Virus record (IMG/VR): IMGVR_UViG_3300017763_000005 | Location: 1-64,000 of that record | DNA: 64,000 nucleotides | Direction: 5' to 3' (one strand) | Source: a virus | Shown: positions 1 through 64,000 of the stretch, piece after piece | Layout of the letters: every line of letters starts with the position of its first letter | Position numbering within the stretch: the stretch's first letter is position 1 | Position numbers and translations under genes: made by a program | The notes under the pieces: model-generated | What the model was told of the DNA's origin: nothing | The model's database searches: none | What the model saw: the letters and a program-made list of their open reading frames with translations, nothing else

Positions 1-266
1 GATACTATGTCTTTCCTTTCAATGACAAGAGTGATCTTTTCATTCCCAGAAATTTTTAAGTAGTCTATAAGACCTATGGAATCGAGTATGAAAATTTTTA
101 TTGTAAGGCTACTATTATAGATTGACTCAATGATTTTGATATCTTTTACGATGTTTTTGATATTTACTACTAATCCGTTATTCGAATGAAACTCAGCTGT
201 CGTTACGCTATACGCTTTGGGTGACGCTGCCATCTCATTGACAGTAAGATTATATGATTTACTCAT
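1..266 (-). CDS. Virion structural protein, N-terminal part (cut by window edge)
   Basis: The minus strand is open from an ATG at 266 to the window edge, giving about 88 residues beginning MSKSYNLTVNEMAASPKAYS. The ATG overlaps the gp53 stop codon (ATGAGTAA arrangement), so the gene is translationally coupled to the baseplate gene upstream. The visible part is a mixed alpha/beta sequence with no membrane segment. By position, next to gp53 and gp48 in a late structural block, it is probably a baseplate or tail component. The family cannot be named from this fragment, and the C-terminus lies outside the window. Confidence 0.7.
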   Translation of the reverse strand, partial: MSKSYNLTVNEMAASPKAYSVTTAEFHSNNGLVVNIKNIVKDIKIIESIYNSSLTIKIFILDSIGLIDYLKISGNEKITLVIERKDIV

Positions 267-1305
267 TGATGAGGGCTTCGAACTTTGTTACGAACTCATT
301 GATATACGCAGGATCGACATATCTTATAGAACTCTTCTTATCGTTTTCATCATTGACATGCTGACGATTTGATATATATGAAAGACCTAATGGATCGACT
401 CCTCCTACAATATGATTTGAATTTGTTACTGGTTTTTTAGCAGCTGGATTTATTATAGCCTTTGCTGTTCCGCCAGAGCCTCCTCCACCTGTGATAGATA
501 CTATTGGAGATGAAGTATAACCTGAGCCTTTGTCTGTAACTCTTATCGATATAATTTCTCCATTTGAAACAGTTGCAACAGCTGCTGCTCCTGAACCATT
601 GCCTGAAATTGTTATTGTAGGCGCTGAACTATATCCAGAACCGCCTGCAGTAACACTAATTCTTTCAATTCGAGTAGATGCATCTGTTTCGTAATAGTAA
701 TAAGGAGCTTCTGCATATTTGTATACATTATAGGTTGATACTGAATCTTCTGTTGTTTGACCAACGATCAATTCTGTTGTTGATTGTCCTAATGCTGATC
801 CAATGAATGCTCCACCTGTTACATTTTGTATGACTAATTGACTCATATCAATATTTTTTTGAACAAGAGTACCACGTGCGCCACTTGTTCCTCCTACAAG
901 AGTCTCTCCAAGTGAAAATCTCCCTGAAAGACTATTCCTATGTTCAGTAATCAGACCATCTGTATCACGTACAATCACTGGATTTGTTTCAATGACATAC
1001 CCTTCGTACTCTTTTTCTATGTAATCGAATAGGTCTTCTTGCGAAAGAGGCCATGAACGATAGCCGTCATGTAAGAAATCATTGACAACAAAGAGAGTCC
1101 AATAGTATTGTGAGGTACCATACAGTCTTCTTGATACAATATCAGGTCTTTCTCCATTTTTTATCTCATAGAATTTGTATGCTGAATAGTTATCGAGAAA
1201 TGACGGTAACGGACGAACAGATCGAAACAAATCGACCATGTTTTGTTTCACTCCAGTACGATTAAAGTCGTATTCTACTCTTGGAAACTGTTTGAAAAAT
1301 GACAT
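259..1305 (-). CDS. 53: Baseplate wedge protein gp53 with inserted repeat domain
   Basis: Residues 1-105 match the gp53 wedge family: short N-terminal helix, then PDIVSRRLYGTSQYYWTLFV, then a region with a LysM-like look. gp53 joins baseplate wedges to each other around the hub. T4 gp53 is about 196 residues; this one is 348. The extra length is a central insertion (about residues 115-295) rich in Gly, Ser, Thr and Val, with two copies of a G-S-G-Y-[TS]-S-[AS]-P motif near residues 225 and 262, a beta-rich repeat found in phage virion proteins. The last 50 residues return to gp53-like sequence (YINEFVTKFEALINE). It lies 7 bases downstream of gp48 in the same late unit. Confidence 0.85.
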   Translation of the reverse strand: MSFFKQFPRVEYDFNRTGVKQNMVDLFRSVRPLPSFLDNYSAYKFYEIKNGERPDIVSRRLYGTSQYYWTLFVVNDFLHDGYRSWPLSQEDLFDYIEKEYEGYVIETNPVIVRDTDGLITEHRNSLSGRFSLGETLVGGTSGARGTLVQKNIDMSQLVIQNVTGGAFIGSALGQSTTELIVGQTTEDSVSTYNVYKYAEAPYYYYETDASTRIERISVTAGGSGYSSAPTITISGNGSGAAAVATVSNGEIISIRVTDKGSGYTSSPIVSITGGGGSGGTAKAIINPAAKKPVTNSNHIVGGVDPLGLSYISNRQHVNDENDKKSSIRYVDPAYINEFVTKFEALINE

Positions 1306-1312
1306 ATTTTAT

Positions 1313-2137
1313 TTACTCCTGAAAAAATCCGTCGGCTTCTTCGATATCTTGATCATCTGGATAGAGATCTTGACGTACAAGTTGACGTTCTTCTTGAAAT
1401 GCAAGAGCTAATGATACTTCTACTGGAGCTCCTGTCCCTGTAAAGACTGCATTAGATGTTTCGTTGAATGTTGCTTGTAAAGAAGTTAAGTATGCTGGTT
1501 TTATTTTTGGCATATATGGACTTTCTTTTCCTTTTACGAAAAATTTTATTTTAAATAATGGAGGATATGATAAAGCAATTGATCCAGCTCTCTTTGGATA
1601 TAAAAATTTTCTGAACGTACGTTCAATTTTTTTAGCGATTTCTGTTTCTTCTTTAGATTCCGGAACTAATTTAAAATTAAATTCGAATGTTCTTACATTA
1701 GTTCCTTCAAATGCAACTCTTGTATATGGATTTGCTGCTATTCCCGATTTAAGAGCTCCGACTGCGCCGCCCTTAGCAATATCAAAGCCTGTAAGACCCG
1801 CAAGTGCATCTTTACCAATTAATCCTCCTGCTATCGCGTCAGCTTGAGTAAGCTCTCTCTTACCTGTCGCATCTCCTGTCGCAAATTTAAGTCCCGCTCC
1901 TACAAGTCCAGTATCTAAATTAGTATAGGTTGCTCCATCAGAGACAGCAATACCTATTGGCTGATAAAGAAATATATCAGTTGGAAATGGTCCATCTTTC
2001 TGAACTATTGTAAATTGTATACAAGGATGACCGTCGTCTACAAGAGATCTTAATGCACTTGGAAATACATACGTCTGTTGTTCTTGCTCTTCGTCTTCTT
2101 GTTCTTCGTTTTCTACATTTGTTTGGTCGTCAGCCAT
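1313..2137 (-). CDS. 48: Baseplate tail-tube junction protein gp48-like
   Basis: A 274-residue protein with an acidic N-terminus (residues 1-22, Glu/Gln-rich), a central Gly/Ala segment and a C-terminal half containing RVAFEGTNVRTFEFNFKL and SKEETEIAKKIERTFRKFLY, the pattern of the T4 gp48/gp54 family. These proteins cap the baseplate hub and start tail-tube assembly. T4 gp48 is longer (364 residues); assignment to gp48 rather than gp54 rests on its position beside gp53 and is less certain than the family call. A late promoter box lies 37 bases upstream, divergent from the gp4 operon. Confidence 0.75.
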   Translation of the reverse strand: MADDQTNVENEEQEDEEQEQQTYVFPSALRSLVDDGHPCIQFTIVQKDGPFPTDIFLYQPIGIAVSDGATYTNLDTGLVGAGLKFATGDATGKRELTQADAIAGGLIGKDALAGLTGFDIAKGGAVGALKSGIAANPYTRVAFEGTNVRTFEFNFKLVPESKEETEIAKKIERTFRKFLYPKRAGSIALSYPPLFKIKFFVKGKESPYMPKIKPAYLTSLQATFNETSNAVFTGTGAPVEVSLALAFQEERQLVRQDLYPDDQDIEEADGFFQE

Positions 2138-2149
2138 AGTATTTTCCTA

Positions 2150-2157
2150 TATAAATA
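2150..2157 (+). promoter_or_regulatory. Late promoter (TATAAATA) for the gp4 tail operon
   Basis: Exact T4-type late -10 box TATAAATA, 24 bases before the gp4 ATG. It sits back to back with the minus-strand late box at 2174-2181, forming a divergent late promoter pair between gp48 and gp4. Confidence 0.75.
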
Positions 2158-2173
2158 AAATAAACTATAGAGT

Positions 2174-2181
2174 TATTTATA
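2174..2181 (-). promoter_or_regulatory. Late promoter (TATAAATA) for gp48-gp53
   Basis: TATAAATA on the minus strand, 37 bases upstream of the gp48 ATG and overlapping the first base of gp4 on the other strand. The spacing leaves a short leader. Confidence 0.7.
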
Positions 2182-2621
2182 TGAGTTACAGTGGTAAATA
2201 CAAAATAAAGAAGCCTGAAAAGTATGCTGGCGATCCAAGTAAGGTAGTATACCGTTCTTTATGGGAAAGACAAGCATTCAAGTGGTGCGAAAATAATCCG
2301 AAAGTCAAAATGTGGAACTCAGAAGAAGTTGTTGTACCATATAAATCTACTCTTGATAAAAAATTACATCGATATTTTGTTGATTTATTAATACAAATGG
2401 ATGATAAAAAAACATATCTTATCGAAATCAAACCAAAAAATCAAACCGTTCCTCCTAAAAAACGTAGTCGTAAGACAAAAAAATATATTAATGAGGTAAT
2501 AACATATGCAAAAAACCAAGACAAATGGGAAGCTGCAAGTGAATTTGCTGAATATAAGGGATGGAAATTTCAGGTCTGGACAGAAGAAACTTTAAAAAAT
2601 CTAGGCATAAAGCTCCTATAA
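2181..2621 (+). CDS. 4: Head completion protein gp4
   Basis: A 146-residue protein close in length to T4 gp4 (150 residues), starting MSYSGKYKIKKPEKYAG and followed by VVYRSLWERQAFKWCENNP, a segment typical of the family. The middle contains VDLLIQM and YLIEIKPK, a D...ExK arrangement like TnsA-type restriction-fold nucleases, to which gp4 has been related. In T4, gp4 acts after DNA packaging to prepare filled heads for tail joining. It is the first gene of the plus-strand late operon and lies just after a TATAAATA box. There is no strong ribosome binding site. Confidence 0.9.
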   Translation: MSYSGKYKIKKPEKYAGDPSKVVYRSLWERQAFKWCENNPKVKMWNSEEVVVPYKSTLDKKLHRYFVDLLIQMDDKKTYLIEIKPKNQTVPPKKRSRKTKKYINEVITYAKNQDKWEAASEFAEYKGWKFQVWTEETLKNLGIKLL

Positions 2622-2626
2622 AGTCT

Positions 2627-2634
2627 TATAAATA
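2627..2634 (+). promoter_or_regulatory. Late promoter (TATAAATA) before the 2643 gene
   Basis: Exact TATAAATA, 8 bases before the next ATG. Transcription from it would give an almost leaderless message, and no ribosome binding site is visible in the gap, so its use is uncertain. Confidence 0.5.
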
Positions 2635-2642
2635 CATATAAC

Positions 2643-3230
2643 ATGGCAAGTTTATTTGACACATTACAAGCAGGAGCTCAAAGAGCTGGCGTAACTGCAC
2701 GTACAAAAGAATCGCAAAAGTGGTTTAGAAAGAATGTAAAGAATTTAGCGATCAGTCGTAAAGGTTTATTAAAAGATGATGCATTAGAAAGAACATCACG
2801 TAATATTCGTGGTAATATGTATATGTATTTTTACGATCCAAAGTTTAAAGCTGATTTACCATACTACGATAGATTTCCGTTAACAATTATGGTTGATGGA
2901 GCTCCTGGTGGATTCTATGGATTAAATTTACATTACTTAAATTATAATGTAAGAGCTGCTTTTCTTGATGAGCTTATGGCATTAGGGCCAGCAAAAGCTA
3001 AAGAAAATTCACGGCTGACTAAATTAAGATATAATTTATTAACAGGTGTTAAAAAATATAAAGAATTTAAGCCATGTTTTAAACACTACTTAGGTAAACA
3101 TGTAGCATCTCAATTTGCAAGAGTACCAATGACGGATTGGGAGATTGCTATATTCTTACCAGTAGAACAATTTAGAAAGAAAGGTAAGACAGCCGTTTGG
3201 GCAGAAAGTCTTAAAATTGCGAGAAGCTAA
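2643..3230 (+). CDS. Conserved T4-like virion or tail-completion protein, unassigned
   Basis: A 195-residue basic soluble protein. The segment around residues 58-85 (MYMYFYDPKFKADLPYYDRF, then PL) followed by GGFYGLNLHYL is well formed and looks conserved, but I cannot assign a T4 gene number with confidence. It lies between gp4 and the tube-like gene and shares a TAATG stop/start overlap with the latter at 3230, so it is probably a head-tail or tail assembly component. The Lys/Arg content would suit nucleic-acid or tube contact, but that is inference. Confidence 0.75.
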   Translation: MASLFDTLQAGAQRAGVTARTKESQKWFRKNVKNLAISRKGLLKDDALERTSRNIRGNMYMYFYDPKFKADLPYYDRFPLTIMVDGAPGGFYGLNLHYLNYNVRAAFLDELMALGPAKAKENSRLTKLRYNLLTGVKKYKEFKPCFKHYLGKHVASQFARVPMTDWEIAIFLPVEQFRKKGKTAVWAESLKIARS

Positions 3231-3868
3231 TGTCAAGTATAGAAGATCTCAAATCAACAATCAGTAAAAAGGGTGGATTAGCAAAAGCTAATAGGTATAA
3301 TGTAATATTTACTCCACCAACTCAGTCATTGTTAAATTTAAATCCGCAAACTATTTTTAGTTCGTTGTTGTCTGGTAATTTTTCAGCTAAAAATTTAATT
3401 AATGATCCAAGAGATATATCAATTCTTTGCTCAGGTGCTGAACTTCCAGGCAGACAAATAGCTACTATTGATTATATTGCGCATCAACAATCAGTAAAAG
3501 TACCTTATACAGTTATAGATGATGAGGTCACATTAAAATTTTTAATAACTAATGATTACTACGTTAAAACTATGTTTGATAGTTGGTTAGACGTAGTGGT
3601 AAACCTTGAGAGTTATACCGTTGGTTATAAAAAAGAATCGACAGCTGATGTAATTATACAACAAGTCGATGAACAGAATACTCCGATATATGGTATAAAG
3701 CTTATAAATGCTTTTCCATCTACAGTATCGTCAGTAGCTTTGGGGAACGAGAATGAAAACTCGATCCAAGAACTAAGTGTAACAATGAGTTACGACAAAT
3801 ATATACCAGAAGGACCTATAAGTTCTACTGGTTCTGCTATTAGAGCGGCTTTAGATATATTTGGTTAA
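3230..3868 (+). CDS. 19: Tail tube protein, gp19-like
   Basis: A 212-residue protein with the tube-protein pattern: an N-terminal segment entering the fold (RYNVIFTPP), a central ILCSGAELPGRQIATIDY strand-turn, then a beta-hairpin (IAHQQSVKVPYTVIDDEVTL) and a C-terminal SVTMSYDKY strand. In T4-like phages this fold forms the inner tail tube and its relatives in the baseplate. T4 gp19 is 163 residues; this copy has an insertion near residues 35-60. A second gp19 normally lies beside the sheath gene, outside this window, so this could be a tube paralogue. Its place just before gp26/gp51 and a tape-measure-like gene matches the usual tail-module order. Confidence 0.7.
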   Translation: MSSIEDLKSTISKKGGLAKANRYNVIFTPPTQSLLNLNPQTIFSSLLSGNFSAKNLINDPRDISILCSGAELPGRQIATIDYIAHQQSVKVPYTVIDDEVTLKFLITNDYYVKTMFDSWLDVVVNLESYTVGYKKESTADVIIQQVDEQNTPIYGIKLINAFPSTVSSVALGNENENSIQELSVTMSYDKYIPEGPISSTGSAIRAALDIFG

Positions 3869-3886
3869 TTAATATAGGAGAATATT

Positions 3887-4597
3887 ATGGCTTTGCCAAA
3901 ATTGAATGTTCCTAAGTATATGGTAACTTTACCGTCTACTAAGAAACAAATTAGTATGAGACCTTTTCTTGTTAAAGAAGAAAAGGTATTAATGGTTGCT
4001 TTAGAATCAAATGATATAGAGCAAATTAGTAACGCAGTAAGAAATATTATTTTAGATTGTTATGATTTAGATAATTTAGATGAGCTTACTGTATTTGATA
4101 TTGAGTACTTGTTCTTACAATTAAGAGCAAAATCTGTAGGAGAAAATATGAATCTACAGATTAAATGTGCTGAAGAAGATTGTGATAATATGACACCAAT
4201 CACTATTAATGTTGACGATATTGAGATAATAAATCAGAACCAAGATCGTGTAATAATATTAGATGAAGATAACGGTGTTGGAGTTGAGATGAAATATCCA
4301 TCATTAGAATTGATTAGCGGATTAGATTTTGAAAACGTAAGTCAAGTTGATGGTGTAATGGAACTCATCTTAAAATGTATTGATGGTATATTTGACAATG
4401 ATAATGTTTATGATTTAAAAAATGAATCAGAAGACGAAATCAAATCATTTATAGAAAGCTTAAATAATGAACAATTTAGAAAAGTTCAAAGCTTTTTTTT
4501 AGAAATACCAGCAGTATATTATAAGAGCTCATATGATTGTAAATGCGGTAAAACGCAAGAGGTTGAATTAAGAGGACTTAATAGTTTTTTTACATAA
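3887..4597 (+). CDS. 26: Baseplate hub protein gp26 (tail-assembly chaperone-like)
   Basis: A 236-residue protein of the T4 gp26 baseplate family. It opens with MALPKLNVPKYMVTLPSTKK and has RPFLVKEEKVLMVALESNDI, the family signature. Cys residues near 97-102 (C-x4-C) and 224-226 (C-x-C) suggest a small metal site. A good ribosome binding site (AGGAG, 7 bases before ATG) fixes the start. The gene ends in a run of seven T (4585-4591), ACA, TAA; a -1 slip on that run leads straight into the gp51 reading frame. The layout tube, gp26, gp51, then long repetitive protein mirrors the tube, G, G-T, tape-measure order of other tailed phages. Confidence 0.85.
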   Translation: MALPKLNVPKYMVTLPSTKKQISMRPFLVKEEKVLMVALESNDIEQISNAVRNIILDCYDLDNLDELTVFDIEYLFLQLRAKSVGENMNLQIKCAEEDCDNMTPITINVDDIEIINQNQDRVIILDEDNGVGVEMKYPSLELISGLDFENVSQVDGVMELILKCIDGIFDNDNVYDLKNESEDEIKSFIESLNNEQFRKVQSFFLEIPAVYYKSSYDCKCGKTQEVELRGLNSFFT

Positions 4598-4636
4598 GCC
4601 TCTCACATGATAGTTTGGCCAATATGTACCAAACTA
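4585..4636 (+). promoter_or_regulatory. Candidate -1 ribosomal frameshift site joining gp26 to gp51
   Basis: The slippery heptamer T TTT TTT occupies 4585-4591 in the correct phase, one sense codon before the gp26 stop at 4595. A perfect 8-bp stem-loop (TAGTTTGG at 4611-4618 with CCAAACTA at 4629-4636) begins 19 bases after it. The -1 frame is open from the slip site through gp51, and the only ATG of that frame (4624) lies inside the hairpin loop with no ribosome binding site. Confidence 0.6.
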
Positions 4637-4791
4637 ACTTTGCTTTAATGCAACATCATGGCTATAGTTTAAGCGAACTAGAAAATATGATGCCGTGGGA
4701 GAGGGAGATATATTTATCCTTACTACAAGAGCACATTAAAGAAGAGAACGAAAAAATAACAACTATGAATAATAGAAGAAGGAGAAGATAA
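4624..4791 (+). CDS. 51: Baseplate hub assembly protein gp51-like (possibly made as a gp26 fusion)
   Basis: From the first ATG this is a 55-residue protein containing NFALMQHHGYSLSELENMMP and WEREIY, followed by a helical EEENEKI region and a run of five Arg, the small gp51-type protein seen beside gp26 in marine T4-like phages. gp51 is thought to help assemble the baseplate hub. The frame is open upstream of the ATG to 4591, and the upstream residues (LSHDSLAN) look coding. With no Shine-Dalgarno before 4624, translation is more likely to arrive by a -1 frameshift from gp26 than to start here. The stop overlaps the next ATG (TAATG at 4789-4793). Confidence 0.7.
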   Translation: MYQTNFALMQHHGYSLSELENMMPWEREIYLSLLQEHIKEENEKITTMNNRRRRR

Positions 4792-5165
4792 TGGCTGATA
4801 CAGATAACAGCAGAAATGAAGTCGAAATCGATTTAGATAAGTACATGGCTATGATCGAAAAGCTTGATGAACAAGAAGATAAGATCAAAGACATGCAAGA
4901 AGAAGCTCGCAAGGCTAGGGATCAATTGTCCCCACCTAAGCGTAAATTCATGGACTTATTTTTAGACGATAATGATATCAATGAAAAAGCAATCATTGGT
5001 TTTATATCATTTTTTCTCATGACAGTGTTTGGAATTACTGATTTAGTAACGGCGCTTGTATGGGATATGGATTTAAAAGTTTCTGAAACAATATATACAT
5101 CATTTGTGGTAGTAACACTTGGTGCATTTGGTATATCAGAAGCTGGAAAAGCGTTTGGTAAATAA
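4791..5165 (+). CDS. Small two-span membrane protein, possible holin
   Basis: 124 residues: a charged, coiled-coil-like N-terminal half (residues 10-50, Glu/Lys-rich) followed by two hydrophobic segments, about 65-85 (AIIGFISFFLMTVFGITDLV) and 97-118 (TIYTSFVVVTLGAFGISEAG). The N-in/C-in two-span layout would suit a holin or a membrane component of the tail tip or lysis apparatus. No family is recognised. It lies between gp51 and the tape-measure-like gene and is coupled to gp51 through TAATG. Confidence concerns the gene, not the function. Confidence 0.7.
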   Translation: MADTDNSRNEVEIDLDKYMAMIEKLDEQEDKIKDMQEEARKARDQLSPPKRKFMDLFLDDNDINEKAIIGFISFFLMTVFGITDLVTALVWDMDLKVSETIYTSFVVVTLGAFGISEAGKAFGK

Positions 5166-5181
5166 AAGATAAGGATCAATC

Positions 5182-7128
5182 ATGGCAGATGAACCAAAAA
5201 AACCTCTAGGAGAGAAAAACGATATACAAGATCTTATTGCATTAATGCAACAAAATAATAAGTCGCAAGGTGAAATAGAGAAAGATCAGAGAAATACTCG
5301 TAGGCATTTGTTAGAATTAAAAAATATGACAAAGACTTTATCAAGTCTTCAGGAACGTACTGCGTTCGGGTTTGAAAACTTTCAAGAAATGATTGATTCA
5401 AATAATCTTCAAGGTCAAGAAGATTCAAGAGAAAGAACAACTTTATTCCAAGAAATAAGAGATGAATTAAGAAATCTTCCAAAAGATACTGCACAAGCTA
5501 ATAGTGAAGAATCGCGTAAAGGTCGAGGTGGAGGATTAGGTAAGCTTGGTGGTATATTAGCTGGAGCAGGTATAGCTGCTGCTGGAATAGGAGTAGGTAT
5601 TGCAGCAGTTTTTTATACAGCTCCTAAGCTTATTGAAGCATTTGAAAAAATAGATGCTAAAAAAATAGCACAAAATGTTGAAACTCTTGTTGGTATTAAT
5701 CAAATGGTTGAAGATAAAGGTGGTAATTTACTTTTAGATGGTGGATCATTAGCTATTGCTATGACAGGCATAGGTGTAGGACTCTTAGCTCTTGGTATTG
5801 GATCAGCAACAAATGCTGCTGTTGATAAATTCTTAGAAGAAGGTTGGGCAGATAAAGTAGTCGATAACGTAACTACTCTTTTAAGTATTAGTCAATTACA
5901 GGGTGGATCTCTTAGTTTCTTAGGTCAGGGTGCGGGCTTTGGATTAGCAATGACTGGTATTGGATTAGGACTTGCGGCATTTGGTATAGGTAAAGCTACT
6001 GATGGCGTAGGAGGTGCTATTAATAAATTTGCAGCAGGAGATAATTTTGCTGAAAGAATTAAAAAAGAAGTTGAGACTCTACTCTCAATTGACATGTCAA
6101 ATGCTGATGGTAAAAAATTAGATTTTATAGCTACCATGTCATCTCTTGGACTTGGTTTAGTTGCATTTGCTATAGGTAAATCTGGATCAGGTGTTGCAGA
6201 GAGCGTAAACTTTTTTACAAGAGGTGATAATTTTGCAGCTGATATTAAAAAAGAAGTTGAAACACTCTTAGAAATACCAAACTTACCTGGCGTTGCTGGA
6301 GACACCGTTGGATTTTTAGCTGTTATGGGTGGCATATCAGCTGGTCTTGGAGCCTTTGCAGTTACTAAAGGAGCTGCAGGAGTTGCTGAATTCTTAAATC
6401 TCGGTGGTAATTTTGCTACAGGCATAAAAGAAGAAACCGATGTTTTATTAACTATAGGAGAGGGAGCAGATGAAGATCGATCTAAGAGAGCAGCTGCAGC
6501 TTTAGCTCATTTATCAGGTGGGTTAGCTCTCTTTGCAGGTAGCAAAGGTCTTGGAGCAATTGCAGGTCTAGGTGCTAGTGTTTTAGACTTTTTTACTGGT
6601 AATAAAAATCCTATTGATCAAGCAATAACTCTTGGCGAAAATGCAGATCAAGTTCAAGCTGGTGCAGACGCATTTATGACTTTTGCTGATGCATTGACTA
6701 AATTTACAAATGTAAGTCTTGATTTTGACGCAGAAAAATTAGCTGAAGAATTATATGAAGCAAGTAAAGTATTAGAACTTGCTCTAGTAGGTGGTTCTGA
6801 AGGCTTTATATTCAAAGAAGAGTTTGTTGGTCTTAATAATCTAGGCGGTGATATTGATCAAGCAGTAATTAATATTAATAAACTAAAAAATGCTCTTTCT
6901 TTAGATATAGAAGGTGGACCTACAATGACTATACCTTCAAAAATGGATGGATTAGTTGTTAATACTATGTCAGTAGAAAATGCTATATTAAAAATGGATG
7001 GACTAGACACAAGCGGAGCTAATACAAATGTAATCAGAGGTGGTGATCAAGTAAGAGGTGGAGATAGTTATGTATTTAATACTTCTTCAGCTAATGATTC
7101 TATAACTGAAGGTTTAGCTAACAGATAA
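5182..7128 (+). CDS. Tape-measure-like repetitive tail protein
   Basis: 648 residues. The N-terminal 115 residues are charged and helical. From about 115 to 490 there are five imperfect repeats of 55-60 residues, each a hydrophobic Gly/Ala stretch (for example AMTGIGVGLLALGIGSATNA and AMTGIGLGLAAFGIGKATDG) followed by an amphipathic helix ending in a VETLLSI-like motif. The C-terminus is Ser/Asn/Gly-rich. Hydrophobic repeats, length and position after tube-gp26-gp51 all fit a tail-length tape measure; T4's own tape measure, gp29, is about 590 residues. No gp29 sequence signature is recognised, so the role is inferred from layout and composition. Ribosome binding site AAGGA precedes the ATG. 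Confidence 0.6.
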   Translation: MADEPKKPLGEKNDIQDLIALMQQNNKSQGEIEKDQRNTRRHLLELKNMTKTLSSLQERTAFGFENFQEMIDSNNLQGQEDSRERTTLFQEIRDELRNLPKDTAQANSEESRKGRGGGLGKLGGILAGAGIAAAGIGVGIAAVFYTAPKLIEAFEKIDAKKIAQNVETLVGINQMVEDKGGNLLLDGGSLAIAMTGIGVGLLALGIGSATNAAVDKFLEEGWADKVVDNVTTLLSISQLQGGSLSFLGQGAGFGLAMTGIGLGLAAFGIGKATDGVGGAINKFAAGDNFAERIKKEVETLLSIDMSNADGKKLDFIATMSSLGLGLVAFAIGKSGSGVAESVNFFTRGDNFAADIKKEVETLLEIPNLPGVAGDTVGFLAVMGGISAGLGAFAVTKGAAGVAEFLNLGGNFATGIKEETDVLLTIGEGADEDRSKRAAAALAHLSGGLALFAGSKGLGAIAGLGASVLDFFTGNKNPIDQAITLGENADQVQAGADAFMTFADALTKFTNVSLDFDAEKLAEELYEASKVLELALVGGSEGFIFKEEFVGLNNLGGDIDQAVININKLKNALSLDIEGGPTMTIPSKMDGLVVNTMSVENAILKMDGLDTSGANTNVIRGGDQVRGGDSYVFNTSSANDSITEGLANR

Positions 7129-7153
7129 AAAAAAGGGGACCATTCAGTCCCCT
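7127..7153 (-). terminator. Rho-independent terminator of the gp32 unit
   Basis: Read on the minus strand, a 7-bp stem AGGGGAC/GTCCCCT with a 6-base loop is followed by eight T. It lies 17 bases past the gp32 stop, between the converging tail operon and gp32. Confidence 0.9.
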
Positions 7154-7170
7154 CCGAAAATCAAATTTAA

Positions 7171-8079
7171 TTAACTTTCTTTAGCTAGTTTAGCAAAATA
7201 GCTTAATGTATCATCCTCTTCGGCTGAAGCAGCTGGAGCTGACTCGAAGTGGTTATCTTCTGCAGTCAATGCTGGAGCTGGAGTACTTGGCTCAGCTTGG
7301 AATGGATCAGCTTGTGGTGCATGACCAGCGCTTATTCCCAATACCTTATTGAGTTTCATACTTAATTCATCATAAGTTTTATAGTTTTCAGGCTTTAAGA
7401 AATCCTGTAAGCTATAGAGTTTGTCATAGACTTCAGTAAGTCTTGCTTCATCTCCACCGTGTAAGGCAGACGCAGTAGCAAATTCTGATTTGTCATAGTT
7501 GACCCACCCTTCTACTTTTCTGATTTTGATTTTGAAGTCAGCGCCTTCCCAGAAATCATAAGGATTTACTGGATCTTCATCAGCGAACTGAGGTTGCATG
7601 ACGTCCATAATCTTATCAAAGATCTTTTTACCAAACTTATAAAGGAATACCTTTCCTTCGTTTTGAGGATTGTCGGGATCAGAGACGACTAGCACATTAG
7701 ATACATAGTGCAATCTTCTTTTCCTTTCCCTAGCAAGAGCTTTATCTTCATCGCGACCAGAGTTCCAAAGTAAACCATTTGATTCGCTCACTGGATCTGG
7801 TTGTCCAATAGATGTTAAAGAGTTCTCGATGTACCATAAGCCAGTAGGGCCTTTGAACCCATGATCCCAGTACCTTACCCAAGGAAGATCTTCACCTTCT
7901 CTGGCTGGTAGGAATCTGACTACGGCATAACCGTTTCCTGCTTTATCTCTCGTCGGTTTCCAAAAACGATCGTCATCATACGAATTAGATTCTGTTTTTG
8001 CTGTTGATACCGCTTCTGCTGCTTTTACGAGTTTGTCGATTGACGAGCCTCGCATGCTCTTTAGATTTTCTAGTGACAT
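7171..8079 (-). CDS. 32: Single-stranded DNA-binding protein gp32
   Basis: 302 residues, as in T4 (301). The core carries family landmarks: GNGYAVVRFLPAREGEDLPW, WDHGFKGPTGLWYIE, VLVVSDPDNPQNEGKVFLYK and FGKKIFDKI. The C-terminus is acidic and Ala/Pro-rich, as needed for partner binding. The T4 zinc ligands (His64, Cys77, Cys87, Cys90) are missing; the equivalent stretch reads YIENSLTSIGQPDPVSESNG and the whole protein has no Cys, so the fold must be held without zinc. gp32 coats single-stranded DNA and organises replication, recombination and repair. A dedicated early promoter lies inside the end of gp59, and a strong terminator follows. Confidence 0.95.
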   Translation of the reverse strand: MSLENLKSMRGSSIDKLVKAAEAVSTAKTESNSYDDDRFWKPTRDKAGNGYAVVRFLPAREGEDLPWVRYWDHGFKGPTGLWYIENSLTSIGQPDPVSESNGLLWNSGRDEDKALARERKRRLHYVSNVLVVSDPDNPQNEGKVFLYKFGKKIFDKIMDVMQPQFADEDPVNPYDFWEGADFKIKIRKVEGWVNYDKSEFATASALHGGDEARLTEVYDKLYSLQDFLKPENYKTYDELSMKLNKVLGISAGHAPQADPFQAEPSTPAPALTAEDNHFESAPAASAEEDDTLSYFAKLAKES

Positions 8080-8134
8080 ATATTTCTCCTGTATTTACAC
8101 TGTATTACTGAATTATCCACTTTATACATAATAT

Positions 8135-8163
8135 ATTATACCACATTACGTGGCTTTTGTAAA
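8135..8163 (-). promoter_or_regulatory. Early promoter for gp32
   Basis: TTTACA at 8163-8158 and TATAAT at 8140-8135, 17-base spacer, with TGG before the -10 (extended -10). The -35 lies inside the 3' end of gp59. Confidence 0.8.
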
Positions 8164-8742
8164 GGTTTCTTTTAATAAATTTAAACATTTATCTCTATCA
8201 AACTTTACAAATGGTTTGTATTTCATAATCTTTCTATAGATGTCCGGCCAAATAATAGTGTCCGTAATCTTTTTGTTTTCACGTTCTACAAAACCAAGTA
8301 TTGAATCCAAGATGACGACTGTTTCCAGTACTATTTCTTCTTGCATCCAAAGCTTTATAATCAATGGATGATTGTTATCTTCTGCTTCTAAAAGAGAATC
8401 AAACGATACATCCATATCATTAAGTTTATTTATATCAGTTTGAAACTGATACGTTAAAGATTCCATAATTTTTTTATGGTCTCTATAATATCTTTCGCCA
8501 CCTTCATTAAGCATATCACCGACATACTTAACGTCGTTCTTAAAGTTAGCTATATAGAATTCTTTTAATTCATTCTCATATGTCTTTGCTAACTTGGCAA
8601 AAAAGAACTTATCCTTTCGTTTAAAGAATGATGTAGGCTTTACTGAAGTCTTAAAATGATATTTAATCGCATCATATCCATCTGTTTCAAAATGGAGTTT
8701 AAGCGCGTTATATAATTTGTAAGACTCAAAAGGATCATTCAT
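8146..8742 (-). CDS. 59: Helicase loader gp59
   Basis: 198 residues, close to T4 gp59 (217). The N-terminal region (MNDPFESYKLYNALKLHF, YDAIKYHFKTSVKPTSFFKR, KDKFFFAKLA) is the recognisable gp59 signature. The rest is helical and ends in a basic segment. gp59 loads the gp41 helicase onto gp32-covered forks and blocks premature polymerase movement. The ATG lies inside the end of gp33 (4-base overlap), keeping the T4 order 33-59-32. The gp32 promoter is embedded in its last codons. Confidence 0.9.
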   Translation of the reverse strand: MNDPFESYKLYNALKLHFETDGYDAIKYHFKTSVKPTSFFKRKDKFFFAKLAKTYENELKEFYIANFKNDVKYVGDMLNEGGERYYRDHKKIMESLTYQFQTDINKLNDMDVSFDSLLEAEDNNHPLIIKLWMQEEIVLETVVILDSILGFVERENKKITDTIIWPDIYRKIMKYKPFVKFDRDKCLNLLKETFTKAT

Positions 8743-8999
8743 AAAGGTAATTTATTAGTCCTTTTGATTTTAATAAGATTTAAGCTTGCTGCTTCTTCTT
8801 CAATCTTTTGTTTAAGAGAATCAGTAAGCAGCTTTTTCATATTCTTATAATCCATAGCTCTTTCTTCAACAACATAAGATGCTGCATCGATGTATGACAT
8901 ATTATTATTAGCTACAAGATGCTCAACAGCTGCTGAGAATCTCTTCTTAGTCATGATCTTTTGATCTAATGGATTATCCGACAAAGTCTTCTCCTTCAT
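8739..8999 (-). CDS. 33: Late-transcription co-activator gp33
   Basis: 86 residues from the ATG. KIMTKKRFSAAVEHLVANNN and MSYIDAASYVVEE are characteristic of gp33 in marine T4-like phages. gp33 bridges RNA polymerase and the sliding clamp to activate TATAAATA late promoters, which occur throughout this window. The first ATG (8999) has no ribosome binding site, whereas AAGGAG lies 6 bases before an in-frame TTG at 8984, so the real protein may start MSDNPLDQK (81 residues). It overlaps the end of the peroxiredoxin gene by up to 26 bases. Confidence 0.85.
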   Translation of the reverse strand: MKEKTLSDNPLDQKIMTKKRFSAAVEHLVANNNMSYIDAASYVVEERAMDYKNMKKLLTDSLKQKIEEEAASLNLIKIKRTNKLPL

Positions 9000-9495
9000 C
9001 CCATGCGCATCCAGTTAAGCCACCAGCTTGTAAACCTTTTAAGGTTCTTAAAACTTCATTATGGTTTCTACCTGTATCCAAAGCGTTTACCGATACGTGT
9101 TGTACTGTTCTATCTCTATCAAAGATAAACGTAGCTCTGTATGGTACACCTTCTTCTTCATTAACAATACCAAGTTTATGACTTAAACCAAGTCCACAAT
9201 CAGCTGCAAGAGTATGCTGGATATTACCAATCAATTGATTGTCTTCTTTCCACGCTAACTTACAAAACTCATTGTCTCCACTGATACCAATTACATTTGC
9301 ATGATCTACTAGGTTATCAAAACCTGCGATCTCTGTTGGACAGATAAATGTAAAGTCCTTTGGATAGAAGTAGACTATTGACCAATCATGTTTGAGTGGT
9401 GTATAACCTTCTTCAACCGTTACTCTCACAAATTCATTTTTTTCGTTAATTCCTTGCAGTGAGAATGCAGGGAACTTATCTCCTACTGATAACAT
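8974..9495 (-). CDS. 2-Cys peroxiredoxin (AhpC/Prx1 type)
   Basis: 173 residues with the full peroxiredoxin layout: FYPKDFTFICPTEIAGF with peroxidatic Cys52, Arg120 in the GVPYRATFIFD strand, and a resolving Cys163 in GCAWDEGEDFVG near the C-terminus. Such enzymes reduce hydrogen peroxide and organic peroxides using thiol donors. The C-terminal extension found in over-oxidation-sensitive eukaryotic forms is absent. It is embedded between an unknown gene and gp33 in the replication operon and overlaps gp33, so it is expressed with DNA replication. It is a host-derived metabolic gene; protection of the replicating cell from peroxide is the likely use (inference). Confidence 0.92.
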   Translation of the reverse strand: MLSVGDKFPAFSLQGINEKNEFVRVTVEEGYTPLKHDWSIVYFYPKDFTFICPTEIAGFDNLVDHANVIGISGDNEFCKLAWKEDNQLIGNIQHTLAADCGLGLSHKLGIVNEEEGVPYRATFIFDRDRTVQHVSVNALDTGRNHNEVLRTLKGLQAGGLTGCAWDEGEDFVG

Positions 9496-9503
9496 ATTTC
9501 CTC

Positions 9504-10625
9504 CTAGAATACTCTCATTAATATACAGTCAGCGTTAATTCTGCCTGTAGGGCTATCAATTTTAGTTGTTATTGTCTCCCACACTTTCTCAATTTGCTTT
9601 TCAGTCTTATTAAGAATGAGTGGTAGTATCTCATCAGGTTTACGTAATGTAGCCTGTTTCGAATCTTTATCAAAGTTTTTAATCGTGGTACCTGATATTT
9701 CAAATCCACTTACAGCTGAAGTCACATACTCAATAAGCTTTCTATTCTTAGTATTATAGATATATAGCTTATGTTTAGTTGGTATGAGTATTGGATTAAT
9801 TGATGTCAATTTAGAATCAATATCTTCTTGGCAATACTTAAGCTTAGCAACTTGAGTATCAGATGACTTAGGCTTTTTAGTCCTAGGTATACGAGTAGCT
9901 TTAAAAGAATCTCTTAATCGTTCAAGATCAGCAAACACATCTTCAAACTGCTTTAAGATCTTTTTCTTTTCGCCTTTTGAATAATGTGAATAAGCTTCTA
10001 CACACTGATCGCATGTTCTTTCATAAGCTTCTTTGATTAAATCATACTCTTGTTCGAGCATGCCTTTGAATATATTTATTGCATTACCTTTCAATCCATG
10101 TAATTTAAATCGATTGTATGCACTGAATTTCTTTGTAAAGTCTCCATTTAACCAGCCTTCAACAATATCTTCATCCCATTCAGCGTAAATAGTATCAAGT
10201 ACTTTTAAACGAGTTCTTTCAGCTGGAGTTATAACTTTGACTTCAGCCTTTTTCTTTTCTTCAATCTTTTTAAGAGTAAGACCTTCTTTATAAAGTTCAT
10301 CAATAAAGTCTTTACACTTTTGAATCATTACATCATCGTATTGCCAGCCTCTATAATAGAGTTTGATAATCTTATTGACTTTCATAAACTTCCAATCTTT
10401 AAGTCTTTTCAATACTGATACTTTCTTTTTATCATATCCCATTACATCAGCAGCAAACTGATATGTTGTTGGCATATAATCTTTAGTCTTATAAAAGTAA
10501 TTATACCAGTGAGCACCGTGAGTCCAAGCTGAGCTTGTAAAATCAGATTCTGATGTATAGATTGGTTCTGGTCCAAGATACTTATCGTCTAAACTTGGTC
10601 CTCTTTTCTTTTTTCTTGCTGCCAT
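9504..10625 (-). CDS. Conserved replication-operon protein of unknown function
   Basis: 373 residues, strongly basic, opening with MAARKKKRGPS. Residues 30-110 include WTHGAHWYNYFYKTKDYMP and PTTYQFAADVMGY; the middle is helical, and the C-terminal third (LIPTKHKLYIYNTKNRKLIE onward) looks like a beta-rich nucleic-acid-binding fold. It heads the operon that continues with peroxiredoxin, gp33, gp59 and gp32, directly under an early promoter. I recognise no enzyme motif. Basic charge and context suggest a DNA- or RNA-binding replication protein (inference). Confidence 0.8.
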   Translation of the reverse strand: MAARKKKRGPSLDDKYLGPEPIYTSESDFTSSAWTHGAHWYNYFYKTKDYMPTTYQFAADVMGYDKKKVSVLKRLKDWKFMKVNKIIKLYYRGWQYDDVMIQKCKDFIDELYKEGLTLKKIEEKKKAEVKVITPAERTRLKVLDTIYAEWDEDIVEGWLNGDFTKKFSAYNRFKLHGLKGNAINIFKGMLEQEYDLIKEAYERTCDQCVEAYSHYSKGEKKKILKQFEDVFADLERLRDSFKATRIPRTKKPKSSDTQVAKLKYCQEDIDSKLTSINPILIPTKHKLYIYNTKNRKLIEYVTSAVSGFEISGTTIKNFDKDSKQATLRKPDEILPLILNKTEKQIEKVWETITTKIDSPTGRINADCILMRVF

Positions 10626-10651
10626 ATTTCTCCTTATATATGTTTAGATAT

Positions 10652-10680
10652 ATTATACCACATTCCTTATCAAATGTAAA
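10652..10680 (-). promoter_or_regulatory. Early promoter of the gp33-gp59 replication operon
   Basis: TTTACA at 10680-10675, TATAAT at 10657-10652, 17-base spacer, 27 bases before the ATG of the first gene. Confidence 0.85.
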
Positions 10681-10695
10681 CGATTATTTTTAATA

Positions 10696-10751
10696 AAAGG
10701 TGGCCAGGACTCCGCGGTGATAAGGAGTTGCGTTAATGAGCCCTGACCTTT
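10696..10751. other. GC-rich structured element, candidate RNA or terminator
   Basis: About 56 bases, much richer in G+C than its surroundings. Outer arms AAAGGT/ACCTTT extend through CAGG/CCTG with a small bulge, and enclose a second 5-bp hairpin (ACTCC/GGAGT). It lies after the 10755 gene and before the replication-operon promoter on the minus strand. It has no clear T-run. It could be a terminator, an attenuator or a small structured RNA, and does not match any riboswitch I can recall. Confidence 0.5.
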
Positions 10752-10754
10752 GAT

Positions 10755-11042
10755 TTATTTAGCTCCTATTTGGAATACAAAATTTTCTGCTGCATCTTCA
10801 GCATATGATTCATTATGTATACCCATAGGTGATACCATTTTTAACTTATCATTTATAAATTTTTCTACACACCAAACTCCGTCGTTTCTTTTACAGACTT
10901 CAGCTCTATATTCAATATCATCAATAGTATTCATATGTGTTGAATAATACTTATAACTATATGAACGTTCAATTAACTCATCAAGCTTTTTTTCCATATC
11001 ATCAAGCTTAATCATTATATCTTCAAAATTATACATCATCAT
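10755..11042 (-). CDS. Small hypothetical early protein
   Basis: 95 residues starting MMMYNFEDI, acidic, with an N-terminal helical segment (IMIKLDDMEKKLDELIER). Three tandem ATGs follow AAGGAG; the first is too close to the ribosome binding site, so the second or third is the likely start. It overlaps the membrane peptide gene upstream. No family recognised. Confidence 0.65.
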   Translation of the reverse strand: MMMYNFEDIMIKLDDMEKKLDELIERSYSYKYYSTHMNTIDDIEYRAEVCKRNDGVWCVEKFINDKLKMVSPMGIHNESYAEDAAENFVFQIGAK

Positions 11043-11115
11043 CTCCTTCTAAAAATATGTAATAAATTGCACCAATAGCAAATGCTATTATGGCAGTGTA
11101 AACTAAAACTTCCAT
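11029..11115 (-). CDS. 28-residue membrane peptide
   Basis: A short ORF encoding MEVLVYTAIIAFAIGAIYYI followed by FLEGDDDV: one transmembrane helix and an acidic tail. The ATG overlaps the stop of the 118-residue gene upstream (TAATG type), and its 3' end carries the ribosome binding site of the gene downstream, which supports translation. Function unknown. Confidence 0.55.
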   Translation of the reverse strand: MEVLVYTAIIAFAIGAIYYIFLEGDDDV

Positions 11116-11471
11116 TAGTTTCTCCTCATCTTGCTGATATCCTCAGCTTCTTGTTGTGAAATAACTGGTACAGCATTTGACTTATGCATTGTTGCAATAC
11201 CTTTAACTAATGTGCCAGTATAAACTGGAGCTTCTTTTTTAGTGCAATCACTAGCAATCTCATGATAGGTACCATTTTTCATGTATTCTTCCATCAATGA
11301 GTTGTATTGTTTTTGCTGCCTCGCTCTGAGTTTATCGAGCTGAGACTGACTTGGTTTCATAGGTTTAAATACGGGTTTACTTTTCTTGACTGAATTTAAA
11401 GCGTGATTCTTTCTCTTACGGCCACAAGGTGAATACCTTAGTGATCCCATATAAAAATTAGTTGCACCCAT
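11115..11471 (-). CDS. Small basic hypothetical protein
   Basis: 118 residues, strongly basic (GRKRKNHALNSVKKSKPVFK) in the first half, then a helical middle (LDKLRARQQKQYNSLMEEYM). It is part of a tight run of small minus-strand genes with stop/start overlaps on both sides. No family recognised; a nucleic-acid-binding role would fit the charge but is speculative. Confidence 0.65.
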   Translation of the reverse strand: MGATNFYMGSLRYSPCGRKRKNHALNSVKKSKPVFKPMKPSQSQLDKLRARQQKQYNSLMEEYMKNGTYHEIASDCTKKEAPVYTGTLVKGIATMHKSNAVPVISQQEAEDISKMRRN

Positions 11472-11602
11472 TACTTAGGACCTCCATTGTGTCCTATCAT
11501 AGATTTTTGTTTTTGCTTTTCTCTCCATGCAAGGAAATGAATAGCAACTTCTCGGGTTGAGTGAGTTAGAGTACTCACTGGACTTCTTTTTGTTTTTTTC
11601 AT
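11471..11602 (-). CDS. 43-residue basic hypothetical protein
   Basis: Encodes MKKTKRSPVSTLTHSTREVA and then a helix (IHFLAWREKQKQKSM) with a short IGHNGGPK tail. The ATG overlaps the end of the 82-residue gene and the stop overlaps the ATG of the next gene, so it fills the operon without gaps. The IGHNGGP ending is common on small phage proteins. Function unknown. Confidence 0.55.
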   Translation of the reverse strand: MKKTKRSPVSTLTHSTREVAIHFLAWREKQKQKSMIGHNGGPK

Positions 11603-11847
11603 AATCTAAATATTTTACCTAATATATTGTCCACTTCTGGATCGTTTAAATGTCCCATGACATCTTCAGTAATACCACTGTCGTAACAAAGCTCACCATG
11701 TAATAAAACAGCAACTTCCCATAGACCTTTTTGATATCCATAGGAGCCTCTATGTTGTATTACACTTGCACCATAGCCATTAGGAAATTTATATACTTTT
11801 TGTATACCGCCCATATGTCTATTTGTTTCGATTAAGTATTTGTTCAT
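11599..11847 (-). CDS. Small hypothetical early protein
   Basis: 82 residues (MNKYLIETNRHMGGIQKVYK onward), apparently a compact beta-rich protein with YGASVIQHRGSYGYQKGLWE and an acidic C-terminus. It is the first gene after an early promoter whose -10 is 7 bases upstream of the ATG, so its message is nearly leaderless. No family recognised. Confidence 0.65.
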   Translation of the reverse strand: MNKYLIETNRHMGGIQKVYKFPNGYGASVIQHRGSYGYQKGLWEVAVLLHGELCYDSGITEDVMGHLNDPEVDNILGKIFRL

Positions 11848-11853
11848 ATGTAT

Positions 11854-11882
11854 ATTATACCATAGTTTCAGTTAAATGTAAA
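11854..11882 (-). promoter_or_regulatory. Early promoter
   Basis: TTTACA at 11882-11877, TATAAT at 11859-11854, 17-base spacer with TGG before the -10. It drives the run of small genes from 11847 downward. Confidence 0.85.
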
Positions 11883-11901
11883 CTGTTTTTGTGAATTAAT
11901 T

Positions 11902-12162
11902 TTAAGTATTTCTTACGTACTCGTTTATAAGCTCTTCGCCTCGTAAAGATTTTCCTAACATGACTACTTCATCTGTAGATGCTATTGTTCTTTTAACACT
12001 ACCATCGTTATATTGAATGTCAAGGACTGATCCATCGTTTCTATCATCTGCATAGAACAATGAGTTTAATGAATGAGCATGTATTGATTTTACTCCTTGT
12101 GCCCACTCTTCAGCTTCCAATTTTAATCTTTGTTTTTCGACTCTATCGTTATATTGACTCAT
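11902..12162 (-). CDS. Small hypothetical early protein
   Basis: 86 residues: a charged N-terminal helix (RVEKQRLKLEAEEWAQGVKS) then a beta-like segment (SVLDIQYNDGSVKRTIASTD). It overlaps the 46-residue gene upstream by 4 bases. It is the last gene before the next early promoter. Function unknown. Confidence 0.65.
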   Translation of the reverse strand: MSQYNDRVEKQRLKLEAEEWAQGVKSIHAHSLNSLFYADDRNDGSVLDIQYNDGSVKRTIASTDEVVMLGKSLRGEELINEYVRNT

Positions 12163-12299
12163 CTTATTTTCCCCTCTTCTGCTAACTTAATTAATTGTCT
12201 TAACTTTTGATCCCATAGCAGTTTAAAATCTGGATCTTGAGCGTTATCTCTTGCTTTTGTTAAGGCTACTGCTCTTTGCATGGCTGTAAGTCTTTTCAT
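12159..12299 (-). CDS. 46-residue helical hypothetical protein
   Basis: Encodes MKRLTAMQRAVALTKARDNA followed by QDPDFKLLWDQKLRQLIKLA, predicted all-helical and basic. It is coupled at both ends (4-base overlap downstream; its ATG overlaps the stop of the 94-residue gene at 12299). Function unknown. Confidence 0.6.
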   Translation of the reverse strand: MKRLTAMQRAVALTKARDNAQDPDFKLLWDQKLRQLIKLAEEGKIR

Positions 12300-12583
12300 T
12301 AGTTCCACTCCTGGTCTAACTTAGATGCAGCGAACGCATCCATATATGATGTACCTTCAAGATATCTTTCAATATTCTTTTCGCTATGATACATATTCTC
12401 TTCTTTAAAACAATCCAAACCACCTGGTGATTGCTTACCAGCTTTTTTGACTTGCTTAGTCAATTTAGATTGCTCTTTGATAATAGCTTTTCTTGCATCA
12501 AGATTAGCAATAATATCCTGCATCTCTTTCTCTTCTTTAAATTGATTCAATTGTTTTTTTAGTTGTTCAAATGACTTACTCAT
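12299..12583 (-). CDS. Small coiled-coil hypothetical protein
   Basis: 94 residues. The first 50 form a likely coiled coil (FEQLKKQLNQFKEEKEMQDI), followed by a Gly/Pro break and an acidic tail (YLEGTSYMDAFAASKLDQEW). It lies within the coupled run of small early genes. No family recognised. Confidence 0.65.
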   Translation of the reverse strand: MSKSFEQLKKQLNQFKEEKEMQDIIANLDARKAIIKEQSKLTKQVKKAGKQSPGGLDCFKEENMYHSEKNIERYLEGTSYMDAFAASKLDQEWN

Positions 12584-12713
12584 CGTTTTTTACCTCTTTT
12601 TCTTTAATAATACCTACAGCAAATAGTTCCATTCTTTCTGCCCATTCATACTCAGCCTCGTCGTTTAAATCAAGTGTAGCCAAGAACTTGTCAAATAGAT
12701 CTGTTTTTTCCAT
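12576..12713 (-). CDS. 45-residue acidic hypothetical protein
   Basis: Encodes MEKTDLFDKFLATLDLNDEA followed by EYEWAERMELFAVGIIKEKE, acidic and helical. It starts at an ATG overlapping the stop of the gene upstream (12713) and overlaps the next gene by 8 bases. Small acidic early proteins in T4-like phages often bind host enzymes; nothing here identifies a target. Confidence 0.6.
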   Translation of the reverse strand: MEKTDLFDKFLATLDLNDEAEYEWAERMELFAVGIIKEKEVKNDE

Positions 12714-13189
12714 TACGCTACCTCCTTGATTTCAAACCACTCTTTAAGCTCAGCTTCAGTGTCGCAAATATCGCCATCTTCCATTAAGTAAGAAGCTTTA
12801 TAAGATTCACGATTGTTAGTCCAAGTCTCAGTTTTTTCTAAGATTTCTTTTCTCATCCAACCATCTTCACGGTTATCAGTGACTTTCATAAAGTTGACTT
12901 TATCGCCGACAATATGAAATGTAGTAGGTGATTCCCAATCATCGCAAACTTTAATACGTTGACCTACAACTTTAAATTCAGTGACATACTCTTCTGAGCC
13001 ACCATTTGATCTAATTAAATCAGTAGTGATATAAGGTCTAACCTGTGCAGCAATTGTTGCTGTTTCGTTATCATTAAGAGAACCACAGTTTTCCATAAGG
13101 TAAGTATTACCACCCTTGAACTTCATATAAGGTTTCTCGGCAGTACCGTAGTTTTCCATATACTGAGTTTTGATTACTAATTTATTCAT
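12713..13189 (-). CDS. Hypothetical early protein, beta-rich
   Basis: 158 residues beginning MNKLVIKTQYMENYGTAEKP, with NYGTAEKPYMKFKGGNTYLM and a C-terminal acidic helix (CDTEAELKEWFEIKEVA). It resembles small conserved proteins of T4-like phages of unknown function. The ATG overlaps the stop of the upstream gene at 13189. No catalytic motif seen. Confidence 0.7.
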   Translation of the reverse strand: MNKLVIKTQYMENYGTAEKPYMKFKGGNTYLMENCGSLNDNETATIAAQVRPYITTDLIRSNGGSEEYVTEFKVVGQRIKVCDDWESPTTFHIVGDKVNFMKVTDNREDGWMRKEILEKTETWTNNRESYKASYLMEDGDICDTEAELKEWFEIKEVA

Positions 13190-13458
13190 TACGCAACCTC
13201 CATGATAGAGATTGGGCAGTTATATTCTCTGCCATCGATTTCTACAATCGCTTTTGTACGATTGAGTTTTACGATGGTTCCAGTCAAGCTGCCTTTTCTG
13301 GAAGTTATATTGACTGTTTGGCCAATATTGAAAGCTGCTTTTTTTGCAGCTACAAGAGAAGCTCTAAGAGATTTTTGTTTTGCTCTTACAACTTCGATTA
13401 TCACATTCAAATCTTCCATTTGGTCGATTTGGTTAATTAGCGTTATTGCTTTTTTCAT
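13189..13458 (-). CDS. Small KOW/SH3-like hypothetical protein
   Basis: 89 residues: an N-terminal helix (residues 1-40), then FNIGQTVNITSRKGSLTGTI and VKLNRTKAIVEIDGREYNC, a pattern like a small SH3/KOW beta-barrel that often binds RNA or protein. The ribosome binding site AAGGAG precedes the ATG. It is first in its unit under an early promoter. The domain assignment is by pattern only. Confidence 0.65.
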   Translation of the reverse strand: MKKAITLINQIDQMEDLNVIIEVVRAKQKSLRASLVAAKKAAFNIGQTVNITSRKGSLTGTIVKLNRTKAIVEIDGREYNCPISIMEVA

Positions 13459-13487
13459 AATTACTCCTTATCCTGAATTATATGTAT

Positions 13488-13516
13488 ATTATACACTAGT
13501 TTGGCGCAAATGTAAA
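13488..13516 (-). promoter_or_regulatory. Early promoter
   Basis: TTTACA at 13516-13511, TATAAT at 13493-13488, 17-base spacer. It lies 30 bases before the 89-residue gene. Confidence 0.8.
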
Positions 13517-13568
13517 GGATTATTTTCACTTTTTGTGAAAAAACTTGACACTCTTAACACCTTTTCGC

Positions 13569-13694
13569 TCAAGTGTTGTCTCCGTCCCTGTATTCTACGT
13601 CATGTTTTGCGAATATTTTGTTTGCTTTACGTTGAAAGGATAGCTCGATCTGACGATCAAGCCATCTTCTAAACCACTGTCTGATTTTACCCAT
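13569..13694 (-). CDS. 41-residue basic hypothetical protein
   Basis: Encodes MGKIRQWFRRWLDRQIELSF followed by QRKANKIFAKHDVEYRDGDN, a basic amphipathic helix with several Trp and Phe and an acidic tail. Its start is 2 bases past the stop of the 13696 gene. Function unknown; the amphipathic N-terminus could bind membrane or nucleic acid. Confidence 0.5.
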   Translation of the reverse strand: MGKIRQWFRRWLDRQIELSFQRKANKIFAKHDVEYRDGDNT

Positions 13695-13695
13695 A

Positions 13696-14136
13696 TTAAA
13701 ATGCTCCAGGAGCTACTTGTAAACATGGGATGCCAGCTGATCTCCACATACTGACAACTTGGTCTCTATCATCGAAAACCATATCAGGTTTCCAATCAGC
13801 TTTGATCAACTCAGCCAAGACTCTTGCTTTAAACTCATGATCTGGCTCGTAGCTATCATCTGGTCTCATGAACATAAAGTCCCAAAATTGACCACAGGTT
13901 GCAGATAACTGTTTTTCAGTTATGGCTCTTTGTCTTTCTTTTCTTGCTGATACAACAACTATTGAATGACCTGCATCTTTCATGCATTCAGCTATCTCAA
14001 AGATATGCTCATGTCTTGTATCATCGACTGTAGCAGCTTCAAATGCTGGCCAATCGACTTGTTGACTTCCATCAACGAATTTTCTTCTGTGTTCGACATC
14101 CATTAAGGTTCCGTCGACATCAAATATAATTTTCAT
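13696..14136 (-). CDS. HAD-family phosphatase, polynucleotide kinase 3'-phosphatase-like
   Basis: 146 residues from the ATG at 14136. MKIIFDVDGTLMDVEHRRKF holds the HAD nucleophile DxDGT; VVVSARKE is motif II, and PDMVFDDRDQVVSMWRSAGI is motif III/IV. The layout (RR after the first motif, FMRPDDSYEPD, FDDRDQVV-MWR) is that of the phosphatase half of T4 polynucleotide kinase, here without a P-loop kinase domain. It probably removes 3' phosphates from nucleic-acid ends or acts on nucleotides. Upstream in-frame codons to 14205 lie inside other genes and have no ribosome binding site. Confidence 0.85.
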   Translation of the reverse strand: MKIIFDVDGTLMDVEHRRKFVDGSQQVDWPAFEAATVDDTRHEHIFEIAECMKDAGHSIVVVSARKERQRAITEKQLSATCGQFWDFMFMRPDDSYEPDHEFKARVLAELIKADWKPDMVFDDRDQVVSMWRSAGIPCLQVAPGAF

Positions 14137-14210
14137 TACGATACTCCTAAAATTTTTAATATTACTGGCAATGCAAATAAAGCCAACCCTTGTATAAAAC
14201 CCCAATCCAT
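14136..14210 (-). CDS. 24-residue membrane peptide
   Basis: Encodes MDWGFIQGLALFALPVILKI followed by LGVS, a single hydrophobic helix. It begins where the 98-residue gene ends, and its TAA overlaps the HAD-phosphatase ATG (ATTACG on the plus strand), with AGGAG-like sequence internally. It may only couple translation. Low certainty. Confidence 0.4.
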   Translation of the reverse strand: MDWGFIQGLALFALPVILKILGVS

Positions 14211-14506
14211 TATGAAGCCTCCTTTAATTGAGTTCTGATTTTTCCAGCCATTTGCCATCCGTTAAGATCACCACCTGACTCTATACCAAAATCATTTAAA
14301 TTAACTACTAATTTGTAGTACTTAGGGCCATCACAAAACTCAAATCTTTCGCCTCTTTTATAAACTGCTCTGAACCAGTATTTGTTGTATTGTCCTTGTA
14401 CTGGAACTAAATCATATCCCAATTTATTTCTGAAATATGTAACGATTTTTGTAGCACTGTAGTGCCCTTTTTCTGAGTTTGCTTTTGCGATTATGTTATA
14501 AGCCAT
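14210..14506 (-). CDS. Small hypothetical early protein
   Basis: 98 residues: MAYNIIAKANSEKGHYSATK then a beta-rich segment (YNKYWFRAVYKRGERFEFCD) and a basic tail. Ribosome binding site AAGGAGA precedes the ATG. It is first in its unit under the early promoter at 14541-14569. Function unknown. Confidence 0.65.
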   Translation of the reverse strand: MAYNIIAKANSEKGHYSATKIVTYFRNKLGYDLVPVQGQYNKYWFRAVYKRGERFEFCDGPKYYKLVVNLNDFGIESGGDLNGWQMAGKIRTQLKEAS

Positions 14507-14540
14507 ATATTTTCTCCTTATCCTTTAATATATACTTACT

Positions 14541-14569
14541 ATTATACACTAGTTGGGAGCAGTTGTAAA
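14541..14569 (-). promoter_or_regulatory. Early promoter with shared upstream block
   Basis: TTTACA at 14569-14564, TATAAT at 14546-14541, 17-base spacer. The spacer, -35 and about 40 bases upstream are nearly identical to the promoter at 47894-47922. Confidence 0.85.
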
Positions 14570-14620
14570 CGTTTTTTTGAAAATAATTGACAGAAAAGTG
14601 TTGTTTGGCATGTGACTATA

Positions 14621-14646
14621 GTGTTGTTTCAGAAACATCAACACTT
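14621..14646. other. Inverted repeat in the gap after the curli operon
   Basis: AGTGTTG and CAACACT arms around a GTTTC-A-GAAAC core. The plus strand continues with TTTT, and the minus strand lacks a T-run. It may end leftover transcription or bind a protein. The rest of the 14507-14661 gap is very AT-rich and otherwise featureless. Confidence 0.4.
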
Positions 14647-14661
14647 TTATGCTAAGTTTTT

Positions 14662-15066
14662 TTATTTTATTTTATTTTTGACGTGACGATTATTTATGAC
14701 TACAAGACCTAATACCATGTTTAACTCTTTTAAGAGCTGTGGATCATGATCATGAATATAAGATGGTTCGAGATAATAATCCACTATAGTCTTAAATATA
14801 ATTAATTCTGAAAGAGAAGGTCTCTCTCCAAGCAATGGATTAAGTTCCATAATCTTATTACTTTCAGAAAGGCCATCATATGTAGTATACACATCTAATG
14901 CATTAAGTGCATACCAAACATATAGGTCAATTTTATCTTGTTCGGATAGGTGTATAGATGGTAACTTCTTCTGATTTTCCTTTAACTTTAATCCTATCAA
15001 CTTCAGAGAATGCTCTTTCTGTACAGCTTCTATATGTTTCTGGTCCCAACAGCACTCGTATCCCAT
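14662..15066 (-). CDS. DUF5658-like small membrane protein (start uncertain)
   Basis: The C-terminal 95 residues contain YVWYALNALDVYTTYDGLSE, NKIMELNPLLG and PSLSELIIFKTIV, the pattern of small membrane proteins of the DUF5658 type. The frame overlaps the end of the cyclase gene in +1 phase. No good start exists after the cyclase stop at 14933; the nearest ATG in frame is 15066, inside the cyclase gene, with AAGGA rather far upstream. Either the gene overlaps the cyclase by about 134 bases or an unusual start or frameshift is used. It is the last gene of the curli operon. Function unknown. Confidence 0.5.
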   Translation of the reverse strand: MGYECCWDQKHIEAVQKEHSLKLIGLKLKENQKKLPSIHLSEQDKIDLYVWYALNALDVYTTYDGLSESNKIMELNPLLGERPSLSELIIFKTIVDYYLEPSYIHDHDPQLLKELNMVLGLVVINNRHVKNKIK

Positions 15067-16774
15067 CGTAATTGCGAGTTTGTCCTTCGAGTCTAGCCCC
15101 AAGGTTGACGGCATCTCCAATAACGGAATAGTCAAACCGCTCTTCGGATCCCATGTTTCCAACGATGCAAGTACCTGTGTTGATACCAATACCAATGTCG
15201 ATAGTAGGAAGACCTTGTTCTTCCAGTTCTTTAATAAGTTCATCTGCTGCCTCACATATTTCTAATGATGTTTTTACAGCTTTGTTAGCATGATCTTCAC
15301 AGTCAAGTGGAGCATTCCAAAAAGCCATAATACAATCACCCATGAATTTATCAATGGTTCCACCGTTCTTTAAAACGATTTTAGTCATTGTATCTAAATA
15401 ATTATTTATAAGAACTACGAGACCTTCCGGATCGTCATTATTCTTATAGTGTTCGGATATCGGTGTAAATCCACATATATCCATAAACATAAATGTCATT
15501 TCTTTTCTTTCGCCACCAAGCTTTAAGAGCGATGGATCTTTTTGTAATTGTTTAACTAAGTCAGGAGATACATATGTACCAAATTGTTTCTTTATCTGTT
15601 GTCGTAAAACAAATTGTTTATAGAAGTTATTGAAACTCGCTGAGGTGAGTAAAAGTATATATATTATTAGAGTAGCTGATAAATCGAGGAGTATAGAAAA
15701 TTCGTACCAGGCGTAATAGGAAGCGTAGCTTACAGCAGCAGCGGAGCCGACGAAGGATACAAGCCCGATCAATATTGGAAGATAATAGACTGACAGTACT
15801 ATCAGCAGACTCCCAATTAGAATCATTCCTAACTCAGCAGCATATGTCCATTGAGGACGAGATATCGGAGAATCAGATATTATCGTCTGAAGAGCATTTG
15901 CCTGTAATTGATGAGGATATAGAAGTCCAGCTGGAGTTGTAATCTGAGGTGCTATACCTTTAGCGGTTACTCCTATAATAACTGTCTTACCTTCTAAGTC
16001 TGGTAAAGGTTCTCCATAATCATAACTATCAAAATGTGTATTCCATTTCAACCAGATACTTCCTCTTTCATCAGTAGGTATTATAAACGGTCTCAATATA
16101 ATAGATTCTATTCCTGATTCATTTAACTTAACAGTATAGGATTTCTTATTCTGTAGTGCTCGTACCGTTTCTAGTGCAAATGATGGGTAGACGTTTCCAT
16201 TGACTTGTGACATTAATGGTATCCTACGCGTCTGATTATCTACTTCTGGCGCACCATTAAGTAATCCTACTCCCCATGAATGTTTCTCTAATTCTTCTAT
16301 GTTAGTTACTAATCCTTTATATCGATAAGTAAGGTCTAGTATATCACCTGAATAACCAAATGTTGCATACCCTACATAAGGCGCTTTAGTACTTCTTCCA
16401 TTTTCATCTGCATCTTGAGCAAGTATTATACCATTTCCATTAATCCAAGAAGCAAAAACTTCATCTCCGCCAAACCTATCAGCCTCTGGAAACATAATAG
16501 TGAACCCAATCATACCCGCATTTGCATTCCTTAGATCAGAAATCACTGCTGCGTGATTCTGACGTGGCCAAGGGTATTGACCATAGGCTTCGAGTGAAGA
16601 CTCGGATATGTTCAACAACACTATATCGTTAGAATGTTCTACTGGAATTGATTGTATATATTGATCGAATATACTTAAACGAAATTGTTCTAATAATTGA
16701 GGGTCAGCTACTCTTACTCCTAAAAGTGTTATACCCAATAAAACAGTTGTCCAAATGCTTGTTAAATATTTCAT
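14933..16774 (-). CDS. CHASE2-domain class III adenylate cyclase
   Basis: 613 residues: N-terminal membrane anchor (1-22), a CHASE2 sensor domain outside the membrane (about 25-305, with YPWPRQNHAAVISDL and GKTVIIGVTAKGI), three transmembrane helices (about 311-378), then a class III nucleotidyl cyclase domain (about 425-605). Catalytic residues are present: metal-binding Asp432 (FMFMDICGFT) and Asp480 (DKFMGD), base-selecting Lys476, and Asn557/Arg561 in VIGDAVNLGARLEG. The second base-selecting position is Ser550 where class IIIb enzymes usually have Thr. It should make cAMP in response to an extracytoplasmic signal. It starts 4 bases after iscU in the curli operon. Bacterial CHASE2 cyclases are often encoded next to FecR-domain proteins, as here. 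Confidence 0.93.
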   Translation of the reverse strand: MKYLTSIWTTVLLGITLLGVRVADPQLLEQFRLSIFDQYIQSIPVEHSNDIVLLNISESSLEAYGQYPWPRQNHAAVISDLRNANAGMIGFTIMFPEADRFGGDEVFASWINGNGIILAQDADENGRSTKAPYVGYATFGYSGDILDLTYRYKGLVTNIEELEKHSWGVGLLNGAPEVDNQTRRIPLMSQVNGNVYPSFALETVRALQNKKSYTVKLNESGIESIILRPFIIPTDERGSIWLKWNTHFDSYDYGEPLPDLEGKTVIIGVTAKGIAPQITTPAGLLYPHQLQANALQTIISDSPISRPQWTYAAELGMILIGSLLIVLSVYYLPILIGLVSFVGSAAAVSYASYYAWYEFSILLDLSATLIIYILLLTSASFNNFYKQFVLRQQIKKQFGTYVSPDLVKQLQKDPSLLKLGGERKEMTFMFMDICGFTPISEHYKNNDDPEGLVVLINNYLDTMTKIVLKNGGTIDKFMGDCIMAFWNAPLDCEDHANKAVKTSLEICEAADELIKELEEQGLPTIDIGIGINTGTCIVGNMGSEERFDYSVIGDAVNLGARLEGQTRNYDGIRVLLGPETYRSCTERAFSEVDRIKVKGKSEEVTIYTPIRTR

Positions 16775-16780
16775 AAAGTG

Positions 16781-17191
16781 TTATACTGTGTTATACTTTT
16801 TTTCTTCCCAATCTTCTATAGCTTTTCTAATACTATCTTCTGCTAATACAGAACAATGTAATTTAATTGGTGGAAGATTTAATGCTTCAGCAATATCTTT
16901 ATCTTTTATTTGTTTTGCTTCTTCTATTGTATTACCTTTAAGCATTTCTACAAACATTGTAGAACTTGCGATAGCTGAACCACAACCATACGTTTTAAAC
17001 TTTACATCTACTATTCTATCGTTACCTGGATCAAGCCTTAATTGTAATTTCATTACGTCACCGCAAGCTGGAGCTCCAGCCATACCTGTTGCAACTGTTG
17101 GATCGTTAGGATCGAATCGTCCTACTGAAAATTGTTGTGGACTATTTAAAACTCCTTCGAATCTTTCTACTACTTCTTTCGAATATGCCAT
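16781..17191 (-). CDS. iscU: Iron-sulfur cluster scaffold protein IscU
   Basis: 136 residues, slightly longer than bacterial IscU (128). All cluster ligands are present: Cys43 and Asp45 in APACGDVM, Cys70 in KTYGCGSAIASS, and His112-Cys113 in LPPIKLHCSVLAED. The LPPIK motif (106-110) that binds the HscA chaperone is kept. IscU builds 2Fe-2S clusters and hands them to client proteins, so this copy should work with host IscS and HscA. It is placed between curli-operon membrane proteins and the cyclase, with TAATG coupling to the gene upstream. It is a metabolic gene acquired from bacteria; why it travels in this operon is unknown. Confidence 0.95.
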   Translation of the reverse strand: MAYSKEVVERFEGVLNSPQQFSVGRFDPNDPTVATGMAGAPACGDVMKLQLRLDPGNDRIVDVKFKTYGCGSAIASSTMFVEMLKGNTIEEAKQIKDKDIAEALNLPPIKLHCSVLAEDSIRKAIEDWEEKKYNTV

Positions 17192-17448
17192 TAGCTAAAT
17201 TTCTTTTGTATTTTTTTAAACATATAATATATAGACAAACCATAAGTTGCTAAAACTGTCATAGTAATACCTATATAAACTAATTCTAATGGATTAAGAA
17301 AAAGAACTTGCCATACGAAATTTGCAGCCGCTTCTGCATCACCCATTGCTTCTGGCATTGCCATATCATTCTCTTCAAATATATCTACTATCTCGTCCCA
17401 TTCTTCGTATGTAAGACATTCGTAATATTCTTCTGGACATTCTACCAT
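17191..17448 (-). CDS. Small membrane protein of the curli operon
   Basis: 85 residues: an acidic N-terminal half (MVECPEEYYECLTYEEWDEI) and one or two hydrophobic segments from about 45 to 75 (PLELVYIGITMTVLATYGLS), ending in KKIQKKFS. AAGGA lies about 8 bases before the ATG. It is 1 base after the curlin gene and overlaps iscU (TAATG). No family recognised. Confidence 0.7.
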   Translation of the reverse strand: MVECPEEYYECLTYEEWDEIVDIFEENDMAMPEAMGDAEAAANFVWQVLFLNPLELVYIGITMTVLATYGLSIYYMFKKIQKKFS

Positions 17449-17449
17449 T

Positions 17450-18097
17450 TTAATTTCCTTGTGTTACTGATACTGAACAACCACCAACTGTTTGGCAGTT
17501 TTGTGTTAAACTATATGTTTGATTGACAGAACCCTGTTGTAATACATTTAATGTAGTTGCATATGAACCTTGTAATGTTACTTGAGAGTTATGCGAACCA
17601 GTTCCTTTTTGCATTATATTAGTATCTGAATAAGATGATGAACCATAAAAATAAGTATGATTGTAATGACTACCACTTCCTTCTTGCCATAGGTCATGAT
17701 CTACTGAACTTGCATGTAAATCTAAGTTATGAGTATGTGTTCCATTTTGATATACATCAACATCGTTACTATTACCCCATATATGTCGACCATAGGTTGC
17801 ACCGTTTAATTGCATAACTGATTCGTTATTATTAGTACCATCAACATCACCACCCCAACCTTTACCTGGTCCCCAATATGAAACCCATGATATAGAATTT
17901 CCGGATCCAGTTTGACTTAAATCAAATACATTGTTTTGATGATCAAATGAAAATTTAATTTCGTTATCATATCCAATTTGAGTGATCTCAATATCTACGT
18001 TATCTCCGCCATTGACCTGTTCTATATGAACATGATTATCTCCGCCAAATACTATAGCGCAATATGAGAGTAACCAGAGGTATGCTATTATTTTCAT
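17450..18097 (-). CDS. Curlin-repeat protein 2 (CsgA/CsgB-like)
   Basis: 215 residues with a signal peptide (MKIIAYLWLLSYCAIVFG, cut near 19). The mature part carries irregular curlin-type repeats with the amyloid signature of Gln and Asn at fixed spacing: HIEQVNGGDNVDIEITQIGY, then LSQTGSGNSI, LWQEGSGSHYNHTYF, IMQKGTGSHNSQVTL and VLQQGSVNQTYSLTQ. Curlins cross CsgG unfolded and form extracellular beta-helical amyloid. It starts inside the FecR stop (TAATG) and has its own late promoter box 23 bases upstream, so it can be made in excess. It differs from the first curlin, suggesting major/minor or subunit/nucleator roles (inference). Confidence 0.85.
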   Translation of the reverse strand: MKIIAYLWLLSYCAIVFGGDNHVHIEQVNGGDNVDIEITQIGYDNEIKFSFDHQNNVFDLSQTGSGNSISWVSYWGPGKGWGGDVDGTNNNESVMQLNGATYGRHIWGNSNDVDVYQNGTHTHNLDLHASSVDHDLWQEGSGSHYNHTYFYGSSSYSDTNIMQKGTGSHNSQVTLQGSYATTLNVLQQGSVNQTYSLTQNCQTVGGCSVSVTQGN

Positions 18098-19257
18098 TAA
18101 TTTACCTGCCTTATGTATATATTTATATCATCACCACCATTCATTCGTATTGTTCCTTCATATCCATCAACAATAGTATTAAGTGTTACCTCAGCTCCAG
18201 CTTCGAACTTAAGATTAATAATACCATTTACATCTCTATAGAATATAATACCACCATCTTCAAGGAATACATTATATTGGCTATCTTTATTTAAACCGAG
18301 TGTTGCACCCTCAAGTTTAAACCCAGCCGATCCACCAGAGCTTGATGAAGCTTGTTTGTCTCCAAGTACCTTTTTAGTTTTTACTAATTCTTCTACAACA
18401 TCTAATAAATCTGGTAAGAATTCGCCTGCTAAAAAGTCTACATCAATACGATTATAGTCTTTATCTTCTTCGTAATAATCATCTATGGTTTTATCCAATT
18501 CATTATACTCTAAAAAATCAACATCTAATATTCCTTGATCTTTATTTAAATCATTATCCACTTGTTCTTGTATTGCTTGTTTTACTTCTGTTGGTGGATT
18601 CACAATAAACATATTATCAATCATTGATGGAGTAATACCACCAATCGTAACTGGTTTTGTTGGCATAGTATTTAAACTTTGTACCATTGTTGCTTGATAC
18701 GCTTGATTCAGAGTAATAACTCCTGCTTCATTTGTTACTGTAATCTCTCCAGATGGATCACCATTCGCATCTGGCAATAACATAATTAAACTTCTACCAA
18801 GTTCATCAATCGTTGTTGTAAAATCTGTACCACGAATACCAATCGTGGCTGTGGGTGTTTGTATATCAATGTTTGCTTTATTTACTAATCCAAGAGAACC
18901 TGAAGCAAATCTTGCTGTTCCCATTGTAAATTTCATTGACATTTTAGAGAGTGAAGGATCCGGATCATAATAGATCTCATCAATTAATACTTCACTATGT
19001 TCTTTAATATCTAATTGAGCATTATCTAAAAACTTTATTTTAAGTTTACCATTCGCTGTTTCTGCCACATCATTCAATTCGATCTCAGGCAGAGACTCTT
19101 CTGTAATTATTATTTCTTCTTGTTGTCTTTTGAGTTGAGCAGAACCTGATTGTTCTACTATAGACCCGATAGAGTCCGCCGAAACGGACCCTATGAGTAA
19201 AAAATTAACTATCGTTAGCTGTATCTTTTTGATTGATTTGAATTGTTGCATTTTCAC
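18097..19257 (-). CDS. FecR-domain secreted protein with curlin-like tail
   Basis: 386 residues with a signal peptide (about 1-28, ending GSVSADS). Residues 50-180 form a FecR domain: AQLDIKEHSEVLIDEIYYDP, MKFTMGTARFASGSLGLVNK and TPTATIGIRGTDF. The middle is acidic and low in complexity (DYYEEDKDYNRIDVDF). The last 30 residues end GGDDINIYIRQVN, very like the N-terminal repeat of the two curlins. FecR domains act in the periplasm or outside the cell and often pair with CHASE2 cyclases. A bridge between fibre and sensor is attractive but inferred. The ATG lies within the end of curlin 1 (53-base overlap). Confidence 0.82.
   Translation of the reverse strand: MKMQQFKSIKKIQLTIVNFLLIGSVSADSIGSIVEQSGSAQLKRQQEEIIITEESLPEIELNDVAETANGKLKIKFLDNAQLDIKEHSEVLIDEIYYDPDPSLSKMSMKFTMGTARFASGSLGLVNKANIDIQTPTATIGIRGTDFTTTIDELGRSLIMLLPDANGDPSGEITVTNEAGVITLNQAYQATMVQSLNTMPTKPVTIGGITPSMIDNMFIVNPPTEVKQAIQEQVDNDLNKDQGILDVDFLEYNELDKTIDDYYEEDKDYNRIDVDFLAGEFLPDLLDVVEELVKTKKVLGDKQASSSSGGSAGFKLEGATLGLNKDSQYNVFLEDGGIIFYRDVNGIINLKFEAGAEVTLNTIVDGYEGTIRMNGGDDINIYIRQVN
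18120..18127 (-). promoter_or_regulatory. Late promoter (TATAAATA) before curlin 2
   Basis: TATAAATA on the minus strand inside the 3' end of the FecR gene, 23 bases before the curlin 2 ATG, with AAGG/AGG ribosome-binding sequence in between. Confidence 0.6.
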
Positions 19258-19930
19258 TATCTACATCAAGTGTGATAATACCTTTACAAGCTGAAACGCC
19301 AGTAGGACATGTACCAGATAATTGGTTAATGTCTACATCGGCTCCAGAACCGTCAAGAGTAAAATTAATCTCTTGATAGAATCCATCTTTTTGTAAAGTA
19401 TTAATATTATTTGTACTACCAGTAATGTCAAAATTCCAAGTGACATCATCGGTTTCTACATCAACATCAAATACATTTGAACTACCTAACACTGTTAAGT
19501 CAAAGTCTAATCTTTCTGCACTAGCTAAAGAACCTTGATCCAAATCCATTGTATTTGAATCTCCAGTAATATCAACCAGAAAATTTGAACTATCTGATGA
19601 ACCAGATTGTCCTATCATCCAGTCCCAAACATTACTATCGCCATTCCACTCTAAAGTGTATGATGATGAGTCTGCTGTGACCTTACCAAAGAGTAAGTTC
19701 TCGTTACCTAACTGATCAATATTGAAAGTTAATGAAGAACCAGTAATTGGAGAAGCAGACGAAGATGAACTAAAATTATCTAGTCCAATCTTGTTACCAT
19801 ATCCTACTTGGTCAATATACAAAGTTAATGTATCACCAACTTGTGTAATATTAATTTCATTATCATCAGATGCTTGTGCAAAAGTCAAAGAACTGAAAAA
19901 TAAGCTTAGGCCTAATATATATTTTATCAT
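19205..19930 (-). CDS. Curlin-repeat protein 1 (CsgA/CsgB-like)
   Basis: 241 residues from the ATG at 19930, chosen because AAGGA lies 8 bases upstream and a signal peptide follows at once (MIKYILGLSLFFSSLTFAQA). Repeats include EINITQVGDTLTLYIDQVGY, TFNIDQLGNENLLFG, DITGDSNTMDLDQGS and VDINQLSG, with Gln-x-Gly-x-x-Asn spacing and many Ser, Asp, Asn. A Cys pair (TCPTGVSAC) sits near the C-terminus. It is a candidate amyloid subunit for export through the neighbouring CsgG pore. The ATG overlaps the csgG stop (ATGA). The repeats are looser than in E. coli CsgA, so fibre formation needs testing. Confidence 0.8.
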   Translation of the reverse strand: MIKYILGLSLFFSSLTFAQASDDNEINITQVGDTLTLYIDQVGYGNKIGLDNFSSSSSASPITGSSLTFNIDQLGNENLLFGKVTADSSSYTLEWNGDSNVWDWMIGQSGSSDSSNFLVDITGDSNTMDLDQGSLASAERLDFDLTVLGSSNVFDVDVETDDVTWNFDITGSTNNINTLQKDGFYQEINFTLDGSGADVDINQLSGTCPTGVSACKGIITLDVDSENATIQINQKDTANDS

Positions 19931-20850
19931 TTTTCTTTTCCTTTTATAACCCAAAAACCTCTATCATGTCCTTGGTTGATTAATTCTAGTACTCCTGCTT
20001 CAATAGCTGAACGTACTGCATATGTCACTGACTCATTTTTACCCACTCCGTCCTCATACTCTATTAATTGCGTACCTTGTTCTATAAACCTAAATACGTC
20101 TCCTCCACTTCCGTAAGATAGGATAGTCTTCTTACTTTGGACGTTTAATAAAACCTCTCCAGTCAGAACTGAAACAGCTCTTATAGAGATTGTGACAACA
20201 TCTTTACGATATTGTCTACTTGCACCTATACCTAGAGTCCGTGCGCCTCGTCCACCAGATAAGATGTTAGTATCGTAACCAATAATACCGCCTTCTATAA
20301 TCATTCCAGCAAATAACATTGGTTGTATTCCTTGTGCTTCGTCTTCTCCCTTAGCTTTTGCTAAGTCTTGTCTAGCACTTCGTATAATTTGTCTTTCTCG
20401 TACAAGGTGATCTAATCCTTGTCGCTCTACCACTCGGAACCAAGTTCCTCCACCTGCACTCTTTAATGCATCAATTAACATAGCATCAGCACCTTGTGTT
20501 ACTGCAGTACTAAATGAAGCTATACCATCTAAAGCTTTTCTTTGTCCTGTTAGGTCTTGGAATTTATAAACTGCTACAACTGGTTTTTTATCAGCTGGTG
20601 GTATATCTAATAATTGAAAGTATGACGGCATATTAACAATTTCAGGTACATCAACACAGATGTATGGCATTGCTTTTTTAAATACTCTACCGCTTGCTTT
20701 TACCCATTCAACTACATTATGATTATATTGATCACCCCACATATCTGGATTACAGATAGTCGGATCTTCTGTGTATCTTGGTATTTGAGCACAGCTAGAG
20801 AGTAATATAATGACTGCTAAACTAGCCGCCGTCAGGTGGTGTCGTACCAT
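19927..20850 (-). CDS. csgG: Curli secretion pore lipoprotein CsgG
   Basis: 307 residues from the ATG at 20850, which has GGGAG 6 bases upstream; an earlier in-frame ATG lacks one. A lipoprotein signal ends at Cys20 (IILLSSCAQ). The rest aligns by eye with E. coli CsgG: VVAVYKFQDLTGQ, FSTAVTQGADAMLIDALK, WFRVVERQGLDHLVRERQII, EGGIIGYDTNILSGG, GARTLGIGA and KTILSYGSGGDVFRFI. CsgG forms a nonameric outer-membrane channel for curlin export. E. coli CsgG is 277 residues; the extra length is an N-terminal insert (about 25-75). It overlaps csgF by 29 bases. Confidence 0.95.
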   Translation of the reverse strand: MVRHHLTAASLAVIILLSSCAQIPRYTEDPTICNPDMWGDQYNHNVVEWVKASGRVFKKAMPYICVDVPEIVNMPSYFQLLDIPPADKKPVVAVYKFQDLTGQRKALDGIASFSTAVTQGADAMLIDALKSAGGGTWFRVVERQGLDHLVRERQIIRSARQDLAKAKGEDEAQGIQPMLFAGMIIEGGIIGYDTNILSGGRGARTLGIGASRQYRKDVVTISIRAVSVLTGEVLLNVQSKKTILSYGSGGDVFRFIEQGTQLIEYEDGVGKNESVTYAVRSAIEAGVLELINQGHDRGFWVIKGKEK

Positions 20851-21364
20851 AGTCGCTCCCGAAATATCCACTGCCGATTGGGATTTCAATTATTGTTTCC
20901 GTACCGTCGGTATCTACTATAGTCATTTTAATAAATTCTGAACCATCTGCATTGGTTATCACTTCATATGTTACTGTTGAACCTTCTAATACAAATGATC
21001 CAAACCTTACGGCATTATCATTTTGAAACATACTTTCTACAAGTTGTTTCGACATTTGAGCATATATTCTTGATTCTAAGTTACGAATGAATTTTGCTAA
21101 TGTCGTATTATCGGCTTCTCTTTGTGCTGCTTTTTCTGCTGCAGCTAATGCTTCTTCTATTGATTTCTTACGAGAGAACTCTTGATTTTCTACTGTAAGA
21201 TAATGAGATGCTGTACCTTGTCCACTAAAGGAAGGATTTTTAAACTTATGTACAATTTCTGTGGCGTTAGCAGGAGCAACAGCCATAATAGATACTATAA
21301 AGAGACTAACTAAAGTAAATACTTCAGCTTGTTCCCTTATCTTCTTTATTTTTCTTTCTTTCAT
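20822..21364 (-). CDS. csgF: Curli assembly factor CsgF
   Basis: 180 residues from the ATG at 21364. A signal peptide or N-terminal anchor spans about 14-35 (VFTLVSLFIVSIMAVAPANA), followed by TEIVHKFKNPSFSGQG, which matches the CsgF N-terminus that plugs into the CsgG pore (FRNPNFGGN in E. coli). The C-terminal half (EVITNADGSEFIKMTIVDTD) is the beta-sheet domain. E. coli CsgF is 138 residues. CsgF links the secretion pore to fibre nucleation at the cell surface. No CsgE is seen in the window. It overlaps the upstream membrane-protein gene by about 41 bases. Confidence 0.9.
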   Translation of the reverse strand: MKERKIKKIREQAEVFTLVSLFIVSIMAVAPANATEIVHKFKNPSFSGQGTASHYLTVENQEFSRKKSIEEALAAAEKAAQREADNTTLAKFIRNLESRIYAQMSKQLVESMFQNDNAVRFGSFVLEGSTVTYEVITNADGSEFIKMTIVDTDGTETIIEIPIGSGYFGSDYGTTPPDGG

Positions 21365-21590
21365 TCTCTCTGTATTCCAATACCACGTCAACCTTTTGCT
21401 GGAGACGAATTAAGTCTTGATCGAGCATTCTCATCTGATCAATAACTCTTATTAATTGGAAATGCATTTTTTCAGTAGCTGGATCTAAATGCTCACTTAT
21501 AAAATTCCATACAAAGTAAACAAAATATCCTAATCCTACAACCATCACGGTGGGAAAGCCATAGTTGGCTATTAAATCAGCAATTTCCAT
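21324..21590 (-). CDS. Small membrane/coiled-coil protein A
   Basis: 88 residues: an N-terminal transmembrane helix (about 8-32, FPTVMVVGLGYFVYFVWNFI) and a long charged coiled coil (HFQLIRVIDQMRMLDQDLIR onward). Same layout as the gene just upstream (21594-21890), so the two look like paralogues. The shape resembles BhlA/UviB-type small phage membrane proteins, some of which act as holins; that link is weak. It heads into csgF with an overlap. Confidence 0.7.
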   Translation of the reverse strand: MEIADLIANYGFPTVMVVGLGYFVYFVWNFISEHLDPATEKMHFQLIRVIDQMRMLDQDLIRLQQKVDVVLEYRENERKKNKEDKGTS

Positions 21591-21593
21591 ATT

Positions 21594-21890
21594 CTAGTCT
21601 CTTCTTACGTCAAGCTTACCATCTTCGACAAAATTCTCAGCGCGAGCTATTCGGCCGATGTCAGGTCTTAATTCTAATGCGCTACTTACGAGTAAGTCAA
21701 TCTTGACCATTTCATTACTCATTGTTCTTGCTCTGTTCTCTAAACTTTCGCAAAAAATAGTTAGCGTCTTTATATTATCAACAACACCTTCAAGTATTTG
21801 TTTGATAATAGTAAATATGAAAAATCCCATTACTAATGCTCCTGCTATAGGTAATCCTACATCGGAGATAAGCTGGAAAATATCTTCCAT
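21594..21890 (-). CDS. Small membrane/coiled-coil protein B
   Basis: 98 residues: one transmembrane helix (about 11-33, VGLPIAGALVMGFFIFTIIK) and a helical tail with Leu/Val heptads and Arg-rich end. Similar layout to the following gene. It follows the 84-residue gene after 1 base and precedes protein A by 3 bases, so all three are co-translated. Function unknown; a membrane accessory of the secretion system or a holin-like protein are both possible. Confidence 0.7.
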   Translation of the reverse strand: MEDIFQLISDVGLPIAGALVMGFFIFTIIKQILEGVVDNIKTLTIFCESLENRARTMSNEMVKIDLLVSSALELRPDIGRIARAENFVEDGKLDVRRD

Positions 21891-21891
21891 A

Positions 21892-22146
21892 TTAGTTAGT
21901 GTACGCTACTCCTACTGCGAGAGAAGTTGCAACACCTGTTAATGTATCTGTTGAAGCTTTTTCTATATAAGCTACTTCACCAGCTGCTAAAGTTACTGTA
22001 CCTAAAGTAGTACCACCTGCATTTTTCCAAGTAATTGCTTGAACTGATGTTTTATTATTCAATACTCTTACTACTTTCGCAAATCCTACATTAGATGCAG
22101 AAGATAAATTGCCCTCTGATCCCAATAGTTTAATTGTACTTGCCAT
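21892..22146 (-). CDS. Small beta-rich virion-like protein
   Basis: 84 residues: MASTIKLLGSEGNLSSASNV, GFAKVVRVLNN, then alternating strands (AGGTTLGTVTLAAGEVAYIE) and a DTLTGVATSLAVGVAYTN ending. This compact beta-sandwich pattern recurs in small marine phage virion proteins. Ribosome binding site GAGGAA lies 8 bases before the ATG. It is the first gene of the curli operon, 33 bases after the late promoter. Confidence 0.75.
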   Translation of the reverse strand: MASTIKLLGSEGNLSSASNVGFAKVVRVLNNKTSVQAITWKNAGGTTLGTVTLAAGEVAYIEKASTDTLTGVATSLAVGVAYTN

Positions 22147-22178
22147 GTTTTTTCCTCATTAAAAAATTCTAACAATGT

Positions 22179-22186
22179 TATTTATA
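22179..22186 (-). promoter_or_regulatory. Late promoter (TATAAATA) of the curli operon
   Basis: TATAAATA on the minus strand, 33 bases before the first gene of the operon and just downstream of the terminator of the previous unit. It implies that the curli, IscU and cyclase genes are expressed late. Confidence 0.75.
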
Positions 22187-22207
22187 ATAGCTGGAATGCC
22201 AAGACAT

Positions 22208-22235
22208 AAAAAAAGGGACCTAAAAAGATCCCTTT
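22208..22235 (-). terminator. Rho-independent terminator after the frameshifted lipoprotein
   Basis: On the minus strand, AAAGGGATC / GGTCCCTTT arms (one mismatch) around a short loop are followed by a T-run. It lies 4 bases past the TAA of the -1 frame extension, which supports that extension being the true end of the coding unit. Confidence 0.85.
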
Positions 22236-22238
22236 AAT

Positions 22239-22391
22239 TTATTGTTCGCACTCTTCCGGATATTGCGTACAGTAGCGTTTCACAATTTTAATGATAACTG
22301 TTATATCATTAGTTGCTTCTCCAACTACTACTCTCTCTTTTTCAATATCCTTTTTTTGTTTAGGATATTGTGGAAAGAGAGACCAAGCTAC
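22239..22391 (-). CDS. -1 frame extension of the lipoprotein (no start codon of its own)
   Basis: An open frame of 50 codons plus TAA that begins exactly at the stop of the lipoprotein gene in the -1 frame: VAWSLFPQYPKQKKDIEKER, then VVVGEATNDITVIIKIVKRY and CTQYPEECEQ. It contains no ATG and only a late internal GTG, so it cannot be an independent gene in the usual way. The terminator starts right after its TAA. I interpret it as the tail of a frameshift product of the 22388-22693 gene. Two Cys and an acidic end suggest a small folded domain. Confidence 0.55.
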   Translation of the reverse strand, partial: VAWSLFPQYPKQKKDIEKERVVVGEATNDITVIIKIVKRYCTQYPEECEQ

Positions 22392-22397
22392 TTTCCC
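22343..22397 (-). promoter_or_regulatory. Candidate -1 ribosomal frameshift site in the lipoprotein gene
   Basis: Slippery heptamer G GGA AAG (22397-22391) in the right phase directly before the TAG stop; GGGAAAG is the heptamer used by phage lambda's tail gene G. A perfect 8-bp stem-loop (CAATATCC with GGATATTG, minus strand 22370-22343) starts 20 bases downstream. Confidence 0.6.
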
Positions 22398-22693
22398 TCA
22401 GGTTGAGGAGTTTGTAGTTTGTCAGTTTCTTCGTCGATTTTGGCAGCTGCTTTTTGAACAACTCCAGTACCAGTATTGACTGCAGTTTTACCTACATCAA
22501 CAGCTGTTTCAACAACGAATTCACCAGTGGATACTACATCCGAAGCTACAGCTGAAACAACTGTTGAAGTACCTTTTACAGCACCGTCAACAACTCCAGT
22601 TGTAAACTCCTTTGTTCCTTCTACGACGCTTCCAATTGAAGCACAATTCGTAATAAGAACTAATCCGGCGAACAGAGTAAATAAATTTTTCAT
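22388..22693 (-). CDS. Small lipoprotein, possible frameshift parent
   Basis: 101 residues from the ATG at 22693, which has GGAG 6 bases upstream. A lipoprotein-like signal (MKNLFTLFAGLVLITNCASI) places the lipid on Cys17, though Asn at the position before Cys is unusual. The mature part is a low-complexity amphipathic sequence with 11-residue-like repeats (VVEGTKEFTTGVVDGAVKGT, VVSAVASDVVSTGEFVVETA), likely helical and membrane-associated. It ends EGK followed by TAG, where a -1 slip would add 50 residues. It has its own late promoter. By position after the lysozyme it could act in lysis; that is a guess. Confidence 0.75.
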   Translation of the reverse strand: MKNLFTLFAGLVLITNCASIGSVVEGTKEFTTGVVDGAVKGTSTVVSAVASDVVSTGEFVVETAVDVGKTAVNTGTGVVQKAAAKIDEETDKLQTPQPEGK

Positions 22694-22751
22694 TTTATTC
22701 TCCATTGCTTTAATTATAATAGTAGACCAACTGTCATACTATCTCCAATTA

Positions 22752-23003
22752 TTATTTATACAAGTACATGTCCTGTTCATCTAATGACTTAGCCATTATT
22801 ATTACTGATAACAGATCTTGTTCTCTTGCTATCTCTTCTAGTAAACACTTCGCAACTATACATTTAAATATAACAGCTGCAATTAATATTGTACCAAATA
22901 AAAGATAGAAAGCGTAAAAATAATAAGACAGAATAATCGCATGTAAACCCACAATAAGGCCTACATGCAATTTAATTGTGTGTGTATATTTACTTAGAAT
23001 CAT
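22752..23003 (-). CDS. Small two-span membrane protein
   Basis: 83 residues with two hydrophobic segments, about 12-33 (LHVGLIVGLHAIILSYYFYA) and 34-52 (LLFGTILIAAVIFKCIVA), then an acidic C-terminal helix. It overlaps the 56-residue membrane gene upstream. With that gene and the nearby lysozyme it could form part of a holin set. No family recognised. Confidence 0.65.
   Translation of the reverse strand: MILSKYTHTIKLHVGLIVGLHAIILSYYFYAFYLLFGTILIAAVIFKCIVAKCLLEEIAREQDLLSVIIMAKSLDEQDMYLYK
22753..22760 (-). promoter_or_regulatory. Late promoter (TATAAATA) of the lipoprotein gene
   Basis: TATAAATA on the minus strand inside the last codons of the 83-residue gene, 60 bases before the lipoprotein ATG. 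Confidence 0.65.
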
Positions 23004-23160
23004 TCTTATGTTTTAAGAATTGTTCTATAAAATCATTTGAATGCCAATAGGAATCCAAACCAATATCAATCATTAATGCTATTAAAACAAAAGTAAGTAT
23101 GATTGACAGATACACGTTGATTGCGGCTGATATCTTCAGCCATTTGATCATATGTTTCAT
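22990..23160 (-). CDS. 56-residue single-span membrane protein
   Basis: Encodes MKHMIKWLKISAAINVYLSI followed by ILTFVLIALMIDIGLDSYWH and a charged tail: basic N-terminus, one long transmembrane helix, mixed tail. It overlaps the next membrane gene by 14 bases. It may be a holin or antiholin of the lysozyme unit, but the sequence does not decide. Confidence 0.55.
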   Translation of the reverse strand: MKHMIKWLKISAAINVYLSIILTFVLIALMIDIGLDSYWHSNDFIEQFLKHKNDSK

Positions 23161-23175
23161 AATCTAAAGTGCAAC

Positions 23176-23484
23176 TTATTTAGCTGCTGTTTTTCTGGTT
23201 CTGCGTTTAGCTGGAGCTTTCTTTGCTACTGTTTTCTTAGCCGGTGCTTTTTTAGCAGCTGGCTTCTTAGCAGCAGGTTTTCTTTTAGCTGGAGCTTTTT
23301 TCTTAGATGGTGTTTTACCATCTTTATAAGCTTCATTCCTGTGCTTTGTAGCAGGATCGTCTTTTACATAACGACCCTTATCATTTCTTGCTCTAACTCC
23401 TGACGCAGGTTTGTTGGAATCATAAACAGCATATATTCCTGCTGCTAATAGAATTCCACCAATCACTATGAATGCTATATCCAT
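23176..23484 (-). CDS. Membrane-anchored histone H1-like basic protein
   Basis: 102 residues: an N-terminal transmembrane helix (MDIAFIVIGGILLAAGIYAV), a short linker, then from about 55 to the end a Lys/Ala/Pro-rich tail with repeated A-[AP]-A-K-K units (KKAPAKRKPAAKKPAAKKAP). The tail is like the C-terminus of histone H1 and of bacterial H1-like proteins, which bind and condense DNA. Anchored to membrane it could tether DNA to the envelope or act on anionic lipids. AGGAG precedes the ATG. It follows the lysozyme gene. Confidence 0.75.
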   Translation of the reverse strand: MDIAFIVIGGILLAAGIYAVYDSNKPASGVRARNDKGRYVKDDPATKHRNEAYKDGKTPSKKKAPAKRKPAAKKPAAKKAPAKKTVAKKAPAKRRTRKTAAK

Positions 23485-23496
23485 AATATAATCCTC

Positions 23497-23649
23497 CTAG
23501 TCTTTATAGTTATAATTTCTGAACTCTTCCCATTTGAAATAGTTCTTTCTCTCATGACACCAAAAATTCCCTTTATGTTTCGGTTGTTTTAGATCTCCTC
23601 GAGTCTCTTCATTAGCCTTTCGGCTCGGTTTGTCACTTGACTGTACCAT
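23497..23649 (-). CDS. Possible 50-residue basic protein overlapping lysozyme
   Basis: The last 30 codons (KGNFWCHERKNYFKWEEFRN, YNYKD) lie beyond the lysozyme stop and look coding, but the only ATG (23649) is inside the lysozyme gene and has no good ribosome binding site. The start is uncertain and the gene may not be real. Confidence 0.35.
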   Translation of the reverse strand: MVQSSDKPSRKANEETRGDLKQPKHKGNFWCHERKNYFKWEEFRNYNYKD

Positions 23650-24050
23650 CTTGAATCTCTGCCTTCTTTGGCAGCCTCCGTCCAATCACCACTTTGCAGC
23701 GCTGCATTGTGGTTCTTAAATTTGCTCAAGCGCGTGAGTCCCATATTAAACATCATGTTTGCTACGATTTGTTTCACTTCTTGTGGATAACCGTCCCAAC
23801 CATCATGTAGTTTTTTACAATCATCGATCACTGATTGTACGTCTTTTTCAAAACATTCGTTTACACGATCTTCTGAAACTTCAGTGCCAACGTCCTGACC
23901 GAATTCCTTGTCCTCTTTTATAACTAGATGTCCTATTCCAAATGTAGGATAGCCAAGATGATCTTTGTATATTTTATATACTACACCTTCATCTACTTTT
24001 AGTGTTTCTTTTAATTGTTCTATGTCAATGTCTTTGCTATTCCAAAACAT
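23589..24050 (-). CDS. e: T4-type lysozyme (endolysin, GH24)
   Basis: 153 residues, near T4 lysozyme (164). The catalytic triad is in place: Glu21 (KVDEGVVYKIYKDHLGYPTF), Asp30 and Thr36, each exactly 10 positions after T4 Glu11, Asp20 and Thr26. GIGHLV follows as in the family, and the C-terminal QVTNRAERLMKRL matches the last helices. It cleaves the glycan strands of peptidoglycan and needs a holin to reach the periplasm, as no signal peptide is present. Small membrane-protein genes nearby could supply that. It lies in the late unit started at 25068-25075. Confidence 0.93.
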   Translation of the reverse strand: MFWNSKDIDIEQLKETLKVDEGVVYKIYKDHLGYPTFGIGHLVIKEDKEFGQDVGTEVSEDRVNECFEKDVQSVIDDCKKLHDGWDGYPQEVKQIVANMMFNMGLTRLSKFKNHNAALQSGDWTEAAKEGRDSRWYSQVTNRAERLMKRLEEI

Positions 24051-24063
24051 AATGCTCTCCTAT

Positions 24064-24783
24064 TTATTGTCCACCTTCACCAGCACCTTCGAGTTCAACC
24101 TCTAATGTGAAGTTATATGTATATGTAGTTTCTCCAGATTTTTCAAAAATAAGACTTACAGTTAAGACTGAATTATTCGTTCCTGCATCGTCATAACTGC
24201 TCCCAGATTCAAATGATGGTTGCCAATCTGTAAAGAAGGTTGAAGTTGGAATAGACACTGCTGAACCATTTGGTTGTATATTTGAACTAGTCCAAGCATA
24301 AGGCCCATCTCCTGTTTCAGTATGTGAGTCTCTTACAGTATATCCAGAAGCTGGGTTTACAATTTGATAAACAAGTGTGCCTGAGTTTGGACTTGCATTT
24401 TCACTGTCAGGATACCATTTAACATTAATATTGCCACTTAAATATTGTATTCTAAGTTGTGGGTGTACTACAATGTTAGTATCCTGTGAATATTCGTTTT
24501 CGTCTAAAGTGCTATCATATGTTGTAGCTAATGTTTGAACATATCCACGAAATTCTGACATTCTATGAGGAGCGGTCTGATCTGGTGAACTTCCTGCTAC
24601 TGCAATATCTGTATTAGCTCCACCTGTGTATTGAAAATCATTTACACCATCAACAGATAATCCTCTTAATGATACATTTTGAACTGCAGATGGAGTACCA
24701 GTGTCAGTGCCTGCTTTGACTTGAGCGATACTATTGGTTCCGGTGCCACCCATTTTTATCGGTCCTGAATTTGGTATTGCCAT
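24064..24783 (-). CDS. Virion structural protein, fibre-like
   Basis: 239 residues, acidic, rich in Ser, Thr, Gly and Asn. It opens MAIPNSGPIKMGGTGTNSIA, a start common to small fibre or fibritin-like proteins of marine T4-like phages (P-x-SGPI), then SLRGLSVDGVNDFQY, and has a C-terminal beta-sandwich region (NNSVLTVSLIFEKSGETTYT) ending EGAGEGGQ. It is coupled to the 88-residue gene at 24783. Probably surface exposed on the virion. Confidence 0.7.
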   Translation of the reverse strand: MAIPNSGPIKMGGTGTNSIAQVKAGTDTGTPSAVQNVSLRGLSVDGVNDFQYTGGANTDIAVAGSSPDQTAPHRMSEFRGYVQTLATTYDSTLDENEYSQDTNIVVHPQLRIQYLSGNINVKWYPDSENASPNSGTLVYQIVNPASGYTVRDSHTETGDGPYAWTSSNIQPNGSAVSIPTSTFFTDWQPSFESGSSYDDAGTNNSVLTVSLIFEKSGETTYTYNFTLEVELEGAGEGGQ

Positions 24784-25049
24784 TATTTAATTATCCCTGC
24801 TATTAAATCTTCAAAGGCTTCTACTTTTTCTGTTCTCTTTGGCCAATAGATATAATCTTTTTCTGGATTTGCTTTTAAATTACTTAAAAGTGGTAATATA
24901 GCATTATATAATTTGTTTAACTTTTCTTCAACTTCATCAGCTTTTGCTGATGTTGTTTCTAATTTAGTTGTGGTCTTCTGTACCGCTTCAAGCTCATCTT
25001 CGTCTACAGCGGTAAAACCGAAATCAAATTGATCTATGTCTATACTCAT
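24783..25049 (-). CDS. Conserved coiled-coil structural protein
   Basis: 88 residues: MSIDIDQFDFGFTAVDEDEL, then a coiled coil (TTKLETTSAKADEVEEKLNK) and a conserved-looking tail (LYNAILPLLSNLKANPEKDY, IYWPKRTEK). Small proteins of this exact design accompany tail-fibre and structural genes in marine T4-like phages. First gene after the late promoter at 25068. Role unknown. Confidence 0.75.
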   Translation of the reverse strand: MSIDIDQFDFGFTAVDEDELEAVQKTTTKLETTSAKADEVEEKLNKLYNAILPLLSNLKANPEKDYIYWPKRTEKVEAFEDLIAGIIK

Positions 25050-25261
25050 ATTTGTTCCTCGTTATTATATTTATACCTTCTCGGTATGACTTTTGTCTTA
25101 TCTTTATGTATTTGTGTAGAAGCATGATTAGGTGTTTCTTTACGCACAGCAATTTCTGGTTTCTTTTTACCAAAGATTTTATCCCAGTTATCAGCATAAG
25201 CTTGATGTCCATCTGTCTTAGATCTAATCAAGTCACCTGTAATGTCATTTTTATTTTTCAT
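25046..25261 (-). CDS. Small basic hypothetical protein
   Basis: 71 residues, basic and polar (MKNKNDITGDLIRSKTDGHQ, AYADNWDKIFGKKKPEI), no hydrophobic core, possibly disordered. It overlaps its neighbours by 4-11 bases. Function unknown. Confidence 0.6.
   Translation of the reverse strand: MKNKNDITGDLIRSKTDGHQAYADNWDKIFGKKKPEIAVRKETPNHASTQIHKDKTKVIPRRYKYNNEEQI
25068..25075 (-). promoter_or_regulatory. Late promoter (TATAAATA) of the lysozyme/structural unit
   Basis: TATAAATA on the minus strand, 19 bases before the ATG at 25049 and inside the 71-residue gene. Confidence 0.65.
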
Positions 25262-25406
25262 CTTGTTTTATTACCTTATTACAAACCATACATCTTAATG
25301 GTATATCTAATAGTTTACACATTGCTTCATCTTTTTCTGATGCCACACAATATACATGTGGGTGAAACATTTCTGGTGGTAAAGGAAAGCCTACATGCTT
25401 ATCCAT
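25251..25406 (-). CDS. 51-residue zinc-binding-like protein
   Basis: Encodes MDKHVGFPLPPEMFHPHVYC, VASEKDEAMCKLLDIPLRCM and VCNKVIKQDEK. Four Cys and nearby His residues, including a CMVC pair, suggest a small zinc site. It overlaps the genes on both sides. No family recognised. Confidence 0.55.
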   Translation of the reverse strand: MDKHVGFPLPPEMFHPHVYCVASEKDEAMCKLLDIPLRCMVCNKVIKQDEK

Positions 25407-25539
25407 AATATAACCAGAATACTATTGCTCCAGTGATTAACACTGTTGCTAAAATCATACTTAGAATCTTTCTTCTAAACTGTTTCTTTTGTTTCTTCTT
25501 GTACTCTTCTATGTCCAGTACTTCTTTTATTCGGTCCAT
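25399..25539 (-). CDS. 46-residue single-span membrane protein
   Basis: Encodes MDRIKEVLDIEEYKKKQKKQ, FRRKILSMILATVLITGAIV and FWLYYG: a charged cytoplasmic helix and a C-terminal transmembrane helix. It overlaps the 71-residue gene by 65 bases in another frame and the zinc-like gene by 8. No strong ribosome binding site. Confidence 0.5.
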   Translation of the reverse strand: MDRIKEVLDIEEYKKKQKKQFRRKILSMILATVLITGAIVFWLYYG

Positions 25540-25690
25540 TTTCGACGACATAATATCCACCATTTTTAATATAATCTAATAATATCTTTCTAGATTTATC
25601 TCCATAATTCAATACATCATGATCATATGGTATATCCACTGAACAACTAATTCGTATCGTATTGGTTGGAATCTTACTTCCCTTGGCCAC
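25475..25690 (-). CDS. Small hypothetical protein
   Basis: 71 residues, MAKGSKIPTNTIRISCSVDI onward, with DKSRKILLDYIKNGGYYVVE in the middle and a polar tail. Its start overlaps the end of the basic 44-residue gene. Function unknown. Confidence 0.6.
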   Translation of the reverse strand: MAKGSKIPTNTIRISCSVDIPYDHDVLNYGDKSRKILLDYIKNGGYYVVENGPNKRSTGHRRVQEETKETV

Positions 25691-25808
25691 GATATTTTTT
25701 AAAACTTCTTTTTTTAGCTTTATTCATAGTAGCTCTTGATTTAGGATTTCTTCCTATTGAAGTACCTTTACGAATTGCAGTTATTCCACTTGTTCTTGGT
25801 TTAGCCAT
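25674..25808 (-). CDS. 44-residue very basic conserved protein
   Basis: Encodes MAKPRTSGITAIRKGTSIGR, NPKSRATMNKAKKRSFKKYR and GQGK. It has about one third Lys/Arg and no acidic residues, resembling a ribosomal or DNA-compacting peptide. The SGITAIRKGTSIGRNPKSRA pattern looks conserved among marine myophages, as I recall. The ATG overlaps the stop of the 64-residue gene. Confidence 0.65.
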   Translation of the reverse strand: MAKPRTSGITAIRKGTSIGRNPKSRATMNKAKKRSFKKYRGQGK

Positions 25809-26002
25809 TAGTTAAATACTACTCCACCACGTCTTACAAGTTCATTTTTTACCTTTTGCTTTACTTTAGGCTTAAGATTTCCTGTATTATATTTTTCGAT
25901 TAAATCTGTTTTAGAATGACATTTAATATAGTCATGTTCTACTTTTGTTTTTCCTGTTGCTCTATCACGAACAACTGCGCTCTTTGTTAATTTTATTGGC
26001 AT
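25808..26002 (-). CDS. Conserved small T4-like hypothetical protein
   Basis: 64 residues, MPIKLTKSAVVRDRATGKTK followed by VEHDYIKCHSKTDLIEKYNT and a basic C-terminus with KNELVRRGGVVFN. This short beta-then-helix protein is conserved in marine T4-like phages as I recall. Coupled to the HAD gene at 26002. Function unknown. Confidence 0.7.
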   Translation of the reverse strand: MPIKLTKSAVVRDRATGKTKVEHDYIKCHSKTDLIEKYNTGNLKPKVKQKVKNELVRRGGVVFN

Positions 26003-26610
26003 TATGTTATCCTTTTAATACTTCCTTTTATATCTGCTAAGAATGCAAACATCTCAACAGTTGGAAATTCTTTTTTCAAATCAAGTAACGCTTGAAGATT
26101 CTCTTTATGGTCATCAAAGAGTCTTATTCTTGCATACTCACCAGTTTTTAAATACTTTCTAAATATAACTTTTTTATTTGATGCACTTGAAGGTCCTTTA
26201 ATATTACCAGCTCTTTCAACGTATACGTTTTTCATTGGTATACCATGTGATTCAAATGTCTTAATAAATAGATTTTTATCATCCATATTACTTCTTGCTG
26301 TAACTACAATAACCTTTGAACCTTTTTTAGTTGCATTCTTTATTATAGCTTTTGCCTTTTGTACCATACGGCCAATAGGTGTAGCTGTTTGATAAAAGAT
26401 TTTAGACGATTTAAATTCTCCAAAATCAAATTCTTCGTTCTTTCTTAACTTATAACTATTAAACTCCATAGGTGTTAACGGTTTAGTTTGTCCAGTATTT
26501 GTATTCTTTACTATTACACGAGCTTTTGATACAAACAAAGTATCATCAATATCAAATATTGTAAGACCTTTGCCTGCTCTTTCCGCTAAAAACTCGTTAA
26601 ACTTTTTCAT
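26002..26610 (-). CDS. HAD-family phosphatase with capsid-targeting-like leader
   Basis: 202 residues. After a leader MKKFNEFLAERAGKG comes LTIFDIDDTLFVSKARVIVK with the HAD DxDD/T motif, VIVVTARSN (motif II), and RLFDDHKENLQAL (motif IV). It is likely a 5'-nucleotidase or sugar/nucleotide phosphatase. The leader matches T4's MKTYQEFIAEA capsid-targeting sequence of injected internal proteins almost position by position, including a gp21-type cleavage site (LAE/R). It is preceded by adjoining early and late promoters. Packaging in the head is a prediction. Confidence 0.8.
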   Translation of the reverse strand: MKKFNEFLAERAGKGLTIFDIDDTLFVSKARVIVKNTNTGQTKPLTPMEFNSYKLRKNEEFDFGEFKSSKIFYQTATPIGRMVQKAKAIIKNATKKGSKVIVVTARSNMDDKNLFIKTFESHGIPMKNVYVERAGNIKGPSSASNKKVIFRKYLKTGEYARIRLFDDHKENLQALLDLKKEFPTVEMFAFLADIKGSIKRIT

Positions 26611-26616
26611 AGATAT

Positions 26617-26645
26617 ATTATACCATACTTTTTAGTAAATGTAAA
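26617..26645 (-). promoter_or_regulatory. Early promoter of the HAD gene
   Basis: TTTACA at 26645-26640, TATAAT at 26622-26617, 17-base spacer with TGG before the -10. It adjoins the late box at 26650-26657. Confidence 0.8.
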
Positions 26646-26649
26646 TATC

Positions 26650-26657
26650 TATTTATA
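26650..26657 (-). promoter_or_regulatory. Late promoter (TATAAATA) adjoining the early promoter
   Basis: TATAAATA on the minus strand 4 bases upstream of the early -35. The 33 bases 26626-26658 are identical to 46794-46826. Confidence 0.7.
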
Positions 26658-26665
26658 AGTTTTTT

Positions 26666-26881
26666 TTATCTGCCGACGTGGCTATTAAGCATATCTAGTA
26701 TATCTTGATACTTTGCCGCTTCAAGCAATTCTTTCTCAATAGTTTCCATCATATCAGGATGCTCTGCTATTCCAGCATGACTTCCAATTAATATATCAAC
26801 ATTCATAATGTGTCTATCAATATTAGCCTTAGCTGATGTTTTAAGCGTTTCAATGATTCTTCCTTTATAGTTTGCTGCCAT
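26666..26881 (-). CDS. Small helical hypothetical protein
   Basis: 71 residues, all-helical by pattern (IIETLKTSAKANIDRHIMNV, MMETIEKELLEAAKYQDILD), with a Gly-Ser-His turn. It resembles small conserved T4-like proteins. It follows the exonuclease gene after 2 bases. Function unknown. Confidence 0.7.
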   Translation of the reverse strand: MAANYKGRIIETLKTSAKANIDRHIMNVDILIGSHAGIAEHPDMMETIEKELLEAAKYQDILDMLNSHVGR

Positions 26882-26883
26882 TT

Positions 26884-27558
26884 CTATCTCCCAAATAGTT
26901 TTCTTCTGCTGTATTCAGCACGCGTTTCAATTAATTTCTTTGTCCAATTATCTCTATCTTCTATAAAGACTTGTGGTCCTTCATCACCAGCAATACAAAC
27001 AACTAATTGTTTAATTGGTTGGCCAGTTCTTTCTTCCCACATAATTGCATATGCTGAACATTGCATAAAGTATGAACTAATCCATTCTTTCTTTTTCAGC
27101 TTACGAGATGTTTTCCAATCAATGATTGAATCTACACCTTTCCATTGACCAACGAGATCTACTCTTCCAGCTAAACCAAGATGTTTAGAGTAAAGAGGAG
27201 CTTCTTGTTGATAAACTTTTGTGACGCATTCGTCTAAAATTGGTTGTATATCTTTAAATGTTTGTACATTATGTGGCATTTCTCCTTTTATAAACTCAGG
27301 ATCATTTGCAATATATTTTTCTATTATGTTATGAACTGTTGTTCCTCGTGAGCTTGCTTGTCGAGATATACGATTAGCTTCTTCTTCGCCAACTCTTGCT
27401 CTCCAAGCTTGGATTGCTTCTTCAGAAAGTATTGAAAGTACTGTAGTAATTGATGGATATTTGTTTCCATCTGGATCTGTATATAGTCTACCTTTATCTG
27501 TAGTTTCCGCTATTAGATCAAAATAGCCAAGATCTACTGGTTCATGTATAAATTTCAT
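26884..27558 (-). CDS. PD-(D/E)XK exonuclease (RecB/Cas4-like)
   Basis: 224 residues. The restriction-fold active site is visible: HLGLAGRVDLVGQWKG provides the Asp, DSIIDWKTSRKLKKKE the D-x-K pair, and MQCSAYAIMWEERTG the QxxxY motif of RecB-family nucleases. The N-terminus has YTDPDGNKYPSITTVLSIL and GTTVHNIIEKYI (motif I His), as in phage exonucleases of marine myoviruses. It probably degrades DNA ends in recombination or host DNA breakdown. The ATG overlaps the stop of the 59-residue membrane gene (ATGA). Confidence 0.85.
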   Translation of the reverse strand: MKFIHEPVDLGYFDLIAETTDKGRLYTDPDGNKYPSITTVLSILSEEAIQAWRARVGEEEANRISRQASSRGTTVHNIIEKYIANDPEFIKGEMPHNVQTFKDIQPILDECVTKVYQQEAPLYSKHLGLAGRVDLVGQWKGVDSIIDWKTSRKLKKKEWISSYFMQCSAYAIMWEERTGQPIKQLVVCIAGDEGPQVFIEDRDNWTKKLIETRAEYSRRKLFGR

Positions 27559-27734
27559 AAAAATAAATTAGTGACTCCCATAACACCTAGCATACCAAAG
27601 AACATAACGGCTTGTACTACTGACATAATCGCTACTTGTTTCATTGGATGTACATCTACAATTTTCTCTATCCAGTCTTCGTCTGGAGATAGATTAGCTA
27701 CTTGCAAAAGCTTTTCTTCTTTAGTCTTTTTCAT
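27555..27734 (-). CDS. 59-residue single-span membrane protein
   Basis: Encodes MKKTKEEKLLQVANLSPDED, WIEKIVDVHPMKQVAIMSVV and QAVMFFGMLGVMGVTNLFL: a charged helix and a C-terminal membrane helix. It overlaps genes on both sides (4 and 14 bases). Function unknown. Confidence 0.6.
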   Translation of the reverse strand: MKKTKEEKLLQVANLSPDEDWIEKIVDVHPMKQVAIMSVVQAVMFFGMLGVMGVTNLFL

Positions 27735-27948
27735 TAAAGCTTATCTCCTGTTGCCAGTTTTTCTTGTTGGTCTCGTAGTTTTCTGATCCCTTTTGTACCA
27801 ATATAATTCTACCGCCATCCATATCAATCCTAATAGAATCAGTGATAATTCTCCCGCCATATCTGTCATAAAATATTCCTTCTATTTCTCCACTTTTATC
27901 TTCGCTTCGAAGACTTTTAACTAACTTTACTAATTCTTCTTTTCTCAT
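27721..27948 (-). CDS. Small hypothetical protein
   Basis: 75 residues, MRKEELVKLVKSLRSEDKSG then alternating strands (YGGRIITDSIRIDMDGGRII). A helix-then-beta-hairpin layout, acidic and basic residues mixed. No family recognised. Overlaps the neighbours. Confidence 0.6.
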   Translation of the reverse strand: MRKEELVKLVKSLRSEDKSGEIEGIFYDRYGGRIITDSIRIDMDGGRIILVQKGSENYETNKKNWQQEISFNEKD

Positions 27949-28046
27949 TTTTTTCTTTTTTTATATTCATTATATTCAAATTGTATTACTGGTATTGCTA
28001 ATGGTAAAAACAAAATGATAGGTATTAACCATAACCAGTTGTTCAT
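27945..28046 (-). CDS. 33-residue membrane peptide
   Basis: Encodes MNNWLWLIPIILFLPLAIPV followed by IQFEYNEYKKRKK: one hydrophobic helix and a basic tail. Its start and stop overlap the adjacent genes. Function unknown. Confidence 0.5.
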   Translation of the reverse strand: MNNWLWLIPIILFLPLAIPVIQFEYNEYKKRKK

Positions 28047-28288
28047 TTTGTTTTAATATTATCTCTTAATCTTGGTGGCATGCCACTCTTAATTCTATTT
28101 TGTACTTCTTTCCATCCATCACCAGCTCTTGAAAGAACTGATTTACCACCATCATGATCTATATTTAATGTACTATAATGTGATTGAATGTTTGGATTAT
28201 CTTTTAAGTATTCAACTTTACTTTCATAAGACATTATCTTTTCGAAGACTTCGTCTGTTTCAGTATTTTTAAATTCATATGTTGGCAT
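28043..28288 (-). CDS. Conserved small T4-like protein (FmdB-like start)
   Basis: 81 residues, opening MPTYEFKNTETDEVFEKIMS, the N-terminal pattern of small regulatory FmdB-type proteins but without their Cys pairs, then YLKDNPNIQSHYSTLNIDHD and a basic tail SGMPPRLRDNIKTK. Conserved in marine T4-like phages as I recall. Function unknown. Confidence 0.7.
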   Translation of the reverse strand: MPTYEFKNTETDEVFEKIMSYESKVEYLKDNPNIQSHYSTLNIDHDGGKSVLSRAGDGWKEVQNRIKSGMPPRLRDNIKTK

Positions 28289-29198
28289 CTAGTATTTCTC
28301 CAAGTCTTTTATGAGCGGACATCTCATCTTTACATAGATAAGAATATATATACCAAAGCAAAAAGCATCTGCTATCGTCTTTACTATACCATGACATATC
28401 ATTTATATATCCACGCAGTTCTGTTAGTATTCTTAAATCTTTTGTTATCCAATGATAATCAGGATATCCATAAGATATAATAGGTACATCATGCATCATA
28501 CATTCAATACCAGCTGTTGAGTTTTCAGTTATTGCTAATCTTGTTTTAGGCAATACATCGTGTATTGATACAAATCCAATAATAACAGTATGACCAGCAT
28601 CTTCCCATTTTTCTATTTGTTTATTTAAGTTTCTTATAATATGAGTTGCTTTTCTTATTCTTGGATGTAATTTGATAACTAAATTTTCATTTTTAAGTTT
28701 ATCTATTATCATACACATCTTTTTCCAATGATCACCAAAGCTAAATCCATAAACAGTTTCGTCTTCTGGCATTTGGCCTATAATAAGTATATGATCGTCA
28801 GGTACATTTTTAGCTCTTTCCCACTTAAGTAAAATTGAATCATCCCACTTATTAGATCGATCTTCAACCATCTTTTCAATATAGCTCCAACTAATGTTCT
28901 TTGTCCATATAAAACCGTTATATCCTGGTTCTTCAAATGTAATACGAGAACTATTAGCATATCCTAAATCACATATTTGAAAATGCTTACTTGTAGGAGC
29001 TGTTGGCTTAAATATAATAGAATTCTCTGGCATATCAGGTTCTAAATCTCTTGCTGTATGATTGTATATATGTAGATCAGGTTCTCCATCAGTTTCTTTC
29101 ATGCCTCTTAGATTTAAACCAGCCTTTATACATTCAGCTGCATGTTTAAAGTTGCCTTTAAACGTATATCGATATTCGTAGAATTTATATGTTTCCAT
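28275..29198 (-). CDS. Capsule-polysaccharide transferase-like protein (KpsC/GT-B like)
   Basis: 307 residues. The C-terminal half has ENLVIKLHPRIRKATHIIRN, then RLAITENSTAGIECMMHDVP and IISYGYPDY, the pattern of the GT-B-fold capsule synthesis family (KpsC/KpsS type) in which LHP and EN-S-x-x-G-I-E contact the sugar nucleotide. The N-terminal half is a less conserved Rossmann-like half. It may transfer a sugar to DNA or a surface structure, or alter host capsule. A phage DNA glycosyltransferase role is possible given dCMP hydroxymethylase elsewhere, but nothing here shows it. Overlaps both neighbours. Confidence 0.7.
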   Translation of the reverse strand: METYKFYEYRYTFKGNFKHAAECIKAGLNLRGMKETDGEPDLHIYNHTARDLEPDMPENSIIFKPTAPTSKHFQICDLGYANSSRITFEEPGYNGFIWTKNISWSYIEKMVEDRSNKWDDSILLKWERAKNVPDDHILIIGQMPEDETVYGFSFGDHWKKMCMIIDKLKNENLVIKLHPRIRKATHIIRNLNKQIEKWEDAGHTVIIGFVSIHDVLPKTRLAITENSTAGIECMMHDVPIISYGYPDYHWITKDLRILTELRGYINDMSWYSKDDSRCFLLWYIYSYLCKDEMSAHKRLGEILDANI

Positions 29199-29748
29199 TA
29201 AACCACTTAGGTATAGGTCTTTTAGACCATATCATATTAAATCTTTTTTGTTTTGTTTTGTAAAAATTGCGATATGATTCTACAGGATCAGTGCCACCTA
29301 ATCCAGTAACTACGCATTCTGGATTAGAACCCATTGCAAGTTTAAATTGTGTTTTACCTATCTTGATATTATTTGGTAATGACGAAAGTATCTCTCTGAG
29401 TTTTGTATCTGTTGAATGTACTTTACCATATCGGTAAGTATACTCATCACAAAGGCCAATAAAATGTTTGTAATGCCAAGTGTAATTACAACAGCCTTCG
29501 CGAGTCCATATTGTTGATGGATGATTAAAATGGCAGGCTTTGTATAGTATATCCTCACGTTCATCATCTAACTTCCAGTATTGTAGCATTGCTCCAGATT
29601 TAGATGGTCTTCTTTCCATAACACCGTCTACCATGCGATGTACTGTAGACAGCATTTGAGCAGATTCGACAATCATTTTTACTACATGTTTGTCGCACTG
29701 CTCTTGTGCTGCAATCACGGGGTCATTATCTAGTATAAAAATATTCAT
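29185..29748 (-). CDS. Conserved phage protein of unknown function
   Basis: 187 residues beginning MNIFILDNDPVIAAQEQCDK, then HVVKMIVESAQMLSTVHRMV, NHPSTIWTREGCCNYTWHYK and LCDEYTYRYGKVH. This His/Cys/Trp-rich family is widespread in tailed phages and always starts MNIF-LD-x-P, but I know of no proven function. The conserved HxN-HP-S-x-W pattern suggests an enzyme. It lies directly under an early promoter. Confidence 0.8.
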   Translation of the reverse strand: MNIFILDNDPVIAAQEQCDKHVVKMIVESAQMLSTVHRMVDGVMERRPSKSGAMLQYWKLDDEREDILYKACHFNHPSTIWTREGCCNYTWHYKHFIGLCDEYTYRYGKVHSTDTKLREILSSLPNNIKIGKTQFKLAMGSNPECVVTGLGGTDPVESYRNFYKTKQKRFNMIWSKRPIPKWFNGNI

Positions 29749-29755
29749 AATATAT

Positions 29756-29784
29756 ATTATACCACATTTTCAAAGTAATGTAAA
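29756..29784 (-). promoter_or_regulatory. Early promoter
   Basis: TTTACA at 29784-29779, TATAAT at 29761-29756, 17-base spacer, 8 bases before the ATG at 29748. Confidence 0.85.
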
Positions 29785-29788
29785 CGAT

Positions 29789-29938
29789 TTATTGCATTTC
29801 TTTTAAAGTGTGATACATGTAATCAATTTGCTTTCCCAGCTTGTAAGCTTTAATGTTCCTCCCTTTTTTAACTAATTTTCTTTTATGGTATATTGCTTTA
29901 GAAATATCTTTCTTTAGGCTTTCAATTTGTACAAACAT
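29789..29938 (-). CDS. 49-residue basic helical protein
   Basis: Encodes MFVQIESLKKDISKAIYHKR, KLVKKGRNIKAYKLGKQIDY and MYHTLKEMQ. The ATG at 29938 has AGGAGA 6 bases upstream and is preferred over an upstream ATG (29977). Basic and helical; function unknown. Confidence 0.6.
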   Translation of the reverse strand: MFVQIESLKKDISKAIYHKRKLVKKGRNIKAYKLGKQIDYMYHTLKEMQ

Positions 29939-29990
29939 AGTTTCTCCTATATTATAAAAATTAAACAATTGTATCATAACAAAAATCTGG

Positions 29991-30001
29991 GGATCACCTC
30001 C
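29991..30001 (-). promoter_or_regulatory. Extended Shine-Dalgarno (full anti-16S complement)
   Basis: GGAGGTGATCC on the minus strand is an 11-base complement of the usual 16S rRNA 3' end. It overlaps the stop of the 30001 gene and precedes a short leader before the ATG at 29977. Confidence 0.4.
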
Positions 30002-30429
30002 TATTTTACTATCAGATTTGGAAATGCATCACGAATTAATATTTTCGTAATACCTTTAATTGCTAGTGACTTATCTTTAGCTGCAACTAGCAATTCAGCT
30101 TCTTCCTTATTTAAAGTTTCAAGAAGCTGTAGAAACATGCTTTCTCTTTTAAGAGGCTTCATTGCTAACGCAACAGGACCTTTAAAAAAGTATTTAAATT
30201 TTTTGTATTCTTTATTAAGAATTGAATATTCGTAACCTTTAGGAGCATCATCTTGCTGATAAGCTGGTGCGCCTTCTGGTAACATTGATACGATAGTATC
30301 ATCGTAGTTTATTCTTAGGATATCTAATAATCCTGGTGATTTATTTGCTTGTAAATAAGCAATACGATCGCTTTTCTTTACGATCTTGGAAGCTTTTTCT
30401 AGTACTTCCGAAACTAATTGTCTAGCCAT
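30001..30429 (-). CDS. Conserved T4-like hypothetical protein
   Basis: 142 residues from the ATG at 30429, supported by GGAGG upstream; an in-frame ATG further up lies inside RNase H. Contains SDRIAYLQANKSPGLLDILR, then MLPEGAPAYQQDDAPKGYEY, KYFFKGPVALAMKPLKRESM and a helical C-terminus. It looks like a compact DNA-metabolism accessory conserved in marine T4-like phages, but no motif names it. Confidence 0.7.
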   Translation of the reverse strand: MARQLVSEVLEKASKIVKKSDRIAYLQANKSPGLLDILRINYDDTIVSMLPEGAPAYQQDDAPKGYEYSILNKEYKKFKYFFKGPVALAMKPLKRESMFLQLLETLNKEEAELLVAAKDKSLAIKGITKILIRDAFPNLIVK

Positions 30430-31276
30430 TGTAAAATTCCTCCACGACTTCAATCAAATGATTACATCTTTTCTTTATTAAATAGTTTAATACTTTCATA
30501 TTTGGCGTTTTTGTTTGCCCGTTAAAAGTATTTATAATTGTTTCTTGTATGTTTTCTGGTATATCAGTCAAATCTATCAGTTTTTTGTTACGTTGATAAT
30601 TGCGATATATTTCATCATCCATAGATTCTCTTAGATTATCTGCGTTTTCTAACCATGCATCAATCTTTGTCTGTCTTAATGGTGTTTGGCTTTTTTCAGA
30701 TATAAATGTATCGTCAGCTGAAAGAACATTTGGTATTCCATCTCCTGTATCTCCTCTCATAATATGATTAAAGAGATATGTTCTAGGATTCTTATCAGTC
30801 ACAAACTTCTTTTGTATAGGACTAAATTGTTTAACATTTTTAAACTTTTGTAATTGAATAAAGTCTTTATCAGAAGAGATAATCATAACTGGTTCATTCA
30901 TACCAAACTCTTGTGTTTGCATAGTTAATGTACCAATAACATCATCAGCTTCTACGCCTTCTAGATGTACGACTTTATATGGTAGGTAATCTCTTATTTC
31001 ATCTCTTACAGTATGCAAAATTCTAAATATTTCAGTCCAATCTTGACTTGAACTATCTCTGTTCTTTTTACGAGCTGCTTTATATTCTGGAAAGAATTCT
31101 TTTCTCCATGTATTCATGCCATCAGCACATATAACAAGTTGCCCATATTCTTCTCTATATCTTTTGTTGTACATACGTATACTATTAAGTATCATATGTC
31201 TTATCATGCTTTCATCATTGAGCTTTTGCACAATTATATTAGACAGCGCTATTTGGCTGTAATCAATCAGTATCAT
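30422..31276 (-). CDS. rnh: RNase H / 5'-nuclease (T4 rnh type)
   Basis: 284 residues (T4 RNase H is 305). FEN-1-type acidic clusters are present: MILIDYSQIALSN, VICADGMNTWRKEFFPEYKA, LEGVEADDVIGTLT, IISSDKDFIQLQK and MRGDTGDGIPN. The enzyme removes RNA primers and flaps from lagging-strand fragments. The C-terminus ends VVEEFYNG, slightly like the clamp-binding tails in this window. It lies between two hypothetical genes and overlaps both. Confidence 0.92.
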   Translation of the reverse strand: MILIDYSQIALSNIIVQKLNDESMIRHMILNSIRMYNKRYREEYGQLVICADGMNTWRKEFFPEYKAARKKNRDSSSQDWTEIFRILHTVRDEIRDYLPYKVVHLEGVEADDVIGTLTMQTQEFGMNEPVMIISSDKDFIQLQKFKNVKQFSPIQKKFVTDKNPRTYLFNHIMRGDTGDGIPNVLSADDTFISEKSQTPLRQTKIDAWLENADNLRESMDDEIYRNYQRNKKLIDLTDIPENIQETIINTFNGQTKTPNMKVLNYLIKKRCNHLIEVVEEFYNG

Positions 31277-31691
31277 TATCTTCTGGATCCTCGGGTGTAA
31301 AAGTAAATTCTATATCGCTATCTTCTGGTGTAAATGTATATTCAGCTATTTGATGATTAGCTTCTTCATTTATAAGAATCATTTCTTTGATTTTTATATA
31401 AGCGTTATCCATTGTTTGATGCAATCCATGTGGCATAGCGTACCAACGATTAAACATTGCATTTAACATATTAACAATAACAAACATATCTCTTGACTCT
31501 TGTTTTGTTTCATCTCTGAAATCCATTAACATAAAGTCTTGATTTACTTCACCAGTTGTAATAAACTCTTCCATTACTTCTAATAAGAAATGAGAGTTAT
31601 CAACACATTCATCGCTGAGTTTATTAAGAAGATCAGCATCTTCTTTTTCTTTTTTGATTTCCGGAGTCGGAAACTTTAATATTTTTGCCAT
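31263..31691 (-). CDS. Conserved acidic hypothetical protein
   Basis: 142 residues, strongly acidic and helical (MLNAMFNRWYAMPHGLHQTM in the middle). The C-terminus carries a tandem duplication EYTFTPEDSD / EFTFTPEDPED. It overlaps rnh by 14 bases and is first after an early promoter. Similar proteins precede rnh in marine T4-like phages as I recall. Function unknown. Confidence 0.7.
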   Translation of the reverse strand: MAKILKFPTPEIKKEKEDADLLNKLSDECVDNSHFLLEVMEEFITTGEVNQDFMLMDFRDETKQESRDMFVIVNMLNAMFNRWYAMPHGLHQTMDNAYIKIKEMILINEEANHQIAEYTFTPEDSDIEFTFTPEDPEDNDTD

Positions 31692-31700
31692 AATATATCT

Positions 31701-31729
31701 ATTATACCATACTTTTAAGTAAATGTAAA
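31701..31729 (-). promoter_or_regulatory. Early promoter of the rnh unit
   Basis: TTTACA at 31729-31724, TATAAT at 31706-31701, 17-base spacer with TGG before the -10. Confidence 0.85.
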
Positions 31730-31732
31730 CGT

Positions 31733-32161
31733 TTATTTTAAGTTTTTTACAGCATTACCACCTATTCTACAATTGATAATACCGTTATAATACTCTTCTT
31801 TTAATAAGACTTCTCTTTCGAATTGCTCTTTTGTTTCAAGATATGCGCATTCGCCTTTCGATTTACAGAGATGTATAATCTCTCTATGGAAGAAGTCTTC
31901 TCCCATCTTTTCGACATCTTGTTGTAGGTGTTTATTAGAACCGTAGTATGTACGCCAATCCGATTCGACTTTAAGTCTTTTGCGCCTCTTTCGAGTTTTT
32001 GTAATAGGAAGAGTCTTTGCCTTCCAAAAAAATTTCTTTCCAATGTACTTTTTTGCTGTGCCTCTATTGGTTATACAATATACAAAACCGTACCACACGT
32101 CTGGAGTAAAATCTTCTGGTGGTTCGAACTTTCTTCCTTGATATATCCAATTATTCGTCAT
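31733..32161 (-). CDS. Putative GIY-YIG-like endonuclease
   Basis: 142 residues. DVWYGFVYCITNRGTAKKYI followed by GKKFFWKAK resembles the two short strands of the GIY-YIG nuclease core (GFVYxI ... KYIGKK), with basic residues and a YYGSNKHL segment after it and a Glu-rich helix later. Marine T4-like phages carry this gene as a putative endonuclease. The catalytic assignment is by pattern only. Confidence 0.7.
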   Translation of the reverse strand: MTNNWIYQGRKFEPPEDFTPDVWYGFVYCITNRGTAKKYIGKKFFWKAKTLPITKTRKRRKRLKVESDWRTYYGSNKHLQQDVEKMGEDFFHREIIHLCKSKGECAYLETKEQFEREVLLKEEYYNGIINCRIGGNAVKNLK

Positions 32162-32288
32162 TAAAATCTAATTCGTCTAAATCATCATCAGCTGGTTCGC
32201 CGCAATGAGGACAAAAATTTATTCGTGTTTCTCTGTCATCAGGTTTTATGACTATGCGTGAATAACAATATTCGCACTCTAAAATCAC
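32151..32288 (-). CDS. 45-residue zinc-ribbon protein (GTG start)
   Basis: From a GTG overlapping the glutaredoxin stop, encodes MILECEYCYSRIVIKPDDRE, TRINFCPHCGEPADDDLDEL and DFNDE. Two Cys-x2-Cys pairs (CEYC and CPHC) form a classic zinc ribbon. A small nucleic-acid- or protein-binding finger, typical of T4-like phages. It overlaps the GIY-YIG-like gene by 11 bases. Confidence 0.65.
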   Translation of the reverse strand: MILECEYCYSRIVIKPDDRETRINFCPHCGEPADDDLDELDFNDE

Positions 32289-32512
32289 AACTCTAAATCT
32301 ACTAAAGCTTGAAGTTCTGTGTAACCGCCAATCTTATTTCCATCTACTATAATTTGTGGAAATGTTCTTGCGTTAGGAAAAATTTCTAGCATTTCTTCTC
32401 TACCAAAGTCTTCTCCAAGTTGTTTATATGTGTATTCCATATCCTCTCTTTCACATAATGCTTTTGCTTTATCACAAAAAGGACATTGTGTTTTTCCATA
32501 TATCTCTATCAC
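32285..32512 (-). CDS. Glutaredoxin
   Basis: 75 residues, a minimal glutaredoxin: MIEIYGKTQCPFCDKAKALC with the CPFC active site, TFPQIIVDGNKIGGYTELQA with the cis-Pro and the GG glutathione-binding turn. It supplies electrons to ribonucleotide reductase, encoded 800 bases upstream. It overlaps the cytochrome gene by 4 bases. Confidence 0.93.
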   Translation of the reverse strand: MIEIYGKTQCPFCDKAKALCEREDMEYTYKQLGEDFGREEMLEIFPNARTFPQIIVDGNKIGGYTELQALVDLEL

Positions 32513-32952
32513 TTCATTGTCTCCTCAATAAATTTACCTATTGTTTTCATATCATCATCTGATAGCATACCTACTTGAGCCCACATAGTAGAACTCATTG
32601 ATCCCACAGTTTCACGATTCTTGTACTGTTGTAATCTTTGGTATATGTAATCAGCAGATTTTCCTTTAAGCGCTGGGAACACGGCCATACCTTGTCCCTC
32701 GCTACCGTGGCAAGCGGCACATCCAGACCAAAGTCCTTTAATGGAACTAAATGGATCTGTTGCAGCGGCAGCGTTTTTTCTTTGTTCAATTTCAGTAGCC
32801 GTGCCATTAATTTTAACATATTCTTCATAACATTCTCCTATACATGATGTATTTCTTTTACCATTTTTATGTTCTAAATCTGGATATACTGTTGCTCCAA
32901 GAAATCCAAATATACTTGCTGTTGCTAATAAAGCCATTCCTAATTCTTTCAT
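32509..32952 (-). CDS. Membrane-anchored or secreted class I cytochrome c
   Basis: 147 residues. An N-terminal hydrophobic segment (4-22, LGMALLATASIFGFLGATVY) serves as signal or anchor. The single haem site Cys78-x-x-Cys81-His82 (WSGCAACHGSEGQG) is followed by VFPALKGKSADYIYQRLQQY and a Met-containing segment (GSMSSTMWAQVGMLSDDDMK) that provides the sixth ligand, all typical of class I cytochromes c. Two further Cys (37, 41) lie before the domain. It would be exported and haem-loaded by the host and could carry electrons to a terminal oxidase. Placed between glutaredoxin and a T/S-rich protein in a redox group. Confidence 0.9.
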   Translation of the reverse strand: MKELGMALLATASIFGFLGATVYPDLEHKNGKRNTSCIGECYEEYVKINGTATEIEQRKNAAAATDPFSSIKGLWSGCAACHGSEGQGMAVFPALKGKSADYIYQRLQQYKNRETVGSMSSTMWAQVGMLSDDDMKTIGKFIEETMK

Positions 32953-33284
32953 TATGTTCCCGTTGATGTGCTTGTTGATGTTGATGTACCAGTCGCTGTA
33001 GTAGTTGTAGGTACCGTAGTTGTGGTTACATCCATATTTTCTAGCTCTTCTATAATCTGAGCTTCTATTTCAGCTTCTGTTTGTGTTGATGTCGCTGTTG
33101 ATGTACCTGTTAATGATTCAGCAACTGCTGTAAGTACTGCAGCTGTTTGAGTTACCTGTGTAACATCAACTGCATTATCTGGTACTGATTGTTCTACTAC
33201 TGGTGCTTCTGGTTCAGGATCTACTTCTTCCCATAGGTTTCCTTCCCATGCCCAAAGTAGTGCTATTAATACTATTACTTCCAT
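32952..33284 (-). CDS. Thr/Ser-rich surface or anchored protein
   Basis: 110 residues: a short hydrophobic start (MEVIVLIALLWAWEGNLWEE), acidic Pro/Glu/Val linker, then a C-terminal third made of Thr, Ser and Ala (TTTTVPTTTTATGTSTSTST). Low complexity, probably extracytoplasmic. Transcribed from a late promoter and coupled to the cytochrome c gene (ATG/stop overlap at 32952), so the two may work together at the envelope. Function unknown. Confidence 0.65.
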   Translation of the reverse strand: MEVIVLIALLWAWEGNLWEEVDPEPEAPVVEQSVPDNAVDVTQVTQTAAVLTAVAESLTGTSTATSTQTEAEIEAQIIEELENMDVTTTTVPTTTTATGTSTSTSTSTGT

Positions 33285-33303
33285 ATTTTTCTCCGTTAAA
33301 AAT

Positions 33304-33311
33304 TATTTATA
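33304..33311 (-). promoter_or_regulatory. Late promoter (TATAAATA) of the cytochrome c unit
   Basis: TATAAATA on the minus strand, overlapping the nrdB stop and 20 bases before the ATG at 33284, with GGAG in between. Confidence 0.65.
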
Positions 33312-34380
33312 AGCTTAAACCGCTTAGCGTATTTTTATCTACGTCTTGTTTTACTCCACCAACAACATAAGAACTTATCTCTGTTTCTTGTGGAGCAACT
33401 TGTACATTACCACCTGATATCCATTTTTCTGTCCAAGGTAATGGATTCATTTGTGGTACGTGATAAGGACAAGGCAAACCTAATGCTCTCATTCGTTTGC
33501 ATCCTATCCATTCTATATAGTTATGTAATATTGCTTCGTTTAAACCAATCATAGAACCATCTTTGAAAAGATATGTTGCCCATGCTTTTTCTTGTTCAAT
33601 AACATCTACAAATAATTTAACAGCTTCATCTTCCATTTGTTTTGATATTTTAACAAAGTCTTTATCTTCTTTTAAGAGATTACGTATCATAACTGTTGTA
33701 CCAGCTAAATGAGTATTTTCATCTCTTGCAATAAACTTAATAATCTTTGCGTTACCTTCCATCTTTTTTAATTCAGCAAATGCCCATGAACAAGCAAATG
33801 ATACATAGAATCTAATACCTTCTAATGCATTAGCTGATAATAAACACATCCATAGTGTTCTTTTATTTGATAACTTGTTTGTTGCTGCTCTATTATCGTC
33901 AATAAGTTCATCATAGTATTTTGCAATGTCATCTCCACATTCCATAATTTCTTTTACATCAAGCATTGAATCAAAGACTGCACTTGGATCTGGATAGATG
34001 TTTCTTATAATATGAGTGTATGATCTACTATGAATTGTCTCAAAGAATGACCATGTTTCAATCCAGTTCTCTACTTCAGGTAACGAACATATAGGAAGGA
34101 AAGCAAGGTTCGGGGCCCGACCTTGAACAGAGTCCAATAGTATTTGCCTTTTGAGATTAGATGTGAAGATGTGTTTTTCATGATCAGTTAAATTATCAAA
34201 ATCCTTTTTGTCTTTAGATACATCAACTTCTTCAGGTCTCCAAAAGAAACCAAGTTGTTTATCTGTTATCTTTTCTAGTTGAGGGTATTTGACTTGATCG
34301 TATCTTGCGATGTCAACACTCTCATCAAAAAACATATTACGTTCTAAGTGAGATTTTTTATTTTTCTTGAGTACTGCCAT
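33307..34380 (-). CDS. nrdB: Ribonucleotide reductase small subunit (class Ia)
   Basis: 357 residues, as for class Ia beta subunits. The diiron and radical residues are present: LKRQILLDSVQGRAP (Asp), WIETWSFFETIHSRSYTHII (Glu, Glu-x-x-His and the radical Tyr), and ARDENTHLAGT with the later Glu/His pair. It houses the tyrosyl radical that NrdA uses to reduce ribonucleotides. The C-terminal tail (LSGLSL) should dock on NrdA. Phage NrdAB raises dNTP supply. It overlaps the small 77-residue gene that separates it from nrdA. Confidence 0.96.
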   Translation of the reverse strand: MAVLKKNKKSHLERNMFFDESVDIARYDQVKYPQLEKITDKQLGFFWRPEEVDVSKDKKDFDNLTDHEKHIFTSNLKRQILLDSVQGRAPNLAFLPICSLPEVENWIETWSFFETIHSRSYTHIIRNIYPDPSAVFDSMLDVKEIMECGDDIAKYYDELIDDNRAATNKLSNKRTLWMCLLSANALEGIRFYVSFACSWAFAELKKMEGNAKIIKFIARDENTHLAGTTVMIRNLLKEDKDFVKISKQMEDEAVKLFVDVIEQEKAWATYLFKDGSMIGLNEAILHNYIEWIGCKRMRALGLPCPYHVPQMNPLPWTEKWISGGNVQVAPQETEISSYVVGGVKQDVDKNTLSGLSL

Positions 34381-34591
34381 CGGGTTTCCATGAAATGTTT
34401 GATTTTGTTTCTATTGCGTCTTGTGCGCACTGTATATATTCTTTGTCTTCTTCTGAAAGTACTGACCAAAATTTACTTATTGTTAAGGTATGATCATATA
34501 CTACTTTCGGATTTCTTAAATGATAATCTACTTCCATCCAAGCTTGAAGTATGTCCATTCTTTGATTTATTTTCTTTCTTAAATCTTGCAT
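34358..34591 (-). CDS. Small conserved protein between nrdA and nrdB
   Basis: 77 residues, helical (MQDLRKKINQRMDILQAWME, then TISKFWSVLSEEDKEYIQCA). Marine T4-like phages keep a small gene of this type between the two reductase genes, as I recall. It overlaps nrdA by 13 bases and nrdB by 23. Function unknown; an assembly or regulatory partner of NrdAB is possible. Confidence 0.7.
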   Translation of the reverse strand: MQDLRKKINQRMDILQAWMEVDYHLRNPKVVYDHTLTISKFWSVLSEEDKEYIQCAQDAIETKSNISWKPDGSTQEK

Positions 34592-36888
34592 GAATCACAA
34601 TCTTCATCATCTTCAACATAGGTTTCTGCTTCACCATCATATGCATGATGAGTTTCACCATCAGTTATCTCACCAGCACCATCAAAGGTGTTAAAGTAAT
34701 ACAACTGTTTGAGGCCATACTTATATGCCGTCACGAGATCAGTAATCATTACTGACATTGGTACCTTATTATCCTCAAAGTGTTCAGGATTATAAGATGT
34801 GTTTACAGAGATACCTTGGTCTATATACTTTTGTAATATACCACATATTGCTAAGTATCCTTCTGGAGATTTTTGATCCCACAGTAAATCATACTTATTC
34901 TTAAGGTGGTGATAACCAGGTACGACCTGAGCCATTACACCATCTTTACTCTGTTTGTACGATACCAATGCTCTTGGTGGTTCAATACCATTCGTACTGT
35001 TACTTATCTGAGCGCTTGTTTCAGCGGGCATTAAGGCCATTAGTGTAGAGTTTCGAATTCCCGTTTCTCTGAGTTGTTCTCTTAACTCTTCCCACGGCAA
35101 ACGTTCTCTATGCACTATAAGATTATCTAACGCTCTCTTATAAGTGTCGATAGGAAGTACTCCATCAGAATATTTCGTATCAGTATTATATATCAATTTT
35201 CCTTTCTCAGCGGCAAGGTTTGCTGAACTTTTTATTAAATAATATGACCATGCTTCTGCATATTCATCTACTATTTCGTATGCAGATTCATCGTATTTTA
35301 ATCCTCTTTTTGCAAGAAAGTACGCGAGGTTGATAATCCCAACTCCCAACGGTCTTCGAGATAATGTACCTTTTTCTGCTGCTGGGATTGGATACCCTTG
35401 ATAGTCAAGTAGCTCATCAAGAGCACGCACAGACAAATCGCAATATTTTTCAAATTCGGTGGTTTCATTTATAAGTCCCCAATTAATAGCCGATAAAGTA
35501 CATAATGATATTTCACCTTCTGTGTCATCATAGTTACTTAAGGGCTTTGTAGGTAAATCAATCTCACAACATAAATTACTCATACGTATTGGAGCAACTT
35601 CAGGTTTAAACGCACCATGATCATTTGCATGATCTACATTCATAAGATATATTCTACCTGTATCTTTTCTTTCAGTTAAAAATTGTTGAAAGACTTCAAG
35701 CGCTGGTAATGATTTTTTACGTATTGATGTCTTTCTTTCGTACTTCTCATATAACTTATCAAACTCATCTTGATCTGCAAAGAACGCTTCATAGAGTCCT
35801 GGCACATCATTTGGATCGAAGAAAGTTATATTACCGCCTGATAATAACCTTTCATACATAAGTTTATTGAATTGAAATGCATAGTCCATATGTCTTACAC
35901 GACTTTCATCAGTACCTTTATTGTTTTTAAGTACAATAAGATCTTCAAACTCATAGTGCCAAAGAGGTAAATAAACTGTGGCCGCTCCTCCACGTACACC
36001 TCCTTGCGAGCACGACTTCACAGCCGATTGAAAATACTTTAGGAATGGTATTAATCCTGTATGTACAACCGAACCATCACCTACCTTGGCACCATTCGCT
36101 CTTATTGATCCTGCGCCTATTCCAATACCTGCTTTCTTGCTTATATATCTGACAATAGAAGTAGCAGTAGCATTAATAGAATCAAGGGAATCTCCTGATT
36201 CAATAAGGACGCAAGAACTGAATTGTCGAGTCGGTGTTCTAACGCCTGCCATGATTGGAGTAGGTAGTGATATATAGAATTGAGAAATTGCATCATAATA
36301 GTCCTTTACAAATTTAAGTCGGTTATCTTTATACTTACCAAACAAAGTCATTGCAATCATCATATACAATATTTGTGGAGTTTCGTATATTTGTTTAGTT
36401 CTTCTATCTTGAACTAAATATTTACCACGGAATTGTTCCATTCCAGCGTATGTAAATGTATCATCTCTTTCATGCTTAATATAATCATTAAGCTCACTGA
36501 TTTCTTCATCACTATATATGTTAATGACTTCTTCATCATATACTCCAAGTTGTATATTCCTATTAATGATTACCCAAAGCGATGGAACTTGATAGTCTCC
36601 ATAAGCTTCTTTTCTCATTTTATAAGATATAAGTCTTGCTGCTACGAATTGATAGTTTGGTGTATGATCAGAAATTAATTCTGCTGTGGATTTGATTAAC
36701 AACTCATGAATATCATAAGCTGGAATCTTATCGTAAAGTTGTATGTTTGCTTTGAGTTCGATTTCAGACATTGATACGCCTGATATATCTTCAACTGCCC
36801 ATTCTAAAACTTTGTGTACTTTCTCTAAATCAAATGGTTGTATTGTTCCATCTCGCTTAGTGACATTTATTGTAGTTGTTCCATTCAT
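34579..36888 (-). CDS. nrdA: Ribonucleotide reductase large subunit (class Ia)
   Basis: 769 residues. An N-terminal ATP-cone (VTKRDGTIQPFDLEKVHKVL) gives allosteric control. The catalytic barrel has the active-site Cys in RQFSSCVLIESGDSLDSI, the NLCCEIDLPT loop with thiyl-radical Cys, and the radical-path Tyr pair near the C-terminus. The tail ends CDSCKI, the redox-active C-x-x-C that takes electrons from glutaredoxin. Together with NrdB and the phage glutaredoxin it forms a complete reductase module. It is first after an early promoter. Confidence 0.96.
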   Translation of the reverse strand: MNGTTTINVTKRDGTIQPFDLEKVHKVLEWAVEDISGVSMSEIELKANIQLYDKIPAYDIHELLIKSTAELISDHTPNYQFVAARLISYKMRKEAYGDYQVPSLWVIINRNIQLGVYDEEVINIYSDEEISELNDYIKHERDDTFTYAGMEQFRGKYLVQDRRTKQIYETPQILYMMIAMTLFGKYKDNRLKFVKDYYDAISQFYISLPTPIMAGVRTPTRQFSSCVLIESGDSLDSINATATSIVRYISKKAGIGIGAGSIRANGAKVGDGSVVHTGLIPFLKYFQSAVKSCSQGGVRGGAATVYLPLWHYEFEDLIVLKNNKGTDESRVRHMDYAFQFNKLMYERLLSGGNITFFDPNDVPGLYEAFFADQDEFDKLYEKYERKTSIRKKSLPALEVFQQFLTERKDTGRIYLMNVDHANDHGAFKPEVAPIRMSNLCCEIDLPTKPLSNYDDTEGEISLCTLSAINWGLINETTEFEKYCDLSVRALDELLDYQGYPIPAAEKGTLSRRPLGVGIINLAYFLAKRGLKYDESAYEIVDEYAEAWSYYLIKSSANLAAEKGKLIYNTDTKYSDGVLPIDTYKRALDNLIVHRERLPWEELREQLRETGIRNSTLMALMPAETSAQISNSTNGIEPPRALVSYKQSKDGVMAQVVPGYHHLKNKYDLLWDQKSPEGYLAICGILQKYIDQGISVNTSYNPEHFEDNKVPMSVMITDLVTAYKYGLKQLYYFNTFDGAGEITDGETHHAYDGEAETYVEDDEDCDSCKI

Positions 36889-36898
36889 TATAATATAT

Positions 36899-36927
36899 AT
36901 TATACCACAAAAGTAAACAAATGTAAA
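36899..36927 (-). promoter_or_regulatory. Early promoter of nrdA-nrdB
   Basis: TTTACA at 36927-36922, TATAAT at 36904-36899, 17-base spacer with TGG before the -10, 11 bases before the nrdA ATG. Confidence 0.85.
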
Positions 36928-36930
36928 CGT

Positions 36931-37233
36931 TTATTTTTGTTTTATTTTAAGTCTTCTTTCTATTTCTTTTATTCTATTGTCAAGGTTGGCATAACCATCA
37001 AAGGATTCTATACCACACTTAGGGTGTGCATCTCTCTCTAATACTGCAATTCTTTTTGATATGAGAGGATATTTTTCATGGAACTTTTTATCTTGTTTTA
37101 TAATATCGATTCCAAGCTTTGTTTCAGCCCATTTATCTAATTTTAGTAAAGATGGGTGTAAGAAACTAAATACTGATGTTGTTAATAATTTAATAATAAT
37201 TGCACGAAAAACGGCAACTATTATGCTAATCAT
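36931..37233 (-). CDS. Small membrane protein after the spanins
   Basis: 100 residues: an N-terminal hydrophobic segment (MISIIVAVFRAIIIKLLTTS) and a charged helical C-terminal half (YANLDNRIKEIERRLKIKQK). It overlaps the o-spanin-like gene by 8 bases. Possibly lysis-related (inference from position). No family recognised. Confidence 0.65.
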   Translation of the reverse strand: MISIIVAVFRAIIIKLLTTSVFSFLHPSLLKLDKWAETKLGIDIIKQDKKFHEKYPLISKRIAVLERDAHPKCGIESFDGYANLDNRIKEIERRLKIKQK

Positions 37234-37741
37234 CTTTTTTAATTGCTACACCAGCACCTTTATCGCCGTTAGGCATAGTAACATTTTTATAATAAACTAC
37301 TACTTCTCCCAGTTGTTTTAGGTATCGCTTAAGTTCTTGCATATCCTCAGCCATTACTTTATAGTCTCCAACTGATGTAGCTACAAATACAACTTCACCG
37401 CTGTTTTGTTTTTTCATTTCATCAAGGAATCGATCTAAATAAGTATAACCTTCTGGCCAGTCTGGATTTTCTGTTTCAGATTTATCACAAACCTTTGGTC
37501 GTTTTTCTTTACCATCTTCTTGTACAACCTTTTTACAAGGATTAGCAATACGAGCTTCTGATACCACATACCATTTAGGTGCTGTAAGTTCTACAGGTCT
37601 TGGCAAATCAGGTTGCATAATATCTATTTGTATTGGCTTAGATACAGTCTCTATTTTCTTAGGACCTAATAAACCTAAGGTACTGCATCCTGTAAATAGA
37701 AAAATACTACTGATTAAGAGTACTAAGTTTTTCTGTATCAT
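37226..37741 (-). CDS. Outer-membrane spanin-like lipoprotein (Rz1-like)
   Basis: 172 residues from the ATG at 37741. A lipoprotein signal (MIQKNLVLLISSIFLFTGCS) ends at Cys19. The mature part is Pro-containing, then alpha/beta. It overlaps the end of the i-spanin-like gene by 35 bases in another frame, the arrangement of Rz/Rz1 pairs in which i- and o-spanin fuse inner and outer membranes at lysis. It is longer than most o-spanins, so an additional role, or a different lipoprotein, remains possible. Confidence 0.65.
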   Translation of the reverse strand: MIQKNLVLLISSIFLFTGCSTLGLLGPKKIETVSKPIQIDIMQPDLPRPVELTAPKWYVVSEARIANPCKKVVQEDGKEKRPKVCDKSETENPDWPEGYTYLDRFLDEMKKQNSGEVVFVATSVGDYKVMAEDMQELKRYLKQLGEVVVYYKNVTMPNGDKGAGVAIKKDD

Positions 37742-38075
37742 CTTCAAGTCCCTCCATCACTGCTTCACTTGCTTTGTTAAATCTTAATTCTATAAGTCCA
37801 GGCTTTTTAATTGCAAGTGCATCTAAATTATGCCTAGCAAATATAGCTAAATATTTTGCCTTTTCTTCTTCGATCTGAGCATTCTGTCTGCTCATATTCA
37901 TTAAAGCTTTACCTTGTTTCTCATATTGTTCTTTCATGATCTCCATAGCTTGTTTCTGTTCTTCGACAGCAGCCTCGAGTTTAATTTGGTTTGCTTTAAA
38001 TGTTTGGTTTTGCCCATATAACCACCAGGTACTTAAACCTAGTACTAATATGATAGCTATAAAAAATTGCTGCAT
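37707..38075 (-). CDS. Inner-membrane spanin (Rz-like)
   Basis: 122 residues: an N-terminal signal anchor (MQQFFIAIILVLGLSTWWLY) and a periplasmic coiled coil (ALMNMSRQNAQIEEEKAKYL) ending in a conserved-looking HNLDALAIKKPGLIELRFNK. The KKPGLIE-x-R-x-N motif is typical of T4-like i-spanins. It should span the periplasm and pair with the overlapping lipoprotein to disrupt the outer membrane. It starts at the acpP stop (38075). Confidence 0.82.
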   Translation of the reverse strand: MQQFFIAIILVLGLSTWWLYGQNQTFKANQIKLEAAVEEQKQAMEIMKEQYEKQGKALMNMSRQNAQIEEEKAKYLAIFARHNLDALAIKKPGLIELRFNKASEAVMEGLEDDTEKLSTLNQ

Positions 38076-38293
38076 TATGAATTCACCTCAATATATTCTT
38101 TAATAAGACCTATAGTTGAAAGAGTTTCTGCATCTTCATCTGCTATTTCTACATCATATTGTTCTTCAAGCTGTAAAATAATTTCAACTGTGTCTAATGA
38201 ATCAGCTCCAAGATCATCTACTAATGATTTATCATCGCTACATTCTTCTATTGTTTTACCTAAATGGTCTGCTACTATTTTATTTACTGACAT
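38075..38293 (-). CDS. acpP: Acyl carrier protein
   Basis: 72 residues, an ordinary ACP: VADHLGKTIEECSDDKSLVD, then DLGADSLDTVEIILQLEEQY with the Ser of the DSL motif that receives 4'-phosphopantetheine, and EIADEDAETLSTIGLIKEYI. Host holo-ACP synthase would be needed to activate it. ACP feeds fatty-acid, lipid A and lipoate synthesis. A phage copy in a lysis/late neighbourhood may redirect lipid supply (inference). TAATG overlap with the spanin gene. Confidence 0.95.
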   Translation of the reverse strand: MSVNKIVADHLGKTIEECSDDKSLVDDLGADSLDTVEIILQLEEQYDVEIADEDAETLSTIGLIKEYIEVNS

Positions 38294-38544
38294 TATTCGT
38301 CCTCTATCTTATATCTTAAACCTTGCATACCTTTGATATGCACAGTTCTTTTATCATCTGTTCTAAACTTTAGTTCTTTGAAGTTTGATTTTATTATTTT
38401 TCTCACATGCACATATTTTTGATCGTCACCATTACCCCATTGATTATCAAAGGAAACAGTAACAGTAAATCTTGGATTTAACTTATTTACTATCCACCAA
38501 TAAACTTTCTTAACAATATTAATCAGTTTTTTTAAGTATTTCAC
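38293..38544 (-). CDS. Small hypothetical protein (GTG start)
   Basis: 83 residues from a GTG at 38544, chosen because AGGAG lies 8 bases upstream. A basic N-terminal amphipathic segment (YLKKLINIVKKVYWWIVNKL) is followed by a beta region (PRFTVTVSFDNQWGNGDDQK, YVHVRKIIKSNFKELKFRTD). May bind the membrane. It ends at the acpP ATG. Confidence 0.6.
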   Translation of the reverse strand: MKYLKKLINIVKKVYWWIVNKLNPRFTVTVSFDNQWGNGDDQKYVHVRKIIKSNFKELKFRTDDKRTVHIKGMQGLRYKIEDE

Positions 38545-38758
38545 GTGCGTTTCTCCTAGCAAGGATACGTTCTACAAACTTCTTACCCTCTTTAGTTCTT
38601 CCATCATAAATTCTTTTATGCATTTGATTTTTCTTTTTATGTTTATCGTGTTTATCTTTTGGCATAGCGTCTGCTGGCATAGATACACCACCATGACCTA
38701 CAGCATTTGCTGCTGCATCTTCCCACATATCTTGGTATTCTTTAAATGATCTTATCAT
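38519..38758 (-). CDS. Small basic late protein with leader-like start
   Basis: 79 residues, MIRSFKEYQDMWEDAAANAV then a His/Lys-rich stretch (MPKDKHDKHKKKNQMHKRIY) and a basic tail (FVERILARRNAREILKKTD). The N-terminus loosely resembles T4 capsid-targeting leaders. Basic charge suits a DNA-associated internal protein. A possible late box lies at 38823-38830. Conserved design in marine T4-like phages. Confidence 0.65.
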   Translation of the reverse strand: MIRSFKEYQDMWEDAAANAVGHGGVSMPADAMPKDKHDKHKKKNQMHKRIYDGRTKEGKKFVERILARRNAREILKKTD

Positions 38759-39345
38759 CTGCTTATATCTCTATTTGTTATGTATATATTTTGTCTTGTT
38801 TTAGAATGTAATACCCTGTATATATTTATATTAGAAATGCTTCCAACTGGTGTTAATAAGTCATTAACTATAACTTTTGAATTTCTATGCGCTATTATTT
38901 CACCAGTTTCTAAAGATGCTACATCTTCTACTAAAATATAATTACCTGGATAAAGTCTTGCTTCTGAATCTTGATACCAATAGTTTTCATTTATCTCATT
39001 ACTAAGCGGTTCTTCTAAAGCTTTTTCTAATGTTTTTAATAATTGTTTTTCAGACATTCCAGTATGTTCTTTAATCAAGAATAGAGCAGCTCCATAACGA
39101 GCAACAACTGATTTGCCGCCTGGAGCTTTTGCCATTATTCTTTTAAGATTAAATACAAGTCTATGAAAAACTGTATAGGCTGACTTTTCTTCTGGAGTTG
39201 TACGTTCAGGTCCTTTTTTAAGTACCTTACCTTCTTTATCAATTATACCAAGCTCAAACGCTTTTGTTTTCTCAAACGGAGTAACGAGCAATTTCAAAAA
39301 GCGAAATGCGTAAAATAAATCTCCTGTTCTTGATATAATTCCCAT
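38755..39345 (-). CDS. Conserved late virion-associated protein, unassigned
   Basis: 196 residues: MGIISRTGDLFYAFRFLKLL, VTPFEKTKAFELGIID, EEKSAYTVFHRLVFNLKRIM and a conserved Gly-rich AKAPGGKSVVARYGAALFLI, then a beta-rich C-terminal half. I recall homologues in marine T4-like phages, probably structural, but no T4 counterpart can be named. It overlaps the neighbours by 1-4 bases in a tight operon. Confidence 0.75.
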   Translation of the reverse strand: MGIISRTGDLFYAFRFLKLLVTPFEKTKAFELGIIDKEGKVLKKGPERTTPEEKSAYTVFHRLVFNLKRIMAKAPGGKSVVARYGAALFLIKEHTGMSEKQLLKTLEKALEEPLSNEINENYWYQDSEARLYPGNYILVEDVASLETGEIIAHRNSKVIVNDLLTPVGSISNINIYRVLHSKTRQNIYITNRDISR

Positions 39346-39716
39346 TAAAGTTCTCTTAATACCTCTACTATGTTAGGGTCCATTACGACATCAACCTTCT
39401 CATCCTCAGGTAAGTAGTGAAGATATACTAAAAATGGTTTGATATATTGATAGTGATTTTGATCTATCTTATACCATATCATTCTATTACAAGCTTCTAT
39501 ACCAAATACGTTATAAAGAACTATAATGTGATTAAGAATTAATCGTTCTTGTAATTCACCATGTTCTTCGTATCGAGTAAGCAACCTTTTGAGATATTTA
39601 AATCTACTTAAGTCTTGCTTGAATTCTTCTACATCCGTACATTCCGGATTGTTATAATGTTGTGCCGCAAAAAGTTTAAAATTCTTACTCGTCAACTCAT
39701 CAAATACTTTCATCAT
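39345..39716 (-). CDS. Conserved small late protein
   Basis: 123 residues, mostly helical: MMKVFDELTSKNFKLFAAQH, YNNPECTDVEEFKQDLSRFK, YLKRLLTRY and FGIEACNRMIWYKI. It looks like a conserved marine T4-like family of unknown function. It begins the block after a 30-base AT-rich gap containing no promoter I can recognise. Confidence 0.75.
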   Translation of the reverse strand: MMKVFDELTSKNFKLFAAQHYNNPECTDVEEFKQDLSRFKYLKRLLTRYEEHGELQERLILNHIIVLYNVFGIEACNRMIWYKIDQNHYQYIKPFLVYLHYLPEDEKVDVVMDPNIVEVLREL

Positions 39717-39745
39717 ATATTATATATACCTTTCGGTATAATTAA

Positions 39746-40408
39746 TTAGTCAGTTTCGTTATCAGCTTCGTAGTTTGCATCAACGTAATCAAAGAATTCT
39801 TTCTTTTTATCTCCTTCAAGTTCATCAGGTGATTTTACACCAAATTTCTTAAGAGCTTTATCAAAGAATGCTCGGTATTTTTTTTGTTTTTCAGACTGCT
39901 CATCGACTTTTTCGTCTTCTTCGTCTTCTTTTTTACCTTCTTTGACGTCTTTCTTTTCTTCTTCTTCGTCGTCTTTGTAGTCTTCTACTTTGTATTTTTT
40001 ACCAGAAACTACGAATTCATCATCACCGTTTTTACGAGCAGCATTTAAAGCTTTAGTGAAGGCATTACCTTCTTTTTTCTCATCTTCTTCATCATCATGC
40101 TTAGCTTCTTTAGTTACTGTACCATCTGGATTTTCACCAGATTTTTTTATAACATGCTTGTCTTTAAAATCCTTTTCGCCTTTAGCTCTTGGCTCTTCAA
40201 CCTCATTAACTTTTGGCTTTTCATGAGTGTAACCTTGCTTAGCAAGTTTTTCATGATCTTCAGGAGTTTTAGCAACTACTTTTTCGCCAGTTTTAGGGTG
40301 AAACATATCGTGAGGATATTTAGCTTCTTCTTTTTTTGGAGCTTTACCTTCAAGTACATCTTGTACTGTGTTAGCAATGCTCATTGTTATGTCATCATTG
40401 AATTTCAT
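39746..40408 (-). CDS. Highly charged low-complexity late protein
   Basis: 220 residues made mostly of Glu, Asp and Lys (DDEEEEKKDVKEGKKEDEED), with an N-terminal MKFNDDITMSIANTVQDVLE, a YPHDMFHPKTGEKVVAKTPE segment like phage internal proteins, and a folded C-terminal helix pair (KYRAFFDKALKKFGVKSPDE). Composition resembles scaffold or internal head proteins. GGAG precedes the ATG. Function unknown. Confidence 0.7.
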   Translation of the reverse strand: MKFNDDITMSIANTVQDVLEGKAPKKEEAKYPHDMFHPKTGEKVVAKTPEDHEKLAKQGYTHEKPKVNEVEEPRAKGEKDFKDKHVIKKSGENPDGTVTKEAKHDDEEDEKKEGNAFTKALNAARKNGDDEFVVSGKKYKVEDYKDDEEEEKKDVKEGKKEDEEDEKVDEQSEKQKKYRAFFDKALKKFGVKSPDELEGDKKKEFFDYVDANYEADNETD

Positions 40409-40419
40409 TTTTTTCTCCG

Positions 40420-40731
40420 TTAATTACTTAAATGAACTATGTATTCCCAAGTAACTGCTGATATTAAACCAACTAATATTACCCAGAATATTCTATTAAT
40501 AATATTGACTGTGCTTGCATTGCTATTAACTAATTGCTCAACACGGTCTATTCTATTTATAAGCGATTGCACTTGAGTTGCTTGTTGCTTATTAAATTCT
40601 GCGAGAGTTGAAATCTTCTCTTCAGCTCTTGCAAGCGCTATTATCGCCTGAGCCATTTGATCTAATTTCTCTTCTATTCTATCCAATCTTTGAGATTGAA
40701 CTGTGTAAACTTGCATTTCTTGTTTATCCAT
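40420..40731 (-). CDS. Tail-anchored coiled-coil membrane protein
   Basis: 103 residues from the ATG at 40731. Residues 5-80 form a coiled coil (RLDRIEEKLDQMAQAIIALA, QVQSLINRIDRVEQLVNSNA), followed by a C-terminal transmembrane helix (IFWVILVGLISAVTWEYIVH). The layout resembles small lysis- or tail-associated membrane proteins. It overlaps the cupin-like gene by 8 bases. Confidence 0.65.
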   Translation of the reverse strand: MDKQEMQVYTVQSQRLDRIEEKLDQMAQAIIALARAEEKISTLAEFNKQQATQVQSLINRIDRVEQLVNSNASTVNIINRIFWVILVGLISAVTWEYIVHLSN

Positions 40732-40999
40732 CTTTAGAGATAATCCTACATTTGAGGGTGTTAACACCTTTTAATACTCTATGATATTCTCCCTTTGGTA
40801 CGTCGAATATCATGCCTGGTGATAATAAAAACGGTAAACAGTTATCAAACTGTATACACCAACCATCGCCTTCGAGTATTTCAATTTCACGATCTTCATT
40901 GTCACGATGCCAAACATATTCCTCATCATCTCGATCGATAAAGAATTCTCTCTCTATACCTCCTAAGGTATATTCTTCTGCAAATGGAAGGTTTACCAA
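40724..40999 (-). CDS. Cupin-like conserved protein
   Basis: 91 residues: VWHRDNEDREIEILEGDGWC, then IQFDNCLPFLLSPGMIFDVP and KGEYHRVLKGVNTLKCRI. The H-x-D...E-x-L-E-G and P-x-G-x-Y-H patterns are a single-domain cupin fold. Marine T4-like phages carry homologues, as I recall. A metal-binding or sugar-binding role is possible. It overlaps the 40993 gene by 7 bases. Confidence 0.65.
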   Translation of the reverse strand: MVNLPFAEEYTLGGIEREFFIDRDDEEYVWHRDNEDREIEILEGDGWCIQFDNCLPFLLSPGMIFDVPKGEYHRVLKGVNTLKCRIISKDG

Positions 41000-41364
41000 A
41001 AGTAATTCCCTCCTCCCTTTAAACCTAATTCTTTAGCATACTTAGGTAATCTACATGCCCAATAACCAGCTGACAATTTATCAGTTTTAGTATCACAGTT
41101 ATGTCTTGAAGCAAAGTTTCGAGCAGCATCACGATCATTTATCTTTGATGTTAAACCACCTTTTGCATCTCCAAAGTTTATCTTCTTTACATTACCAGTT
41201 TGTGGATTTTTTACATATACCACATACTTGCTTGGACCAGCTGATCTTTTTGGTTTATTAAGCTCCGGAGCTTCTATCAATGGTCTTTCTAATGGAACAG
41301 TTGTTCCTTCATATAAACCAAAGTTTTTATTTATATGTTCTTTGAAATTATCCACCGAACTCAT
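40993..41364 (-). CDS. Conserved late protein with FGDxKGGLT motif (DUF5872-like)
   Basis: 123 residues. YVVYVKNPQTGNVKKINFGD followed by AKGGLTSKINDRDAARNFAS, RHNCD and AGYWACRLPKYAKELGL is a family repeatedly found in phage genomes beside structural genes (DUF5872-like). The two Cys and His may bind metal. It overlaps the next gene by 17 bases. Role unknown. Confidence 0.75.
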   Translation of the reverse strand: MSSVDNFKEHINKNFGLYEGTTVPLERPLIEAPELNKPKRSAGPSKYVVYVKNPQTGNVKKINFGDAKGGLTSKINDRDAARNFASRHNCDTKTDKLSAGYWACRLPKYAKELGLKGGGNYFW

Positions 41365-41722
41365 GCCCCGCTACTCTTTTCATTTGTTTTTTATATTCAG
41401 CAAAGTCAGGTTTAGATTTATATAGCTTTATAGAAATCTCGTTTCTTTCTTTACCTTTAATACGCCAGTTATAACCTTGTTCTTTATGTTCAGGATCTGT
41501 GGTTTTTACAACTCTTCTTTTGTAACCATCTTCCCAAGTTTCGCCTTTGTATTTACCTTCGCCTTCTTCTACGTTTTCTCCTTTAGCTCTGTCCATAGCT
41601 GCTTGAGTAGGAGCTCCTTTTTCTCCTTTTTTACGCATTGGCTTTCCACTCTTTCTTTTATTATGGATATTGGCCCAAAGACCAGGACCCTTTTCAGAAA
41701 GAAATGATTTAAATGATATCAT
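41348..41722 (-). CDS. Basic late protein with capsid-targeting-like leader
   Basis: 124 residues. The N-terminus MISFKSFLSEKGPGLWANIH matches the T4 capsid-targeting pattern (M-x-x-F-x-x-F-[LI]-x-E), with a gp21-type cleavage site after LSE, followed by a motif (KGPGLWxNIHxKR) common to small phage proteins. The rest is Lys/Gly-rich and basic (KRKSGKPMRKKGEKGAPTQA). Likely a head-internal DNA-associated protein (inference). Confidence 0.75.
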   Translation of the reverse strand: MISFKSFLSEKGPGLWANIHNKRKSGKPMRKKGEKGAPTQAAMDRAKGENVEEGEGKYKGETWEDGYKRRVVKTTDPEHKEQGYNWRIKGKERNEISIKLYKSKPDFAEYKKQMKRVAGHEFGG

Positions 41723-42012
41723 CTTTTTAAATCCATTCTAAACGATTTGCCCTTTTGTTGTTTATCTTTAGTGACTTTAAACTTAGCAATTCTAGCTATT
41801 ATATTAGTTAATTCTGTTTTGCCTTTTTTTAAATCTTTTTCTAAGACCTTTTTAACTTCCTTCCATATAGAATCTAGTATATCACTATCACTAGCTACAT
41901 ATGGTGCTTCATCTAATTCATCTGCTTTAATACCGTCGCCATCTGTATCAATTTCTTTTTCGGCGTCAGTATAAGACTTAAATTTTTGTCTAGCTTGTTT
42001 AAAGGTTTTCAT
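41719..42012 (-). CDS. Late protein with EF-hand-like loop
   Basis: 97 residues: leader-like MKTFKQARQKFKSYTDAEKE, then IDTDGDGIKADELDEAPYVA, a D-x-D-x-D-G calcium-binding loop, and a basic helical C-terminus (VLEKDLKKGKTELTNIIARI). The DTDGDG loop resembles an EF-hand or dockerin half-site. Function unknown; overlaps both neighbours by 1-4 bases. Confidence 0.7.
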   Translation of the reverse strand: MKTFKQARQKFKSYTDAEKEIDTDGDGIKADELDEAPYVASDSDILDSIWKEVKKVLEKDLKKGKTELTNIIARIAKFKVTKDKQQKGKSFRMDLKR

Positions 42013-42788
42013 TAGTATTTTGATCCTGCGCTTAAGTCGACTTTCATTCTTCTACCTGGTCGTATGTTTCCAGATTTTCTTTTGATTGCTTCATCCATAT
42101 CTACATCGAAGTTGATATGTGTAATATCATAACCTTGACCTTTTTTCTTAGCAGTTAACCATCTACCATTAAGTGAATCCATTGCAACTTTGTTTAAATC
42201 AGTCTTAGGAAACTTCTTACTCTTTGTAGACCCAGGGATAAAATATAAAACACCAAGATCATCGTATAACTCATCATCACCAAATGGCATAAGCTTTAAA
42301 TATTTGTCTACTTCCTTTTCAGTAGTAGCAAAGTATGGCTTTGATACAAGGTCCATTAATTTTTGAAGTTTAGTTTTAGTATCTGGTATATCCCATGTAC
42401 CTTCTTTAACTTTTTGCACTGATTCTGGTAAAGACATCATAAACTTACCGATATTTTTATTAGGACCTGATACACTAAGTTCAGTACCAGTTTTAGTTTT
42501 TTTACTTACAACTTTTACACCAGCCTTTTGAGCAAGCTTAACTGCAGTCTTATGACTATCGTCGTCCATATCTACTAATTTAACGGTCTCTTCGTTTACT
42601 GATTCGTTTGCTTGTCTTAAAGCATCTTTAACCATAGGATCATTTGCTAATCCTTTTTTCATTGCTTCTATTTTTTTATGAGCTCCAGTCATATTACCAC
42701 CCATATCAATTGCAATCTTTACAGCAGCTGCAACAAGAGATGAAGGGAATTTACTTCTGTATTTTTCTCTTAGTTCTTTAAATTTCAT
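42012..42788 (-). CDS. Late protein of unknown function with leader-like start
   Basis: 258 residues. MKFKELREKYRSKFPSSLVA resembles a capsid-targeting leader (cleavage site LRE). Residues 75-125 are beta/alpha (HKTAVKLAQKAGVKVVSKKT, then TGTELSVSGPNKNIGKFMMS, a KH- or ACT-like pattern), and the C-terminal half has a second domain ending RPGRRMKVDLSAGSKY. Probably an internal or structural protein. Function unknown. Confidence 0.7.
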   Translation of the reverse strand: MKFKELREKYRSKFPSSLVAAAVKIAIDMGGNMTGAHKKIEAMKKGLANDPMVKDALRQANESVNEETVKLVDMDDDSHKTAVKLAQKAGVKVVSKKTKTGTELSVSGPNKNIGKFMMSLPESVQKVKEGTWDIPDTKTKLQKLMDLVSKPYFATTEKEVDKYLKLMPFGDDELYDDLGVLYFIPGSTKSKKFPKTDLNKVAMDSLNGRWLTAKKKGQGYDITHINFDVDMDEAIKRKSGNIRPGRRMKVDLSAGSKY

Positions 42789-42791
42789 TTT

Positions 42792-44138
42792 TTATCCTCT
42801 TACTTTAGCGGCTAGATCTTTATCAGCTTTGCCCCATGTTCCTTTTGATTTTGTTACGAATGAATTGACTCTTGCCAATCCCCATTGAACAGCTGTTGTT
42901 CCAGGTCTATGACCTGTTTTCCATGCTGCTACTCCTCTATTGAATACTTGTCTTAATATACCTAAAGGCATACCAGATTTATCAGCTTTTTTCTTAAGTG
43001 CTGCATCTGATTTACCTTCATGTACATTAAAGTCTTCAAATGTTAATTCACCAAACATTTGATGATATTTTTTTGTATGTGTAGATGGTTTTGTTTTTGC
43101 TGTTGCATCACCTGGAGCTGGTTTTGTAGATTTCTTTTTAAAATGAGCATCTCTTTTTTGCTTTGTAGATTTAGAAAGACCTGCATGATATTTGGCTGGT
43201 TGTGAACCTTTTTTGTGACCGATATCAGGATCTTCTCTATTCTCATCTTTCTTTTTCTTCTTTTCGCCAGGTGTTTCATTTTTAAGATAATTTGTATATG
43301 TTTTAGTACCTATTTCATTATATTCTAATAATTCTATAGCATCTAACCAGTATCTTTTCTTACCTAATATACCTTCTACTATTACATAATTAGTTCCACA
43401 AACTGAAATAGTACCTACTTCATTTGTTTCTTTAATTACAATTTCGTCTCCAACTTGGAATGAGTTACCTGCAACATATTCCTCTCTTGACTCAGATACA
43501 GTTGGTAATTCAACATGTTGTCTAAAAGTACTTTCTAATTTTAATCCCATACCTTTACGTACAGCATTAAAAAGATCTGTTGGATGAAACCTAGCTGGAA
43601 CTCCTTTCGCAAATCCAGCTAGATCATTTTGTTGAGCGGCCATACGCATTTTTGAAGCAGACATACCAGTTGCACCTTCGGCATCTGGATCTCTTTCTCC
43701 TGCGCTTACTACATTTATTGCACCTTCGAAATTATAAAAACCGTGTTTAGCTTTTTCACCATTATATTTGTTTAATAATATATCAAACTCTCTTACTCTA
43801 TCGCTACCAGCGACAAGTGTTATTTTGGTAAAGCCTTGATCGTAAAGTTTTACTGCAATATCCAGTACTGTACGAACACCTTTATCGGCCATTATATTTC
43901 GTGCATGTTTAGGAAACATTTTACGAAGGAATTTAATTTTATCTTTAAATTGAAGAGGATTCTTTTTAGCATCTACTGATTGTGATGCATAGATTCTATA
44001 TGAACCACCGCGTGATTGTTTTTTCAGTGCTTCAAATAATTTTTCATGACCAATCGTCGGAGGATTAAATCTCCCAAATACGAATGATACTTCTTTTGTG
44101 TTTTCAGTTAAATAATCACTGAATGATTTTATCGACAT
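42792..44138 (-). CDS. Nucleotidyltransferase with capsid-targeting-like leader and C-terminal DUF5824-like domain
   Basis: 448 residues. A leader MSIKSFSDYLTENTKE (cleavage site LTE) is followed by a cytidylyltransferase-fold domain (about 17-200): SFVFGRFNPPTIGHEKLFEA with the TIGH version of the HxGH motif, ITLVAGSDRVREFDI, and GATGMSASKMRMAA in the position of the ISSTxxR motif. Such enzymes move AMP or CMP onto a phosphate substrate (for example NMN). The middle is a short KOW-like region and a Lys-rich linker; the last 90 residues (GMPLGILRQVFNRGVAAWKT) are a DUF5824-like DNA- or protein-binding domain. Possibly injected with the DNA. Confidence 0.82.
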   Translation of the reverse strand: MSIKSFSDYLTENTKEVSFVFGRFNPPTIGHEKLFEALKKQSRGGSYRIYASQSVDAKKNPLQFKDKIKFLRKMFPKHARNIMADKGVRTVLDIAVKLYDQGFTKITLVAGSDRVREFDILLNKYNGEKAKHGFYNFEGAINVVSAGERDPDAEGATGMSASKMRMAAQQNDLAGFAKGVPARFHPTDLFNAVRKGMGLKLESTFRQHVELPTVSESREEYVAGNSFQVGDEIVIKETNEVGTISVCGTNYVIVEGILGKKRYWLDAIELLEYNEIGTKTYTNYLKNETPGEKKKKKDENREDPDIGHKKGSQPAKYHAGLSKSTKQKRDAHFKKKSTKPAPGDATAKTKPSTHTKKYHQMFGELTFEDFNVHEGKSDAALKKKADKSGMPLGILRQVFNRGVAAWKTGHRPGTTAVQWGLARVNSFVTKSKGTWGKADKDLAAKVRG

Positions 44139-44157
44139 TTATATCCTCGGTTCCCAT

Positions 44158-45399
44158 TTAGCCTGGATTGTCCCAGCCTTTAATAATATCTTTGCTAAAG
44201 TTGTTGGTAGAAAATTCCATTCTATCAACTAGTTTAACTGCTCCACCTTCCATACGATCTATAGCAACAAAACCTTCTGGGTTGGTCACTTTAAATCCGG
44301 ACGTTGTTTTAACAAACGTTCCAATTTTATTAAGTTTGTTTAGTTTATTTATAATAATTAATTTGCTGTCTACTAATAAATTTTGTAAATCAAACACATT
44401 TTGTAAGTTTTTTATATTTTTTTTATCAAAAAACTTTAATAATGCATCTCTTTGTTTTGCTTTATTATCTTTACCCTTTGTAGACGATAATTTATCGATT
44501 TGTTTTGCATATCTATCTTGAACAAACATTATTAAACCAGTAGCATGTTTTTTAGTATTAGTAATTCTTTGACCTTCTCTTACTTTTTTATTGTTATATA
44601 CATTAATAACAAGATTTAATTCTTTATTTGATTCTATTTCTTTTAATGTAGAAGCTGATATCTTTTTAAATATCTTACCAGCATCTGATAATTTCTTTGA
44701 TACTTCTAAGCTATCTTGTTTAGTGAGTGTTGCAGTACCACTTAGGTCTTTTAAAGTAGCATCTTGCATCCATACATTTTTATTTGGTTTTAATTTAGAA
44801 ACAATATCTTTACCAAACTCTGCTTTCATAGTTTCAAATGTTGCTCCACTATATGATGTATGCCATACTATACCTACTTTAGCTGCTGCAATCTCTTTTG
44901 CTAAGGGCGTACCTGTAGGTACAGCATAAAGAATAGTATTAGGATGGAAAGTAATATGTTGGACTCCATCAATCTTCTCCTTTTTTAGATCACTTGAGTC
45001 AAACATAAAGTCACCTTGTATTACATCTTTAATGCCAAGACTTTTTAGATTATCAAATGCAATCTTTAATTTTTTATTTAAATCACCTGATGTATCAGCA
45101 TCTATATCTGCATGATTCTTATATACTTTAGGATCAGCATTAAAGATACCTTTTTTTGCTACAAAGAATTGTCCATCTCGTGGATCTTCTCCAGCGAATA
45201 AGGCGGGGGCTCCGTCCCACTTGACAGTAACGTCCACAGGTGCTTTTGCGTTACCGCTCAACATATCCCTCAGTGATCTGAGCGCTAGGATTGCCTGGCG
45301 AGCCCCCTTAACTCCACCGTCAATGACAAGATCTTCAATATGTGTCATATGAGTATTCTTGCCTGCGGCCTCTGTTAAGTAATTTGTTAAACTTATCAT
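44158..45399 (-). CDS. Predicted nucleotidyltransferase/ligase-fold protein (DUF6267-like) with leader
   Basis: 413 residues. Leader MISLTNYLTEAAGKN has the capsid-targeting pattern and an LTE/A cleavage site. The body carries motifs of the covalent nucleotidyltransferase (DNA/RNA ligase, capping) superfamily: VTVKWDGAPALFAGED with Lys60-x-Asp-Gly (motif I), FFVAKKGIF, NPEGFVAIDR (residues 374-382, motif IV EGxV), and VKLVDR with Lys389 (motif V). It may thus be a ligase-like enzyme that forms a Lys-AMP, or an inactive relative. It sits between two other leader-bearing genes. Activity is untested. Confidence 0.7.
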   Translation of the reverse strand: MISLTNYLTEAAGKNTHMTHIEDLVIDGGVKGARQAILALRSLRDMLSGNAKAPVDVTVKWDGAPALFAGEDPRDGQFFVAKKGIFNADPKVYKNHADIDADTSGDLNKKLKIAFDNLKSLGIKDVIQGDFMFDSSDLKKEKIDGVQHITFHPNTILYAVPTGTPLAKEIAAAKVGIVWHTSYSGATFETMKAEFGKDIVSKLKPNKNVWMQDATLKDLSGTATLTKQDSLEVSKKLSDAGKIFKKISASTLKEIESNKELNLVINVYNNKKVREGQRITNTKKHATGLIMFVQDRYAKQIDKLSSTKGKDNKAKQRDALLKFFDKKNIKNLQNVFDLQNLLVDSKLIIINKLNKLNKIGTFVKTTSGFKVTNPEGFVAIDRMEGGAVKLVDRMEFSTNNFSKDIIKGWDNPG

Positions 45400-46778
45400 G
45401 TATAAACCTTTACGTACGAGCTGGAATCTTCTGCTTTTGATCCAGCATAATTTACAATTTTAGTTATCCATCTGTTTGCTCTTTTACCTGTATTAATATC
45501 CAAGTAATAACAAACATATAAACAACCAAGTTTAGATGAAATCCAATTAGTATCTTTTGCTAATAGTAGTTCTTGGAATTGTTCAAATGTTTCATTCTTA
45601 TAAAAGTTGTTATACATCTTCCAAAATATTGCAATTCCTTTTTTATCTTTCTTTGTAGCTATTTTCTTCGCTATATTATATATTCCAGCTTTATGATTTG
45701 GTAATTTCTTATTAAATACAACTTTTGTTGCATCTTGTAAAACTCCCCAACTTGCTCCACCACCTCTTGCAGTTTTTAATATAATTTCTGCTTTTACGTT
45801 ACCGCCAGGTGAGTTATCTTTTAAAGCCATTTTACCATCATCAAATACTAATGTTGCACCTTTGTTAGACCAGAAGTCTCCTCGTACAGCTCCTTGTAAT
45901 AAGATCTGCATTAACTTATGATCGTCAGTATCAGGTGGTAGTTTAACATTGTATTCAGTTAGTTTAGCTTTTTTCTTAACAAGTTTAAGAGATATACCAA
46001 CTAAAGTTCGATTTGCAAAGTGTTCTAATATAGATTCATTTAATGATTTAACGCTGTCTGATTTAAGATTTTTTATGTTAAAGCTTTTATCAACAGCCCA
46101 TATATCGCCAGGATTCCATTTGTCATCTTTTAACGCTTTCATATCTGTATTTTTATATGCTACATTTTTAAGTGCATATATGCTATTCATGACTTTGTCA
46201 TTTCTGTGAAAGGTGTGACCTTTATGGATATATTTGTTTTTAATTAATTCATATGCAGAGAGATGAGATGATGTAAACCAATCTCCTTCTACGCCTAATA
46301 CTTCATCTAATGATGCATCAACAAATACTTTTTTGTATGCTGCTTTAAGTATATCATGCGTAAAGAAATCTTCATCATGCATTCCATGATCTAACATCGC
46401 TTGGCACATAACACATTGATGTGATTCTGTAATCTTTGTGTTAAGTGAACCTCCACCAGATCCTCCGCCACCACCAAATACTGATGACTTAGATAAATCT
46501 GATGTGGTATAACTGTTTCCATCTATTCCCATAAATGGTATAGCAGCTTTCTTATCTGAATTACTCTTTTTAAAGTCTTTTAAAAGTTTAAGTAGCTCAG
46601 GATTTTTTTCTATTACTACTGATCCGCCTTTAGCTAATTCAATTGGTTTATTTTGTCCAATCAGTCTTATAAGAATATCAACTCTCGCTTCTCCAGTAAT
46701 ACTGTTAGGTTTATCTAACTGAGCTGGAGTCATTTTTACTGCTTCTTTAAGTGTTTTAAAGTCTTTAAAATTTTTCAT
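45396..46778 (-). CDS. Large late protein of unknown function with leader-like start
   Basis: 460 residues. MKNFKDFKTLKEAVKMTPAQ resembles a capsid-targeting leader with a possible LKE/A cleavage site. A Gly-rich hinge (VFGGGGGSGGGSLNTKITES) separates an N-terminal domain from a domain with CVMCQAMLDHGMHDEDFF, a Cys/His cluster that may bind metal, and a long C-terminal part with GVLQDATKVVFNKKLPNHKA. No family recognised. It is preceded by the adjoining early and late promoters. Confidence 0.75.
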   Translation of the reverse strand: MKNFKDFKTLKEAVKMTPAQLDKPNSITGEARVDILIRLIGQNKPIELAKGGSVVIEKNPELLKLLKDFKKSNSDKKAAIPFMGIDGNSYTTSDLSKSSVFGGGGGSGGGSLNTKITESHQCVMCQAMLDHGMHDEDFFTHDILKAAYKKVFVDASLDEVLGVEGDWFTSSHLSAYELIKNKYIHKGHTFHRNDKVMNSIYALKNVAYKNTDMKALKDDKWNPGDIWAVDKSFNIKNLKSDSVKSLNESILEHFANRTLVGISLKLVKKKAKLTEYNVKLPPDTDDHKLMQILLQGAVRGDFWSNKGATLVFDDGKMALKDNSPGGNVKAEIILKTARGGGASWGVLQDATKVVFNKKLPNHKAGIYNIAKKIATKKDKKGIAIFWKMYNNFYKNETFEQFQELLLAKDTNWISSKLGCLYVCYYLDINTGKRANRWITKIVNYAGSKAEDSSSYVKVYT

Positions 46779-46784
46779 AGAGTT

Positions 46785-46813
46785 ATTATACCTTACTTTT
46801 TAGTAAATGTAAA
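46785..46813 (-). promoter_or_regulatory. Early promoter of the leader-protein block
   Basis: TTTACA at 46813-46808, TATAAT at 46790-46785, 17-base spacer. Confidence 0.8.
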
Positions 46814-46817
46814 TATC

Positions 46818-46825
46818 TATTTATA
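46818..46825 (-). promoter_or_regulatory. Late promoter (TATAAATA) adjoining the early promoter
   Basis: TATAAATA on the minus strand 4 bases upstream of the early -35. Bases 46794-46826 are identical to 26626-26658, where the same early/late pair occurs. Confidence 0.7.
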
Positions 46826-46830
46826 ACTTT

Positions 46831-47010
46831 TTAAACTTTATCTTTTGTGTAGAAAAGATTGGGCGAAATTTCTCCGCCCCTGTCTACATTGATGATCTTT
46901 TTTTCATGAAGTTTTCGAATGGTTCTTTCAGCACCTTCACGTATGCCAATTTGAAATGCTTGATAACCAGCACCGAGTATGCAAATAAATGTAATTGCGT
47001 ATACTTCCAC
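46831..47010 (-). CDS. 59-residue protein with N-terminal membrane segment (GTG start)
   Basis: Starts at a GTG overlapping the stop of the gene upstream. Encodes MEVYAITFICILGAGYQAFQ, then IGIREGAERTIRKLHEKKII and a polar tail. A GGGCG/CGCCC hairpin near 46865-46885 lies inside its coding region and might also act as a weak terminator. Function unknown. Confidence 0.55.
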   Translation of the reverse strand: MEVYAITFICILGAGYQAFQIGIREGAERTIRKLHEKKIINVDRGGEISPNLFYTKDKV

Positions 47011-47174
47011 TATAGAAGCACTCTTTCTACATGTGTATCAAAACCTTTTTTTCGCATTTGCTCTTCAAATATAATTGCATCTTTAAGCTGATCAAAAATA
47101 TAATCAGCTTTGACTTCTTTGTCTTCAGTAGCAATTACTTTAAATGAAACATCATCTTTCGTATACATATACAT
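47010..47174 (-). CDS. 54-residue hypothetical protein
   Basis: Encodes MYMYTKDDVSFKVIATEDKE, VKADYIFDQLKDAIIFEEQM and RKKGFDTHVERVLL. GGAG lies 7 bases before the ATG at 47174, inside the gene upstream (23-base overlap). An alpha/beta mini-protein of unknown function. Confidence 0.6.
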   Translation of the reverse strand: MYMYTKDDVSFKVIATEDKEVKADYIFDQLKDAIIFEEQMRKKGFDTHVERVLL

Positions 47175-47448
47175 CCATTCTCTCCGCAAATTTTAGTGGT
47201 AATGATTGATCGTATCTTCTACGATATGAACCTTGAGCAACTGCATGTTTAACTCTTGGACCACGTCCTTGACATTTAACATAGAATTGTACGAGCTTTT
47301 GCGGCCCGTAATTCATACTTGCTTGTGATGCACGTCTTCTTAAGATTGCATTTTGTTTCTTGACTAGATCTCTTAAATTTTGCAACTCTAGCATAGAGCT
47401 TGCGCATTTAGGATCTGCAGTCATTACATAACTACTTGAATATCTCAT
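47152..47448 (-). CDS. Small basic hypothetical protein
   Basis: 98 residues, basic (LVKKQNAILRRRASQASMNY, CQGRGPRVKHAVAQGSYRRR), probably nucleic-acid binding. It starts at the stop of the 68-residue gene (overlap at 47448). No family recognised. Confidence 0.6.
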   Translation of the reverse strand: MRYSSSYVMTADPKCASSMLELQNLRDLVKKQNAILRRRASQASMNYGPQKLVQFYVKCQGRGPRVKHAVAQGSYRRRYDQSLPLKFAERMDVYVYER

Positions 47449-47654
47449 TAGTGTATTGGCCTCCCACCTAAAGTTTCTAAAAAGAATTGACCCTGAATAT
47501 CATGGCCAGTTCTTGCAAATACTGAATCACACAGTTTATTCCATGATTCATTAATAGTTTCTGGATTTTTGTCTTTAGCAAAACTTTGTTCTACTAAATC
47601 TAATTCGATATCTAGTGGGATATCAGTTGCGATGTGGGTTAGTGATAATATCAT
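47448..47654 (-). CDS. Small acidic hypothetical protein
   Basis: 68 residues, MILSLTHIATDIPLDIELDL onward, mostly helical with acidic residues (VEQSFAKDKNPETINESWNK). Overlaps both neighbours by 1-4 bases. Function unknown. Confidence 0.6.
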   Translation of the reverse strand: MILSLTHIATDIPLDIELDLVEQSFAKDKNPETINESWNKLCDSVFARTGHDIQGQFFLETLGGRPIH

Positions 47655-47866
47655 TGTGGTCCCTCCGGCAAAGCCTCGAATCTTTGGTTAACGAGTCTTT
47701 CAATAACTACGTTTCTATCAGTCATAGCAACTCTCATGTCGAATGACTCGCATAATCCTGGTCTAGCTACACCGCCATCCAGTTCTCTCAGAATACAACC
47801 TGTGTTCATTTCTGAGACCTCGTCGAATAATCTTTCGAGGGTTTGTTCATTTTGTAAATTTGACAT
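47651..47866 (-). CDS. Small acidic hypothetical early protein
   Basis: 71 residues, MSNLQNEQTLERLFDEVSEM, then NTGCILRELDGGVARPGLCE and a helical end. AAGGAG precedes the ATG. First gene after the early promoter at 47894-47922. Function unknown. Confidence 0.6.
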   Translation of the reverse strand: MSNLQNEQTLERLFDEVSEMNTGCILRELDGGVARPGLCESFDMRVAMTDRNVVIERLVNQRFEALPEGPQ

Positions 47867-47893
47867 TTTATCTCCTTATCAATTTATAGTTAT

Positions 47894-47922
47894 ATTATAC
47901 CATAGTTGGGAGCAGTTGTAAA
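47894..47922 (-). promoter_or_regulatory. Early promoter with shared upstream block
   Basis: TTTACA at 47922-47917, TATAAT at 47899-47894, 17-base spacer with TGG before the -10. Spacer, -35 and upstream bases repeat those at 14541-14569. Confidence 0.85.
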
Positions 47923-47972
47923 CGTTTTTTGTGAAAATAATTGAAAATAGTTGACAGAAAAGTGTTGTTCTC

Positions 47973-47996
47973 AAAAAGGGGAGTATGAAACTCCCC
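47973..47996 (-). terminator. Rho-independent terminator after the 48022 gene
   Basis: Minus strand: GGGGAGT/ACTCCCC 7-bp stem with a 5-base loop, then five T. It ends the gp41-containing unit. Confidence 0.9.
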
Positions 47997-48021
47997 CACG
48001 AATTGTCATAATTAAAGGTTA

Positions 48022-48204
48022 TTATACTTCTTTTGCAATAAAAGTGTAAACACCGTAAGCAAGGGCTACCCAAGCTAGAAGGTCAACTAAGCCACCTAAG
48101 AGTAGGTAGGATAATGATAGTCCGATGATCATACCACCGTCCCAAGATGTTCTTTCTGCCCATCTATCCATTAACCATGCTTTTGCGTTATTTAACATAT
48201 TCAT
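48022..48204 (-). CDS. Small membrane protein after gp41
   Basis: 60 residues: an amphipathic start (MNMLNNAKAWLMDRWAERTS) and a long hydrophobic region with one or two spans (GMIIGLSLSYLLLGGLVDLL, AWVALAYGVYTFIAKEV). GGAG precedes the ATG. It lies 11 bases after gp41 and before a terminator. Small proteins of this design recur next to replication genes in marine myophages; function unknown. Confidence 0.7.
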   Translation of the reverse strand: MNMLNNAKAWLMDRWAERTSWDGGMIIGLSLSYLLLGGLVDLLAWVALAYGVYTFIAKEV

Positions 48205-48215
48205 ATATTTCTCCT

Positions 48216-49607
48216 TTATACTTTAAAGTCCGCAAACGAGTCATTACTTTCCCGTTCACCAAACTTGTTTATCGGCTTATCTGGTATCATGTCAGACATA
48301 ATATCTGATTGAGCCGACTCCTCTACATCATATAGCTTCATGCGGGAACGATCTACACCAACCACAAATCTCTTGTATTTGGTCGGATCGTTATAACGAT
48401 TCTTCAATTGCTTTACCATTATCTGGCCAAGTTCCTCAAGTTCCTCTGTTGATATAAGAGCAAACATAAGATCTGCCGTTGCAGGTAAACCAAATGATTC
48501 AGATGTATCCTCTAGACCGACGTCAGTATTACTGTAGCCAGACCTTGTAGTCTGAGTAGCCGATACTATAGGTACATTGAATTCCACAGCCAGTCCGCGA
48601 AGTTCTTCCGCGATGGCTTTAATATAGGTATAACTATTTATACTTCCGCCCATGCCACGCATGCGACTTGAGGCACAAATATTTAAATAGTCAATATAGA
48701 TCATATCAGGACTAAAGTTCTTTTTGAGTCGCAACTCATTAAGTAAAGCCCTGAAATGACCAGTGTGAGCTGAGCCAGTAGGATATTCCTTAACAATAAG
48801 TTTACCCGTAGCAGCTTTCGCTATCTTTCCAATCTTATCATCGAATACATTTTTAGGTAATGACCCAAGTGATTCAATTGGCAAATTCATTAAGTTAGCA
48901 TCGATTCTTTCAGCGATACGTTCTTCTGCCATTTCCATTGTAATGTACAATACATTCTTACCTAAGTTAAGAGCACTTGCTGCACAATGACACATGAATA
49001 ATGACTTACCTACGCCAGTTCCGGCTAAGGCAATATTGAGAGTCTTATTAGGAAGACCTCCCTTAGTTATTTTATTGAAATAATCTAGATCAAATGGAAT
49101 TCGATCTTCTTTTCTATTGTAAAAATCAAATCTTTCTTCTGAGTTATCGATATAATCATGGCCAATTGCTTCATCAAATGAAACACCAAGAGCTTCTGAA
49201 AGTATTTCAGGTATAGCACCTTCACTTCGTTCTTTATCTTTACCATCAATGATTTGTATAGAATCCATGATAGCATTATAGACAGCTCTTTCCTTACACC
49301 ACTTTTCTGATTCATCAAGTAGATACTCAGTATCGATATCAGATTTATCAGCTATTTCGTTTACCAACCTTGATGCATTATTTAATACATCTTCAGGAGC
49401 ATTGATCTTTTTAAGCTCAAGCTCTAATATTTTCGATGTTGGTAATTTGTTGTGTTGACCTACAAAGTTTACAATGAGATCGAATACCGTTTTATGAGTA
49501 CCTTCGAAATATTCTTTCTTAAGATATGGTACTACACGTCTACAGAACTCTTCATTATTGAGAAGATGATTCAGTATGTGTGTCGGTAGTTGATTCGTCA
49601 TGTCCAA
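48216..49607 (-). CDS. 41: Replicative DNA helicase gp41 (DnaB-like)
   Basis: 463 residues (T4 gp41 is 475). A helical N-terminal domain, then a RecA-like ATPase with Walker A AGTGVGKS at 195-202, Walker B in SPDMIYIDYLNICAS, and TTRSGYSNTDVGLEDTSESF plus KNRYNDPTKYKRFVVGVDRS (arginine finger region). It unwinds the fork with the gp61 primase and is loaded by gp59. The start overlaps the 120-residue gene by 53 bases. Confidence 0.95.
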   Translation of the reverse strand: MDMTNQLPTHILNHLLNNEEFCRRVVPYLKKEYFEGTHKTVFDLIVNFVGQHNKLPTSKILELELKKINAPEDVLNNASRLVNEIADKSDIDTEYLLDESEKWCKERAVYNAIMDSIQIIDGKDKERSEGAIPEILSEALGVSFDEAIGHDYIDNSEERFDFYNRKEDRIPFDLDYFNKITKGGLPNKTLNIALAGTGVGKSLFMCHCAASALNLGKNVLYITMEMAEERIAERIDANLMNLPIESLGSLPKNVFDDKIGKIAKAATGKLIVKEYPTGSAHTGHFRALLNELRLKKNFSPDMIYIDYLNICASSRMRGMGGSINSYTYIKAIAEELRGLAVEFNVPIVSATQTTRSGYSNTDVGLEDTSESFGLPATADLMFALISTEELEELGQIMVKQLKNRYNDPTKYKRFVVGVDRSRMKLYDVEESAQSDIMSDMIPDKPINKFGERESNDSFADFKV

Positions 49608-49917
49608 TTCCTATTGTTGATTGATTAGTTTCGTTAGCATAATCTAACGAATCTGTTATTATATATTGTAGTACAGCTCCAAGATAGTTTTTAAATGTCT
49701 CATCTTTATCAAGTTCATCTACACTAAACTCGCCTGGATCTTGTACTGTATAGTTAAATGTAAGTGTAGCCATGTCCAGTGCTGGATCTTCTTTGATACC
49801 AACCTGTCCATAAACTACGATTACATCTTTCCATGTACCTGTTTTAAGAAGTACTCCACTTAAAGGGCTATTCTCATTTTCTACAATTGAGTAGTCTTTT
49901 TCAGATACATTATACAT
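49555..49917 (-). CDS. Conserved small protein between uvsX and gp41
   Basis: 120 residues, acidic: GVLLKTGTWKDVIVVYGQVG, IKEDPALDMATLTFNYTVQD, DPGEFSVDELDKDETFKNYL, ending in a Ser/Thr/His-rich tail. A gene of this size and composition sits at the same place in marine T4-like phages as I recall. It probably works with recombination or helicase proteins. Its ATG overlaps the uvsX stop (49917). Confidence 0.7.
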   Translation of the reverse strand: MYNVSEKDYSIVENENSPLSGVLLKTGTWKDVIVVYGQVGIKEDPALDMATLTFNYTVQDPGEFSVDELDKDETFKNYLGAVLQYIITDSLDYANETNQSTIGIGHDESTTDTHTESSSQ

Positions 49918-50969
49918 TAGTCTTCCGTTTCAATATCAAGATCAATATCAATCATTGGTCTATGTCCAATTGAATAATATGTTTTAACAAACTCTTTAAA
50001 GTCTGTATTTTTAAAGATTGGATCCCAGAATTTTTTAGTAAGAGTATCTTTTTCTCTTACTTTAGTATCGTTAATTTCTCCAGTTTTCATATCAACTGCA
50101 GCGTACCAACCAACGTTTGGTTTAGTTACATATCCACCAGCAAGAGCTACAGTTAAGAGTCCACTATACTGCTCAATACCACCTTCCCATGAAACACTAA
50201 TAGGTACTTTAGATTTTTCTTTTACAAACCTAGATTTCTCTACATTGATTACAAAGTGATACCCTTGAATCTCTGTTCCTTTTTTATCTTGTTGTCTTCC
50301 AATAATCCAAATGTTATCAGCTGAATAGTAAATACCAGTACCACCTGATACTACAGCTTTTGGAAATAAACCAATCTCTTGATAGGTATGGTTCACCGCA
50401 AGTAAAGGGATATTCTTCATAGTAAGATAAGGAGTAACCATTCTGAATAGTCCCTTTAATGCTTTAGCTCTTGTCATATCAGCAACTGATTTCTCATTCA
50501 AAGCATCTTCCAATTCTTTTTTGGACGCTAAATTACCAATTGAATCAATAACCACTATGACTTTATCGTTTCTTTCAATATTTTCTAACTGACCAACTAA
50601 ATCAAATTTAAGTTGCTCAACATCAGTAATTGGAGTATGTAATACTCTTGATGTATCGATACCAAAAGATTCGAAATAAGATTGTGGTGAACCAAATTCT
50701 GAATCGTAAAATAACATTACGGCATCTTCATGTTGTTTTAAATATGCTGCACCCATTAATAATGCAAATGAGGTTTTGAAATGTTTAGATGGACCAGCAA
50801 GAACTGTAAGTCCTGATGTTAATCCTCCATCAATATCTCCTGATAATGCAACGTTAACCATTGGCACATCAGTAGTAATTATGTCTTTCTCTGCAAAAAG
50901 AATAGACTTGGATAGTATAGATGTTTCTTTTATCTTACTATTTTTCTTTAATTTATCCATTATAGACAT
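49917..50969 (-). CDS. uvsX: RecA-like recombinase UvsX
   Basis: 350 residues (T4 UvsX is 391). A RecA core with Walker A in LAGPSKHFKTSFALLMGAAY, Walker B in DKVIVVIDSIGNLASKK, and loop regions LAVNHTYQEIGLFPKAVVSG and GTGIYYSADNIWIIG. It forms filaments on single-stranded DNA and drives recombination-dependent replication. Acidic C-terminus (DIDLDIETED). Follows the bS21 gene after 1 base. Confidence 0.95.
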   Translation of the reverse strand: MSIMDKLKKNSKIKETSILSKSILFAEKDIITTDVPMVNVALSGDIDGGLTSGLTVLAGPSKHFKTSFALLMGAAYLKQHEDAVMLFYDSEFGSPQSYFESFGIDTSRVLHTPITDVEQLKFDLVGQLENIERNDKVIVVIDSIGNLASKKELEDALNEKSVADMTRAKALKGLFRMVTPYLTMKNIPLLAVNHTYQEIGLFPKAVVSGGTGIYYSADNIWIIGRQQDKKGTEIQGYHFVINVEKSRFVKEKSKVPISVSWEGGIEQYSGLLTVALAGGYVTKPNVGWYAAVDMKTGEINDTKVREKDTLTKKFWDPIFKNTDFKEFVKTYYSIGHRPMIDIDLDIETED

Positions 50970-50970
50970 A

Positions 50971-51237
50971 TTATCTTCTCCTGCCTTTTTGAGGCTTCAT
51001 GTATGCATCATTGATGCGTTGTAATTTACGAGTTCTACTAATAGCTTCGGCTTTTTTGCGTTGCCTTCTTTGAGCTGGTTTTTCGTAGTACTGGCGTTCG
51101 CGTACTTCTTGTACGATGCCTGCTTTCTCACAGGCTTTTTTAAATTTGCGAAGTCCTACATCAAAAGGCATTTCCTTTTGAGGACGTTTATCTCGCGGGT
51201 TTCGATTGGGCCTTGGCCTTAAATCAATACTGGGCAT
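50971..51237 (-). CDS. rpsU: Ribosomal protein bS21
   Basis: 88 residues. [20 protein letters not shown], then [20 protein letters not shown] and a basic tail are the bS21 family throughout. The host form is about 70 residues; this one has an extra basic Pro/Arg/Asn-rich start (residues 1-22). bS21 sits beside the anti-Shine-Dalgarno on the 30S subunit and helps initiation; phage copies could favour phage messages. Phage bS21 has been reported from marine phages. It is first after an early promoter and precedes uvsX. Confidence 0.95.
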
Positions 51238-51269
51238 ATATTCTCCGTGTTTTATTTCTCATTGTATAT

Positions 51270-51298
51270 ATTATACCATAAAATCAGTGAGTTGTAAA
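51270..51298 (-). promoter_or_regulatory. Early promoter of bS21-uvsX-gp41
   Basis: TTTACA at 51298-51293, TATAAT at 51275-51270, 17-base spacer with TGG before the -10. It overlaps the 3' end of the methyltransferase gene. Confidence 0.85.
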
Positions 51299-52458
51299 CT
51301 GTTTTTTTCATATTCATAGGTTCTTTTTTTATTGTCTTGAACTAAGAATTGAGTATCTACTAACTCAAGGTTATTATTTAAATATTCTTTAACCATACGT
51401 GCTGGATGTTCAGCTGTCGTTACAGGTACATTTTGACATATATGATTTAAAGATCTTTTTGCATCAAGCAATACAAAGTTAAATGGTAACTTCATAAGCG
51501 ATAAAGCTTCTCTTACTGTTAAGTAACGATCTTCATCTGGATGTGTTAAGCAAGTTGGCATATGTCCAACAAAAGCTCCTATTTTATCTTTAGGAATCTC
51601 TGTTGTTTTTCTCATGATATTACCACCCGCTTTAAGTTTATGATATTGTCTATCGCATTTCTTTGCTACATTCTCAAAACCGTTTGCTCTCATCCATTTA
51701 GCAACTTCTTTGTAGGTTGTTCTTTCTTCTATGTAATCCATAGGGTTAGTTGTCTTTTCTATTTTATTTTGAAATTCACTGTGGGATATACCACCTTCCA
51801 ACTCCTCTAATACATATTTATAGTATGGCTCTTCTGAAGGAGTCTTATCGTTACAAAGTATTTGACTCATTGGATCATTATCGCAGCGTTTTACTTCTCT
51901 TATATCATCAGCAATCATAGTTGGTTTTTCTAATACATAATCAAATAATGGTACTTGATCTCCTTTCCAAAAGAAATAAAATGTACGATCTCTTACTTGA
52001 CTTAATCCATGTAATATTGATTTTGTTTTAAAGATACTAAATGTATATCCATGTTCTTCTCCAATCTTTCTTAATCTTCGAACTACTGGTTCTCCCATCT
52101 TACTTGCTAACCTAGGAGCATTCTCTCCCCAAAAGACTTTTGGTTGAACCTCACCAAGTACATATTCTGCAGACTTATACATCCATTCGTTCATAGGATT
52201 ATTACTCGAAGCAGATGGACTAAGTGAGCTGAGCCCTGCACATGGGCATACAGTATTAATCACATCAACTTTTTCTGTGTAACTCGCTCCCTCTGAGAGG
52301 TTCAAATATGGGACACTATGGTTGTAATAATTGTTTAAGTGACTTTCATTAGCTTGAAATCCCTCAAACGTTAAGAAATACTTTGGCTTTTCTCCAAAGA
52401 CATTTTCCATTGCTATTGTTTCTCCACCTATTAGTGGTACTATACTTGCGTAACTCAT
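51271..52458 (-). CDS. DNA cytosine-C5 methyltransferase-like protein
   Basis: 395 residues from the ATG at 52458, which overlaps the upstream stop by 4 bases. C5-methyltransferase motifs in order: CPCAGLSSLS with the catalytic Cys (motif IV), WGENAPRL (motif VI, ENV-like), LSQVRDRTFYFFW (motif VIII, QxRxR), DRYLTVREALSLMKLPFNFV (motif IX) and TAEHPARMVKEYL (motif X). It may methylate or otherwise modify C5 of cytosine in DNA; in a phage that makes hydroxymethyl-dCMP its real reaction is open. The last residues (SLQLTDFMV) resemble clamp-binding tails. It ends a five-gene coupled operon. Confidence 0.85.
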   Translation of the reverse strand: MSYASIVPLIGGETIAMENVFGEKPKYFLTFEGFQANESHLNNYYNHSVPYLNLSEGASYTEKVDVINTVCPCAGLSSLSPSASSNNPMNEWMYKSAEYVLGEVQPKVFWGENAPRLASKMGEPVVRRLRKIGEEHGYTFSIFKTKSILHGLSQVRDRTFYFFWKGDQVPLFDYVLEKPTMIADDIREVKRCDNDPMSQILCNDKTPSEEPYYKYVLEELEGGISHSEFQNKIEKTTNPMDYIEERTTYKEVAKWMRANGFENVAKKCDRQYHKLKAGGNIMRKTTEIPKDKIGAFVGHMPTCLTHPDEDRYLTVREALSLMKLPFNFVLLDAKRSLNHICQNVPVTTAEHPARMVKEYLNNNLELVDTQFLVQDNKKRTYEYEKNSLQLTDFMV

Positions 52459-53435
52459 CCGAAAAACTCCTCTAATCCTTGAGGTTCCATTCCATTCCAA
52501 TGTGGATAGAACTCTCTTGATAAATGTATTGATTGTGGCTTCTCCATATATTTAAAATCGAGCTTGCCTTCTTGATTGTATAAGTACTCAGTCCATCTTA
52601 TAATACCATATTGTTTTTCAATATAGTCATTAAACTGATTTCTCCAATCGTTTCTTTCTTTCCATGAACCATAAAATGGTTGACCTTTATAGAAACCTGA
52701 TTGTGGTATTCTTCTACTGACATCTTCAATTGGAAGCAACTCATAAATTTTAGCTTTATACTTACTTGCTTCTTCAATATATCTATCAGCCAAATCTTCT
52801 ACCTTTTGTTCTAATCTTATTGCATGATGACGAACATCAATATTACCAAAATAACATTCAAGCTCGTCGTATTCATGTGGTATGAATGTATCAAATCCTT
52901 CATTGATAGCTCCATTCAAAGTTTTAAATGGAACACTGTTGACTGTCCAGCCTGGACGATACATACATATTGAATGACTATCGCCAATAACTAGTTTACG
53001 AGTTGGATTGATATAGTCTACTCTTTCAGCTTCATTAAACATTCTTTCTAGATTTTTTAAGTCTACATCATGCCATTCTGGCTGAACCTCTTTTTTAGCC
53101 GATTCCAGTTTTGATTTAACCATTTCGTGGTACGGCGGGAAGTCGATTCCAATGGAATAGACTTTACCTTTGAACTGAGAAAAATTAACAGTGTTCTTAA
53201 CATAAGGAAAACCGTATACGCCACCAAACATATTAATTCCACCACTCCAATCAGTACCATGATAGACCCAAAGGTTATCATAAATATTATGGTCTTCAAT
53301 TTCTCCACCGTAGTTAACATCGCAGTTTCCATATTTCTCCTTTATCATATCTCCATACATTACTCCAGCAGCACCTCTATGAGAACCTGGTCTCTTTGCT
53401 ATTGGAATAAATGGACAATTAATTATATTTTTCAT
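52455..53435 (-). CDS. Conserved phage protein with GDSH (SGNH-like) motif and clamp-binding-like tail
   Basis: 326 residues: IAKRPGSHRGAAGVMYGDMI, a WVYHGTDWSGGINMFGGVYG segment, then PTRKLVIGDSHSICMYRPGW with a GDSH block like the first motif of SGNH/GDSL hydrolases, and DVRHHAIRL. The C-terminus ends GMEPQGLEEFFG, a LxxFF tail like those of DNA polymerase and the 53432 gene. It probably acts on DNA or on a nucleotide-linked group. It overlaps both neighbours by 4 bases. Similar proteins occur in marine myophages as I recall, without known function. Confidence 0.75.
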   Translation of the reverse strand: MKNIINCPFIPIAKRPGSHRGAAGVMYGDMIKEKYGNCDVNYGGEIEDHNIYDNLWVYHGTDWSGGINMFGGVYGFPYVKNTVNFSQFKGKVYSIGIDFPPYHEMVKSKLESAKKEVQPEWHDVDLKNLERMFNEAERVDYINPTRKLVIGDSHSICMYRPGWTVNSVPFKTLNGAINEGFDTFIPHEYDELECYFGNIDVRHHAIRLEQKVEDLADRYIEEASKYKAKIYELLPIEDVSRRIPQSGFYKGQPFYGSWKERNDWRNQFNDYIEKQYGIIRWTEYLYNQEGKLDFKYMEKPQSIHLSREFYPHWNGMEPQGLEEFFG

Positions 53436-54496
53436 TCAAAAAACTCCGTGAGTGTATTAGTTTTTTGTACTCTTGCTACACGTCTACGTGCGCAAGCTTT
53501 TTCATCTTCTCTTATTTGAAGGTATACTCCAAACTGACATGATAGAACTTCTGTTCCATAATACTTAAGAGAATCTTGTTCGTATTGAAACAATTTAGTT
53601 CCATCTTTCTTATCGATATTAAATGCTTCAGGATGAAAGACCACATCTTTTGTAAGTCCAATCTCATCTGCATTTTCTCTCATAAAATAAATTGCTTCAT
53701 CATATAGTTTCTTTGGAGCATCAGGCCACATAAGTTCTATTGTATAAACTGCTCCTGGTCCAGGCGCTACAAATCTTTGATCATGATGATACCTCATTTG
53801 TGGTAATACTGAAGATGAAGCTGCTCCGTGAAATCCGTAGTAATGTCCTATACCAGGCTGTTCTCTTAAAAGATTATATATCTCTGACATATGATCACAG
53901 AGTTGCATACGTTCTAAGAATCCAGTATCTCTAAATGAAGATACCCATTCACATACATCAACTGGATGAAACTTTCTATTTGGTTCGTTATACTTTCTTC
54001 TACAATGGTTTCTACCAGCTGTTTGAATAGAAGTATGTAATTCAGTCGTTCCCCATATTGGTTGTTTATTTGCAATTGCTTTATCTAAATTCTGTCTTAT
54101 TGATTGAATATAATCTTTGTCTTCATCTGCAAATCTATCAAAGTCTACAAATACATTATCTTCTCCTGAAGCTAAGAAGTGAACTCCTCTCCCTCCATAA
54201 AAATGAGATATAAAAGTATTACCAACAATATTCATTATTGAAGTATCTAAACTTGCAATCTCTTGACCAATAAATCTCATACGATCATCAAGTGTAATTG
54301 TTGGATGAAAATATTCTACATCTTCTCCAAGACCAAAGTCTGCATCTCCATGTCGATTAACAGCTTCATATGTTTCATCGATATAACCAAGTTGAATACC
54401 TGATCTTTGATTGACTTTATATAAGAACCAATTGAACTCTTTCATGAGTTCTTTATCGTAGTTCCACCAATCGTAATTATATTTAATACTTGACAC
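53432..54496 (-). CDS. Hydroxymethyl-pyrimidine modification protein (HMUDK-helical / aGPT-PPlase-like)
   Basis: 354 residues. The core QPGIGHYYGFHGAASSSVLP, then MRYHHDQRFVAPGPGAVYTI, and VLSCQFGVYLQIREDEKACA match by pattern the helical domain of 5-hydroxymethyl-dUMP DNA kinase and alpha-glutamyl/putrescinyl-thymine pyrophosphorylases (GFGxFxAYQ, AGPGA, CEFDKY-like). In other phages these act on hydroxymethylpyrimidines in DNA and install bulky groups. No P-loop kinase part is present. The C-terminus VQKTNTLTEFFE is a clamp-binding-like tail. It overlaps the HAD gene by 14 bases. Confidence 0.68.
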   Translation of the reverse strand: MSSIKYNYDWWNYDKELMKEFNWFLYKVNQRSGIQLGYIDETYEAVNRHGDADFGLGEDVEYFHPTITLDDRMRFIGQEIASLDTSIMNIVGNTFISHFYGGRGVHFLASGEDNVFVDFDRFADEDKDYIQSIRQNLDKAIANKQPIWGTTELHTSIQTAGRNHCRRKYNEPNRKFHPVDVCEWVSSFRDTGFLERMQLCDHMSEIYNLLREQPGIGHYYGFHGAASSSVLPQMRYHHDQRFVAPGPGAVYTIELMWPDAPKKLYDEAIYFMRENADEIGLTKDVVFHPEAFNIDKKDGTKLFQYEQDSLKYYGTEVLSCQFGVYLQIREDEKACARRRVARVQKTNTLTEFFE

Positions 54497-54863
54497 GTTC
54501 CTCGTTATCTCTTTTACAATGTACTATTGAGACGTTTGGACATCTCTTTCTAATTTCTTTAATTTGTATAGGATCATCTTCAAAATGCATTTGAACTTCT
54601 ATACCAAGATCTTTTAACATATTAATCATTTGACCTTTAAAAATACCAGAAGCTTTTCTTCCATAAATTGAATTATCATAACGGTCAAGTGGATTCATAT
54701 ATACGGTATTATATATGCCTCTTGAATGTAGCATTTTTTCTGTAGCTTCTCTATCATGATACGGCCGCCCCGTAAGAATTATGTCATTCTCACAGGGTCT
54801 TACGCCGGTGACGTCTTCGCCAAAATAGATCACACCATCAATGTCAAAACTATTAACTTTCAT
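54483..54863 (-). CDS. Small HAD-family phosphatase
   Basis: 126 residues. MKVNSFDIDGVIYFGEDVTG has the DxDG nucleophile motif, ILTGRPY motif II, and HFEDDPIQIKEIRKR the acidic motif IV. A minimal HAD fold without a cap, likely a phosphatase for a small phosphate ester. Directly after inositol-phosphate synthase and overlapping it by 11 bases, it could release inositol from its phosphate; that substrate is inferred from context only. Confidence 0.8.
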   Translation of the reverse strand: MKVNSFDIDGVIYFGEDVTGVRPCENDIILTGRPYHDREATEKMLHSRGIYNTVYMNPLDRYDNSIYGRKASGIFKGQMINMLKDLGIEVQMHFEDDPIQIKEIRKRCPNVSIVHCKRDNEERVKY

Positions 54864-56145
54864 AATCAGTTTGACCAGCTTGGAAGGTGAAAGGCAAGTC
54901 TTTAGCCTTTGGTCTATTTTCCTTGAGCTGAGGTTTAGTCATGTCTGTAATGACTCTTCTCGCTAAGGCGTCACATTCAAATTTAGCATCCTCAGTTTTT
55001 AACTGTACTGGAGGAGTCTTTTGAGTCCAAGCTGATGGTCCTCTTAGATATCCAACAATACCCATTTCTGATGCTACCTTACAAAATCTAATTGCTGAAA
55101 CAACAACTCCACCAGAGTTTGGCGAATCTTGAACTGAAAGTCTTGCTGACATTTCGTATCTTGCTCCTGCAAATCCATAAGCAACCATATCAAAGTTTGC
55201 TATCTTATTATCAGATGAAATAAAATCTCCACCTGGTTTTTGTTGAACAGTAAGAGATGGACCAGCAAATAAAGTCATACCTGCTGTAGACTCATCTCTT
55301 ACAATATTCTGACCTTTAAGAACATTTTCTTTTGAGATATGTTTGTTTTTTAATCTATATTGTTTAGCCATATTTAAGAAGTCAGTATTAGCTGTTCTTC
55401 CTGTTCTAATATGTTCTTGACCTTGTGTAGATCCAGCTGCCATATTCATTTGAATATGTTGAGTAATCATAAGTCCTGAATCAAGCATTGCACCTTGTAA
55501 AACTTCTGACATTCTTGAAGCTCCCCAAGCTGATCTCATATCTGATCCAATGAAACTTAAACCAGCATCTATAAATCTTTGTTCAACTTCTAATGCATCA
55601 TCAGTTGAAATTAATGTAGGAATACAATTAACAAAATGTACTCCAGCTGCAACTGCGACATCAATCCAATATCTTGATGCTTCTTCTGATCCTACTGGTA
55701 AGTAATTAATAAGTACGTCTACATTATGATACTGTAATAACTCAACTGTTCTATCGAACGATTCAGCTGGAACAGCTCCATTTACAAATGTGACTTCATC
55801 TGGATAGTCATGCATATGTGGTGCTATCCCGTCCATTTCTGGAGCTGAATAGACCATTGCGTCTTTATGTACGCATGAACTATTTGATGTAGTAGTAATT
55901 TTATCGACATGATCCATAGCACAATTAGGTTGAGCTCGTAAAGCTTTTGCTAATTTCTTATTTACTTTTCTCTTATCGATATCAAATCCAACGACAAATT
56001 CTATATCGTGTACTGAATATCCTCCGATATCTTCATACATAAGACCTATTTTATCTTCTGGATTTTCGTTATAATATTGAATTCCCTCTACGAGAGACTT
56101 CGCACATGATCCGACACCTATGATGCCTGCTTTTATTTTTGACAT
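54853..56145 (-). CDS. Myo-inositol-1-phosphate synthase
   Basis: 430 residues. A Rossmann start (KAGIIGVGSCAKSLVEGIQY), FVVGFDIDKRKVNKKLAKAL, VLINYLPVGSEEASRYWIDV, NCIPTLIST and the C-terminal LSVQDSPNSGGVVVSAIRFC match bacterial/archaeal-type inositol-3-phosphate synthases, which turn glucose-6-phosphate into inositol phosphate with NAD. AAGGAG lies 8 bases before the ATG. It begins a five-gene coupled operon with DNA-modification-type genes. A role in DNA modification, or in making a compatible solute or lipid head group, are the main options. Confidence 0.93.
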   Translation of the reverse strand: MSKIKAGIIGVGSCAKSLVEGIQYYNENPEDKIGLMYEDIGGYSVHDIEFVVGFDIDKRKVNKKLAKALRAQPNCAMDHVDKITTTSNSSCVHKDAMVYSAPEMDGIAPHMHDYPDEVTFVNGAVPAESFDRTVELLQYHNVDVLINYLPVGSEEASRYWIDVAVAAGVHFVNCIPTLISTDDALEVEQRFIDAGLSFIGSDMRSAWGASRMSEVLQGAMLDSGLMITQHIQMNMAAGSTQGQEHIRTGRTANTDFLNMAKQYRLKNKHISKENVLKGQNIVRDESTAGMTLFAGPSLTVQQKPGGDFISSDNKIANFDMVAYGFAGARYEMSARLSVQDSPNSGGVVVSAIRFCKVASEMGIVGYLRGPSAWTQKTPPVQLKTEDAKFECDALARRVITDMTKPQLKENRPKAKDLPFTFQAGQTDYES

Positions 56146-56178
56146 AATTTTTCTCCTTGTTTATATCAGTTTATTTGA

Positions 56179-56214
56179 GTGAGAAATTTGGCTGGGAGAC
56201 CCAGAGTAGCTCAC
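56179..56214 (-). promoter_or_regulatory. Structured leader before inositol-phosphate synthase
   Basis: Inner hairpin CTGGG-TCT-CCCAG and outer GTGAG/CTCAC arms, in the gap before the synthase gene. No T-run follows directly. It could be a regulatory leader or a processed junction between the membrane gene and the modification operon. Confidence 0.45.
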
Positions 56215-56519
56215 TATATACTATTAGTTATAACACTTATCAAGCCACTTCCTAAGATGAGACATGCTGCTGTGTTTAAAATTATCAACGCTCTATCTTT
56301 CCAGATAAGAGCTACTACTAACCAACCGAAACATCCTATTAAGGAAAAGGTTTGATCGTAGATCGCAAGATCAGGACTTGATCTTACTGCCATTGCCAAT
56401 AAAAGAATAGCAGATGCTACCCATTTTATATACCAATCGATTGTATACTTAGGAGTTGCACTCTTAAATATACGTTTTGAATTCTCTAATTCTTTTGCGT
56501 CAAACTTTGATTGACTCAT
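56214..56519 (-). CDS. Three-span membrane protein (DUF6552-like)
   Basis: 101 residues: a polar start, then three hydrophobic segments at about 28-45 (YIKWVASAILLLAMAV), 55-73 (QTFSLIGCFGWLVVALIW) and 77-98 (ALIILNTAACLILGSGLISV). Marine T4-like phages carry homologues (DUF6552 as I recall). It overlaps the dCMP deaminase gene by 20 bases. Function unknown. Confidence 0.7.
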   Translation of the reverse strand: MSQSKFDAKELENSKRIFKSATPKYTIDWYIKWVASAILLLAMAVRSSPDLAIYDQTFSLIGCFGWLVVALIWKDRALIILNTAACLILGSGLISVITNSI

Positions 56520-56961
56520 ATTCTATACCTGCTTCTTCAAATAATTGTTCTGTTAATGTATCGCTTTTATTCCAACGATCTGGAGTATCTTGAGAGAAAG
56601 CCATTACTCTTTTGACACCGACTTGGATAAGACCTTTTGCGCATTCGCTACAGGTTGGTAATCCGTGTACATATACTGTCGAGCCTTTTAAAGATACTCC
56701 ATTTGCTGCTGCATTGTAAATACAGTTCATTTCTGCATGTACTACATATTTGTATTTTTCTTCTCTGTCATTATATCTTTCTTCAGTATCTTCAATACCT
56801 CGTGGAAACCCATTATAGCCTTGAGCTATGATTTCTCCATTTTCTCCAATAGCAACTGCACCAATTTGTCGGCTTGGATCTTTTGACCACGTGCCAAAGT
56901 GCCATGCTAGAGCGAGATATCTCGTATCCCAATTACTTGATAAGGTCAAAGTGTCTTTCAT
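56500..56961 (-). CDS. cd: dCMP deaminase
   Basis: 153 residues from the ATG at 56961. Zinc site: His75-x-Glu77 (KYVVHAEMNCIYNA) and Cys104/Cys107 in LPTCSECAKG. PSRQIGAVAIGENGEIIAQG and YNGFPRGIEDT are standard for the family. It turns dCMP into dUMP on the way to dTMP and is usually controlled by dCTP and dTTP. Next to dCMP hydroxymethylase it splits the dCMP pool between T and modified C. It overlaps gp42 by 29 bases. Confidence 0.93.
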   Translation of the reverse strand: MKDTLTLSSNWDTRYLALAWHFGTWSKDPSRQIGAVAIGENGEIIAQGYNGFPRGIEDTEERYNDREEKYKYVVHAEMNCIYNAAANGVSLKGSTVYVHGLPTCSECAKGLIQVGVKRVMAFSQDTPDRWNKSDTLTEQLFEEAGIEYESIKV

Positions 56962-57613
56962 ATACGTGTAAGTTTTGTACTTGCCAGTGAATATCACCTA
57001 AGCCAATATGACCTAGTACTTTTTCTTTATTAAGATCTGATGCTAAGTTAACGAGTACTTGTTTTTGCCAAGCATAATCGTTTTTATAACCAAACACTAC
57101 ATCATTAGATCTCATTTGAACTACACAATGTAGTTCTCTATTTCTAATATAATACGTTACTGCATTAGTACAAATAAAATCGTTTTTACCATTCTCATCA
57201 AATTCAAACCAGATGCTTGGTCTTTGATAGACCATACTTGCTCGTCTTGAATCAATATTGTATGTAAGTTCATTTAATACTTGTTGATATTGACAATGAA
57301 ACTTAGGACTATAAATGAGATGACCATAATTAGAATTGATTTCACCATGAATATTAGCAGTTGATTGCCAAGCTTTTGGTGGTTCTTTATCTCCTTCAGG
57401 ATAGATATCAGTTATATTCGTTGATTCAGATTGATACCAATCGAGTTCAGCTTTAATATATTCTCTGTTTGGAGTACCAAAGATTGCTGGTTTATCAGCA
57501 AGAAATGATGCACCAATAATTTCTACAGTCTTACATCCAGTTTTATCTGTTGTAAACTGTTTTGATTCAAGAGCATTAACAAATATCTCTGCGATATCTT
57601 TAGTCGTCTGCAT
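56933..57613 (-). CDS. 42: dCMP hydroxymethylase gp42
   Basis: 226 residues from the ATG at 57613 (AGGA upstream). It follows T4 gp42 closely: TVEIIGASFLADKPAIFGTP, IHGEINSNYG, DSRRASMVYQRPSIWFEF, and catalytic Cys148 in FICTNAVTYYIRN. MRSNDVVFGYKNDYAWQKQV places Asp179 where thymidylate synthases have the dUMP-selecting Asn, so the substrate is dCMP and the product 5-hydroxymethyl-dCMP, using methylene-tetrahydrofolate. In T4 this builds hydroxymethylcytosine DNA. It begins a nucleotide group with dCMP deaminase downstream. Confidence 0.93.
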   Translation of the reverse strand: MQTTKDIAEIFVNALESKQFTTDKTGCKTVEIIGASFLADKPAIFGTPNREYIKAELDWYQSESTNITDIYPEGDKEPPKAWQSTANIHGEINSNYGHLIYSPKFHCQYQQVLNELTYNIDSRRASMVYQRPSIWFEFDENGKNDFICTNAVTYYIRNRELHCVVQMRSNDVVFGYKNDYAWQKQVLVNLASDLNKEKVLGHIGLGDIHWQVQNLHVYERHFDLIK

Positions 57614-57929
57614 TTTGAATCCTGTTATTGAACATATCTCTATTTGGATCTTGGCCTTCCATTTTACCACGAGCATAAGCAACTGCAAAAGAACAATAGT
57701 TAATCATGTCTTTATAAGTATCTTCAATGCTTTCGAAGTTTGGTTCATCGGTTGATTCAAGCAATGATGTTGCTCGCATAATTTTACCAAGAATGATATC
57801 ATGAATAGTATCAATGCCGCGTCTATAATGCATTGCTTGTACTACTGTAGATTCAGAGCTTTGGTAGTCTTGAGATTTTTTAGTTTGTAGTTCTGCACAT
57901 TCTTGCAGGACTCTTAGGCTTTCTTTCAT
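57600..57929 (-). CDS. All-helical DUF1599/MazG-like protein
   Basis: 109 residues: ECAELQTKKSQDYQSSESTV, MHYRRGIDTIHDIILGKIMR, then ESIEDTYKDMINYCSFAVAY. Acidic residues at E-x2-D and D-x3-D spacing resemble MazG-like nucleotide pyrophosphohydrolases (DUF1599 type, linked to modified nucleotides). Beside gp42 it could cleave unwanted dCTP or dUTP, as T4 gp56 does; this is inference. First after an early promoter. Confidence 0.7.
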   Translation of the reverse strand: MKESLRVLQECAELQTKKSQDYQSSESTVVQAMHYRRGIDTIHDIILGKIMRATSLLESTDEPNFESIEDTYKDMINYCSFAVAYARGKMEGQDPNRDMFNNRIQNADD

Positions 57930-57957
57930 AATGTCTCCATAATTTATTAATAGTTAT

Positions 57958-57986
57958 ATTATACCATACTTTAGCGTAAATGTAAA
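57958..57986 (-). promoter_or_regulatory. Early promoter of the gp42 nucleotide unit
   Basis: TTTACA at 57986-57981, TATAAT at 57963-57958, 17-base spacer with TGG before the -10. The -35 lies in the end of the 57971 gene. Confidence 0.85.
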
Positions 57987-58414
57987 CAAGTTTTTTCACT
58001 AAATTTAAATCCATCCCATTCATAGTATCCACCAAGTTTATAGTAGGTATTTTCTTTTGGATCGTTGACAAAGATCATAGCTTTATCTGCTGCAGGTTTG
58101 CCCCACAAGTCTAAATTTCTTCTATGCTCGTTAAGTCTTTGTAATACGCTTGGTATATATTGAGAAATTTTCGTAACCTTGACTTCTACCCATTTATTGT
58201 CAAGATCAATTACGTCTTGATACATAGCAGGATTATCTGTGTAACCAATTTTCTCAATTAGAAACCATTCAGCTGTATGACCATACTCAACGGTTTCTAT
58301 TATCTTTTCTAATGACCTTCCCTTACGTGTATTAGGATTATTAAATATTAATTCTGCTTCTGCTTTTGCTCTTTTATGAAGAGCCTCATTATCTAATTCG
58401 TTCTTATCAAACAT
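57971..58414 (-). CDS. Putative PD-(D/E)XK endonuclease
   Basis: 147 residues. Around residues 55-85, HTAEWFLIEKIGYTDNPAMY, then QDVIDLDNKWVEVKVTKIS, give an E...D...E-x-K arrangement typical of restriction-fold nucleases. The rest is mixed alpha/beta with KAMIFVNDPKENTYYK. Marine T4-like phages have this gene as a putative nuclease. It overlaps the SNase-like gene at 58414. Activity is predicted only. Confidence 0.7.
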   Translation of the reverse strand: MFDKNELDNEALHKRAKAEAELIFNNPNTRKGRSLEKIIETVEYGHTAEWFLIEKIGYTDNPAMYQDVIDLDNKWVEVKVTKISQYIPSVLQRLNEHRRNLDLWGKPAADKAMIFVNDPKENTYYKLGGYYEWDGFKFSEKTCLHLR

Positions 58415-58866
58415 TATGGCTTATATATTATCCCCTGTTCATTTAGAGCTGCTCTATTCCACATATGACCTTTAATAGTATCTTCTTTTGATTGTCCCAT
58501 GTATGGAACTGCATGATGATTATCCATCATAAGTTGATTAACACTTTTTTCAATATCAACTTCAAATACTGGATGACCTTCGGCATGTTTTTCTATTATA
58601 AAGATCTCTCCAATAATTCTTCCAAACTTACCTTTATCATGAACTATTAATTCAACTTCAGTTTCTTCTAATAAAGATGTAAGAAAATATTTTGCTTGTT
58701 TACCATAATACTTTTCTTCTAAGTCTCTTGTTCTTGACTCTGGAGTATCAATACCCATTAATCTTACTCTTTGTTTTTTCATCCATATACCAAAACCAAG
58801 ATCGATGTCTACATCAACTGTATCTCCATCTACGATTCGAGTAACGTCAACTTTATATCTGTACAT
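58414..58866 (-). CDS. Staphylococcal-nuclease-like thermonuclease
   Basis: 150 residues of the SNase family. VDVTRIVDGDTVDVDIDLGF, then VRLMGIDTPESRTRDLEEKY with Arg35, Asp40 and Glu43 at the positions of the staphylococcal enzyme, and KGKFGRIIGEIF with Arg83 in place of Arg87. A calcium-dependent endo/exonuclease for DNA and RNA. No signal peptide, so it works in the cytoplasm, probably on host nucleic acid. A late box lies 30 bases upstream. Confidence 0.92.
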   Translation of the reverse strand: MYRYKVDVTRIVDGDTVDVDIDLGFGIWMKKQRVRLMGIDTPESRTRDLEEKYYGKQAKYFLTSLLEETEVELIVHDKGKFGRIIGEIFIIEKHAEGHPVFEVDIEKSVNQLMMDNHHAVPYMGQSKEDTIKGHMWNRAALNEQGIIYKP

Positions 58867-58875
58867 TATTGTCTC

Positions 58876-59433
58876 CTACTTATAAAATATATGATTATTT
58901 ATAACAACAGTATTGTTCAATGAGTCAGCCCAGTAAGGATGTACACTATCTGAATGATAATGTGTAGAACCTTCAGTTATATCTCCATACTTATCTTGTA
59001 AAACATCTCTTGCTACATGCATCGAATATAACCAAGTAGGACTATCAACTGGATCATCTGATTTACCATCACAGAACCAGCTAAACTGACATTGATTTCG
59101 TATTGGAACTACTTCATTTTTCCAATTAACTCTCATTTTAGCTTGATAAACTACACCACATATCGTCGTAGGATAATTAAAATGATTAACTCTATTTAAA
59201 ACAACTTGAGCTACTGCAATTTTTCCAGCTAATGGTTGATTACCTGCTTCAAAATAAATATTTTGAGCTAAACAATATTGTTCTCCATTTGGATCAGATG
59301 CATAAGCTCTTGGTACAGCAAACATAACAGCTCCAAGTAAAAATCCAAATAGCATTCCACTTAAAAATGATTTGAACATTTTACGTCCTTGTTCGTTAAC
59401 TTCTTTATCTATTGCTTTGCCAAATTTACTCAT
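58876..59433 (-). CDS. Cell-wall hydrolase, SleB type
   Basis: 185 residues: a charged N-terminus, a membrane segment (about 21-45, FKSFLSGMLFGFLLGAVMFA) as signal or anchor, then NIYFEAGNQPLAGKIAVAQV, VLNRV, TTICGVVYQ and CQFSWFCDGKSDDP, the SleB/CwlJ hydrolase family with its catalytic Glu in YFEAGNQ. It should act on peptidoglycan from the periplasmic side. It is a second wall-degrading enzyme besides the T4-type lysozyme. Coupled to the primase-like gene. Confidence 0.88.
   Translation of the reverse strand: MSKFGKAIDKEVNEQGRKMFKSFLSGMLFGFLLGAVMFAVPRAYASDPNGEQYCLAQNIYFEAGNQPLAGKIAVAQVVLNRVNHFNYPTTICGVVYQAKMRVNWKNEVVPIRNQCQFSWFCDGKSDDPVDSPTWLYSMHVARDVLQDKYGDITEGSTHYHSDSVHPYWADSLNNTVVINNHIFYK
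58896..58903 (-). promoter_or_regulatory. Late promoter (TATAAATA) of the SNase-like gene
   Basis: TATAAATA on the minus strand inside the 3' end of the SleB gene, 30 bases before the ATG at 58866. Confidence 0.6.
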
Positions 59434-60347
59434 ATATTATTTTTAAACACGAATTCAATAGCTCGTGCAGCCTCCTTTTCTAAATCACGTTTTGAATACC
59501 AACCACCTGTATCAAGATCTAAGTCTCTACAAATGTACTCAATCTCTTTAGGAGTAATTGGATATCCTTTACTCATAGCATTACCTGCTGTTGTTAGCAT
59601 GATTTGATACATCTTAGAGTACCAACCAGTACCAGTAATACCTTTATATTCATCAATCTGTTTTTTGTTTACAAATGGACAATCACGATATGATGTCCAA
59701 CTAAAGTTAGTATTATTTAATTCATTGCGTTTTCTTTCAAGTAAAGCTTTTTGTATTGCTTCAGGAAAACGATCGAACATTGTTTGATTAGGTTTGACGT
59801 ATGGATACTTTTCCATAAGGTCATTTGGATTCATAATATCTCCATCATGAGAGAATATGAAGTTGAAACTGTTTTTATATTTAGCAGGAACATAATACAT
59901 TCTGCTTAAGTCTTTGGTTTGAGCATCAGCAATATCGCCAATCTCTTTATTTAAAGCATACCAAAAATGCTTAATATCATCGGTATCTACATTGCATGTC
60001 AATGGAAATACTAAACGAAACTTTGGAGATTCAACTGTAGATGAAGCTGTTGAATAACAAACATAACGATACTTATCATACTTTGATTCGATATCTTTCA
60101 TATCTCCTTCATAGTCATCAATATCAAGAATACCAAAGCCACCCCAACCTACAACATTATCGTTTGCACGAGTAGTATCAGGTTGATAAATGGCTGGACT
60201 TAAAAGAGGAGCATCCTTCTTTGTAGGATACTTTGTAGATTCTGATAGCTTATACAGGATAGCCTCGAACTCGTCGAAGCTAGTATAGTCCATACGTTTA
60301 TCTGTTTTATTATCGTATATACTATCGAATATCGTTAAACTTACCAT
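59430..60347 (-). CDS. Archaeo-eukaryotic-primase-like replication protein
   Basis: 305 residues. VVGWGGFGILDIDDYEGDMK, then YRYVCYSTASSTVESPKFRL and VFPLTCNV are the D-x-D and S-x-H-like core of the AEP primase/Rep fold, and DLSRMYYVPAKYKN follows as in those proteins. The C-terminal 100 residues are a helical PriCT-like region (YQIMLTTAGNAMSKGYPITP). It may act as a primase-polymerase or replication-initiation factor, separate from the gp61 primase expected elsewhere. It overlaps the MazG-like gene by 26 bases. Confidence 0.75.
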   Translation of the reverse strand: MVSLTIFDSIYDNKTDKRMDYTSFDEFEAILYKLSESTKYPTKKDAPLLSPAIYQPDTTRANDNVVGWGGFGILDIDDYEGDMKDIESKYDKYRYVCYSTASSTVESPKFRLVFPLTCNVDTDDIKHFWYALNKEIGDIADAQTKDLSRMYYVPAKYKNSFNFIFSHDGDIMNPNDLMEKYPYVKPNQTMFDRFPEAIQKALLERKRNELNNTNFSWTSYRDCPFVNKKQIDEYKGITGTGWYSKMYQIMLTTAGNAMSKGYPITPKEIEYICRDLDLDTGGWYSKRDLEKEAARAIEFVFKNNI

Positions 60348-60735
60348 GATTGTCTTTGTGACTTGGTGCCTCCCAATCTTCAGGTTTAATTAAGTCTGGT
60401 AATCCAAGTGGATTAGGTCTTTCTGGTTTTACGCCGACTTGTTTATTCATATTTGCTTTAAGTACTTCATCCCATGCTTTATATGGATTAATTCCAAAAG
60501 CATCTAGTGTACCAATTGCTACAACACAAAGATCGATAAGACCATCAACTATTTCTTCTGCATCAGTACTTATAAGTGCTGCTTCAGTTTCATCAAGCTC
60601 TTCTCTTAAGAAGTCAACTCTAAATTGTAAGTATGTACGAAGTTTATCTGGATTTTCTTTGTTTTCTTCCATCCATTTCTTTACACCATACTTATCATGC
60701 ATGATTGCAATATCTCTTACCCAATCAAAACTCAT
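60322..60735 (-). CDS. MazG-like nucleotide pyrophosphohydrolase
   Basis: 137 residues: RVDFLREELDETEAALISTD, then AEEIVDGLIDLCVVAIGTLD give the E-x2-E...E-x2-D metal-binding signature of the PRA-PH/MazG superfamily. It is likely to hydrolyse (d)NTPs or alarmone-type nucleotides. The C-terminal 40 residues are Pro-rich. Marine T4-like phages often carry such genes. Overlaps on both sides. Confidence 0.85.
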   Translation of the reverse strand: MSFDWVRDIAIMHDKYGVKKWMEENKENPDKLRTYLQFRVDFLREELDETEAALISTDAEEIVDGLIDLCVVAIGTLDAFGINPYKAWDEVLKANMNKQVGVKPERPNPLGLPDLIKPEDWEAPSHKDNHGKFNDIR

Positions 60736-60896
60736 TTTCTATTGTCCTCTAATTGTAATAGTGTTATCCATATTAATAGCAATAAGAATCCCCACATGCT
60801 ATTTAGTGTTTGTAAAAGTGGATACATAAAATCATATCCAAAAAGTACTGAGGATACAACTGTTAATCCAAATATTCCAGTTAATAATCTCATCAT
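60732..60896 (-). CDS. 54-residue membrane protein
   Basis: Encodes MMRLLTGIFGLTVVSSVLFG, YDFMYPLLQTLNSMWGFLLL and LIWITLLQLEDNRK: two hydrophobic segments. The tandem ATGs overlap the stop of the 61168 gene (ATGATGA), and its stop overlaps the MazG-like ATG. Function unknown. Confidence 0.6.
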   Translation of the reverse strand: MMRLLTGIFGLTVVSSVLFGYDFMYPLLQTLNSMWGFLLLLIWITLLQLEDNRK

Positions 60897-61168
60897 GTTA
60901 TAATTTTGTTCTTAGGTGCAACAAGTCCAGTATCCATTTGCCTTACCTGATCGACTAACTCGTCGACTGGATCAACTGTGAATACAATAAAGTTTTTAGG
61001 AATAGTGATTCCATCTTTTGCTTTTGTATAAGCCATGAAAGGCATAAATCCAATTTTGCCTTCACCAGCTGGTATTAAAGAATAGCCATCAGTAATAGTA
61101 ACATCGCTGCCATTATCTACTACTTTGCCAATTACTTCCTCTCCTGAGGATAATCTTACTAGTTTCAT
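60893..61168 (-). CDS. Conserved LSm-like small protein
   Basis: 91 residues from the ATG at 61168, chosen for GGAG 6 bases upstream. MKLVRLSSGEEVIGKVVDNG, VTITDGYSLIPAGEGKIGFM and PFMAYTKAKDGITIPKNFIV form a beta-barrel pattern like Sm/LSm-type proteins, conserved in marine T4-like phages downstream of an early promoter. An RNA-binding role is possible but unproven. Confidence 0.72.
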   Translation of the reverse strand: MKLVRLSSGEEVIGKVVDNGSDVTITDGYSLIPAGEGKIGFMPFMAYTKAKDGITIPKNFIVFTVDPVDELVDQVRQMDTGLVAPKNKIIT

Positions 61169-61188
61169 ATTTTTCTCCATAGGTATAT

Positions 61189-61217
61189 ATTATACCATAC
61201 TTTTAGTAATTTGTAAA
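61189..61217 (-). promoter_or_regulatory. Early promoter of the LSm-like/MazG/primase-like unit
   Basis: TTTACA at 61217-61212, TATAAT at 61194-61189, 17-base spacer with TGG before the -10, 6 bases after the polymerase stop. Confidence 0.85.
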
Positions 61218-61222
61218 CGTTT

Positions 61223-63754
61223 TTATCCAAAAAAATCCTCAAGGCTTGCGACTTCTTTTGAGTTCCAGCCAACTGCATCCAATATTGGTTCAATTGGATC
61301 GAGGAAAGTTTTTTGAAATTGTATCTCATGATCAATATATTTTCTTAAGCCAAACTCTTCAGGAAGATAGTCTGGAAAAGCAATTACATTTTCATGAATT
61401 GAATTTGGTTGACGAAGATATAAGAACTTAATCTTTTCGCCATTATTGATTGGTTCATATTTCTTTTTAAGTTGCATATCTTCTACAAGTTTGTTATATA
61501 GAATAGAACCACGAACATGAATAGGTGTACCTTTTTTATAGAGAGTATTTCTATCCTGCCATTTGCGAACTTGAGTTACGCCTCTTGGAAAGGCAATCTC
61601 GTCTGGTTCAAGCGTTTTAAAATAGTTTTTGAATTGTTCGATTGCTTGTTGAACTGATGACTCATCTTCTTTCATGATAACGTGAAAGATCTTTTTAAGA
61701 GCTTCACGACATGGAGCTGGTGTAGAAGACTTAATAGCTTCAATACCCATAATTTTGAGTTTTGGTTCAGCATATCTTACGCCTTCGTTGTCATGTACAT
61801 TCATAATATATCGTTTCTTTGCAGTCCAAAGAGCACGATCAGCAATTGCTTCACGTTTCATGACCATACGATTATCTACACCGCCTAATATATCATAGAG
61901 TTCAGCATAAGACTTTTCAAGCTCTGGTTCCAAAGCATCTTGGCAAACTTTATCTAAGAAATCGATTGGATTGTTTGGTTGTACCTTTTTGACGAGATCG
62001 TCTAAGCTAACATACAACGAGTCGGTGTCGATTGCAACGATATAATCTTTCCAGTCTCTGTTTTGGAGCACTCGATTGAGGTAGGAGTTAAGCGCATATT
62101 CGGCCCATCGTATTGTAAGTTGTCCGGTGAGGGTAATTGCTTCTGCGATTCGTTGGTCAAAAAAGCGAAAGTAGCGATTCCCCATAGCACCATACAAGCT
62201 ATTAAGGAGAATCTTAATCGACATTTGTCTGTTTTCTGCGATTGCAATATCTCTTTCGATTCGATACATTTCTTGTTTATCATTTTTATCTACCTTTTGT
62301 AATTCTTTTTGAGCATCAATCATTTGTTGCTTGATTTCTACACGTTCTTTATACATCTCATCGATAATAAATGGAACAATACCTTGTCGATCAGTTCGAA
62401 AATATTGGCCATTTGCAGCAAGAGCTTTACCACGATTGTCAGGACGAGTAGATTTAGTAAGAACATTTTCAATATCAAACTGAGTAATCTCTCCATTGGC
62501 AATCGTTTCTGGCGACATGTTGTATTGCATAATGATTGATGGATATAGTGAGTTAAGATCAAACGATACAATATTGTCATGTATTCCTACATGAGGATCT
62601 TTTACAAACCCGCCAGGATAAGCTGACTTTGTTTTATCTTCGATAAATGGAACAACGATATTGTTTGCAAACAGTTTACGATATATAATCGTATCCCATA
62701 TCAATGTTGTACCAAACGTGTCATTATAGTTTACGCCACCTTTATATGCCATTGTCATGCAAAGTGTAATTAATCCAAGCTTATCTTCGATACGATCTAC
62801 AAGCTCAACGTCTTTGATATTATAGTCAATAAACTTTTGATGATTATGTTTGTAAAGAGTATGAAGATTAGAATACTCTTCGTATGAGAGTTTCTTTTCG
62901 CCAAGTACAACATGAGCAATATGATCAAGTTTATACGACTCTTGTGGACCATATGAATAACCAAACTTTTTAAATAAGTCAAGATAATCTAATTGAGATA
63001 TACCTTTAAGCTCATAAGCAGTTTGAGTTCTACCCATCTTAGTTATTTCTTGTCTGTCAACCATACCCCAAGGACTTAGCCTTTTGACATATGATTCGCC
63101 AAGCATACGATTAATACGATTGACAAGATATGGAATATCAAAGAACCTTGTATTCCAGCCAGTAACAACGTCTGGACTATATTGTTGAGAAGACCAATGA
63201 GTAATAAAGTTAATAAGCAAATCGTCTTCACGATCAAACTTACGATATACAACCATGTGATCTTTCATGTATGATTGTTCAGTGTCATAGTCGCCAAGTC
63301 CCCATACGTAATATGTTCCACCAATATTACTTTTCATTGCAATCGATATAACTTTATGATCAGCCTTTTCTGGCTCAGGGAATCCATCATCGGATGCGAC
63401 TTCGATATCGATTGTGGTTACGTTGATTTTATTACGATTGAATTCAACTTCACCTGGGTAATAGTCATTGATAAAAGCAGGAATATACTTTGTATTTCCA
63501 TAGATTGTTTTACCTGAGACTCCTTTGTTTGCAGTAACGTATTCGTTAGCTGCTCTCATAGATTCGAATCTCTTACCAGCATTAGCTACGCCGACAGGAG
63601 TTCCATCTAGAGCTTTCCAATTTGTTTTTAGATTTGTGGATGTAAAAAGGATTGGTTCGTATTTGATTTTCTTTTCGATTCTTCGACCATGATCATATCC
63701 TCGTAAAAGAATTTGATTGCCATATCGAGAAACGTTAGTATAGAATTGCAACAT
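61223..63754 (-). CDS. 43: DNA polymerase gp43 (family B)
   Basis: 843 residues (T4 gp43 is 898). Exonuclease motifs: VTTIDIEVASDDGFPEPEKA (Asp/Glu), a WNTRFFDIPYLVNR motif II, and YNIKDVELVDRIEDK motif III. Polymerase motifs: SFDLNSLYPSIIMQYNMSPE (A), KILLNSLYGAMGN (B) and VAIDTDSLYVS (C) with the metal-binding Asp pair. The C-terminus ends KEVASLEDFFG, as expected for the sliding-clamp-binding peptide of T4-like polymerases. It is a full proofreading replicative enzyme, directly under its own early promoter. Confidence 0.97.
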   Translation of the reverse strand: MLQFYTNVSRYGNQILLRGYDHGRRIEKKIKYEPILFTSTNLKTNWKALDGTPVGVANAGKRFESMRAANEYVTANKGVSGKTIYGNTKYIPAFINDYYPGEVEFNRNKINVTTIDIEVASDDGFPEPEKADHKVISIAMKSNIGGTYYVWGLGDYDTEQSYMKDHMVVYRKFDREDDLLINFITHWSSQQYSPDVVTGWNTRFFDIPYLVNRINRMLGESYVKRLSPWGMVDRQEITKMGRTQTAYELKGISQLDYLDLFKKFGYSYGPQESYKLDHIAHVVLGEKKLSYEEYSNLHTLYKHNHQKFIDYNIKDVELVDRIEDKLGLITLCMTMAYKGGVNYNDTFGTTLIWDTIIYRKLFANNIVVPFIEDKTKSAYPGGFVKDPHVGIHDNIVSFDLNSLYPSIIMQYNMSPETIANGEITQFDIENVLTKSTRPDNRGKALAANGQYFRTDRQGIVPFIIDEMYKERVEIKQQMIDAQKELQKVDKNDKQEMYRIERDIAIAENRQMSIKILLNSLYGAMGNRYFRFFDQRIAEAITLTGQLTIRWAEYALNSYLNRVLQNRDWKDYIVAIDTDSLYVSLDDLVKKVQPNNPIDFLDKVCQDALEPELEKSYAELYDILGGVDNRMVMKREAIADRALWTAKKRYIMNVHDNEGVRYAEPKLKIMGIEAIKSSTPAPCREALKKIFHVIMKEDESSVQQAIEQFKNYFKTLEPDEIAFPRGVTQVRKWQDRNTLYKKGTPIHVRGSILYNKLVEDMQLKKKYEPINNGEKIKFLYLRQPNSIHENVIAFPDYLPEEFGLRKYIDHEIQFQKTFLDPIEPILDAVGWNSKEVASLEDFFG

Positions 63755-63760
63755 GTATAT

Positions 63761-63789
63761 ATTATACCATAGTTTTGTACGTTTGTAAA
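63761..63789 (-). promoter_or_regulatory. Early promoter of DNA polymerase
   Basis: TTTACA at 63789-63784, TATAAT at 63766-63761, 17-base spacer with TGG before the -10, 7 bases before the ATG. Confidence 0.85.
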
Positions 63790-63819
63790 CGTTTTATTTC
63801 AATTATTTTCAATAAGGTT

Positions 63820-63839
63820 GGGGGAGTTATTCCTCCCCC
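63820..63839 (-). terminator. Hairpin after the partial membrane-protein gene
   Basis: GGGGGAG/CTCCCCC 7-bp stem with a 6-base loop, 21 bases past the stop at 63861. The minus strand lacks a strong T-run, so termination is likely but less certain than at 7127 or 47973. Confidence 0.6.
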
Positions 63840-63860
63840 GCATGATTTTCATTTTGAGAC

Positions 63861-64000
63861 TTAAATGCTAGCCACTTGAGCAATCATTATAGCTGGTGCT
63901 AATCCTAAGATTAACGTAGTTACAATAATGCTAATTGTAGCTGTCTTTAAGGTCTCGGCAACGTCATCATATTTTTCAGCAAAGCTTATTATATGTTTCA
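63861..64000 (-). CDS. Membrane protein, C-terminal part (cut by window edge)
   Basis: The minus strand is open from the window edge to TAA at 63861, giving about 46 residues: KHIISFAEKYDDVAETLKTA, TISIIVTTLILGLAPAIMIA and QVASI. One transmembrane helix near the C-terminus with an acidic helix before it. It ends ahead of a hairpin. No family can be named. Confidence 0.6.
   Translation of the reverse strand, partial: KHIISFAEKYDDVAETLKTATISIIVTTLILGLAPAIMIAQVASI

Follow-up and report, generated by a model that had tools for sequence, protein, structure and literature searches.

A conserved -1 frameshift signal and the predicted two-form product of a small lipoprotein gene in uncultured marine T4-like phages

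Known phage frameshifts are dominated by those of tail assembly chaperones, of which gpG/gpGT of phage lambda, with the slippery heptamer G GGA AAG, is the closest to the case described here. In lambda, the shift near the end of a small gene adds a C-terminal domain to a minority of the product. In the dnaX gene of E. coli (tau/gamma), a -1 frameshift at A AAA AAG, with a downstream stem-loop at 5-9 nt, allows one gene to give two products with a common N-terminus, and the shift makes the shorter product. We examined a lipoprotein gene in a 64-kb stretch (the window) of a 97.6-kb IMG/VR virus record from a marine T4-like phage. In this phage the DNA polymerase gp43 is 52% identical to that of phage C48C1 and 46-47% identical to those of cyanophages, and CsgG is 53% identical to that of Pelagibacter phage HTVC008M. 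The gene carries the exact lambda heptamer, but it is not a tail gene, does not lie between tail tube and tape measure, and has no homology to the tail assembly chaperones. In contrast to dnaX, the shift here bypasses a stop codon that touches the heptamer and makes the longer product, and no upstream Shine-Dalgarno stimulator was identified. The product is an envelope lipoprotein.

The features of the locus are as follows.
22388..22693, minus strand: short form, a 101-aa lipoprotein starting at ATG 22693 and ending at TAG 22390-22388
22643..22654, minus strand: lipobox ITNC, with Cys17 (PSC, QGC or VSC in relatives)
22412..22645, minus strand: 11-residue (hendecad) repeat region, predicted rod, Cys17 plus 7 x 11 residues up to ...TDKLQ
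22391..22397, minus strand: slippery heptamer G GGA AAG
22388..22390, minus strand: 0-frame stop TAG directly after the heptamer
22374..22382, minus strand: 5' arm of the outer (basal) stem, TCTCTCTTT, 8 nt from the heptamer
22332..22340, minus strand: 3' arm of the outer stem, AAAGAGAGA
22362..22370, minus strand: 5' arm of the inner stem, CAATATCCT
22343..22351, minus strand: 3' arm of the inner stem, AGGATATTG
22239..22391, minus strand: -1 frame extension, 50 codons plus stop TAA
22248..22274, minus strand: conserved YCxxxPxxC motif (YCTQYPEEC) at the end of a predicted C-terminal helix
22212..22235, minus strand: intrinsic-terminator-like hairpin after the extension
22752..23003, minus strand: upstream 83-aa membrane protein
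22990..23160, minus strand: upstream 56-aa single-TM protein (MKHMIKWLKI...)

The lipoprotein start is preceded by GGAG 7 nt upstream, and the gene ends GAG GGA AAG TAG. The -1 frame from GTA (22391) is open for 50 codons (VAWSLFPQYPKQKKDIEKERVVVGEATNDITVIIKIVKRYCTQYPEECEQ) and closes with TAA at 22241-22239, a few bases before the terminator-like stem, which starts at 22235 and has 10 pairs plus a T tail. The junction peptide of the fused sequence is ...PEGKVAWSLFPQYPK. The -1 frame has no ATG, and its only in-frame GTG is near the end. A sequence-only reading had proposed this frameshift and a hairpin 20 nt after the heptamer; its coordinates were confirmed and its interpretation was supported. 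The hairpin (AATATCCT/AGGATATT), however, is only the inner half of a stem of ~18 bp whose base lies 8 nt from the heptamer. The whole structure folds at -22.7 kcal/mol against a shuffle mean of -10.5 (z -4.75), and the locus of a close relative (L005), with changed arms, still folds (-24.7, z -5.3). The heptamers and a 5-9 nt spacer belong to the known shift-prone class of E. coli (PMC5009743). A search of Rfam with 22100-22800 gave only sub-threshold chance matches.

We scanned IMG/VR with the lipoprotein and the extension. Because several of the loci retrieved (numbered L) were the same contig fetched more than once, only distinct sequences were counted. Searching for the extension motif with any X XXY YYZ heptamer allowed in the right frame gave 72 distinct lipoprotein/extension pairs, and in every one the heptamer at the junction was AAAAAAG or GGGAAAG. 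Restricted to complete extensions, there were 64 distinct junctions, 51 with AAAAAAG and 13 with GGGAAAG, and the 0-frame stop followed the heptamer directly or one codon (GAC, GAT, GGA or AAG) later. Relatives extended down to ~28-59% identity, and lipoproteins as low as about 30-40% identical to that of the window kept the arrangement. The lipobox Cys was invariant in 35 aligned members.

The extension is under purifying selection. Ka/Ks in the -1 frame was 0.233, 0.208 and 0.223 in three groups of relatives (D, E and B+C), close to the values of 0.204, 0.202 and 0.183 for the lipoprotein. In group A, the close group of the window itself, the value was 0.57, but too few changes exist there. 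The Y, C, P and C of YCxxxPxxC were invariant. Lys codons in the repeat region are 172 AAA to 33 AAG (84% AAA), yet the last codon of the heptamer is always AAG.

On a maximum-likelihood tree, GGGAAAG occurred in about four separate places among AAAAAAG clades (the window group; L198/L201/L207; L220; and L196/L211), although long branches make the placement of L196, L211 and L220 uncertain. The heptamer class is therefore kept while its letters change. In most clades stems sit 5-8 nt downstream, with unrelated sequences in different clades. GGGAAAG members have the strongest stems (median z -4.2), AAAAAAG members with other stop contexts are intermediate (-1.9), and AAAAAAG-TAG members show no significant structure (-1.0). 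In the GAC/GAT-TAA clade, 92.6% of cells paired against 44-59% with slid partners, 4 of 11 pairs had changes on both sides, and the covariation score of 0.347 was reached by 0 of 500 shuffles. Relatives whose heptamer is gone also lack the extension: L251, L254, L255 and L258 read AAA CAG GAC TGA and run straight into a terminator, and L292, L302 and L306 likewise lack both. The exception is one pair of contigs, L200 (560-645) and L206 (2950-3035), in which a YCSKNPKECE extension survives in the +1/-2 frame without a heptamer, after GAA AAG AAG TAG. This remains unexplained.

Taken together, these observations indicate that the frameshift signal is near certain, and that a programmed -1 frameshift giving a short and a long lipoprotein is by far the best reading, although it rests on comparative sequence without protein or ribosome-profiling data. 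Most ribosomes would stop at TAG and release the 101-aa lipid-anchored form. A fraction would pause on G GGA AAG, held by the stem beginning 8 nt downstream, slip back one base (GGA AAG re-pairing as GGG AAA), bypass the stop and add 50 residues, a charged linker plus a C-terminal helix capped by YCxxxPxxC. That the slippage is ribosomal, and its efficiency, are inferred from dnaX and lambda G-GT. Standard gene callers miss the extension, so the long protein is missing from databases.

The mature lipoprotein is built of exact 11-residue repeats. The distance from the lipobox Cys to the Gln of the conserved (T/S)DxLQ is 66 or 77 residues in 61 of 61 scorable members, and hydrophobicity autocorrelation peaks at lag 11. 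The window has seven blocks and most others have six. AlphaFold gave only helices, at low confidence (mean pLDDT 56). If the rod is a continuous helix, it may be inferred to be about 10-11.5 nm long. The extension, 31-60 aa among the members, was predicted as a poorly structured linker plus one helix (residues 30-43, pLDDT about 85) ending at YCxxxPxxC, with a mean pLDDT of 67. A lipid-anchored helical rod recalls small bacterial lipoproteins such as Lpp, and the exact period recalls the 11-residue amphipathic repeats of the alpha-synuclein type. A PDB profile search gave weak matches to alpha-synuclein (E 0.054) and HdeB (E 0.6), but these are resemblances only, without significant homology.

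The family appears to be previously undescribed. Nothing in Pfam, PHROGs or NCBIfam matched above cut-off. DNA and protein searches of INPHARED with the window, B-, D- and long-extension members found no relatives, apart from weak hits in one search, and a search of genome contigs gave a single 33-residue match in a Shapirobacteria MAG, which was treated as chance. No hidden frameshift lipoprotein was found in the whole of HTVC008M, most of C48C1 and 45 kb of Melnitz. We found no paper on a frameshifted phage lipoprotein in the open-access literature searched, which excluded subscription journals and preprints.

The gene changes place between clades. It lies by lysozyme and the curli cluster in the window, between gp43 and a nuclease gene in the B/C clades, and between curlin-like and adenylate cyclase genes in most distant clades. 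The cluster of the window (14933-21391, minus strand) comprises CsgG, curlin-repeat-like and FecR-like proteins, followed by an IscU-like gene and an adenylate cyclase gene, as in the pelagimyophages HTVC008M and Melnitz. Its function is unknown in the literature (PMC7029224, PMC9004378), and neither paper mentions a frameshift lipoprotein. The two-form lipoprotein, which sits beside these unexplained clusters, offers a handle on them. Two unannotated small membrane proteins also travel with the gene. The small TM gene (MKHMIKWLKI...), usually followed by a second membrane protein (~80-120 aa in most clades), has a homologue within ~1.2 kb upstream in 35 of 54 scorable junctions and in none of seven loci without the extension. 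Those seven include four near-identical loci, so the association is only suggestive; 19 of 54 junctions lack the gene nearby.

The role of the two forms is inferred only from their anatomy and neighbours. The most likely mechanism is that frameshifting sets the fraction of an outer-membrane rod lipoprotein that carries a partner-binding, possibly disulfide-forming tail. Both forms might sit on the periplasmic face of the outer membrane in one assembly, with the Cys-capped helix contacting a partner, most likely one of the two small membrane proteins encoded just upstream. This envelope-assembly role is tentative. A more specific version is doubtful: frameshifting would act as a stoichiometry dial for an uncharacterised envelope device, in which a rod with its length fixed in 11-residue steps carries, in a ribosome-set fraction, a helix that docks on two small inner-membrane proteins, linking the membranes or the phage curli-type pore during infection.

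An alternative role as the outer-membrane spanin of the phage, the long form being o-spanin-like with Cys, is unlikely. In the window the gene does lie between a T4-type lysozyme (23589-24050) and a weakly holin-like gene (21594-21890), and the T4 o-spanin PseT.2 also needs two Cys (PMC6139136). However, the phage has a separate pair of overlapping Rz/Rz1-like spanin genes at 38075-37226 (minus strand; phrog_739 and phrog_812), no i-spanin-like partner lies beside the lipoprotein, and in other clades the gene is not near lysis genes.

ALTERNATIVES. Polymerase slippage, in which some mRNAs would carry an indel that fuses the frames, could act on the runs of 7 A in the AAAAAAG clades with GAA AAA AAG, but not on GGGAAAG. 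The window and the other GGGAAAG members have only 3 G and 3 A, too short for polymerase slippage, yet they keep the same extension, and stems are strongest exactly in those members. This explanation is very unlikely. A separate small gene, started internally or by re-initiation after the stop, is about as improbable. Some clades do have ATG codons inside the extension (TAMLLEAMM; DIKMLI), so internal initiation of a short peptide cannot be excluded there, and only 7 of 64 extensions have no ATG, GTG or TTG at all before the motif. Nevertheless, 55 of 64 have no start codon upstream of the last helix, no start position is conserved, and no full-length, ATG-started separate gene was found. The frame, the heptamer and the residues directly after it (V, or G-L) are conserved, which a separate gene would not need, and heptamer and extension are lost together. 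Although all the data come from metagenome-derived contigs, a decayed fusion or an assembly error is excluded by the conservation of the same -1 relation in 64 distinct junctions with Ka/Ks about 0.2 in three groups, and no in-frame fusion was found among complete genes.

The sequence-only reading had rested mainly on a parallel with the gp26/gp51 junction of the same phage (4585-4780, plus strand), said to share the heptamer, the stop and the hairpin spacing (19 against 20). This argument was wrong. gp26 ends AGT TTT TTT ACA TAA, a T7 run rather than GGGAAAG, and the spacing was compared with the wrong stem, so the site cannot be used as evidence of a shared recoding style. However, the gp51 frame is open in -1 from the T run, and the T-run/stop/-1 arrangement is conserved in HTVC008M, Melnitz, C48C1 and L069 (loci L310, L316, L317 and L069). 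That site may well be a real frameshift too, likely at T TTT TTN. We also noted, near the lipoprotein gene, a 102-aa protein (23176-23484, minus strand) with one TM and a Lys/Ala/Pro-rich, histone H1-like tail that gave a weak match to Pfam HC2.
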